A DNA stretch of 40,456 nucleotides from Pseudomonadota bacterium (GTDB lineage: Bacteria > Pseudomonadota > Alphaproteobacteria > SMXQ01): contig JADFJG010000018.1 in the NCBI GenBank assembly GCA_022566265.1, forward strand, positions 1 to 40,456, given 5' to 3'. A model generated the notes under the pieces. The model was given only the letters and a program-made list of their open reading frames with translations. It was not told where the DNA came from and did not search any database. Below are positions 1 through 40,456 of the stretch, piece after piece. The stretch's first letter is position 1. Each line of letters opens with the position of its first letter. A program made the position numbers and the translations under genes.

Positions 1-479
1 ATGAAGCCGCCCAACGGCACCCTCATATGCGGCTCGATCAGGCTGTATCGAGCCGGGAAAATATGAAGCGCGGCCCCGCCGGACCTTAAGACGCGGGCAA
101 TCTCGTCGAGCGCGAGGTCGTAGTTCATGACGTGCTCGAACACGGAAGCGGAAAAGACGAAGTCGAAGAAGCCGTCTCGGAAAGGAATACGATATATCAG
201 CTCCTTTACATCGTATTCGGGAATTTTCGCCTGCTTGTCTATGGGGGAGAACCCGAAATACCGCGAGTCTTCCGGTCGGCGCAGCTCCACCGCCGAGACG
301 ACGTCGAAGCCATAGGCGTCGTACCCGGCGTCGCGATATTCGTAGACGTAGGGGCCCGAGCCGCAACCGAAATCGAGGACCCTTGATTCACGATTCAGAT
401 CGAAACCAAGAAGAGTCAGCATATTGCGATGCCGTCGAACTTGGCTGAAGGCGGTCGGAACGGGCGAAGGCTGTCCCAT
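1..479 (-). CDS. class I SAM-dependent methyltransferase (partial, runs off window start)
   Basis: Own minus-strand translation (absent from ORF track because truncated): MGQPSPVPTAFSQVRRHRNMLTLLGFDLNRESRVLDFGCGSGPYVYEYRDAGYDAYGFDVV...FDFVFSASVFEHVMNYDLALDEIARVLRSGG; motif I LDFGCGSG. Confidence 0.85.
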   Translation of the reverse strand, partial: MGQPSPVPTAFSQVRRHRNMLTLLGFDLNRESRVLDFGCGSGPYVYEYRDAGYDAYGFDVVSAVELRRPEDSRYFGFSPIDKQAKIPEYDVKELIYRIPFRDGFFDFVFSASVFEHVMNYDLALDEIARVLRSGGAALHIFPARYSLIEPHMRVPLGGF

Positions 480-868
480 TTGGTGGTTGCATCCCCACGT
501 CGTGAATTTGCCGAGCGCCGAGGCGCTAGGTCATGGAATCCCCGGGCACCCGCACGTTATCATCTACACCATGTTCGGGGAGCGTGGATTCCGATCCGGT
601 TGAAACCGTAACCATGCTGTGCTGAGAGCCGTGTGATGGGTACCGGTGAACCGCCCATTGGACTGGGCCTTTCGCCGCAGATCCGATCAGGGTCGCGACC
701 ACCTTTCCAGGCTGGAAACTCAGGATGACCCAGAGAGGTTATAGCCATTCGATGTGCACCGACAGGTGTTGCTACGACCGGGCAGGACAGGCCCCGTCGA
801 GGAAGCCTTCGATTCGCAGAGGTTGCTCTACCGATTCGGGCGTTAGTATGACTCAAGCCGGTCAAAGG

Positions 869-2797
869 TCAGTCCCCCGTAGCCTGGCCGGGTCCGGAAC
901 CAGGAGGCGCCCGGCGGTCCGGGGTGTCCAAACCGTAGGCGTCCAGGGTCTCTGCGATCATGCGTCCGATCCCGAAGCGCTCGCGGATGAAGGCCGGTCC
1001 CCGTTGCCGCGCCTTCGCCGCCCAGTCGGGATTATCGAGAACAAAGAGAACACGCGCCGCCAGACGCGATGGGTTTCTCTTTGCCTCGATCCAGCCGGTG
1101 TGGCCGTCGAGAACGGCATCGCGGGTTCCACCGGCATCGGTCGCGACCACGGGCACACCGAGGGCCTGCGCCTCGATCACGACGTTTGGAAGCCCTTCGA
1201 AGCGGGAGGTCAGCAACAATACATCCATCGCGGCATAGGCCGGAGCGATGTTCTTCTCCGTTCCCGGAAGGAACAGCCGGTCGGCGATGCCAAGCCTGTC
1301 CGCCAGCTTCATTAATTTCGCCTGCATCGGTCCGGTTCCGACGAGAAGGAAAATGACGTCCGGTCGCGCGCGGGCGATCCGGGCGGCGGTGCGGACCCAA
1401 AGCAGTGGATCCTTCTCATTGTAGAAGCGAAAGACCGATCCGACGATGCGGGTACCATCCGGTATGCCGTGTTGCCGCCGGAAATCACTAATTTCGCGTG
1501 GGGTGGGACCGAGGCCGGTGAAATCAGAGCCGTTGTGGATCACGCGGAGCCGTTCGACAGGAACGTCGAGCCACTCGGCGTAATCAGCCGCGCCCGCCTC
1601 GCTGTTGTTCAGAAGGGTGACGTTCGGCAGGGCCAGGAGCGCCCGGTAGCCGCTTCGCATATAGGGCAAATGATAATTGAACCGATAAGGCGCCAGGTTC
1701 CGCGTACTCAAAACGATCTTGGGCACGCCGACGAATGCGGCGGCAAGGCCGGCCTTGATGCATGTGCCGTCCTGCCAAGCGTGGACGACTTCGGGCCGTC
1801 GCCTAAGGAATTCGAGCGCGTAATAGCCGATGCCGTCGGCCAGCCCCGGGGCCCACCATTGGAAAGGCCGCAGGAATTCATAGAGACGCGAGAGGCGGGA
1901 ATCTGGATTGAACTCCTTGGTTTCGTGCTGCAGCTTGGAAACGTCAATTGCAGCCTCCTCAAGCCGCCAACGGAAAAAGTCGTGATCGAGTACCTCGTTC
2001 CCCCGCTCGCAAAGGACGCTGACATCGCTGAGGCCTTCACCGGTTAGACCAACCGCCGTATTGACCAGCTGTCTCTCGGCCCCACCCCAGGCGAGGGCGG
2101 AATTCGCCAGCACGATACGCGAGGGAACGAAAGAAGCCCCAATGTCTCCAGTGGCCGTGCCGTCCTCGGTCAAAGACGACACGATTTTATTGAACTTCTT
2201 CCCCGTCCTGCTCCCCAGCCGGCGGCTGGCAAGCGAAACGACCCGGCCAATGACGGGTATCCTCGTTGCCGCATGGGCGGTCCGGCGAAGGACTGTGAAA
2301 TACAAGAGAACATGCCGCCATAGCCCTATGCTGTTCATGACCGCTGCTAACATCAGTCGTTGTCCGACCAGGATCGGGATCGGCCTCCGCGCCCACCCGA
2401 CGAGTGTCTTTAACACCACCCAGAACACGCCGTGGCGGAGAGCCGCGAGCCCCATGAAAAACGAGATCTGAGAACGGGTCCCGAAAAAAAGGAGCGTAGG
2501 CGCGGTTTTTTCCGGCAAATGCCACTGGCGTTGCCCCCGGTGAAGCCTTCCACCTGTCTGAAGCCATCCCACCCGCTTGGGAAAACGCAGAGCGAGTGCG
2601 CTGTTTTCGTTTGCCAGGACGATTCCCGCGACCTCCTGAAGGGCCAGCAATGCTTCGGCACTCTTCTCCGGGATGGCGTATGGAACGGCGACCGTGACCC
2701 GGCCAAGCCCCAACTCGGCGCGGGCGTCGCGCACTTCGCCCACCAAATCGTCCGGCACCGGACGTTCCATCTGCGTTTCGGACGGTTCCATATCCAT
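869..2797 (-). CDS. GT4-type glycosyltransferase with ~210-aa N-terminal extension
   Basis: 642 aa; C-terminal part WGGAERQLVNTAVGL...RIVGSVFRFYNEKDPLLWV...LLVGTGPM...LLTSRFEGLPNVVIEAQALGVPVVATDAGG typical of GT-B/GT4; start overlaps upstream stop (TGATG). Confidence 0.9.
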   Translation of the reverse strand: MDMEPSETQMERPVPDDLVGEVRDARAELGLGRVTVAVPYAIPEKSAEALLALQEVAGIVLANENSALALRFPKRVGWLQTGGRLHRGQRQWHLPEKTAPTLLFFGTRSQISFFMGLAALRHGVFWVVLKTLVGWARRPIPILVGQRLMLAAVMNSIGLWRHVLLYFTVLRRTAHAATRIPVIGRVVSLASRRLGSRTGKKFNKIVSSLTEDGTATGDIGASFVPSRIVLANSALAWGGAERQLVNTAVGLTGEGLSDVSVLCERGNEVLDHDFFRWRLEEAAIDVSKLQHETKEFNPDSRLSRLYEFLRPFQWWAPGLADGIGYYALEFLRRRPEVVHAWQDGTCIKAGLAAAFVGVPKIVLSTRNLAPYRFNYHLPYMRSGYRALLALPNVTLLNNSEAGAADYAEWLDVPVERLRVIHNGSDFTGLGPTPREISDFRRQHGIPDGTRIVGSVFRFYNEKDPLLWVRTAARIARARPDVIFLLVGTGPMQAKLMKLADRLGIADRLFLPGTEKNIAPAYAAMDVLLLTSRFEGLPNVVIEAQALGVPVVATDAGGTRDAVLDGHTGWIEAKRNPSRLAARVLFVLDNPDWAAKARQRGPAFIRERFGIGRMIAETLDAYGLDTPDRRAPPGSGPGQATGD

Positions 2798-3699
2798 CAG
2801 GCGGGGGATCGGGTATCCGCCGCGGGCGCGGCGTTGTCCGACTGGGCCGGCGAATCATGCCGGCCGGCGGGCCGCAGTTTGTAGAGGATGCAGGAGCTGC
2901 CGAGCCAGCGCGCGCACCGTTCACGGGCCGGAAGTGGCCAGTTCGTTCCGCGTAGCATGTAGCCGGTGTAGAACAGGCCCATGGGCTCGACGCTCAGAAT
3001 CTCGTACCCGTTGCGGCGGAAATGGCGAAGCCACCAGAACCGGCCGAAGGTGGCGATTTCCGTGAAGGCGTTGCCAAACTCACCATGTCGCGGCGGCGTG
3101 AGGGCGCGCACCCCCTGGAAGGTCCGGATGCCGAGGCCGACCATACCGCTCATAACGGTGCGCGCGGCCCGCTTGACGCCGTTGATCCGAGTCCGGAGCG
3201 ACAGACCCGCCCCCTGCCCCGGATTGGCGCCCCCATGAACCGGGGATGCGGGGGGCGTGGCTCTCCGCCCCTGGATCAGCTTATGGCCCGTGCTCAGGTA
3301 ATGGCTAACGATGGTCCAGAAACTCCAGGTGCCCGTGGGCATGGCGTGCAGGCAAAAGCCGCCCGGTTTGAGCACACGGCCGATCTCCGCATAGAGACGC
3401 TCGCGGTCGCGGATGTGCTCCAGTACGTTCGACGAGAAGACGACGTCGAAGCTGTCGTCGGGGAAGGGGATGGCCGCGCCGTCGTAATCCAACACCGGGA
3501 ACACGCGTTCCTCGGCGTAATTCGATTGCGGAATGTCGATCGACGCGACGCCGTAACCGTGCTCGCTCAGGAGCTTGGCCTGGAAACCGGTGCCGCCGCC
3601 GATCTCCAATATCCGTACCCCGGGCGGCAGATGGCGCTCGACGAACGCGATCTCGTGCCGGCGGATTTGATGGAGAAACTCGATCGAGAACATCGGCAA
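2797..3699 (-). CDS. class I SAM-dependent methyltransferase
   Basis: 300 aa; VRILEIGGGTGFQAKLL...FDVVFSSNVLEHIRDRERLYAEIGRVLKPGGFCLHAMPTGTWSFW. Confidence 0.9.
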   Translation of the reverse strand: MPMFSIEFLHQIRRHEIAFVERHLPPGVRILEIGGGTGFQAKLLSEHGYGVASIDIPQSNYAEERVFPVLDYDGAAIPFPDDSFDVVFSSNVLEHIRDRERLYAEIGRVLKPGGFCLHAMPTGTWSFWTIVSHYLSTGHKLIQGRRATPPASPVHGGANPGQGAGLSLRTRINGVKRAARTVMSGMVGLGIRTFQGVRALTPPRHGEFGNAFTEIATFGRFWWLRHFRRNGYEILSVEPMGLFYTGYMLRGTNWPLPARERCARWLGSSCILYKLRPAGRHDSPAQSDNAAPAADTRSPA

Positions 3700-3705
3700 C
3701 CCATT

Positions 3706-4923
3706 TCAGCTTGAACGTTCACTGATCGGTTCCGGCGGGCCCTCCACGGCCTCTCCATACAAATGCTCGCCGCCTCGCCTTTCCAAAGCTTCACACATTG
3801 TCTTGAACTCACGCCGGATGACGTCGAGGTCGTCTTCCTCCCAAACCAATTTCTGAACGGGGGAGGCGAAAGGGTAACGCTCGGCGCCGATTTCGATACC
3901 GAGGTTCGTCAACCATTCGACGGTCGTTTGCGGCACGCCCGGAGTGAGAATCTTGAACATCAAATATGGCGTGGTTTCGCTAAGGATACAAAGCCCCATC
4001 GGTCCGTTACTCGAACCGAGATTGAGATAGCTCCTCTCATAGAGCGCCATGCGCAGCTCGAGGTTGAGCGGCGCGCCCTCGAATATCGTGAGACCGGCGA
4101 AGAGCCCGGTGGTAGGCGCCATCGCAGTCTCGAGGTCGCGAACGAAGACCGCGAAATATTCCTTCGGATCGAGACCACGGGCGAACGCCGTCCACGCCGT
4201 GACGTTACTGTTGCGCTCCTCGTGGTAACCGTATTCACGCAAGGTGATGGTAACGACCTTGCGTCCGTGGGCACGGGGCACCAACCACTGGTCGGCATAG
4301 CGCCGCGCCTGTTCGCCCCCGTTCAGCACGCAGCCCTGCTTGCCGGCTCTGCCGGCCGCCATCAACTCCCGGTAGGCGGTGACAGCGTAACCTTGGGTAT
4401 CCGGCGACTTGGACTTATAATTCTCAGGGTAAACATGGTTGGCCAAACGCGCCACGAGATCCGCTTGTCTCCGGGAGTTACAGAAGACATGGCCGGTGCA
4501 GGAGGGAAGAAGCTGGAGGCTGGGCAACAACAGGTTGGATATGCGCCAGCGCCGCGATTCGCGGTCGACGATCCGTTCGTAGTCGGGCCATTCCTCGCGA
4601 AATCCCCCCCTCTCGCCCGGCACGAACATAACCTGTATCGCGGCAAGGCCTCTTGCGCGCCGCTCCAGATCGGCGGCCGCAAGGAAGAACAGAAAGTCGA
4701 AGGTGATCGGCTCGCGGCCGAGATCGTAGAACACGCGAAGTGTCGTATCGTCGGCACGCAGGCTTGGAACTAAAAGCGAAGCCGAGTCCAGGCAGTAATT
4801 TTTGATCCTGTTCCAGAACTTCTGAACTCGCGCGCGCCGGGCACGGAGGTCTGCTTTCGGATCCGGCACAAATTGCGACAACTGCTTCTTAAGAAATTGC
4901 ACGGAAGGCGGTCGCTTGTTCAC
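3706..4923 (-). CDS. hypothetical protein, polysaccharide-cluster associated
   Basis: 405-aa intact ORF collinear with the operon; no family recognised with certainty (VFYDLGREPITFDFLFFLAAADLERRARGL). Confidence 0.75.
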   Translation of the reverse strand: MNKRPPSVQFLKKQLSQFVPDPKADLRARRARVQKFWNRIKNYCLDSASLLVPSLRADDTTLRVFYDLGREPITFDFLFFLAAADLERRARGLAAIQVMFVPGERGGFREEWPDYERIVDRESRRWRISNLLLPSLQLLPSCTGHVFCNSRRQADLVARLANHVYPENYKSKSPDTQGYAVTAYRELMAAGRAGKQGCVLNGGEQARRYADQWLVPRAHGRKVVTITLREYGYHEERNSNVTAWTAFARGLDPKEYFAVFVRDLETAMAPTTGLFAGLTIFEGAPLNLELRMALYERSYLNLGSSNGPMGLCILSETTPYLMFKILTPGVPQTTVEWLTNLGIEIGAERYPFASPVQKLVWEEDDLDVIRREFKTMCEALERRGGEHLYGEAVEGPPEPISERSS

Positions 4924-4938
4924 AGTCTTATGCCCGCA

Positions 4939-5997
4939 TCATCCCGCGGATCCAATCGCCATGTCGATGAGCGCCCGGCCGACCCGGCCGGCTTCGACGT
5001 CTTCCAAGGCCTTGTCGATATCGGCTAACGGATAGTCCCGTGTGTCCATCTTGGTCAGCGGAAGCCTGCCGCTCAGGAACTCGGCCGCGTAATCCGGTAT
5101 GTCCCGGTCGGGCACGGTATCGCCACCCCAACTGCCCAGGAGACGCTTGCCGCGGATGAGATCGTAAGGGTCGATGGCGATGCGTTCGCCCGGCGCCGGA
5201 TTGCCGGCGACGACGCAAAGCCCGCCACCGTCCCTTGCCGCGCCAAAGGCGGTTTCCATGACCGCGGGCCGGCCCGAGGCCTCGATGGCAAGATCGACGC
5301 CGCGCCCATCGGTGATCCCGAGGACGGCCTCGAGCGGATCGCGCGAGGCGGCATTCACCGTATGCGTCGCGCCGAGCGTTTCGGCCTGGCGCAGCTTCGC
5401 CTCGATGACGTCGACGGCGATGATCGGGGTTGCTCCCGCCATGGCGGCCACCGCCACGGCCGAGGCGCCGACGCCGCCGACGCCGAAGACGGCGACCGAC
5501 TGGCCGCGCCCGAGTTTCGCCGTGTTGCGCACGATGCCGCCGCCCGTCGGCACGGCGCAGCCGAGCAACGCCGCCTCTCGCAGTGGCATTTCGGGCGGGA
5601 TGGGGGTGAGGCGGTTCTCCGATACCACCGCGCGGCGCATGAAGGTGCTGATGGCGCCCGAATTAACCGGGCCTTCGTCACCCTGATAGACAGTGGAAGG
5701 CGCCTCCGCGCCTTCGCCCTTGATCCAGGACAGCACCACGTGATCGCCCGGCCCGACCTTGGTCACGCCGTCGCCGATCTCGGCGACGATGCCCGATCCC
5801 TCGTGGCCCAGGGTGTGGGGGAGGTGCGGGTCGGGGCCCTTAAGGCCGCGGACCTCGTTGATCTGGGAACGGCACACGCCGCTGTAGGCCACGTCCACCA
5901 GCACCTGTCCGGGCCCCAGCGCCGGGAGCTTCAGATCCATGATCCTGAGCGCGGCTCCGGTCTCCACCAGAACCGCCGCCTCGACCCTGGCGGTCAT
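4939..5997 (-). CDS. zinc-dependent medium-chain alcohol dehydrogenase
   Basis: Start placed at MTARVEAAVLVETGAAL; GHEGSGIVAEIGDGVTKVGPGDHVVLSW, Rossmann VAVFGVGGVGASAV; the ORF-track N-terminus (to 6150) looks like over-extension. Confidence 0.85.
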   Translation of the reverse strand: MTARVEAAVLVETGAALRIMDLKLPALGPGQVLVDVAYSGVCRSQINEVRGLKGPDPHLPHTLGHEGSGIVAEIGDGVTKVGPGDHVVLSWIKGEGAEAPSTVYQGDEGPVNSGAISTFMRRAVVSENRLTPIPPEMPLREAALLGCAVPTGGGIVRNTAKLGRGQSVAVFGVGGVGASAVAVAAMAGATPIIAVDVIEAKLRQAETLGATHTVNAASRDPLEAVLGITDGRGVDLAIEASGRPAVMETAFGAARDGGGLCVVAGNPAPGERIAIDPYDLIRGKRLLGSWGGDTVPDRDIPDYAAEFLSGRLPLTKMDTRDYPLADIDKALEDVEAGRVGRALIDMAIGSAG

Positions 5998-6076
5998 ACC
6001 CCGTTGTTTCCTTTTGCCCGTGGCGTCTCTAACGAGTCCGTGCCCGCCCATCCGGCGTGGCGGGTCCGGCCTCGCG

Positions 6077-6760
6077 CTATCCGGCGATGAACCAGTAGTA
6101 ATCACCGCTATAACCGGCCTCGTCGAACAGCGCCGTCCAGTCCTCGACATGCATGTAACTCAGCGCCGTCAGGTTCCATGCCAGCATGTTTTGGCGCTCC
6201 TCGTCGTTGCGCCAGGCGTCGACGGTGATGAAGGCGTGCCGGCGGGAGACCCGCTCGATCTCGCCGAGCGCCCGCTTGCACTCCTCGATCGCCAAATTGT
6301 GAACCGTGTTGATGGCGATGACGAGATCGAAGCTGGCGTCCTCGAACGGCAGCTCCCTCGCGTTCGCCACCTGGACGAAAGGTTTCATGTCTTCGATGGC
6401 ATTCTCGATGGCGTAAGACGAGACGTCGATGCCGCGAATGTCGATGCCGGGCATCAGCAGCTTGAAATCATGCATCATGAAGCCCTTGGCGCAGCCGACA
6501 TCGAGCACCGAGGCGTCCTCGGCCAGCCCGTAGTGGTCGCGAAACCGCTTGACCGTCTCGGTCCAGAAGCGGGGATGATAATGGTAGCCGCCGTAACCGG
6601 TCAGCCTATCGCCGTCGAAGAACCCGGCGCCGAACTCCCGCGCGGTGGCGCGATGCCCGTCCGTTATGAGTTTGGCGCGCTCATCCACCGGCCGCGGCGA
6701 GGTTGGATAGCGGTCGAGGAGATTGATTTCCTGGCCCATAAAGGGAACGCGTAGCGTCAA
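6077..6760 (-). CDS. class I SAM-dependent methyltransferase
   Basis: 227 aa; ASVLDVGCAKGFMMHDFKLLMPGIDIRGIDVS; FDLVIAINTVHNL. Confidence 0.85.
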   Translation of the reverse strand: MTLRVPFMGQEINLLDRYPTSPRPVDERAKLITDGHRATAREFGAGFFDGDRLTGYGGYHYHPRFWTETVKRFRDHYGLAEDASVLDVGCAKGFMMHDFKLLMPGIDIRGIDVSSYAIENAIEDMKPFVQVANARELPFEDASFDLVIAINTVHNLAIEECKRALGEIERVSRRHAFITVDAWRNDEERQNMLAWNLTALSYMHVEDWTALFDEAGYSGDYYWFIAG

Positions 6761-6773
6761 TCGTTCGCCGGCC

Positions 6774-8570
6774 TCAGTCGAGATGGCGTGACACTTCGAG
6801 TGGCTCGACGATCATGTTTTTCAAAAATTCATCGCGCGGCATCAAGGGATTGGGATCCTCGATGGGACGGCCGGACTTTAACATAGGCACCAGGCGCTGG
6901 TTCGGGTCGAACTCCAGGTTGCACAGGACCGGGCCCTCATGGTCGAGAACCTGGCGAATCTTCTCGCGCATGCCGGCGTGACTTTTAATCGAGAGGGCCT
7001 TGATGCCGTATGCGCGGGCAATGCTTACGTAATCCGGATCGGGGACACCGCCTTCCGGCCGGGAAGCGTGGTACCGGCTATCGTACCAGTCATCCTGGGT
7101 CTGTTGGATGATGCCGTAGCCGTGATTATTGAACAGGAAGATCTTGATCGGCAGCCGATGGTGGTCGATTGTCGCCAGCTCCTGAATGTTCACTTGCAGG
7201 CCGCCGTCGCCAATGATGCAGATCACCTGCTTCTTATCGTTGGCGAAGCATCCGCCCATGCTGGCAGCCAGGGAATAGCCCATCGGCGAGTTGTTGAGTG
7301 CCGATAAAACCCTCTGGTTCTTGCCAATTTCATAGCCTTGGAAAGTCTGGATCAGGTTGCCGCCACAATCGGTGAAGATGATATCGCCCTCGGCGGTCTC
7401 CTTGGACAGATCGCGCAGGAAGACATAAGGATTTACCGAACCCTTCTGCTTCTCGAATTCCGGGTCGCAGGACGGGTATTTGTCCCGCCAGTCGGCGATT
7501 TTGGCGAGCCACGGGGAGATATCGCGCGTTCTAATCCTGTTCATCTTTTGATCGATGACATTGAAGAAGTCGCTGACATCCGCCTGGATCTTCACATCGA
7601 TTTTCATGCCCTGGCGGGAGAACTTCGATAGTTCACTTTGGTCGAGCTCGACCACCACCTTCTTGGCATCCCGCGCAAAGCTGCTGGCCGGGGTCCCCGT
7701 GGCATGTGAATCGAGGCGCGAGCCAATCGAAAGGACAAAGTCTGAATTCTGGATGGCAAAGTTGCCGCGCCGCGTCGAGCTGATTCCGAAACCGCCGATG
7801 TTGAGCGCATGATTGGTTTCATACATATCCATCGTTGCCCAGGTGAGGGCGATCGGAAAGCCAAGCCGGTCCGCCAGCCGCCGCGCGCGCTCTTCCTCTT
7901 TCTTGATGCGGATGGCACCGCCCAGCACCAGAATCGGGCGTTCCGCCTCGGCGATCAGTTTGAGGACCCGTTCGACCTTGTTCTCCAACGGTTTCGGGTC
8001 CAGCTTCTTCTTTTTCCTGGGCTTGAACGATGGCAGTGTCCGCGGGTCGATGTTCATGCGTTGTACGTCGTCGGGAATGTCGATGAAGACCGGTCCCGGA
8101 CGGCCCGTGGTCGCCAGGTGAATCGCCTTCTCAAGCTCGTAGCGGATGCGTGAAGGGTCCTCGACCAGCGCGGCGTACTTGGTTATCGGCTTCACCAGCT
8201 CCACATGAGGCGATTCCTGGAAGCCCAACTGGCGCACGCCAGGGGCGTTCTTGCTGAGCCGGGTGGTCGAGACCTGACCGGCCAGAAAGATCGAGGGAAG
8301 CGAATCGTAATAAAGACACGCCATGCCGGTCAGCAGGTTGGTGACGCCCGGGCCCGTCGTCACGATCGCGGCACCCATATTGCCGGTCACCCGGGTATAG
8401 CCGTCAACCGCCATCGCCGCGGCCTGCTCATGCAGGGTGGGGATATATTCGATATTGGCCTCGGCGGCGACCGAATCGATGAGCCGCGCATTCGCCCCGC
8501 CGGTGACGACGAAGACATGGCGAATCCCAAGCCCCACCAAAAATTTAGCTACGTAATCGGAAACCTGCAT
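6774..8570 (-). CDS. ThDP-dependent enzyme, acetolactate synthase large-subunit-like
   Basis: Start chosen at MQVSDYVAKFLVGLGIRHVFVVTGGANARLID (ORF open to 8750; ATG at 8675 also possible); GPGVTNLLTGMACLYYDSLPSIFLAGQV; ThDP motif GDGGLQVNIQELATIDHHRLPIKIFLFNNHGYG. Confidence 0.9.
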   Translation of the reverse strand: MQVSDYVAKFLVGLGIRHVFVVTGGANARLIDSVAAEANIEYIPTLHEQAAAMAVDGYTRVTGNMGAAIVTTGPGVTNLLTGMACLYYDSLPSIFLAGQVSTTRLSKNAPGVRQLGFQESPHVELVKPITKYAALVEDPSRIRYELEKAIHLATTGRPGPVFIDIPDDVQRMNIDPRTLPSFKPRKKKKLDPKPLENKVERVLKLIAEAERPILVLGGAIRIKKEEERARRLADRLGFPIALTWATMDMYETNHALNIGGFGISSTRRGNFAIQNSDFVLSIGSRLDSHATGTPASSFARDAKKVVVELDQSELSKFSRQGMKIDVKIQADVSDFFNVIDQKMNRIRTRDISPWLAKIADWRDKYPSCDPEFEKQKGSVNPYVFLRDLSKETAEGDIIFTDCGGNLIQTFQGYEIGKNQRVLSALNNSPMGYSLAASMGGCFANDKKQVICIIGDGGLQVNIQELATIDHHRLPIKIFLFNNHGYGIIQQTQDDWYDSRYHASRPEGGVPDPDYVSIARAYGIKALSIKSHAGMREKIRQVLDHEGPVLCNLEFDPNQRLVPMLKSGRPIEDPNPLMPRDEFLKNMIVEPLEVSRHLD

Positions 8571-8718
8571 TTTCGCTGGTCCTATCACCTGGTCCGGCCG
8601 AGCGCTCACGTCACCTCTCACCGAAGAGTCCGCTGGATCTTGGTTGAAAAAGGCCCCAACGGTCTGTTCGCGCATATCCTTCACTGTCAAACGACATCCA
8701 TTTGGCCATTCGATATCT

Positions 8719-9414
8719 TCACCTGTATTCAGGCCGCAATCCAACTCCAATCGCCCAGATGTAGTGGCACATGGGCGCGTAGCTGGTGTGCAGAACCTCG
8801 TCGTTCATGCCGAACATAAACACGTTCTCGAAGTATCTCTCTGTGACTTCTCGGAGAGTCTTGAAGCTCTTCAGGTTAATGTGCTGAATTCTGCTTCGCT
8901 CCGTTGCGTATTGCGCCGCACTGATGTTCGGCGTTCCGGTGATCAAGACACCGGATGGCACAAGGCATCGAACAATATTGTCCATAAAAGCCTTCTCGGA
9001 TTCCGGCTCCAGATGTTCGATGACATCAATGGAAAAGGCTGCATCGATTTTAACACTCGGTCGCTTCTGAGTGACATCAGCAAGCTCGTAGGTGACGTTC
9101 GTCAAATGGGCGAGGCGCTTGGGGTTGCTCTCGATGTGGCGCGGCTCCCAGTCGACGCAGTGCAGATGGCCTACCGCCTGGGCCACAATCGAAATGCCAA
9201 AACCGTCACCGCAGCCGACTTCCATCGCCCGCGCCTTGCCTTCGAGCATCTTCGCGCAAAATTTGTAGCGCGAGAGCACAAAGACCAAGTGTTTGGGGTC
9301 ATGGACCATGCTATAGGACGTCCATGGGCCGAGACGCACCTCTTCAATGTCGAACTGCGGACCAGCGCCCAGTTCGTACGCTTCCTTTGCCGAGATCTTT
9401 TTGCTCTTTTTCAT
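8719..9414 (-). CDS. class I SAM-dependent methyltransferase
   Basis: Start MKKSKKISAKEAYELG overlaps upstream stop by ATGA; RAMEVGCGDGFGISIVAQ; FSIDVIEHLEPESEKAFMDNIVRCLVPSGVLITGTPN. Confidence 0.85.
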   Translation of the reverse strand: MKKSKKISAKEAYELGAGPQFDIEEVRLGPWTSYSMVHDPKHLVFVLSRYKFCAKMLEGKARAMEVGCGDGFGISIVAQAVGHLHCVDWEPRHIESNPKRLAHLTNVTYELADVTQKRPSVKIDAAFSIDVIEHLEPESEKAFMDNIVRCLVPSGVLITGTPNISAAQYATERSRIQHINLKSFKTLREVTERYFENVFMFGMNDEVLHTSYAPMCHYIWAIGVGLRPEYR

Positions 9415-10235
9415 GCGATGTCGTCGCCCCTCCAATCGTTTAAGTATCGTCGCAACTTGAACATGTCCGGTGTACTCGACAGTTTCTCGCCGAGGCGCCG
9501 CTCGCCCCAGATATCATTGACCACGCTAAAATTCCTGCCGCTGACCACATCCCGGGGCTGGGCGATTGCCCAGTCGAGGAAATCCAGGATCTGACTCATG
9601 GGCGTGCATTCATCACTGTTGAGCTTCTGCAATGTCCTCTGATAGTTCGACCCGGCTTTCTCGCCCGCTCTCAGGGTTTCCGCGTGGATTTTCGTGTCGG
9701 CCCAGCCCGGGCCAACAATCACGAACCGCGCGTCCGAGACCTCGGCGTCGAGCAGTTCGCACATCTTGATCTGGCCGATCTTGGAGACGATCTCTGCCGA
9801 GTAATTGCGCGGCGCGTTGTTCGTTCCCGGCCCGGCAAACAGGATGACGATGGAAAGCTGCTCTGTCCCTCGGCGGCGCATTGGCAGGAGCGCATGCGCG
9901 AAGCGCATCTGCTGGGTCAAATTCACGCTCACTGACCGCTCCCACTCGTCGAAATCACATTCGAGGAACGGTGCGATTGGCTCCATGGTCGCCGGACAGA
10001 TCATGAGGACATCCCAAACGGGCGCGGCGCGCACAAGATCGGTGCAAGCCTTCTTGACGGACGGGATGTCCGTCAAGTCACAGGGAACCAAAGTGGCGCC
10101 AGTCTCCGCCAGTTCGGCTGTGGCAGAGGACGGTGTTCGATAGGTTCCTGCCACCGACCAGCCGCGAGCCAGCCAACGCCGGCCAGCAGCGGTCCCGATA
10201 TCACTCGATATGGAGATAATGAGGCGCGTGCTCAA
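9411..10235 (-). CDS. SDR family oxidoreductase
   Basis: 274 aa; ISSDIGTAAGRRWLARGWSVAGTYR; VWDVLMICPATMEPI; RNYSAEIVSKIGQIKM (YxxxxxK-like variant). Confidence 0.75.
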   Translation of the reverse strand: MSTRLIISISSDIGTAAGRRWLARGWSVAGTYRTPSSATAELAETGATLVPCDLTDIPSVKKACTDLVRAAPVWDVLMICPATMEPIAPFLECDFDEWERSVSVNLTQQMRFAHALLPMRRRGTEQLSIVILFAGPGTNNAPRNYSAEIVSKIGQIKMCELLDAEVSDARFVIVGPGWADTKIHAETLRAGEKAGSNYQRTLQKLNSDECTPMSQILDFLDWAIAQPRDVVSGRNFSVVNDIWGERRLGEKLSSTPDMFKLRRYLNDWRGDDIA

Positions 10236-11224
10236 GGCTTGTGCCTGTACTCAAGCGGTTGTTCCTTGACCCGGTCCCAGTTCGCCTCCACCCAGTCGAC
10301 CACCTCCGCGATGCCGTCCCCGAAATCGATAGCGGGACGCCAGCCGAGCTCGCTCCGCGCCTTGGCCGAATCGATGACGTAGGCGGCATCCTGGCCCGGC
10401 CGTTCGGCGACGGTCTCAACGCAATCGGCGATTTCCCGTCCCATGCGCTCACAAACGGCGCCGACGACATCGGCGATGGCGATGCCGCCATCGGGCGACA
10501 GGTGATAGCGCTCGCCCACGCGCCCTCCTTTGAGGACGGCCAACTCGCCCAGCGAGACATCGCGCACATGGATATAGGATTTGACGGCGCCGCCGCCGCC
10601 ATGAAGCTGAATGCGCTTGCCGAGCTTCACGTAGATCGCGGTGCGCGGGATGATCTTGAACAATTGCTGGCGGGCGCCGTAAACATTGGTCGCCCGGACG
10701 GTGAGAACGGGAAACCCGTACTCCTTGTGATAGACGGAAAGCAGCATGTCCGCCGCCGCCTTGGAGGCGGCGTAGGGCGTGCTGGGATTGTCCGGCGTCT
10801 CCTCCGTCACCAGACCGGCGCAATGGCCGTAGGCCTCGGGCGAGGAGATATGAAGGTACCGCCCGGGGTAGTCCTGGCGGCGCAAATGGTTGACCAGGCG
10901 CGCCAGCGCCACCGTGTTGGTCTCGAACCACTGCTCGGGGCTCTCCCAGCTCGGCGCGACCTCGCTCTGGGCGGCGAAATTGACGATGGCGTCGGGCCGT
11001 TCCCGGTCCAGCAGGTCGATCAGCGCGTCCATGTCATGGTTCATGTCGAGTTGGAAGAAGCGAAGCCGCGAGAGATCGTTCCGCGCCTTGTAGCGCAGGA
11101 AGAAATCGGGCTTTTCGGGGGACCGGCTGATGGCGAGGATTTCGCTCTTGGGATCGTCGAGCAGGAGATCGACGAAATCCTGGCCGGAAAAGCTGTTGCT
11201 GCCAAGCACGGCGATCTTCGGCAT
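10232..11224 (-). CDS. NAD-dependent epimerase/dehydratase, NDP-hexose 4,6-dehydratase-like
   Basis: Start at MPKIAVLGSNSFSGQDFVD (TGATG overlap with upstream stop at 11224); ISSPEAYG...TPYAASKAAADMLLSVYHKEYGFPVLTVRATNVYG. Confidence 0.85.
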   Translation of the reverse strand: MPKIAVLGSNSFSGQDFVDLLLDDPKSEILAISRSPEKPDFFLRYKARNDLSRLRFFQLDMNHDMDALIDLLDRERPDAIVNFAAQSEVAPSWESPEQWFETNTVALARLVNHLRRQDYPGRYLHISSPEAYGHCAGLVTEETPDNPSTPYAASKAAADMLLSVYHKEYGFPVLTVRATNVYGARQQLFKIIPRTAIYVKLGKRIQLHGGGGAVKSYIHVRDVSLGELAVLKGGRVGERYHLSPDGGIAIADVVGAVCERMGREIADCVETVAERPGQDAAYVIDSAKARSELGWRPAIDFGDGIAEVVDWVEANWDRVKEQPLEYRHKP

Positions 11225-12270
11225 CAGAAGGGCCCGGTGAAGCCGGGATCGGGCACGTCGAGCGGCCCATCGGCGGGCGGCATCGCCACCGGGCCGCGGT
11301 CCAGCATCTCCATGACGGCGGTAACGATGTCGCCGGCGCGCGGATAGTAGTGCCGGGCCAGCGCCGGCGAGGTCGGTGTCGGGATGTCGGGAAGGCCGAT
11401 GCGGCGCGGCGGGCAAATGAGCCGGTCGAAGGCCCGTTCGACGATTTGGGACACGATCTCGCCGCCGAACCCGCCGGTCACGCCGCCGGTATCGGCGACG
11501 AGGAGACGGCCGGTGCGGCGGACCGACGCGATGACGGTCTCGGCGTCGAAGGGGCGCAGGCTGCGCAGATCGATGACTTCGGCCGATATGCCGTGTCCGG
11601 CCAGGACCTCGGCGGCGCGCATCGCCTCGATCGTCATGTAGGAGATGCCGACGAGGGTGATGTCCTCTCCCTCGCGGAGACGCCGCGCCTCGCCGATGGG
11701 GACGCGGTAGGGCTCCTCGGGCACCTCGCCCTTGGTGCCGTGGAGCCAGCGGTGCTCGAGATATATCACCGGATTGTCGTCCTCGACGGCGGCGATCAGC
11801 AGCCCCTTGGCGTCATAAGCCGTCGCCGGCATCACCACCTTGAGGCCCGGCACGTGGGCGAACCACGCCTGCAGGCTCTGGGAATGTTGGGGTCCCTGGC
11901 CCCAGCCCCGCCCGATGACCATGCGGACGACGAGGGGCACGCTGGCCTCGCCGCCGAACATGTAATGAAATTTCGCCGCCTGGTTGACCAGTTGCTCGAT
12001 CGACAACAGCGCGAAGTCCAGGCGCTGGTGGGTGAGGATCGGCCGCATGCCGACGATGGCAGCGCCGATGGCGACGCCGGTCATGGCGTTCTCGGACGTC
12101 GGCATGTCCATCACCCGGGCGCCGTGGCGCTCCTTGAGCCCCAGCGTGGTGCCGAAGACGCCCTTGGGGTCGGGGACGCCGAGGCCCATGAGGTAGACGT
12201 TGGCATCGGCGGCGAGGCACTGGTCGGTCGCCTCGCATATGGCCTCGGCGTAGGTGATGACGCGGCTCAC
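11224..12270 (-). CDS. 2-oxoacid dehydrogenase E1 beta-like / transketolase C-terminal-domain protein
   Basis: 348 aa; ITYAEAICEATDQCLAADANVYLMGLGVPDPKGVFGTT; IGRGWGQGPQHSQSLQAWFAHVPGLKVVMPATAYDAKGLL. Confidence 0.9.
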   Translation of the reverse strand: MSRVITYAEAICEATDQCLAADANVYLMGLGVPDPKGVFGTTLGLKERHGARVMDMPTSENAMTGVAIGAAIVGMRPILTHQRLDFALLSIEQLVNQAAKFHYMFGGEASVPLVVRMVIGRGWGQGPQHSQSLQAWFAHVPGLKVVMPATAYDAKGLLIAAVEDDNPVIYLEHRWLHGTKGEVPEEPYRVPIGEARRLREGEDITLVGISYMTIEAMRAAEVLAGHGISAEVIDLRSLRPFDAETVIASVRRTGRLLVADTGGVTGGFGGEIVSQIVERAFDRLICPPRRIGLPDIPTPTSPALARHYYPRAGDIVTAVMEMLDRGPVAMPPADGPLDVPDPGFTGPF

Positions 12271-13253
12271 CGGCTCTCACTCGCGTAGATTTCGGTCGAC
12301 ATCTCTTCCGCCGGCGGAAAGGCGCTCTCCTCGGCGAAGGTGAAGGCGTCCCGCACTTCCTTGTCGATGTCCTCTTCCAAGTCCCCAAGGACGCCCTCTT
12401 CCACCCGGTGATCGTTCAGCAGTCTGGCGCGGTGGGTCGCGATCGGGCAGCGGGAAAGCCAAGCCTCGAATTCCTCTGGCGCGCGGTAGCCGATGTCGTT
12501 GTCGAGGTTGGGGCCGCAGTGCTCGCGCCAGCGGTAGGTGGCGAACTCGAGGAACACCGGACCGTCGCCGGCGCGCAAACTTTCGACGGCGTCCAGCGCC
12601 GCCACATGGACGGCCTCGGCGTCGTTACCGTCCAGGGCGTCGGCGGTGATGCCGTGGCCGCGCGCGAGCGCGACGATCGGGCGTCCCTCGGGCTGGCGCA
12701 CGGACAGTGGCGAATAGACCGAATAGAGGTTGTTCTCGCAGACCAAGAGCACCGCAAGCCGGTGGGTCGCCGCGAAGTTCAGGCTTTCATGGAAGATGCC
12801 GGTCTCGACGGCGGCGTCGCCGAAGAAGGCGACAGCGATGCCGGTCTCTCCCCTGAGCTTGGCCGCCAGCGCCACGCCGACGGCCATGGCGATGGTGCCG
12901 CCGACGATGGGCGTGGCGCCGAGGAAACCGGCGGCGCGGTCGATGAGGTGCATGGAGCCGCCCTTGCCGCCGCTGCACCCCGAAGCCTTGCCGTAAATCT
13001 CCGCCATCATCGCCTTGAGATCGCCGCCCTTGGCGAGGTAATGGCCGTGGGATCGGTGGCCGCTGACGATTTGATCATCACCTTCGAGAGCCTGACAGAC
13101 CCCCGCCGCCACCGCCTCCTGTCCGATGCAGAGATGGACGGGACAGCGCATCCGTTGTTCGCCATAACGCTCGACGATCGCTTCCTCGACGCGGCGGATG
13201 CGCCGCATCGTCCGGTAAAGGGCAAGCGCCGTTTCGGCCGATACCGCCGTCAC
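12267..13253 (-). CDS. 2-oxoacid dehydrogenase E1 alpha-like ThDP-dependent protein
   Basis: GTG start (VTAVSAETALALYRTMRRIRRVEEAIVERYGEQRM...GHRSHGHYLAKGGD...GGKGGSMHLID...AVAFFGDAAVETGIFHESLNFAATHRLAVLLVCENNLYSVYSPLSVRQ); ATGA overlap with E1-beta. Confidence 0.9.
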   Translation of the reverse strand: MTAVSAETALALYRTMRRIRRVEEAIVERYGEQRMRCPVHLCIGQEAVAAGVCQALEGDDQIVSGHRSHGHYLAKGGDLKAMMAEIYGKASGCSGGKGGSMHLIDRAAGFLGATPIVGGTIAMAVGVALAAKLRGETGIAVAFFGDAAVETGIFHESLNFAATHRLAVLLVCENNLYSVYSPLSVRQPEGRPIVALARGHGITADALDGNDAEAVHVAALDAVESLRAGDGPVFLEFATYRWREHCGPNLDNDIGYRAPEEFEAWLSRCPIATHRARLLNDHRVEEGVLGDLEEDIDKEVRDAFTFAEESAFPPAEEMSTEIYASESR

Positions 13254-13264
13254 GCCGGATGGGT

Positions 13265-14269
13265 TCAACTTAGGTCGCACGCCTGCATCGTGCGGATGTT
13301 GTAATAGCGGACCCCGTTCATCGGATCGGGCAGCCGGCCGGTCCTGAAGGCGTCGACCAGCCCCTTCACCGCGTCCTCGACGGTGCGCTTGGGAGTGAAG
13401 CCGAGCTCCCTGCGGATCTTGTCGGAAGAGATGTGGTAGGACCGGTTGTCGTCCGTCGGCTCGACATCGAGCGCGACGCCATCGCCGACCACGCCCCGCA
13501 CCGATCTCGCGATATCCATCACCGAGCGGTTCTCGTATCCGGCGTTGTAGATCTTGCCGTCGATCGTCTCGTCGGCGGTCTCGAGGCATTCGACATAGAG
13601 GTCCGTCATGTCGTCGATGTGGATGTTGGGGCGCAACTGTTCGCCGCCGAACACCTTGATCCGCCCATTGTTGACGGCGTGGTTGGTGAGGATATTGACG
13701 ATGACGTCGAGCCGCTGGCGCGGCGCATAACCGCAAACCGTCGCCGGGCGCAGCGTCAGGGTGACGAAACCCGGCGCCCGTTCCTCCTCCAACACCTCTT
13801 CGCACATCGCCTTGTATTTCGAATAATCCGTCAACGGTTTCAGCGCCATGTCCTCGGTGATGTCGGGCTCGTCCTTGAGGCCGTAGACGCTCGACGACGA
13901 GGCGTAGATGAATCGCTTGGCGCCCGCGTCCCGCGCCGCCCGGACCAGCGGGCGAAAGGCGTCGAAATTTATCGACTTGCCGAGTTCCGGGTCGAGCTCG
14001 AAGGACGGGTCGTTGGATATGCAGGCGAGATGGATCACCGCATCGCAGCCGGTGAGCGCCCGGGCCACCGTTTCCGGGTCGCGGAGATCGCCCTTGATCT
14101 CGGTCAGGCGCGGGTGCCCGGCGACCGGGGCCAGCACGTCTTCGCCGTAGAGGTAGAGGTCGAGCACCGTGACCCCGTGGCCGGCCCCGAGCAGCTTGGG
14201 CACCAAGGCGCTGCCGACATAGCCGGCGCCTCCGGTGAGGAGGACGTTCCATTTCCGGGGCTCCGTCAC
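13265..14269 (-). CDS. NAD-dependent epimerase/dehydratase
   Basis: GTG start (VTEPRKWNVLLTGGAGYVGSALVPKLL); YASSSSVYGLKDE...DYSKYKAMCEE; RPATVCGYAPRQRLD. Confidence 0.9.
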   Translation of the reverse strand: MTEPRKWNVLLTGGAGYVGSALVPKLLGAGHGVTVLDLYLYGEDVLAPVAGHPRLTEIKGDLRDPETVARALTGCDAVIHLACISNDPSFELDPELGKSINFDAFRPLVRAARDAGAKRFIYASSSSVYGLKDEPDITEDMALKPLTDYSKYKAMCEEVLEEERAPGFVTLTLRPATVCGYAPRQRLDVIVNILTNHAVNNGRIKVFGGEQLRPNIHIDDMTDLYVECLETADETIDGKIYNAGYENRSVMDIARSVRGVVGDGVALDVEPTDDNRSYHISSDKIRRELGFTPKRTVEDAVKGLVDAFRTGRLPDPMNGVRYYNIRTMQACDLS

Positions 14270-14274
14270 GCCGC

Positions 14275-15834
14275 TCACTTCAGCAGGGAGGTGATGTATT
14301 TCACCAGTTGGGGTTTCTCGACCGAGGACCGGTGGCCGACGATGCCGACCTTGATCGCGCCGACGGCGTTGCCGATGAACCCCGCCATGTCCAGCGGTAT
14401 GCCCGAGGCGGCAAGGGGCGAGGTCACCGCGAGGAAGGCGTCGCCGGCGCCGATGGTATCGACCACCGTTCGCGTGAATGCGGGGATCATTCGCAGCGGC
14501 CGGTCCGGTTCGAACACGGCGCAGCCGTGATCGCCGTAAGTGACGATGAAGCGTGGGCAGTCGATGCGGGTGGCCAGACCGTCCCGCAGCACCCGGTCGA
14601 TATCGCCGTGCTTGTCGCCGGCGGCGAGCCGCGCCTCGGGCGCGTCGAGGCACATATAGTCGGCGGACGGATACTTGGTGATGGGGTTGAAGCCCTGGTT
14701 GCCGCTGTTGGTCTGGGCGTTGACCGCGAGAAACCTGGAGTCCCGCCGCAATACCTCGACCGTCGAGCCGCCGATCAGGCCGTGGCCGAAGTCGGTGACG
14801 ATCACCAGGTCGTATCCGCCGGCGCGCTCGGCGATCAGGCGGTCGAGCTCGGCCCTTTGCTCGTCCGCCAGCGCCGTGTCGTCCATGTAATAGACCTCGA
14901 ACAGCTTGCGGAAATAACTCTGTTCGACGAAGCGGCGCTTGCGTGTCGTCGGCACGCCGGACCGATAGAGCGGCGTCAGCGTGACATTCGGTTTCAGGCA
15001 GCCGCGCACCAGTTCCTCGTAGGGGTCGCCCTCGCCGAGCGCGGTCAGTATCTCCACCTCGCGGCAGAACCCCGCCACGTGGTTGGCGGCGGCGAACACG
15101 CCGCCGGCGAAGGCCTCGTCGCTCTTGTGCAGGGTCGTGATGATGTTTTCCTTCCACGACTTGCCAAGCGCGTTGACATAGCTGTACTCGTCGACGATGG
15201 CGTCGCCGACAAGCAGGACCCGGAGATCGGCGATGCCCTCGATCGCTTCCAGGGCATGATCGAGATATCGTCCGCCCTCGCGGCGTTCCTCCAGATAATC
15301 GCGCAGTTCCGGTTCGTAGACGTCCAAGTGCCGGTTGATGAGCGCCGAGGCGCTGAACACGATCTCGTCGGTGAAGACGATGCGCCCGCCATGCTCCTCC
15401 ACCGCCAGGCGTTCGCCGGTGATCTTGCCGGTGACATCGTCTTCCTCGCGCGCGTATTCCGAGCCCTTGAGATAGACCGCGGGCTTGACGGCGTGAATCG
15501 CGGGCTCGGCGCTGGCTGCGTCATTGATGCCGACGTAATCGACGATCTCGAGGGAAGCCAGCGTCTCCGCCCGGATCTCGGCGGCGAACACCGGCCGGTC
15601 CGGGCCCTTGCCGACGAACCGGTCGGCCGTGACCGTCACCATGAGGACATCGCCCTCGCGCCGGCCCGCCTCGAGGTGGCGGATATGGCCGTGGTGCAGG
15701 ACGTCGAACACGCCATGGGCGAGGACGACGGCCTTGCCTTCCTTGCGCGCGGCTGCCGCGATGGTGGCAAGCTCGTCCAAGGGCCGGACCTTGCCGGAGG
15801 CCTTTACCATCTCTGGTTCGGGTTGCGTCGTCAT
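14275..15834 (-). CDS. bifunctional nucleotidylyltransferase (N-term) / PfkB-family sugar kinase (C-term), HldE-like with reversed domain order
   Basis: 519 aa; N-term VVLAHGVFDVLHHGHIRHLEAGRREGDVLMVTVTADRFVGKGPDRPVF; C-term VLLVGDAIVDEYSYVNALGKSWKE...FTRTVVDTIGAGDAFLAVTSPLA. Confidence 0.9.
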   Translation of the reverse strand: MTTQPEPEMVKASGKVRPLDELATIAAAARKEGKAVVLAHGVFDVLHHGHIRHLEAGRREGDVLMVTVTADRFVGKGPDRPVFAAEIRAETLASLEIVDYVGINDAASAEPAIHAVKPAVYLKGSEYAREEDDVTGKITGERLAVEEHGGRIVFTDEIVFSASALINRHLDVYEPELRDYLEERREGGRYLDHALEAIEGIADLRVLLVGDAIVDEYSYVNALGKSWKENIITTLHKSDEAFAGGVFAAANHVAGFCREVEILTALGEGDPYEELVRGCLKPNVTLTPLYRSGVPTTRKRRFVEQSYFRKLFEVYYMDDTALADEQRAELDRLIAERAGGYDLVIVTDFGHGLIGGSTVEVLRRDSRFLAVNAQTNSGNQGFNPITKYPSADYMCLDAPEARLAAGDKHGDIDRVLRDGLATRIDCPRFIVTYGDHGCAVFEPDRPLRMIPAFTRTVVDTIGAGDAFLAVTSPLAASGIPLDMAGFIGNAVGAIKVGIVGHRSSVEKPQLVKYITSLLK

Positions 15835-16828
15835 GGCTTTGCCGCTCCCAGATAGCGGAACCAGTCGGCGGTGGCCTCAACGATGGTTTCGGGTGTCCAT
15901 ACCGGCGCCTCGCGCCAGTACTCGATCTCCTCGACCATCCTTGCCACCCCCTCCTCGAAGGTGATTTTCGGCCCCCAGCCGAGCCGTTCCTCGATCCGCG
16001 TCGTGTCCCCCCAGGTGCGGTCGGGCTCGCCCGGGCGCTTGGGCACATAGATGACCTCGCCGCCCAGGAGTTCGACCAGGCGGTTGACGCTATAGCTGTC
16101 GCCGGATCCGACATTCAGGATTTCGCCCGCGAGGTCGGATCGGGCAGCGAGAATGAACGCCTCGACGACGTCGGTCACGAAGGTGAAATCCCGCGTCTGG
16201 GTGCCGTCGCCGACGACGGTGAAGGGCCGGCCCGCGAGCTTCTGCGCCAGGAACACCCCGAACACGGCGCCGTAGGTGCCCGACGTGCGCGCGCGCGGCC
16301 CGTAGACGTTGAAGAACCGCAACGACACCGCCGGCAGGCCGTAGGTTTGGTGCCAGTGCATCACATACTGCTCGGCGATGTTCTTGGTCAGCGCATAGGG
16401 GTACATGGGCCGGATGGGCGCGCTTTCGGGCGTCGGGAACACGTCCGGGACGCCGTAGCACGATGACGACGCGGCATAGACGAGTCGTTTCACGCCGGCT
16501 GCCCGGGCGGCTTCGAGCACGGCCAGTGTCCCCTCCACGTTGGCGCGGTGATAGGGAACCGGCGCCTGGATCGACGGCACGATGTCGGCGAGCGCCGCCA
16601 GGTGAAAAACCCATTCGGCACCGTCAAAAGCCTTCGCGAGTGCGTCCGGTTCGCAGATATCGCCCTCGATAACTCTGAGCCCAGGTCGATCGCGCAAATG
16701 CGCCAGGTTCTCCGGCCGGCCGGTGCTGAAATCGTCGATCACCGTCACCTCATGGCCGTCGTCGAGCAGACGCTCGACCAAATGGCAGCCGATGAACCCG
16801 GCGCCACCGGTGACCAGGGCGCGGTTGG

Positions 16829-16832
<4 letters not shown>
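15831..16832 (-). CDS. NAD-dependent epimerase, UDP-glucose 4-epimerase-like
   Basis: Start [52 protein letters not shown]...[24 protein letters not shown]. Confidence 0.9.
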
Positions 16833-18228
<1,396 letters not shown>

Positions 18229-18229
<1 letters not shown>

Positions 18230-19089
18230 TAGATGCGGTCCACGAGGTTGCGTTCGGCGCGCACGAAGAACGCCAGGCCGACCGCCAGCATGATCACCGA
18301 GATGACAAGCGGCATCACGAACATGACGACGCCGGGCACCGTGCCGCCGGCCCCGGTCAGCGCCCAGCGGAAGCCTTCGATGATGCCGACCATCGGATTG
18401 AGACCGTAGATAAGCTGGAAGCGCTCGGGCACCAGCGAGGCCGGGTAGATCACCGGCGATGAGAACATCCATATCTGGATGATCAACGGCAGCGCCAGCC
18501 CGATATCGCGATAAAGCGCGTTCAGTGCCGCCCCGAACACGCCGACCGCGAACCCGCAGAACGCCGCGTAAACCACGAATAGTGGCAGCGCCAGGATCGA
18601 CATCGTCGGAACGACGCCGAAAAAGGCCATGAGGCCGAACAGCACCACCAGCGCCAGGATGAAATCGGCCAAGGACACGAACAGGGCCGAGGCCGGCAGC
18701 AGGAGACGCGGGAAGTAAAGCTTGGTCACGATCTCGCGGTTGGCCACCAGGGACTGGCCACCGCCCATCGCCGTCTTGGAGAAGAATTGCCAGGGAACGA
18801 AGCCGGCGAGGAAGAACACCGGATAGGGCAGATCATTGGACGGCACACGAATGAGGTAACCGAGGAAGATGCTGAAGATCAGCGTCATCGCCAGCGGCTC
18901 GAACAGGGCCCAGGCGAGGCCGACCACCGTTTGCTTGTAGCGGACCTTCAAGTCGCGCCACACCAGGATGTGGAGGAAGGCGCGGTAGCGCCACAACTCT
19001 CTGGGGTTGAGCGATGTCAGGTTGCGGTCTGGGCTGATCACCCTTATGTGCGGGGTTCCTTGGTCAGCCGAGGTTTCACTGTCCGTCAT
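18229..19089 (-). CDS. ABC-2 type polysaccharide export permease (Wzm-type)
   Basis: 286 aa; WRDLKVRYKQTVVGLAWALFEPLAMTLIFSIFLGYL; multiple TM segments; TAATG overlap with the ATPase gene. Confidence 0.92.
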
Positions 19090-19138
19090 GAATTTCTTTT
19101 CAGGTGTCGATTGCTTACGTTGACTGATTTCCGAGCCG

Positions 19139-19155
19139 GGCCCGAATTTCGGGCC
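19139..19155 (-). repeat. hairpin B (GGCCCG-AATTT-CGGGCC) downstream of the ops-like element
   Basis: Direct inverted repeat, 6-bp GC stem plus A-T pairs; no U-run follows on the minus strand. Confidence 0.7.
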
Positions 19156-19162
19156 GGTTTCC

Positions 19163-19174
19163 CACGCTACCGCA
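19163..19174 (-). promoter_or_regulatory. ops-like element TGCGGTAGCGTG
   Basis: Minus-strand TGCGGTAGCGTG; 11/12 identity to E. coli ops GGCGGTAGCGTG; lies between an RfaH-like gene and the exporter genes. Confidence 0.6.
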
Positions 19175-19202
19175 GTCCGGGTGAAATCGCCTCTCCCGGA
19201 CT
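19174..19202 (-). repeat. hairpin A immediately upstream of ops-like element
   Basis: Perfect 8-bp inverted repeat AGTCCGGG (13-nt loop) CCCGGACT; 3' arm ends at first base of the ops-like element. Confidence 0.75.
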
Positions 19203-19256
19203 ATCCCAGAACGTGCGCCTGTCGCGCCGGCCCCCTCGCAGGCGGCGCTTCCGCCC

Positions 19257-19754
19257 TCAGGCCGGGGCGATGGCCTCGCTCGACAGACGCGTCTTGACCT
19301 GGCGATCCAACAGGTCGAACAACACGAACACCCGCTCGGCATCCGCCATGGAGTGGAACCGGCCGATCAGTTCGGCGAAGGGCCCCTCGATCACCCGCAC
19401 GAGATCGCCGGACTTGTAGTTGCCGGGACGGGTGGTGTCGAACATTCCCGTCCCCTCGCGCTTCCGTATCTCCTCGACGATCCCGTCCGGTACCGGCGCC
19501 GGCGCATCGGCGTGGCGCACCAGGTCCGAGACGCCAATGGTGGAGAGGATCGGCCGCCACCGGGTCGCCAGCAAATCCAGGGCGACGAACAGATAACGCG
19601 GAAACAGTGGCCGGCGCACCAGCTCCCACCGCCGCGCGTGGCGGCGGCGTTTCTGGTAGCGCGGCAGATAGGCGGTGTAGCCTTGGCGTCTCAGGTGATC
19701 GAGCGCCTGGGCTTCCGCCTGGGCCCGGGTGTAGACGACGTACCAGGCGGTCAT
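19257..19754 (-). CDS. transcription antitermination factor, NusG paralog (RfaH-like)
   Basis: 165 aa; MTAWYVVYTRAQAEAQALDHLRRQGYTAYLPRYQ...RPLFPRYLFVALD...GVSDLVRH...YKSGDLVRVIEGPFAELIGRF (KOW); ATGA overlap with upstream gene. Confidence 0.92.
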   Translation of the reverse strand: MTAWYVVYTRAQAEAQALDHLRRQGYTAYLPRYQKRRRHARRWELVRRPLFPRYLFVALDLLATRWRPILSTIGVSDLVRHADAPAPVPDGIVEEIRKREGTGMFDTTRPGNYKSGDLVRVIEGPFAELIGRFHSMADAERVFVLFDLLDRQVKTRLSSEAIAPA

Positions 19755-20431
19755 GCTTGCGCCTCCTCCTCCTCGCGCACCGCGGGTTGCTCGGTGACCC
19801 GTAGCAGGGCGGGCGCCAGCACCCGGTCGCCGCCGATGCCGGCCTTGCCGGCGGCCTCGGCGATGGCCTCGAAGGTGTCCTGGGGGGTCTTGACGTCGGT
19901 GATTACCAATGCGTCGAGGCCACCGGAATCTTGCGTCAGGTCCAAGGCCGCCGCTAAATTCCCAACCACCGGCCGTCCCGCGCACGATGTCGCGCCGCCC
20001 TCGGCGTCGATGACGCAGACGATCTCGACCGGGGTATCGGTGGCGCTCAGCACCATGATCTCGGCCAGCTCGCCGCCGCCGACGAGCGCGATCCGGCGCC
20101 GGCCGTCGCGCGCGCAACCGGCCAGCAGGGCCGCGCATTGGTGCTTGGCGTCGCGGAAGAAATTGAAGGAAACCGACAGATACTCGGCTGTCAGCCGGCT
20201 TTTTTCGGCGAATCCCCGGGGGGTCAGATAGTAGGCGTAGCGGTTGAGCGGCGCCTGGCGGACCTTGATCAACCCCTTGTTCGCACATCGTTTGAGGTAG
20301 GCGTTGGCAAGCCCCAGCGCGATGCCGAGCTCACTCGACAGCGAGCGCTGGGTCAGCTCGCTGTCGCGCTCGACCGCGCTCAGCAGGCCAAGCATGATCG
20401 TCGTTTTCTCGGAGTCAGGCTGCTGCGTCAT
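19751..20431 (-). CDS. MarR/EPS-associated-type winged-helix regulator with C-terminal Rossmann-like domain
   Basis: 226 aa; N-term ELTQRSLSSELGIALGLANAYLKRCANKGLIKVRQAPLNRYAYYLTPRGFAEKSRLTAEYL; C-term RRIALVGGGELAEIMVLSATDTPVEIVCVIDAEG. Confidence 0.85.
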   Translation of the reverse strand: MTQQPDSEKTTIMLGLLSAVERDSELTQRSLSSELGIALGLANAYLKRCANKGLIKVRQAPLNRYAYYLTPRGFAEKSRLTAEYLSVSFNFFRDAKHQCAALLAGCARDGRRRIALVGGGELAEIMVLSATDTPVEIVCVIDAEGGATSCAGRPVVGNLAAALDLTQDSGGLDALVITDVKTPQDTFEAIAEAAGKAGIGGDRVLAPALLRVTEQPAVREEEEAQA

Positions 20432-20501
20432 CTCACGCGTACTTCAAATCAGAGATAATCTCCCCGCCACCCCGATCCGGGGATGGCTCGACATCGCCAG
20501 C

Positions 20502-20516
20502 GTTCATCACGTGAAC
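20502..20516 (-). promoter_or_regulatory. operator O1, GTTCATCACGTGAAC palindrome at predicted +1
   Basis: 15-mer GTTCAY-N3-GTGAAC (one arm mismatch); second copy 31 bp away centre to centre. Confidence 0.65.
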
Positions 20517-20522
20517 AACACG

Positions 20523-20552
20523 TTTATACAGCGTTCACGCGGTGAACGTCAA
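20523..20552 (-). promoter_or_regulatory. sigma70-like promoter TTGACG-18-TATAAA
   Basis: Minus strand TTGACGTTCACCGCGTGAACGCTGTATAAA upstream of the regulator/antiterminator genes. Confidence 0.6.
20533..20547 (-). promoter_or_regulatory. operator O2, perfect palindrome GTTCAC-GCG-GTGAAC inside promoter spacer
   Basis: Perfect 6-bp arms, 3-bp spacer, located between -35 and -10. Confidence 0.7.
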
Positions 20553-20560
20553 CAATGATC

Positions 20561-21265
20561 TCATGAACGGCGAGGGCTCGCCAATTCCCGGCCGAGACAG
20601 CGCAAAAAGCGCAGCCCCGTGGGGATCGCCGGGGCGCCGGTATCGCCGGCTATGCGCGGCCCCTCGACGGTCGGGAACTCGACGATGCGCATCCCGTGTT
20701 TCAGGCAACGGATGGTCATCTGGTACTCGATGGTATAATCGACGGCGTCGAGCTTGAGCACCTCGACCGCCTGGCGGGTGATCGCGCGATAGCCATTGAT
20801 GGTGTCGGTGATATAGGGGCCGGAACGGCGAAACCCCAGATTGGCCGCCAGGGTGAAGGCGTTGTTGGCCCATTTGCGGAACTTGAAGAAATTTTCGTCT
20901 TCCTCGTTCACCGCGCCCTTCATCATGCGCGAGGCGATGACCAGGTCGGCGCCGTTCGCCAGCAGAGTACGAAAGCGGGGGAGATCGTCCGGCGTCTCGT
21001 TACCGTCGGGCGAAAAGAACAGGTAGGCGTCCGCCTCGACCTCGCGAAAGGCTATGTGGAATGCCTCGCCGCGGCCCCGGCGCGACTGGCCGAATACCGT
21101 AACCCCGCGTTGCCGTAAATATTCGACCGTGCCGTCGGTGGAACCGCCATCTATGGCGACGATGGCGTCATATCCAGCCTCCGGGCCCGGTTCTCCTATT
21201 CGGGGAAACATGACCTCCAGGCATGGCCGCTCGTTTCGTACCAGGATACAAAGCGCAATTTTCAT
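20561..21265 (-). CDS. family 2 glycosyltransferase
   Basis: 234 aa; YDAIVAIDGGSTDGTVEYL; YLFFSPDGNETPDDLPRF; DTINGYRAITRQAVEVLKLDAVDYTIEYQMTIR. Confidence 0.9.
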   Translation of the reverse strand: MKIALCILVRNERPCLEVMFPRIGEPGPEAGYDAIVAIDGGSTDGTVEYLRQRGVTVFGQSRRGRGEAFHIAFREVEADAYLFFSPDGNETPDDLPRFRTLLANGADLVIASRMMKGAVNEEDENFFKFRKWANNAFTLAANLGFRRSGPYITDTINGYRAITRQAVEVLKLDAVDYTIEYQMTIRCLKHGMRIVEFPTVEGPRIAGDTGAPAIPTGLRFLRCLGRELASPRRS

Positions 21266-21372
21266 GACCGATATTCCACGCGACCATGGATCTCGGCGCC
21301 GCCGGGAAAATACAGGGCGCCGGCATGGAAGTCGGCCGGGGTGACCGGGGCAAGGGAAGCAATAATCGTCAT
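21262..21372 (-). CDS. 36-aa small ORF, translationally coupled between gmd and the GT2 gene
   Basis: MTIIASLAPVTPADFHAGALYFPGGAEIHGRVEYRS; stop overlaps GT2 start as ATGA; starts 11 nt after gmd stop. Confidence 0.4.
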   Translation of the reverse strand: MTIIASLAPVTPADFHAGALYFPGGAEIHGRVEYRS

Positions 21373-21382
21373 CCGGATTTCG

Positions 21383-22387
21383 TCAAATGTCGAAGCGGTC
21401 CTTGATGCCGGCATCTTCCAGATCGGCGCGCATCATGATGCGGACGAGTTCCATGAAGTTCGTGCGCGCCTCCCAGCCCAGCACTTTCTTGGCCTTGGAG
21501 GGATCTCCCATGAGCAGATCGACCTCGGCCGGGCGGAAGTAGCGGGAATCGATCTCGACGTAGTCGTGCCAGTCGAGCCCGACCATGCCGAACGCGGCGT
21601 CGAGAAACTCCCGGATACTGTGGGTTTCGCCGGTGGCGATGGCGTAATCATCAGGCTCGTCCTGCTGCAGCATCAGCCACATCGCCTCGACGTAATCCTT
21701 GGCGTAGCCCCAGTCGCGTTTGGCATCCAAATTGCCCAGAAAAAGCTTGTCTTCGCGGCCGGCGAGGATACGGGAAAGTCCCCGGGTGATCTTGCGGGTA
21801 ACGAAGGTCTCGCCCCGGCGGGGGCTTTCGTGGTTGAAGAGAATGCCGTTCGAGGCGTGCATACCGTAGGCTTCGCGGTAGGCAAGAACGTTGTAGTAGG
21901 CGTTGACCTTGGCGCAGGCGTAGGGACTGACTGGATTGAACGGCGTTTTCTCGGACTGGGGGACCTCTTTGGCCTTGCCGAACATCTCGGAGCTCGACGC
22001 TTGGTAAAAGCGGACGTGCTTCTCCGCGCCCACGGCGCGGATCGCCTCGAGCAGCCTGAGCGTGCCCATGCCAACGACATCGGCGGTGTAAATGGGCTGG
22101 TCGAAGGACACCCGGACGTGGCTCTGTCCGCCGAGGTTGTATAACTCGTCCGGTTCGGTCTTGTTCAGGAGCCCGGCCATGAATGACCCGTCCGTGAGAT
22201 CGCCGTAATGGAGGAAAAGCTTGATATCGTCTGCGTGGACATCCTGGAAGATGTGGATGATGCGCCCGGTATTGAACGAGGAGGATCGTCGAATGACGCC
22301 ATGCACCTCGTAGCCTTTCTCGAGCAGGAACTCGGCGAGATAAGAGCCGTCCTGGCCGGTGATGCCGGTGATCAATGCGCGTTTCAT
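21383..22387 (-). CDS. gmd: GDP-mannose 4,6-dehydratase
   Basis: 334 aa; [43 protein letters not shown]...[17 protein letters not shown]...YACAKVNAY...[19 protein letters not shown]. Confidence 0.96.
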
Positions 22388-23580
22388 GCTGCGAAAAAGC
22401 TCCTGACGGTATTGCCGACGTAATCCACTTCTTCGTCGGTTATGCGCGGATGCACTCCCCAGTAGAGGCCCGTATCCATGATACGGTCGGCGCCGGCAAG
22501 GGAGCCTGCCACGCGGTGGGAGACATGCTCGAAGGCGGGTTGACGCGCCATGTTGCCGCAGATTATCGGTCGGGTCTCGATACCCTTCTCCTCGAGGAAG
22601 CGCATAAGCTTGTCTTTCTCTGCCGATGACCGGCACAGAACGGGATAGCCGAAAAAGGCCGGTTCGGTATCCTCGGTCGTCCGCATGACCGACAGTTTGC
22701 CGGCTTCGACCAGTACCGTGAACGCCTCGTGCCAGGCTTTTCCGATCTCCTTCCGGCGGCGGTTGAAGGTGGACAGTTTGGGCAACTGACGTAGACCGAA
22801 GGCCCCATTCAGCTCGGTGGGACGGAGGTTGAAGCCGGTGGTGATGAAGAGGAAACGTGGGTCGATTTCGGGGTAGCGTCGCTCGATCGCGTCGCGGTCC
22901 GTCCGGTGCCGGGACCAACCGTGAGAACGCATGGAGCGGAGAAGATCGGCGATCTCGTCGTCATCGGTCACCGCCATCCCACCCTCGATGGTGCTGATGT
23001 GGTGGGAGAAATAGAAGCTGAAGGTGCCGATTTGGCCGAAGCAGCCGGTGTAGCGTCCGCCATGGCGCGTGCCCAGCGCCTCGCAGGTATCCTCGACCAG
23101 CCACAGGCCGTGTTCGGCGGCAAGGCTAACGACCGGCGCCATGGGGGTGGCGTTGCCCATGGCGTGGATCACGCAGATCGCTCCCGTCTTCGGCCCGATG
23201 GCCGCTTTTACCGCATCCAGGTTCATCTGCAGCGTGTCCGGGTCGCAGTCGACGAGCACCGGCACGCATCCCGCCTGGACGATCGGCCAGATCGTGGTCG
23301 ACCAGGAAACGGCGGGGACGATGACCTCGGTTCCCGGTCCCAGACGCCGGCGCCCTTGCCGTTCCGGAATCATCGGATTGCTGATGGCGAACCAGGACAA
23401 CAGGTTGGCCGACGATCCCGAATTGACGAAAATGGCGTTACCCGCGCCGAGATATTCGGCAAAGGCCTTCTCGAAGGCGAGGCACCGCGCACCCATGGTC
23501 AGTTTCGCCGATCTGAGACACGATATCGCCTCTTCAATCTCCTCATCGCCGAAGGTCACCGCGCTGATTTTGATATGCAT
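22384..23580 (-). CDS. DegT/DnrJ/EryC1-fold PLP protein, probable sugar 3-dehydratase (ColD/RfbH-like)
   Basis: Start [18 protein letters not shown]; motif [24 protein letters not shown] has His where DegT aminotransferases have catalytic Lys; ATGA overlap with gmd. Confidence 0.8.
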
Positions 23581-24077
23581 GGTTCGTACGATCCACCCCG
23601 TTGGCGAAATAGCCAACTTACACACCCACGATTCGGGCTTTATCACTCACTCAAGGCCCGTCATCACTATGAAATGGTGATCGTCCCAAGTGACGTTGAC
23701 CTTCGCACAGCGACCTCTGGTGGCCGGAGATGCTAGGCGAAACTTCATTGTGCCTCAAGGTCATTGTCTGAATCCCATGCCCCCAAACGAGTGGAAACAT
23801 GATGGCAAGCAAGAGAGCATGGCAAAACCCCGCGGCGACGTTCGCCATATCGTTCAATGCGCCGTTCCTCAGGCGTAAACGTCGAATGCCGCTCTAGATG
23901 TGAACAAAGCCCCTGCGTCACCCTGGAACAAAGCCAAGGGATGTGTTAGTGCAGCGATGCCTGGAGACCGTCCCCGGGGGCCGGCATGGGCATGGGCCAG
24001 CCTGGGTGGCCGACGGCCCCATGGTCCGTGCCGGTTTAACCAATCATTGGCATTTAGTGATTTAGGTATTCTCCGCC

Positions 24078-25058
24078 ATGACCCGTAAGATGTTGAGGAA
24101 CCTGTTGCTGGCGGCGATAAAACTGGCGGTGAGCGGCCTTTTGATCTGGTACGTCACGACCAAGATCGACATCGGTAGCGCCCTCGTGCATCTCAAGAGT
24201 TTGAGCGCCGTTATCGCCATCGCCGTCGTCGCGGTGATCATCTCCGGCTTTGCCGTCGCCGGTTACCGTTTGCGTCCCATCCTCGGCATGTTTGGCGAGA
24301 GGTGCTCTTTCCTGTTTGGTTTCCAGACCATGTGGATCGGCAACTTCTTCGGTCAGGCCTTGGTCACTTTCCTCACCGGCGACGCCGTGCGCATCTGGTG
24401 GATCATGCGGCTCGGCATCGGCCTCCGGGTGGCGGCCAGCGCCATCCTCATCGACCGGGCGATCGGCTTCATCGCCTTGATGGTCCTGGTGCTGCTTGCG
24501 CTCGCGCCGCTGCTCGATCTTACCGGGGATGCGGTGATGCGTGCCGGCCTTTTCAGCGTCGCGCTCGCCGGCACCGGCGCCATCGCCATCTTCTTCGTCC
24601 TCGGCCGGGTGATGCCGGAACGTATGCACCAAGGCCGCTATATAGGGTTCGTGGCCGATATGGCATCGGCCAGCCGCCATGCCCTGGCGGCGCCGCGCGA
24701 AGGCGTCCTCGCGTTCGCCCTGAGTATCGGGGTTCAACTCATTATGGCGCTCGCCGTATTTATCCTTGCCCGCGCATTCGGTCTCGAGGTTTCGTTCTAC
24801 CAGTGCCTGATGGTGGTACCCGTCGTCGTCCTGATTTCCATGATGCCGATATTCGTCGCCGGCTGGGGTGCCCGCGAGTTCTTGATGGTGCAGGCGTTCG
24901 GCCTCATGGGCTTCCCCGCCGACAAGGTGCTGGCCGTCTCCATCACCTTCGGCCTGGGGTTGATGATCGCATCCGCCCCTGGCGGCGTGCTGTGGCTGAT
25001 CAACCGGCGCGCCAAAGACGAAACGACTGTCTCCAATCAGACCGGCGGCACCGGTTGA
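24078..25058 (+). CDS. LPG synthase TM-region/UPF0104-like integral membrane protein
   Basis: 326 aa; KLAVSGLLIWYVTTKIDIGSALVHLKSL...GNFFGQALVTFLTGDAVRIWWIMRLGIGLRVAASAILIDRAIGFIAL. Confidence 0.85.
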   Translation: MTRKMLRNLLLAAIKLAVSGLLIWYVTTKIDIGSALVHLKSLSAVIAIAVVAVIISGFAVAGYRLRPILGMFGERCSFLFGFQTMWIGNFFGQALVTFLTGDAVRIWWIMRLGIGLRVAASAILIDRAIGFIALMVLVLLALAPLLDLTGDAVMRAGLFSVALAGTGAIAIFFVLGRVMPERMHQGRYIGFVADMASASRHALAAPREGVLAFALSIGVQLIMALAVFILARAFGLEVSFYQCLMVVPVVVLISMMPIFVAGWGAREFLMVQAFGLMGFPADKVLAVSITFGLGLMIASAPGGVLWLINRRAKDETTVSNQTGGTG

Positions 25059-25211
25059 CGGCGGCGATGCCCGAGGCTTGCAACAGGGCTGGCGCCGCTG
25101 TCAACTCATCGAATAACAGAAATCCGGTCTTGGACGAAATGGTTCAGTAGATTTCCTATTCCCCCCGGCCTCCACGTATCCACATCCTGTCGGTAATTCA
25201 CGGGAGCTGAA

Positions 25212-26105
25212 ATGTTGCTGCAATTATCCGATTTCGAAGACATTGCCGAGTTTCGGGTGCTGCGCGACGGTTCCTTCGCCACGCTCGGCCTGATCACCAT
25301 ACCGCAACCGGCGATGCTCGTATTTCTCGAGGAAGAACGGTTTCTCAAACGGGTTCGGGCGTTGGATGGGCTTGGCGCGGTGATCACGACACCTGCTCTC
25401 GCCAAGCGCTTGGACGGCCCTTATGCGCTCGCGCAAAGCAGTAATTCTCGGCGATCCTTTTTTGATCTTCACAACCATCTCGCCCTCGAGACGGAATTTT
25501 ATTGGCGCTCCCACCCGAGCGAAATTCATCCGACGGCAGAGATCCATCCACGGGCCTGGATAAACCCGACCGACGTGCGCATCGGGCGGCATTGCCGGAT
25601 CGACGCGAACGCAATCGTGCATGCCCGTGTGGAGCTCGGCCGGGATGTGATCGTGCACTCGGGCGCCGTATTGGGCACGGCGGGATTGCAGCGCATGGTC
25701 GTCGACGGAACCGTGGTGGATTTGGCCCACGCCGGCGGCGTGCGGATAGAAGACAATGTTCAAGTGCTTTGCAATGCCGTGATTGCCGCCGCGGTTTTTC
25801 GCCAGTCCACCACGATTGGCGCCGGTACGCGGATCGGCAACCTCGCCTATCTCTCACACAACGTTCAAGTCAAGGAGCGTTGCCAGATCGGCCATGGCGC
25901 GGTCATCTCAGGCAATAGCTTTCTCGGAAACGATGTCACGATCGGCCCCGGCAGCACCCTCACGGACGGCATTCATGTCGGTGACGGTGCCCATGTGACG
26001 GCTGGCGCGACCGTGGTGCGCGACGTCGAATCAGGGCAGCGGGTCAGTAGCGGGTTCGCCGTGGAGCATCGTCGATATCTGCGTTTTCTGAGCACCATGC
26101 GGTAG
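25212..26105 (+). CDS. LpxD-like left-handed beta-helix acyl/acetyltransferase
   Basis: 297 aa; hexapeptide repeats SEIHPTAEIHPRAWINPTDVRIGRHCRIDANAIVHARVELGRDVIVHSGAVLG...IGAGTRIGNLAYLSHNVQVKERCQIGHGAVISGNSFLG. Confidence 0.88.
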   Translation: MLLQLSDFEDIAEFRVLRDGSFATLGLITIPQPAMLVFLEEERFLKRVRALDGLGAVITTPALAKRLDGPYALAQSSNSRRSFFDLHNHLALETEFYWRSHPSEIHPTAEIHPRAWINPTDVRIGRHCRIDANAIVHARVELGRDVIVHSGAVLGTAGLQRMVVDGTVVDLAHAGGVRIEDNVQVLCNAVIAAAVFRQSTTIGAGTRIGNLAYLSHNVQVKERCQIGHGAVISGNSFLGNDVTIGPGSTLTDGIHVGDGAHVTAGATVVRDVESGQRVSSGFAVEHRRYLRFLSTMR

Positions 26106-26149
26106 CATTCGGAGCCCCCTTGGGGGGCCCGTGGCGCGCGTCGGCGGGG

Positions 26150-26770
26150 TTAGAAATTGGACTTGGCGATCGCGTCCTCGGCCATCTCGGACTGGCGCAG
26201 GTACTGGGCGACGATGTGCATGATGGATTGGTGCACGTCCTCGACGATGCCGTAGTTGGCGGCCTCGACATGGACGTTGACGTCGGCGATGGCCGCCGAG
26301 CGGCCTCCCGAGAACCCGGTCAGCGCGATCGTCCTAAGGCCGTTGTCCTTTGCCCATGAGACGGCGCGCACGATGTTTGCCGAATTTCCGGAGGAACTTA
26401 TGGTCATCAGGATATCGCCCGCCCGTCCCATGGTCCTGACCTGGTAAAGGAAGATGTCCTCGAAACCGATGTCGTTGCCGATCGCCAGCATCAGCTCCAG
26501 ATTCGCGCTCATGGAAATGACGCGGGGGCGGAAGGTGGTGTCGGTCTGGATGCCCTTGACGTAGTCGCAGAGAAGGTGGTTGGCGATCGCCGCCGATCCG
26601 CCGTTGCCGCCGGTGAACAGCATGACGCCGTCGCGAAAACCCTCCTCGATGATGGCGCAGGCGCTCATCACCGCATCGCGGTCGACCGACCGGTGGGCCT
26701 CGGTTATCTCGGCGAAGTAATCATCCAAGAAGGGCTGGATCGACCCATATGTCTTGTCGGGGAATGACAT
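26150..26770 (-). CDS. SIS-domain phosphosugar isomerase, GmhA-like
   Basis: Start MSFPDKTYGSIQPFLDDYFAEI; FTGGNGGSAAIANHLLCDYVKG; ISSSGNSANIVRAVSWAKDNGLRTIALTGFSGG. Confidence 0.88.
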   Translation of the reverse strand: MSFPDKTYGSIQPFLDDYFAEITEAHRSVDRDAVMSACAIIEEGFRDGVMLFTGGNGGSAAIANHLLCDYVKGIQTDTTFRPRVISMSANLELMLAIGNDIGFEDIFLYQVRTMGRAGDILMTISSSGNSANIVRAVSWAKDNGLRTIALTGFSGGRSAAIADVNVHVEAANYGIVEDVHQSIMHIVAQYLRQSEMAEDAIAKSNF

Positions 26771-27010
26771 ATCGAGATCCTCTGCTTCTCGTCTCCGACG
26801 ATCCGCGATTGAAAATGACCGGTCGACCGGCCCCCGGCGATCCTTCCCCAGGCATTGCCGGTCCACCTTCAGGGCGGCGAAGAACAGCACCAGCCCGAAG
26901 GGCCATTTGGCAGCCCGCCTTCACCCAAAAGGGATGTACCACCCGCCATGGCGCGTGGCCAGAGCGATTCGTGTTGTTCCGCCGGTGCTGGCGCCCGACC
27001 GGTGGTAGGC

Positions 27011-28318
27011 TCAGTCGGAATCTTGCCCGGCGAGGGCGGCTTCGGCGGGTTCGGCGACGCCAAGCGTATCGTCGTCCATGATGGCGACGGAGAGATCGAC
27101 GCCCTTGAGGTTCGCTTTTGTCAGGTTGGCGCCCCTGAGATCGGTGCCGTTGAGGTTGCAACCCTCCATGTCCGCCGATATCAGGTCGGCCATTTTGAGG
27201 ATCGCATCGGTGAGATTGGTCGGCCAGAACCGTCCCGTCGCTTGGCCGTCGGGCCCCTTGATTTCGGCCTTCCTCAAATTAGCATTCCTCAGCTTGGCCG
27301 CCGTCAGATCGGCCCTGCAGAGGTTGCAGCCGGAAAGGTCGGCGCCGCTGAGATCGGCATGGGCAAGCTTCGCTTCCGACAGGTCCGCCATGACCAGGGA
27401 GCAGCCTGTCAGGTTCGTCCCCGTCAGATCCGTGTTCTTGAGGATCGCGGCGTTGAGGTTGGCCTCCACCAGGTCGATATGGCTGAGATCGATACCCTCG
27501 AGGTCGGCGCGGGTACCGCTTCTGCCGTTGGTCTCCATCCACTCGTAATGGGCGTTGAGGATTTTTTGGACCTTCTTCGGCAGGCTTTCCGAGGAGCGGT
27601 GCAGCGTCGCGCCCTCGAGATTCGCGCCCGAGAGGTCGACGTCCGCCATCTCGACGCCCGAAAAGTCGACATCGGCGAAAGTCACATCGTGCAGAATGGC
27701 GCCGCTGAGATCGGCGCCCTTGAGCACCGCCCCGGTGAGGTCGGAGCCCGTGAGGTTGGCGTTGGTCAGGTTGGCGTGGCTCAGGTTCGATTGCGAGAGG
27801 TTCACGTCTCTCAGGTCCGCCTGGCTCAGATTGGCGTGGCTGAGATCGGTCTGGACGATCACCGAATTGGCGAGCTTGGCGCCTGTCAAGATCGCCCCTA
27901 CCAGGTTGGCTTTTTCGATGTGGATGTTGCCGAGGTCGACCTTGACGACCTGGAGCTCGCCTTCGAAGTCGGCCTTCATCAGCGCCCCGTCGCGCATGTC
28001 CGCGCCCGCCAGGCATGACCTCACCAGTTTGGCGCCGCGCAGCGTCGCGCCGCGCAGATCCGCCTTGAAAAGATTGGCGTCCGTAAGGTCGCATTCCTGC
28101 AGGTTGGCGCTGAAAAGGTCGGCTTCCTCGAGGTTCGCCTTGATCAGGATGCAGCGGCTTAGATCGGTGCCGGTCAGCTTCGCCCGCTTCAGATTGGCTT
28201 CCGAGAGGTCGAGGCCATAGAGCTCCTGCAGGGTCAAATCGGCGCGCACGCCGCCATGAATTCCCTTCAGCCACTTCTCATGGCTAAGCAGGATCGCAGC
28301 CAGATCGCTAGGCGTCAT
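27011..28318 (-). CDS. pentapeptide-repeat protein
   Basis: Start MTPSDLAAILLSHEKWLKG; long A(D/N)Lxx tracts (LSEANLKRAKLTGTDLSRCILIKANLEEADLFSANLQECDLTDANLFKADLRGATL...). Confidence 0.95.
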   Translation of the reverse strand: MTPSDLAAILLSHEKWLKGIHGGVRADLTLQELYGLDLSEANLKRAKLTGTDLSRCILIKANLEEADLFSANLQECDLTDANLFKADLRGATLRGAKLVRSCLAGADMRDGALMKADFEGELQVVKVDLGNIHIEKANLVGAILTGAKLANSVIVQTDLSHANLSQADLRDVNLSQSNLSHANLTNANLTGSDLTGAVLKGADLSGAILHDVTFADVDFSGVEMADVDLSGANLEGATLHRSSESLPKKVQKILNAHYEWMETNGRSGTRADLEGIDLSHIDLVEANLNAAILKNTDLTGTNLTGCSLVMADLSEAKLAHADLSGADLSGCNLCRADLTAAKLRNANLRKAEIKGPDGQATGRFWPTNLTDAILKMADLISADMEGCNLNGTDLRGANLTKANLKGVDLSVAIMDDDTLGVAEPAEAALAGQDSD

Positions 28319-28660
28319 ATCCCCTACCGTGCCTTGTGGACCTGTTCCCGGAGGCGCCGAGAGTCCGGGCCTCGGGCGCCCCACGAACAGTCGATCGCCG
28401 ATGGCGCGGCGCGCGGCAACCTTCCCGTTCTCGACAGACTCTTGTGATCGTGCCGCCAGCATTCACAGATAAGTCTTAACGAACTATAACTTGCTGTGAA
28501 TATTAGCGTTTTTCTGAAAGCGGCCAGCCGATTCCGGCCCCATCGGCGGCCCTTCGGGGGCGCCTGAAGCGGATATTCATGTACATCCACATGAGTCGTA
28601 ATAGATTGCCAGGCGGGCGCAAACGCCCGCAAGCCGGGGAACGAGACCTGGGGAAAGTTT

Positions 28661-29473
28661 ATGCCAGGACGAACAGCGCTTATGCCCCGAAGGCTCTATC
28701 GCAGGAATATCGGGGTGCTGGCCCTGGTGGCCGTCGTGGCGTTGATGCTGGCGGGGATGGTTGCGCCTTTCGGCCAGGACCCGGCCTATCATCGCTTCGC
28801 CGATCAGTGGGAATTGCTGGGCATTCCCCATTTCGGCGACGTGGTGTCCAATATCGGACTCCTCATCGTCGGCGCGCTGGGCCTGGCCTTCGTCACCGGC
28901 GGACGGGGCCGGGCGGTATTGACGGAACCCTCGGAGCGCCTGCCCTATCAGATTTTCTTTACCGCCATCGCGCTCATCGCTTTCGGATCGGCCTATTACC
29001 ACGCCGATCCGACCGACCAGACCCTGTTCTGGGACCGCCTGGCGATGACCATCGCGTATTCGGCGTTGCTGGCGTTGTTCATCGCCGACCGCGTTCACGG
29101 TCCGGTGGGGGTCCGGGTGATGCTGCCCCTGCTCGTCGCTCTCGGCGCAGGCGCCCTGATCTATTGGCGTCTCGGCGAGGCCGCCGGCGATCTGCGTTTC
29201 TACTTTTTGAGCCAATTCTATCCGGCGCTGATGATCCCTCTCATCTGCCTGCTGTTTCCGGGCCGTCACACCTTGGGCCGTTACGTCCTCTATCTGTTCG
29301 TCTGCTACGCCTTCGTGGTTGGCGGCGAGTGGCTCGACCACGAGATCTACGCGCTTAGCGCCGGCGTGGTGAGCGGCCATAGCCTCAAGCACCTGTTCGC
29401 GGCGCTGGCGGCCTCTATGATCCACATTATGCTGGTGACGGCCGTGAAGCGATCCCGGCCGTCGATCAGGTAG
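28661..29473 (+). CDS. CREST-superfamily / ceramidase-like multi-pass membrane protein
   Basis: 270 aa; FGDVVSNIGLLIVG, FGSAYYHADPTDQTLFWDRLAMTIAY, SGHSLKHLFAALAASMIH (conserved S/H/D pattern). Confidence 0.8.
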   Translation: MPGRTALMPRRLYRRNIGVLALVAVVALMLAGMVAPFGQDPAYHRFADQWELLGIPHFGDVVSNIGLLIVGALGLAFVTGGRGRAVLTEPSERLPYQIFFTAIALIAFGSAYYHADPTDQTLFWDRLAMTIAYSALLALFIADRVHGPVGVRVMLPLLVALGAGALIYWRLGEAAGDLRFYFLSQFYPALMIPLICLLFPGRHTLGRYVLYLFVCYAFVVGGEWLDHEIYALSAGVVSGHSLKHLFAALAASMIHIMLVTAVKRSRPSIR

Positions 29474-30068
29474 CCAGCGCCGCCGAGCAGCCCCATTTGC
29501 GCGCGAACACGAAATCCTTGAGCGGCTTGCGCCGGCGCGGCGCGAAGCCGGCCTCCCCGGTCTCGCCTGGCGGCGCGTCGGGTTTATCGGGATAGCCGAC
29601 GGCGACGGCGGCGACCGGTTCGAAGCCCTCGGGAATGTCATAGGTCTGGCGCGCGCGTTCGGCATCGAAGCCGGCCATGAAATGGGCCGCCAGGCCATGG
29701 TCCGTCGCCTCCAGGGCCAACTGGGCCGAAGCCAGCCCGATGTCGTGGAGCGCGTGGCGATTGATCCGGCCGTCGCGGTCGAATGTCAGCTTGGCGACGC
29801 TAAGCAGGAGCACCGGCGCCTGACATGCCCAAGCCTGGTTGCCCGGCGCGAGGCAAGCGAGCAGGCGCTCGAAATCCTCCGGCCGGTCGCCGGTCGCGAC
29901 GATGAAGGCCCAGGGTTGCTCGTTGAATGACGACGGCGCCCAGCGCGCCGCCTCGAGCAGGGATCGAAGCGTCGCCGGATCCACGGACCGTCTCAAAAAC
30001 GCCTTCGGGCTGAAACGCTGTTGGATCAGTTCGTGCACCGGGTGATCGGTGGGCGCGGGATTTTGCAT
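29466..30068 (-). CDS. nitroreductase-family protein
   Basis: Start MQNPAPTDHPVHELIQQRFSPKAF; LLEAARWAPSSFNEQPWAFIVA; DIGLASAQLALEATDHGLAAHFMAGFD. Confidence 0.9.
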   Translation of the reverse strand: MQNPAPTDHPVHELIQQRFSPKAFLRRSVDPATLRSLLEAARWAPSSFNEQPWAFIVATGDRPEDFERLLACLAPGNQAWACQAPVLLLSVAKLTFDRDGRINRHALHDIGLASAQLALEATDHGLAAHFMAGFDAERARQTYDIPEGFEPVAAVAVGYPDKPDAPPGETGEAGFAPRRRKPLKDFVFARKWGCSAALAT

Positions 30069-30183
30069 TTGCTTCGTCTTCCAGGTTTGCAGTTCGGCGC
30101 AACGGCGGCTTGGTCTTTCAGAGCCGCTCGTCGGTGACATTCAAGAGGCCATGAATCTGAATCTCAACGAAGTTCGAGCCAAG

Positions 30184-31452
30184 CTAGAATAGTAATGACA
30201 GCTGACCGGAGTCATCTTCTTTGATTTTAATCCCTGCCTCAATACCGGAATCCCTCTTACCTCTTGGCAAGAAGGCCAGAATCTTCTCCATTTTCGCTTG
30301 GTAGCCGCCTTCTTTTCGTGCGATGAGGTCTCTCTTCAAAAGAGCATTCAAATCTCGGGTTACCGTTTTGGGTGTCTTACCGGCATAGTTTTCCGCCAAC
30401 TCCGGGGTCAGACGTGCGATATCTCTTTTTTTGACCACCCCACCGGCGCGGGAGAGGTCTATGATCAATCTTAGTTGGCGGCGCTGCGCGGGTGTCGTCG
30501 GATTGTCGAATACGTCGTGAACATAGTTGAGCCAAGAGGTCTGCCACTGCTGGTATTTGATAACATTTATCTGCTCCCGCAACTGATCGACGAAACCTTG
30601 CACGGCATATTGTATAAAAGGAATTATGTTGCCTCCTGTTTTGCTCGCTTGGTCAAGCTGCCTATAATATTCACTTCTTGTCAGATTATAATGATTGCTA
30701 AGTAAATGCGCAGCGGCTGACGGCACCCCTGCCGCAAGCAGGAATTTGACCTCAATGAGTCTCGCGGTACGTCCATTGCCATCACCAAATGGGTGAATCC
30801 ATACAAAGTAAACATGGGCCACGATACTTTTGATAATGCCGTAAACCATTTCATAACCAGGCTTCGGTACGAAATCGGGCCCATTTAACCAACCACAAAG
30901 CTTTGTTAGCAAATACTCGCAGTCTTCATGGGGAGCACATCTATAAGCTCCGACGCCGGCAGGATAAGTCCTTATTGCTCCTGGAATGGTTCCTTCGTCG
31001 AGCGTGAGCTTCTCTAATACCATGCGGTTGAACCGCGTGAGAGTGTCTATGGTTAATGGCTGTGGGCCCAATTCCTCGATCTCATTTAGGATAGCGTTCG
31101 CGGCGTGGAGTATGTTTGTGACCTCTCGCCCCAAATATTCACGCGATTTCGGCAAATTCAACTTGCCCTCGATCTGATCCCGCACCTCCCTTTCCGTAAG
31201 TGTGTTGCCTTCTATGGCCGTGGTTGCCCGAATCCCCTTAGCCAGATACACTTGATGGAGTTCGTCGGCGACATCGGGGCGCAGGGGAACGCGCGCTATG
31301 TGCCCGCACTTTGACTGGGCCTCTCCTAGGGCAATCCAGAACTCCCGCGAGGCCGGTCTCAGATCGATTTGAAAGGTGATCCACGGATGGCTCGCTTCGT
31401 AATCCCTCTCCATGTCCTCCTCCATGTCCCTTAATATAGTGCTAGAAGCCAT
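30184..31452 (-). CDS. Fic-family protein with C-terminal winged-helix region
   Basis: Fic motif HPFGDGNGRTAR; N-terminal TTAIEGNTL matches the (S/T)xxxE(G/N) inhibitory motif; start uncertain (31497/31452). Confidence 0.93.
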   Translation of the reverse strand: MASSTILRDMEEDMERDYEASHPWITFQIDLRPASREFWIALGEAQSKCGHIARVPLRPDVADELHQVYLAKGIRATTAIEGNTLTEREVRDQIEGKLNLPKSREYLGREVTNILHAANAILNEIEELGPQPLTIDTLTRFNRMVLEKLTLDEGTIPGAIRTYPAGVGAYRCAPHEDCEYLLTKLCGWLNGPDFVPKPGYEMVYGIIKSIVAHVYFVWIHPFGDGNGRTARLIEVKFLLAAGVPSAAAHLLSNHYNLTRSEYYRQLDQASKTGGNIIPFIQYAVQGFVDQLREQINVIKYQQWQTSWLNYVHDVFDNPTTPAQRRQLRLIIDLSRAGGVVKKRDIARLTPELAENYAGKTPKTVTRDLNALLKRDLIARKEGGYQAKMEKILAFLPRGKRDSGIEAGIKIKEDDSGQLSLLF

Positions 31453-31794
31453 TGTTATCAAGATATAATAATGATTTCTACTAGAAAAATGTCCCATGAT
31501 ATGTCACCACTATTTTGCCAATGGGCTGTCCACCGCTTATGCAGTTGGGGCCGAGCGAAGACGCCCTGTTGGACGGAGTAGACAAAGCTTGAGCCCGAGC
31601 CCTGGCCCGAGCCCGAGTATGCCTACGAGAAAGAATTGACGGGCTGAGCCGTACAGTGACGATCTATTTCCGTGCTTGAACGCCCCCGGCGCCGGTCATT
31701 CGACGACGCCATGACAATCGGCGGAGCTTTGCTGTAACATCGCCAAGAAGAGGTCCGCTAACGGGCCCCGGAACAGAGCAGTGAGGATGAAACG

Positions 31795-32214
31795 ATGGCG
31801 CAGGTATCCTTATCGCAAGAGTTACAGGCCTCCGCCGAGGAGGTCTGGGAGTTGATCGGCGGGTTCAATTCCCTCCCCACCTGGCACCCCGCGGTCGAGA
31901 AAAGCAAGATCGAAGGCGAGGGCGAGGGCCAGGTCCGCACCCTCGATCTGACCGGCGGCGCCACCATCCGCGAACGGCTCGATCGGACGGACGAGGACGC
32001 CAGGAGCTACACCTATTCCATACTTTCGGGCCCACTGCCGGTCGCCGATTACGTCGCCACCTTGAGCGTACGCGAAGCCGGCGATGGGGCGTGCGTGGTC
32101 GAGTGGTCGAGCGAGTTCAATCCCGACGGGCTTCCCGAAGCCGCCGCGGTCGAGATCATCGAGAGCGTTTACCAAGCGGGGTTCGTCGGTTTGACCGAGA
32201 AGTTCGGCGAATGA
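31795..32214 (+). CDS. SRPBCC-family protein (polyketide cyclase-like)
   Basis: 139 aa; LSQELQASAEEVWELIGGFNSLPTWHPAVEKSKIEGEGEGQVRTLDLTGGATIRERLDR. Confidence 0.88.
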   Translation: MAQVSLSQELQASAEEVWELIGGFNSLPTWHPAVEKSKIEGEGEGQVRTLDLTGGATIRERLDRTDEDARSYTYSILSGPLPVADYVATLSVREAGDGACVVEWSSEFNPDGLPEAAAVEIIESVYQAGFVGLTEKFGE

Positions 32215-32257
32215 AGAGGCGGTAAAGGCGGCGCCAGCCCTACTGCCGGATAACGCC

Positions 32258-33685
32258 CTAGCCCTCGGCGCCCCGCCGGCGATCGCCAGGCGCCGGGCCG
32301 ATGACGGCGCCGATCAAATAGCCGGCGGTGCAGACCATCAGCCCGTAGACGTTGATGCCGAGATCGTCGGCGTACTTGCCGGCGCCGATGTCGATCCAGG
32401 CGGGGAACAGCTCCAGCCCAAGGGCGCCCTCCAGCGTCACGCCGACGCCAAACAGAAGCCCCGGCCAGAAGGCGAGGTGGAAGCTCAGCTTTCCCGCGCC
32501 CCGGATGAAGGACAGCAGGAATATCGGCGCCAGGCCCATCACCATGGTGCCGCTGATCGTGGTGGCGGCGATGATGGCGGGGCCGGCGGCGTCGCCGAGA
32601 TAGAGGCTAAGGAGCGGCAGATTGCCCAATATGGCGATCGCCACCATGACGGCGCGCCCCATGCGGACCTGGCGCTCGGTGGCGCCGGCGGAACGGTTCC
32701 GCCAGTCGCGCCCGGCAAGCTTGGCGGCCGAGGCGAAGGTCGAGTCCAGCGTCGAACCGGCGCTGGTCACCATGATGGCGTTGAATACCAGCAGCATGGG
32801 CAGGCCGAGGCTGGCCGGAACCGAGACCGAACTGTTGCCGGAAATCCCCAAGCTCAACCCGTAAAGCCCGACGGTCGAGAACAGCAGGATGAAGCCGCCG
32901 GCAAAAATTCCGGCAAGGATGAAGCCCCGCAGCATCACCTTGGGGCTGGTGATGAAGCCCCGGTCGGTGAGGACCGGGTCGTGAAACGGGTAGCTCAGGA
33001 CTTGCACCAGGGCGAGGCCGCAAAAGGTGACGCCGGCGAGATTGCGCCCGGCGCTGACCTCGGGAAGTCCCCGTTCGGCGAGCGTCGGCCAGATGATGGT
33101 GAGGATCGCCACCAGTAGGATGGCCGCCAGGATCATCTGGGCGCCGTCGGTCAAGAGGCTGCTCCTGAGCCCCCCGCGCCAACTGTAATAAACCGTGAAA
33201 GCGGTGACCAAAAGCACGCCCAACCAGTATTCACCGCTGCCCTCATTGCCGAAATAAAGCGCCGCGACCTTGGTGTTGGACCACACCTCGTTGAACAGGC
33301 GGATGGCGATGGCGATGAGGAACAGCTTGGCGCAAAGGGCGCCGTACTTGCTTACCAGGAAGTCAGACAGCGAGGTGTACCCGCCGCGGGTGCGCAGCAG
33401 ATAGATGGTCACGCCGGCGACCACGAAGCTCAGGTAATAGAACGCGTAGCCGATGCCTCCGGCGATACCGAAGGCATTGGCGAGGTCGGCGGCGTTGGCG
33501 ATGGACTTGGCGAAAATCCAGGTGATGGCGGCGGACGCCACCAGGAGCCACAGGCCCGGCTCGTTGCCGGTTTCGGACCCGCCGGCGAAGAACTGCGCCG
33601 GCGTCACCCTGCGAGGCGTCATGCGTAGGATCAGGGCGCAGTAGCCCAGTAACACCAGCCAGGGCGCGATAAGCGCCATATTCAC
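32258..33685 (-). CDS. sodium:solute symporter (SSS) family protein
   Basis: 475 aa, many TM segments; RVTPAQFFAGGSETGNEPGLWLLVASAAITWIFAKSIANAADLANAFGIAGGIGYAFYY. Confidence 0.82.
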   Translation of the reverse strand: MNMALIAPWLVLLGYCALILRMTPRRVTPAQFFAGGSETGNEPGLWLLVASAAITWIFAKSIANAADLANAFGIAGGIGYAFYYLSFVVAGVTIYLLRTRGGYTSLSDFLVSKYGALCAKLFLIAIAIRLFNEVWSNTKVAALYFGNEGSGEYWLGVLLVTAFTVYYSWRGGLRSSLLTDGAQMILAAILLVAILTIIWPTLAERGLPEVSAGRNLAGVTFCGLALVQVLSYPFHDPVLTDRGFITSPKVMLRGFILAGIFAGGFILLFSTVGLYGLSLGISGNSSVSVPASLGLPMLLVFNAIMVTSAGSTLDSTFASAAKLAGRDWRNRSAGATERQVRMGRAVMVAIAILGNLPLLSLYLGDAAGPAIIAATTISGTMVMGLAPIFLLSFIRGAGKLSFHLAFWPGLLFGVGVTLEGALGLELFPAWIDIGAGKYADDLGINVYGLMVCTAGYLIGAVIGPAPGDRRRGAEG

Positions 33686-33938
33686 GGCCTGCCCCTCATG
33701 GATGTCTCATGGATGTCTCGTCTCGGGGCGAATGCCTCGGCAATGGCTGGCCGGGCTCGGGCTCCCTCCCGGGCTAGATTCGGCGGGCAGAACCGGCCAA
33801 GCGGAAGGCATCCGGCGGCGCCACCTCCTCACCCTCTAACAAATGCGGGCGGTGCTTGTAAACGACCAACCGGCCGTGATCGCGAACTTGTGATGTCGAA
33901 GGGGGATGAGCGGTCCCGGGCGGGGAGCCGATAAAATA

Positions 33939-33963
33939 CCGGGTCCGGTGGAACCGGACCCGG
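33939..33963 (-). terminator. Rho-independent terminator of the DUF1127 gene
   Basis: Perfect 11-bp stem CCGGGTCCGGT-GGA-ACCGGACCCGG, followed on the minus strand by TATTTTATC. Confidence 0.75.
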
Positions 33964-33981
33964 CGTCGGCAGGCGTTAGGA

Positions 33982-34003
33982 GGCGCTAAGTAGGCGCTAA
34001 GTA
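33982..34003. repeat. tandem 11-bp duplication GGCGCTAAGTA x2
   Basis: Direct reading, between DUF1127 stop and its terminator; an imperfect third unit GGCGTTAGGA precedes. Confidence 0.85.
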
Positions 34004-34007
34004 TTGG

Positions 34008-34400
34008 TCAGGCGGCGCGCGGCGTCTCGGCGTCGTTGGCGGGAACGTCCAACACCGCCAGGTCTTCCTCGATCGTCAATGGATCGGGCCGGGTCGCGGC
34101 GGATTGACCCTCGGGGGCCTTGGTGTAGGTGCGATAGGAATCGGCGACCAGCCGGGGGATATCGCCGCGGTGAATGCCGATGTCGGCAAGCAGGCGATCG
34201 TCGAGCGTGATCAGCTGCTGGTGGAGCACCTTGCGCCGGTTGGCGCGCTCGATCGAGTCGACGAGACGGCTGAACCAGGCGGCGATGGCGGCGAAGGGCG
34301 AGCGCCGCTCCGAGCCCGCGTTCCGATCGCTCTTCGGTTCGGAAACGAATGCGGCTGGACCGTGGCCGAGGCTAAATTTGTCGTAAGTGGGGGTGGTCAT
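34008..34400 (-). CDS. DUF1127 domain-containing protein
   Basis: 130 aa; FSRLVDSIERANRRKVLHQQLITLDDRLLADIGIHRGDIPRLV. Confidence 0.88.
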   Translation of the reverse strand: MTTPTYDKFSLGHGPAAFVSEPKSDRNAGSERRSPFAAIAAWFSRLVDSIERANRRKVLHQQLITLDDRLLADIGIHRGDIPRLVADSYRTYTKAPEGQSAATRPDPLTIEEDLAVLDVPANDAETPRAA

Positions 34401-34621
34401 CTTCTTGTTTCCCTAAGTCTTGGTGTTGTTGAGAAGCGGACCTGGTCTCGAACTCCGCGAGCCTGGCCCGGCGCTGAACCTGAGATGGAGGCAGGACAGG
34501 CCAATTTGTAGCGCAAAAGTCTCAACACTGTGTTGACGGGAACGCATGGCTCTAAAGGCCGGCCCATGCATCGCCGGAAGGGCTTATTCCGCCCGCCGGT
34601 AGGGCCGATTCGACGGGTCAG

Positions 34622-35296
34622 TCAAATCCCAGAGGGCCGGACCGTGCGCCAGTTTTCGAACAGATGCACCATGGCGGCGGTGGCGATCACCGGCGCCACC
34701 AGGTTGAGCCCCGGCACCGTGAACAGCAAGGCGATGACGATACCGGCGAGGAACAGCCGTCCCCGATGCGCCTTCCTCAAATGCCGGACCTCCTCGAGGC
34801 CGATGCGTCTCAGCGCCACCAGTTCGAAGAATTCCCGCCCCAGGAGATAGCCGTTGACGCCGTAGAAGACGAACGGAAAAAGCGGCGGTATGAGCAGGAA
34901 TATCAGCATCACGAGGTTGAGCACGACCATCGCCGCAAGGAAACCGGCGGTGGCGCCGAGCGCCGCGCCCAGCCCGGCGCCTGGGGCCTCGGGCAGATCG
35001 GCGTAGTGGCGGGCCTCGGTGGCGCCGGCCACGCGATCGAGAAAGAGGCTGGAGATGACGGTGAACACCGCCGGGAAGAGGAACCAGGTGAGCACCAGGG
35101 TGGCCGCCCAGCCGAGCACGTCGACGATGGTCTCCAGCCAACCCGAGGCGAACAGTTCCGTGCTCTCGATGACGGCGCCGATGGTCAACCAAAGTGCCGC
35201 GAAGACAGCGATGGCGGCGCCAAGGCTCAACCAGATTACCCGCCGGGTAGCCCCATCCGCCAACTGACCGAATGCCTTGAGGAACGCAGCGAACAT
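34622..35296 (-). CDS. EI24 / CysZ-like integral membrane protein
   Basis: 224 aa; FPAVFTVISSLFLDRVAGATEARHYADLPEAPG...FVFYGVNGYLLGREFFELVALRRI. Confidence 0.85.
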   Translation of the reverse strand: MFAAFLKAFGQLADGATRRVIWLSLGAAIAVFAALWLTIGAVIESTELFASGWLETIVDVLGWAATLVLTWFLFPAVFTVISSLFLDRVAGATEARHYADLPEAPGAGLGAALGATAGFLAAMVVLNLVMLIFLLIPPLFPFVFYGVNGYLLGREFFELVALRRIGLEEVRHLRKAHRGRLFLAGIVIALLFTVPGLNLVAPVIATAAMVHLFENWRTVRPSGI

Positions 35297-35452
35297 TTAA
35301 CAAGCTCCGGCCGCGGCGGCGAGCGCGAAGGGGCCTTCGATGGGGCGCCGAGACCGCCACCGGCTCCCGTGTTCCCCATCGCCCGGCCACATTAACAGAT
35401 TCCGGCGCCACGTCGCGCCGTGCCGGTGAAAGTCCTGGGAAATAAAACCGCG

Positions 35453-35468
35453 TTAAGTATAAATTAAC
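35453..35468 (+). promoter_or_regulatory. CtrA box TTAA-N7-TTAAC
   Basis: TTAAGTATAAATTAAC: exact match to the TTAA-N7-TTAA(C) consensus, 74 nt before the ctrA-like start. Confidence 0.7.
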
Positions 35469-35541
35469 TTAGTTTATTTATTTGTATTGATAAGTGTTCC
35501 CATGACCGATGGGAACTGGTCTCGGTTCCAGAGGGTCCGCG

Positions 35542-36276
35542 ATGCGTGTGCTGCTGATAGAGGACGACCTTAACACCTTGAAAAGCATCGAGCTGACGCT
35601 GCGCGCGGAGGGTTTTGCCATCGACGTCGCCAATCTCGGCGAGGAGGGCCTGAAAATGGGCCGGCTCTATGGCGATTACGACATCGTGCTCCTCGATCTC
35701 CTGCTCCCCGATATGGATGGCTATGAGGTACTGGCGCGGCTGCGCACGGCCGGCGTCAAGACGCCGGTGCTCATTCTCTCGGCCCTCGCGGACGCGGAAG
35801 AGAAGATCAAGGGCCTTGGTATCGGCGCCGATGACTATCTGACGAAGCCGTTCGATAAGGGAGAGCTCATCGCCCGCATCCACGCGGTGGTGCGCCGGTC
35901 GCAGGACCGGGCCCGGTCCGTCATTCGCACCGGCGCCCTCGCGGTCGATCTCGATTCCCGCACCATCGAGATCGATGGCCGGCGGGTGCACATGACGACC
36001 AAGGAATTCGGCATCCTCGAGCTCCTGTCGCTGCGCAAGGGGGTGACGCTGAGCAAAGGGAAGTTCCTCGACCATCTCTATGGCGGCCGGGACGAGCCCG
36101 ATCACAAGATCATCGACGTATTCGTCTGCAAGATGCGCCGCAAACTGGCGGCGGCGGGTGACGGCGAAAGCTATATCGAGACGGTGAGGGGAGCGGGCTA
36201 TCTCCTGCGCGATCACGCCGACCGTACGCTCAAGGGCCGGACGGCGGTCTCCCCCGGCGCCACCGCCACCACCTAA
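35542..36276 (+). CDS. ctrA: OmpR/PhoB-type response regulator, CtrA-like
   Basis: 244 aa; [25 protein letters not shown]...[10 protein letters not shown]...[93 protein letters not shown], closely resembling Caulobacter CtrA. Confidence 0.88.
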
Positions 36277-36468
36277 CCCGCCCTTCGGCAGGGGGTGGAG
36301 CGCCACCGCCACCCGCCGCTCCCAGCCGTCCCGGATCGGGTCCGGCTCCATCGCCCGATGCGCCCCCGCCCGGCGCCGGGATGATGAAACCCAGAATCAA
36401 GGAACATTGACAGGTTGAATACAGGTGCGCTCAATTAATGCTGGATAAAATTCGAGCGCGATCAAGCG

Positions 36469-37764
36469 TTGTCGAGGAGAGGGGGCACGTCATGGAGGAA
36501 CAATTCGTCGAATGACCAAGTGACAAAAGTGGTCCGGCTAAAAAAGAACCTGCGTGATAGCGGAATGATCGTGGCGATCGCGTTGGCTGTCGTGATCCTG
36601 TCAGAAGGGTTTCTGCGCTTACTCTTTCCTCACGCCGGTCCGGCGGCCAGCGCCTATGAGTTTCATCCGGATTACCTGATGACCCTGAAGCCGGGCGTCG
36701 AGAAGACGTTTTTCGGATTGCTCGCCAACGGCAATACGGCGATCCGCTGGCAGACCAACGCGCGGGGTTTTCGCGGCGCGCCGCTGGAGGAAAATCCGGA
36801 TCTCAAGATCATGGTCTATGGCGACTCGAACGTCCAGGCGCGGTTTTCAAGCCTGAAGGACACTTTCTCTCACCGCCTCGAGACCGCGCTCGAGAGCCGT
36901 CTGGGCACCAACGTCGACGTCATAAACGCCGGCGTCATCGGATTCGGTCCCGATCAGAGCCTCCTCAAATTCAGGAAGGAGGCGGATGTTTACCGGCCGA
37001 ACATCGTTATCTTTCATGTTTTCGCCGACAACGACTTTGGCGATCTGTTGAGGAACCGGCTGTTCGAGTTGGCGCCCGACGGCAAGCTCGTCGAAACGCC
37101 GCACGAGAGGAAATTGTTGGAGGAAGAAAAGGCCAGGTTGACGCCCGATGCCAACGCCGTATCGCCATGGTCATCGCTCTATCTCGTGCAGATGGCGCGG
37201 AACTTTAAGAAAAACCTGACGTGGTTCTTTGCCAAATCGGATTCGGACCGGGAGAAGCGGGATAAGTCAGACGAAATCCTGCGTTATTTTGCCGAGAAGG
37301 GCGCGGCGGAATATGCCGTCTACCGGGATCGAAAGCCGCGCCGTTTCAGCCTGCTGGCGGATCAATACGATCTGGACGTGGCGACGGATATCGAGAGTGA
37401 ATCGGCGCGGGCGAAGATCGCCCTGATGGATCGGGTGTTGCGCCAGGCGCGAGACTTCGCGGCTTCCAGAAACACCAAGTTCCTCGTCCTGATCCAGCCG
37501 TCTTCACGGGATCTCACCGAAAACCTTTCGCCGAATTACCGCGACCTGGCAAAATTCAGCGGCTATGGAAGGAACAATCTTTCATCGGCGGTGGACAAGA
37601 TTTGCCGACGCGCCGGCATCGGCAGGATCAATCTGTTCGACATCTTCATGAAGAACGATCCCCAGACGCTCTATTTCAAGAAGGCCGACGGCCATTGGAG
37701 CGACGCGGGACAGGCGCTCGCCGCGGAAGCGACCGCTGACTATGTGCAGCGGGAATTTTTCTAG
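36469..37764 (+). CDS. SGNH/GDSL hydrolase-like membrane-anchored protein
   Basis: 431 aa (TTG start uncertain); one N-terminal TM; IMVYGDSNVQARFS block I, INAGVIGFGPDQ, DGHWSDAGQALAAE block V. Confidence 0.8.
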   Translation: MSRRGGTSWRNNSSNDQVTKVVRLKKNLRDSGMIVAIALAVVILSEGFLRLLFPHAGPAASAYEFHPDYLMTLKPGVEKTFFGLLANGNTAIRWQTNARGFRGAPLEENPDLKIMVYGDSNVQARFSSLKDTFSHRLETALESRLGTNVDVINAGVIGFGPDQSLLKFRKEADVYRPNIVIFHVFADNDFGDLLRNRLFELAPDGKLVETPHERKLLEEEKARLTPDANAVSPWSSLYLVQMARNFKKNLTWFFAKSDSDREKRDKSDEILRYFAEKGAAEYAVYRDRKPRRFSLLADQYDLDVATDIESESARAKIALMDRVLRQARDFAASRNTKFLVLIQPSSRDLTENLSPNYRDLAKFSGYGRNNLSSAVDKICRRAGIGRINLFDIFMKNDPQTLYFKKADGHWSDAGQALAAEATADYVQREFF

Positions 37765-37812
37765 CCGGGGTTGGCAAGGGGACTCATCCAGTCTATCGGC
37801 GAACCTGGCGCG

Positions 37813-38133
37813 TTATCCGGTGAGCTTGATATTCCCCCGTTGCACGTCGAGGCGGAGATGGCAGCCGTCGCCGTGCTCGCGGATGAAGTCCGCGACGGTC
37901 TGGCCGTCGCGGTAAAGCTTGTAGCGCGCGCTTGCTTCCTTGCCGCCGCCGCCGGGCGCGTCCATCGGATCGACGATGCGTTCGATGCGGATGGTGGCGG
38001 CGGTTTTCAGGGCTTCCTCGACATTCCCGATGGCCCCTTCCCGGCCTTTTTCAAAGTCCGGGCCGAGGGCGACGTAGAGGTCCTCATAGAGCCGGTCGAG
38101 CTCTTCCACACTCATGCCGGCGAGGGGTTTCAT
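37813..38133 (-). CDS. hypothetical protein
   Basis: 106 aa from MKPLAGMSVEELDRLYEDLYVALGPDFEKGREGAIGNVEEAL; acidic, codon bias like neighbours; longer ORF-track version probably over-extended. Confidence 0.5.
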   Translation of the reverse strand: MKPLAGMSVEELDRLYEDLYVALGPDFEKGREGAIGNVEEALKTAATIRIERIVDPMDAPGGGGKEASARYKLYRDGQTVADFIREHGDGCHLRLDVQRGNIKLTG

Positions 38134-38932
38134 GGCGTCTCCACCGCGGGACCCATCCCGCCTGCGCGGCCGGAGCCGCTTCGGCGTGGCGAAGTCCCGG
38201 CCGGGCTCACGAATAGGCTTGGTAATGCGTGGTGGCGTCCCGTGGCCGCTTGCGTGGCGAGGCATCGGTCCGGCCCGACTTTTCGGCGCCGACTTCGGAG
38301 AAGGCCGAGACCTGCAACAGTTCGAGATCCTCCACCCCGGCGCTTTCGAACCAAACCCGTGAAAGTGAATGGGATCAAGGGGGTTTCCCAGAATGTTGCC
38401 CCTGACCGTCTCATTACGCCTCAATGCGTTACGGGTCAGATGGAAAACCCGAGTGTCCCACCAAACCAAACCCCGCCGAAACCGATTGGCACGACGGGGC
38501 TGGTCTCATTCAAAGCGCACAGTGGACGGCTAAATACAGTGGCGCTGTGTGAAATATACGCTCTACCACGGGGCCGGTCAAGAGCAAGCCCAGTGCTAAG
38601 GAGTAAGGGCGACCGGCGGGCCGGCAGCGGCTCGTAAGTAGACTCCAGCCTCACGCGCGCTGCTGACGACGTGAGGGCCGAAATGCGACGGACGGCTCCG
38701 AGGAGCATGTGTGATCGCTGAGGCAGGCAAGGCCACCGCAAAAAGCGCGGGGGTCTTCGTGCTTGCCTCATGCTCAAGGCTCACCAAGAAGCATACGGTA
38801 GATAGAAGTAAGAAAGTGGTGCTTGAGAGTTGAAATGAAGGCTGAAAATAAAAATGGGCCAAAATTTCGTCAATTGAACCAGGGGGCAAAGTGGAGAAAA
38901 GCAAAGACGACGCGGTGATTGCCAAGAGGCGT

Positions 38933-38977
38933 GTAGTGGCCTAGAATTCTCCGTTCTGAAAATCTTCAGGCCACTAC
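38933..38977. repeat. perfect 10-bp inverted repeat GTAGTGGCCT ... AGGCCACTAC with 25-nt loop
   Basis: Direct reading; directly upstream of ATG at 38979. Confidence 0.85.
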
Positions 38978-38978
38978 A

Positions 38979-39308
38979 ATGTTCGTTCGTTTCCGCAAAC
39001 TCTCCTGTGACGGATTCAAGCCTCGGAGTGCCGCATCCTCGGCTACCTCGATTGCCTGCCGGTATCCGTGGCGCGGTCCCGATGGTCCCGTGGCCTGCCG
39101 GGGCCATTGTCACGCGAAGCCGCGTTGTCGGTGGCGGGTTGGCCGTGATGAGCAGCTAGTGCCCTACCGGCTCAAGGTCATCCTAGTCGAAAACAAACGG
39201 GTTAACGGCAAGGTGAAGCAGGAGACCATCGCCGTGCTCGGCAGCATTGACGCCATGTTGCTCCCGGAGTTCTGGGATGGGATCGACACGAAAGAAGCGG
39301 CCAAGCTC
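38979..39308 (+). pseudogene. 5' fragment of a conserved hypothetical (IS-transposase-like N-terminus?) gene
   Basis: MFVRFRKLSCDGFKPRSAASSATSIACRYPW...YRLKVILVENKRVNGKVKQETIAVLGSIDAMLLPEFWDGIDTKEAAKL; abruptly becomes a pyruvate carboxylase sequence. Confidence 0.5.
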
Positions 39309-39512
39309 AAGGCCGACGAGGCGTACCGCATTGGCAAAGGGCTGGGCCCGGTCGCGGCCTATCTGAGCATCGACGAGATCATTCGCGTCGCTGCCATGTG
39401 CGGCGCGGATGCGATCCATCCGGGCTATGGCCTGCTCAGCGAAAATCCGGAATTCGTTGATGCCTGCGACGCCAGCGGCATTACTTTCATCGGCCCAAAA
39501 GCCGCGCATATC
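39309..39512 (+). pseudogene. pyruvate carboxylase biotin-carboxylase-domain fragment
   Basis: KADEAYRIGKGLGPVAAYLSIDEIIRVAAMCGADAIHPGYGLLSENPEFVDACDASGITFIGPKAAHI, then identity lost. Confidence 0.8.
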
Positions 39513-39725
39513 AAAAATGAATTTAGTTCCTTTCCACTTTTTCAATAACAGCCCCAGAAAGGAGCTAATGTAACTTCTACAGTGAACTATGAGTACCTCT
39601 TCTTTTCTAACTAATGCTCGCAATACCCATGCACCCGTAAGAAGATCATAAAGGGTTGACAGGACGGGAAATCGGGAGTGATATCTCAACGGTTTCCATT
39701 GAATGTCATTCGCCGCCAACAGCAT
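39486..39725 (-). pseudogene. truncated GT4-type glycosyltransferase N-terminal fragment
   Basis: MLLAANDIQWKPLRYHSRFPVLSTLYDLLTGAWVLRALVRKEEVLIVHCRSYISSFLGLLLKKWKGTKFIFDMRGFWADE, then runs antisense into the pyc fragment; in-frame stop just upstream. Confidence 0.7.
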
Positions 39726-39822
39726 TGAAATTTAGAGGACGGGCTGAGCCCGGTGAGATATGGCTGATTGGAATGATGTGACGGATAATAGGGGCGTGGT
39801 TCGCCAGCTTCAGGTCTAGCCG

Positions 39823-40456
39823 ATGGTCCTCTCGGTTCTCACATATAACGCATCGAGCGGGTCGGATACCGCCGCCAGTGGTGCGGGTCCATCCACGGCG
39901 ATTACCGGATCGAGCGCCACCAACGGCGCAGGTAATATTGTCAATCTGGATGGCACTCCTGATCTGTCCGGGGTGGCGGTCAATGACATTATCTGGGTCA
40001 ACGTATCCGGGGTCAACATAAACCTTAGTCGGATAACAGCGGTCGATGATGGCGCTGATACTGTAACCACAGAAGACCTGACGGTGCTGGGTGGTGGGGT
40101 TACATGGGCCATCGGCGGCAAGCGCAAGACACTGGAAAACAACACCAGTAAAATGGATTGGGAAGACTCCAAGGCTGGCTGGCGGTTCGTCTTTGAGGCA
40201 GGAACTTATTCGATCACGAAAGACATAGACCCCGGAGTTGGTGACGACACCAATGGGCCAGTCGAGTTCGTATCCAGCGATCCCGGAGTGGTGTTGCCGA
40301 TCTTCGACATCACCACCAATATCCGCATCTTCAACCTAACCGTAGCCTGCAACATTATCATTGATGGCATCAAAGGCACGCGCAGTAGTGGAGGCTGGCC
40401 CGGTTCGGTACTAGTCCGATTAGCTGTCAGCGGCAATGTGTTACAGTTGCGCCGTT
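39823..40456 (+). CDS. phage-structural-like hypothetical protein (partial, runs off window end)
   Basis: Open frame not in ORF track: MVLSVLTYNASSGSDTAASGAGPSTAITGSSATNGAGNIVNLDGTPDLSGVAVNDIIWVNVSGVNINLSRITAVDDGADTVTTEDLTVLGGGVTWAIGGKRKTLENNTSKMDWEDSKAGWRFVFEAGTYSITKDID... Confidence 0.65.
   Translation, partial: MVLSVLTYNASSGSDTAASGAGPSTAITGSSATNGAGNIVNLDGTPDLSGVAVNDIIWVNVSGVNINLSRITAVDDGADTVTTEDLTVLGGGVTWAIGGKRKTLENNTSKMDWEDSKAGWRFVFEAGTYSITKDIDPGVGDDTNGPVEFVSSDPGVVLPIFDITTNIRIFNLTVACNIIIDGIKGTRSSGGWPGSVLVRLAVSGNVLQLRR

Follow-up and report, generated by a model that had tools for sequence, protein, structure and literature searches.

Attachment, sensitivity to phages and contact with hosts all depend on surface polysaccharides, and it is, to our knowledge, mostly unknown how alphaproteobacteria switch on their polysaccharide clusters. 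One described arrangement resembling the locus analyzed here is that of MarR in Escherichia coli, a small winged-HTH protein that represses its own operon at marO, where the core promoter is overlapped by two palindromes. Closest by protein family is the winged-HTH group covered by the model TIGR04176 (MarR_EPS). At the level of transcript elongation, the nearest system is the RfaH antiterminator of E. coli with its ops element, the reference ops12 being GGCGGTAGCGTG (PMC5995543). The locus presented below, from an alphaproteobacterial window of 40,456 nucleotides (the whole stretch of DNA that was analyzed), is a system whose parts all belong to known types.

All genes of the locus are on the minus strand. 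A family-2 glycosyltransferase gene (20561–21265) lies upstream of the gene for a 226-aa regulator (19751–20431), which is followed by the gene of an RfaH-like NusG paralogue (19257–19754), whose ATG overlaps the regulator TGA by 4 bp (ATGA), and by the permease (KpsM/Wzm type, 18229–19089) and ATPase (Wzt/TagH type, 16829–18229) genes of a polysaccharide ABC exporter. The regulator, a predicted autorepressor, sits amid exporter, glycosyltransferase and sugar-nucleotide genes, i.e., in an exopolysaccharide setting.

The label of a wHTH-Rossmann protein, which the sequence-only reading had given to this regulator, held firmly for the N-terminal part: residues 12–96 make up a MarR_EPS-like winged HTH, which passed PF13412 (HTH_24) with 34.7 bits against a gathering threshold of 21.9. 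The match to TIGR04176 reached 58.2 bits (E 6.7e-16) and did not pass the curated cut-off of 88; judged by this profile, the domain is homologous to that of MarR_EPS but outside the TIGR04176 equivalog. PF12802 (MarR_2) was not passed by the regulator either (19.4 bits, gathering threshold 27), and 18 of 25 relatives matched this model at E ≤ 0.01. Of the invariant residues, the majority (N43, G53, R64, Y67, T70 and P71) are located in the winged HTH and its wing. The Rossmann-like nature of the C-terminal domain is plausible, although weakly supported: an alpha/beta pattern was seen at residues 113–196 with a low-confidence structure model made from two sequences (mean pLDDT 51), the search of PDB folds with this model returned generic alpha/beta folds only and no match below E 0.001, and the profile matches of the C-terminal half to Rossmann proteins were weak (E 0.1–1).

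The intergenic stretch between the end of the glycosyltransferase gene (20561) and the start of the regulator gene (20431) includes a minus-strand promoter with the -35 hexamer TTGACG (20552–20547) and the -10 hexamer TATAAA (20528–20523) separated by an 18-bp spacer, together with two perfect GTTCA-N5-TGAAC palindromes regarded as candidate operators. The first, O1 (GTTCACCGCGTGAAC, 20533–20547), is within the spacer, its first G being at the same time the last base of the -35 hexamer, while the second, O2 (GTTCACGTGATGAAC, 20502–20516), is at the predicted transcription start, some 7 nt past the -10 and near 20516. Both have perfect 5+5 arms and their centers are 31 bp apart; the palindromes and the promoter had been read directly from the sequence before, and their coordinates were reproduced exactly. 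The generic sigma70 scan of the window did not list the TTGACG-N18-TATAAA promoter because it demanded a T at position 6 of the -10, which is absent from TATAAA, and it is the comparative data instead of the scan which support the promoter assignment.

Across all 173 contigs of the genome (3.55 Mb), the exact GTTCA-N5-TGAAC pattern was present in two copies, both at the regulator promoter, and the reversed control pattern had no copies in the same 3.55 Mb. With up to two mismatches allowed, 7 palindrome matches were found in the window against 3.7 expected, which is unremarkable; therefore, the weight is carried by the exact copies, and comparison with the relatives was required.

The regulator was found in 30 of the 144 genomes searched among relatives (own genome included), and upstream of those genes the palindrome usually occurred twice and usually directly behind TTGAC. 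For the footprinting, 85 two-domain proteins had a long enough upstream region, and the exact palindrome was sought within 350 bp. It was present in 63 of the 85, with at least two copies in 38, and in 45 of the 48 relatives with at least 45% identity, these counts being inflated through common ancestry, while dinucleotide-shuffled upstream DNA gave a mean of 0.03 loci, at most one, and never two sites. The figure of 63/85 is slightly conservative because the set takes in four ATP-sulfurylase fusions, none with an N5 site; about a quarter of the two-domain relatives, mostly the most distant ones, had no exact site. TTGAC abutted the palindrome in 43 loci, and the best -10 was at 18 bp in 32 of them, the same as in the window, with T, A and T at its positions 1, 2 and 6 in 36, 38 and 32 of the 43, respectively. 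The 10 arm bases and TTGAC were kept across the promoters, and the 5-bp center and the flanks were variable. Close relatives from the same genus or family lacking the regulator gene had only 0–2 palindromes each. Hence, as in autoregulated operons, a candidate operator in the regulator's own promoter was conserved together with the regulator gene. The sequence-only reading had suggested autoregulation by the downstream wHTH protein and had named missing conservation upstream of orthologous operons as a refutation; the footprinting came out in favor of its proposal, with the palindrome-in-promoter arrangement kept before dozens of orthologues and hardly seen elsewhere except before surface-sugar operons.

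Two details of that proposal did not survive the comparison. The degenerate third site GTTCATGAGATCATT (20554–20568, minus strand), suggested as one more half-site 21 bp upstream, consists of a half-site GTTCAT (20568–20563) with a poor partner half; the site as such scored 8/10 with relaxed matching and shares bases with the glycosyltransferase stop codon. In the relatives, true upstream sites (at least 9/10) occurred in 9 of the 43 composite promoters at 24–28 bp and never at 21 bp, and on account of this distance and of the stop-codon overlap its role as an operator was rejected as doubtful. The second detail was the spacing by integral helical turns. Among the palindrome pairs at up to 40 bp, the center spacing was 22–24 bp in 27 of 45, with minor groups at 27–28 and 30–35 bp, and strict helical phasing was rejected because of this scatter. 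In 35 of the 43 composite promoters, a site of at least 9/10 followed O1 within approximately 35 bp, mostly at 22–24 bp and not at 31 bp, so that the O1–O2 spacing of the window is unusual among its relatives. Many of the latter had a single site only, and the cooperative binding suggested in the sequence-only reading found no support. Since the center spacing varies, the phasing is loose, and the geometry of the promoter, with one site on each side of the -10, explains the spacing no worse than helical phasing would.

A genome-wide motif search for the regulon had also been recommended, and, in addition to the two exact sites of the own genome, it was extended to the class. The composite pattern TTGACRTTCAN5TGAAY, derived from some of the same genomes, was sought in 386 genomes, where it had 55 sites and its reversed form had 2. 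Of the 55, 42 stood immediately before the regulator gene, the window's site included, and the composite site was present in 41 of the 77 regulator-bearing genomes as against 5 of the 309 others (Fisher p ~3e-28, kinship ignored). Six more sites (L107, L109, L114, L119, L129 and L135) preceded nonulosonate or other surface-sugar operons: four of these operons had PseB, PseC or NeuC genes above the NCBIfam cut-offs, the fifth had a NeuB-like gene below the cut-off, and the sixth an ABC transporter and a cytidylyltransferase-like gene without a strong family match. These six operons are the predicted second targets of the regulator group.

From the remaining sites, the four within coding sequence (L122, L130, L143 and L152) were discounted as chance, and L112, which is at the end of a contig, was left out of the classification. 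Two others (L134 and L146) read TTGAC-ATTCATC(A/T)GATGAAT, with a second similar copy, before a GntR-type regulator gene or the neighboring kinase and sugar ABC transporter genes; they look like an unrelated operator and were not counted in the regulon. In records that had no part in deriving the pattern, both Chelatococcus plasmids (L253 and L254) had tandem N5 sites, with TTGAC at one of them, and four roseobacter plasmids had one GTTCA-N4-TGAAC each before a MarR_EPS gene.

The second gene of the cassette gave its best match among six NusG-family models to RfaH (TIGR01955), with 127.4 bits against a cut-off of 144.5, which was not passed; as far as the profiles go, it is an RfaH-like paralogue. 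A NusG-like gene came next after the regulator gene in 69 of the 97 loci with enough sequence. In the window, the 167 bp that separate the antiterminator gene from the exporter permease gene include the ops core GCGGTAGCGTG (19163–19173, minus strand), which matches that of E. coli over 11 bases and is located about 85 nt past the RfaH-like stop codon. Within 400 nt after the NusG-like gene, ops was found on the coding strand in 17 of the 69 loci exactly and in 23 with one mismatch (0 and 1, respectively, on the other strand), canonical ops being absent after the NusG gene in most relatives. The own genome (3.55 Mb) had two copies of the ops core GCGGTAGCNTG against 37 of the reversed pattern, the second copy being inside an unrelated coding region, so the genome may avoid the core except where it is functional. 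The core was also present in the leaders of three of the predicted target operons (L107, L114 and L135), 71–116 nt after the -35. As in RfaH/ops systems, the coding strand thus has an ops element ahead of the target genes, and the earlier idea that the promoter controls entry into a regulator-antiterminator-exporter unit gained in strength from the position of this element just before the exporter genes. In the two Chelatococcus plasmids mentioned above, gmd and GDP-fucose synthase genes came immediately after the two-domain regulator, with no NusG gene, indicating that the antiterminator is not an obligate partner. Since the regulator promoter lies inside a larger cluster of genes on the same strand, it may top up the expression of the cluster instead of being its sole source.

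Taken together, the palindromes are very probably operators of the 226-aa regulator encoded some 70 bp downstream, by which the regulator-antiterminator cassette would be autorepressed, with ops-dependent read-through as the subsequent step. A dimer of the regulator would bind GTTCA-N5-TGAAC via the winged HTH and, occupying O1 and O2, would block the RNA polymerase, because these are located in the -35/-10 spacer and at the start site, respectively; that the regulation is negative is deduced from this promoter geometry only. A ligand of the C-terminal domain, perhaps (as pure conjecture) a nucleotide sugar or another precursor, would release the regulator, after which the free promoter would produce a translationally coupled regulator-antiterminator mRNA, and the RfaH-like protein, once recruited at ops, would let the RNA polymerase proceed into the genes for the exporter and the polysaccharide.

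A regulator bound to the same sites might activate the promoter instead, perhaps through a remodelling of the spacer like that by MerR-type activators, which bind the -35/-10 spacer of promoters with 19–20 bp between the hexamers. O1 does occupy this location, and the 18-bp spacer is one above the 17-bp optimum, but it stays short of the MerR-type length and, combined with good hexamers, needs no remodelling; besides, O2 is over the start site in most relatives (35/43), which is a repressor position, and the single site in the loci L181–L190 is mostly just before or over the start codon, all of which makes activation unlikely. The probability is lower still that the palindromes bind an unrelated LexA-, ArsR- or GntR-like regulator of the cluster. 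Such binding could be read from the look-alike ATTCATC(A/T)GATGAAT at the two GntR-type or neighboring genes (L134 and L146), yet the sites track the regulator gene across genomes and follow the wHTH into proteins with different C-terminal parts, while the presence of merely two copies in the own genome speaks against a global regulator. As for LexA, its alphaproteobacterial site is the direct repeat GTTC-N7-GTTC and not a palindrome.

Practically negligible is the chance that the palindromes arose at random in an ordinary promoter or act as a DNA or RNA hairpin instead of a protein site. Short palindromes do arise by chance, and there was no enrichment in the window at two mismatches, but the conservation and the genome-wide counts contradict a random origin; regarding a hairpin, O1 is upstream of the start and thus not transcribed, and Rfam had no credible match at the sites, the single sub-threshold hit being to a microRNA on the opposite strand. 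Autorepression by the 226-aa regulator is therefore preferred over all of these.

The same operator type extended beyond the two-domain proteins. In the phylum survey, a single GTTCA-N5-TGAAC was present in 13 of the 15 single-domain MarR_EPS-type loci whose upstream sequence was available (L179–L192 and L200), mostly overlapping the start codon or directly ahead of it. In a third group, the wHTH is fused to ATP sulfurylase and APS kinase and the site is GTTCA-N4-TGAAC; the fusions L039, L194, L195, L196 and L199 (family f23 genomes) had an N-terminal wHTH of the MarR_EPS lineage and, in some cases, two N4 sites. Such a fusion is possibly an enzyme repressing its own gene. A few distant two-domain proteins (L029, L034 and L229) had ATTCA-N5-TGAAT instead and a common "APYKR" wing motif, which suggests that protein and operator change together, with "APYKR" as a possible specificity determinant in these three cases only. 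The MarR_EPS leaders of roseobacter plasmids and a relative (L255, L256, L257, L258 and L038) had a conserved ops-like element TGCGGTAGCC(G/A)TGG near the start codon, one base longer than the canonical ops, which in one member reads GCGGCAGCC. On a wider scale, it is about as likely as not that there is one wHTH lineage with one operator code GTTCA-N4/5-TGAAC and varied C-terminal sensors (none, Rossmann-like or ATP sulfurylase-APS kinase), whose Rossmann version, translationally coupled to an RfaH-like antiterminator, would form a two-stage gate (the repressor at initiation and ops at elongation) on surface-sugar/nonulosonate operons across the Proteobacteria.

A readable DNA code for this regulator group would make its target operons predictable in any genome, including those of nonulosonate (pseudaminic/sialic-type) biosynthesis; it would tie a predicted repressor to an RfaH/ops elongation switch and make the question of the ligand testable with a simple reporter. 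The group is widespread and apparently unstudied: in the literature searched (subscription literature and operator databases were outside the search), no description was found of the operator, of the function of TIGR04176 or of the coupled repressor-antiterminator cassette, and TIGR04176 was not named there, although its product name does occur.

Compared to the known systems, the locus has in common with E. coli MarR/marO a small winged-HTH protein and two palindromes over its own core promoter, while the window protein fails the Pfam MarR models, its second domain is putatively Rossmann-like, and the target genes make polysaccharide and not efflux pumps. With the RfaH/ops system of E. coli (PMC5995543) it shares the best family of the second gene and the ops core just before the exporter genes; in contrast to that system, the antiterminator gene is here tied to that of a predicted autorepressor through the 4-bp overlap, and ops is downstream of the antiterminator's own gene and not in the leader of a distant target operon. 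The closest likeness in the regulator itself is to TIGR04176 MarR_EPS, with a homologous winged HTH, a surface-polysaccharide setting and GTTCA-N5-TGAAC upstream (N4 in roseobacters). However, the window protein lacks a short wing insertion and stays below the 88-bit cut-off, has about 120 further aa at the C-terminus as a putative Rossmann-like domain, and its type of promoter usually has two candidate operators, not one.
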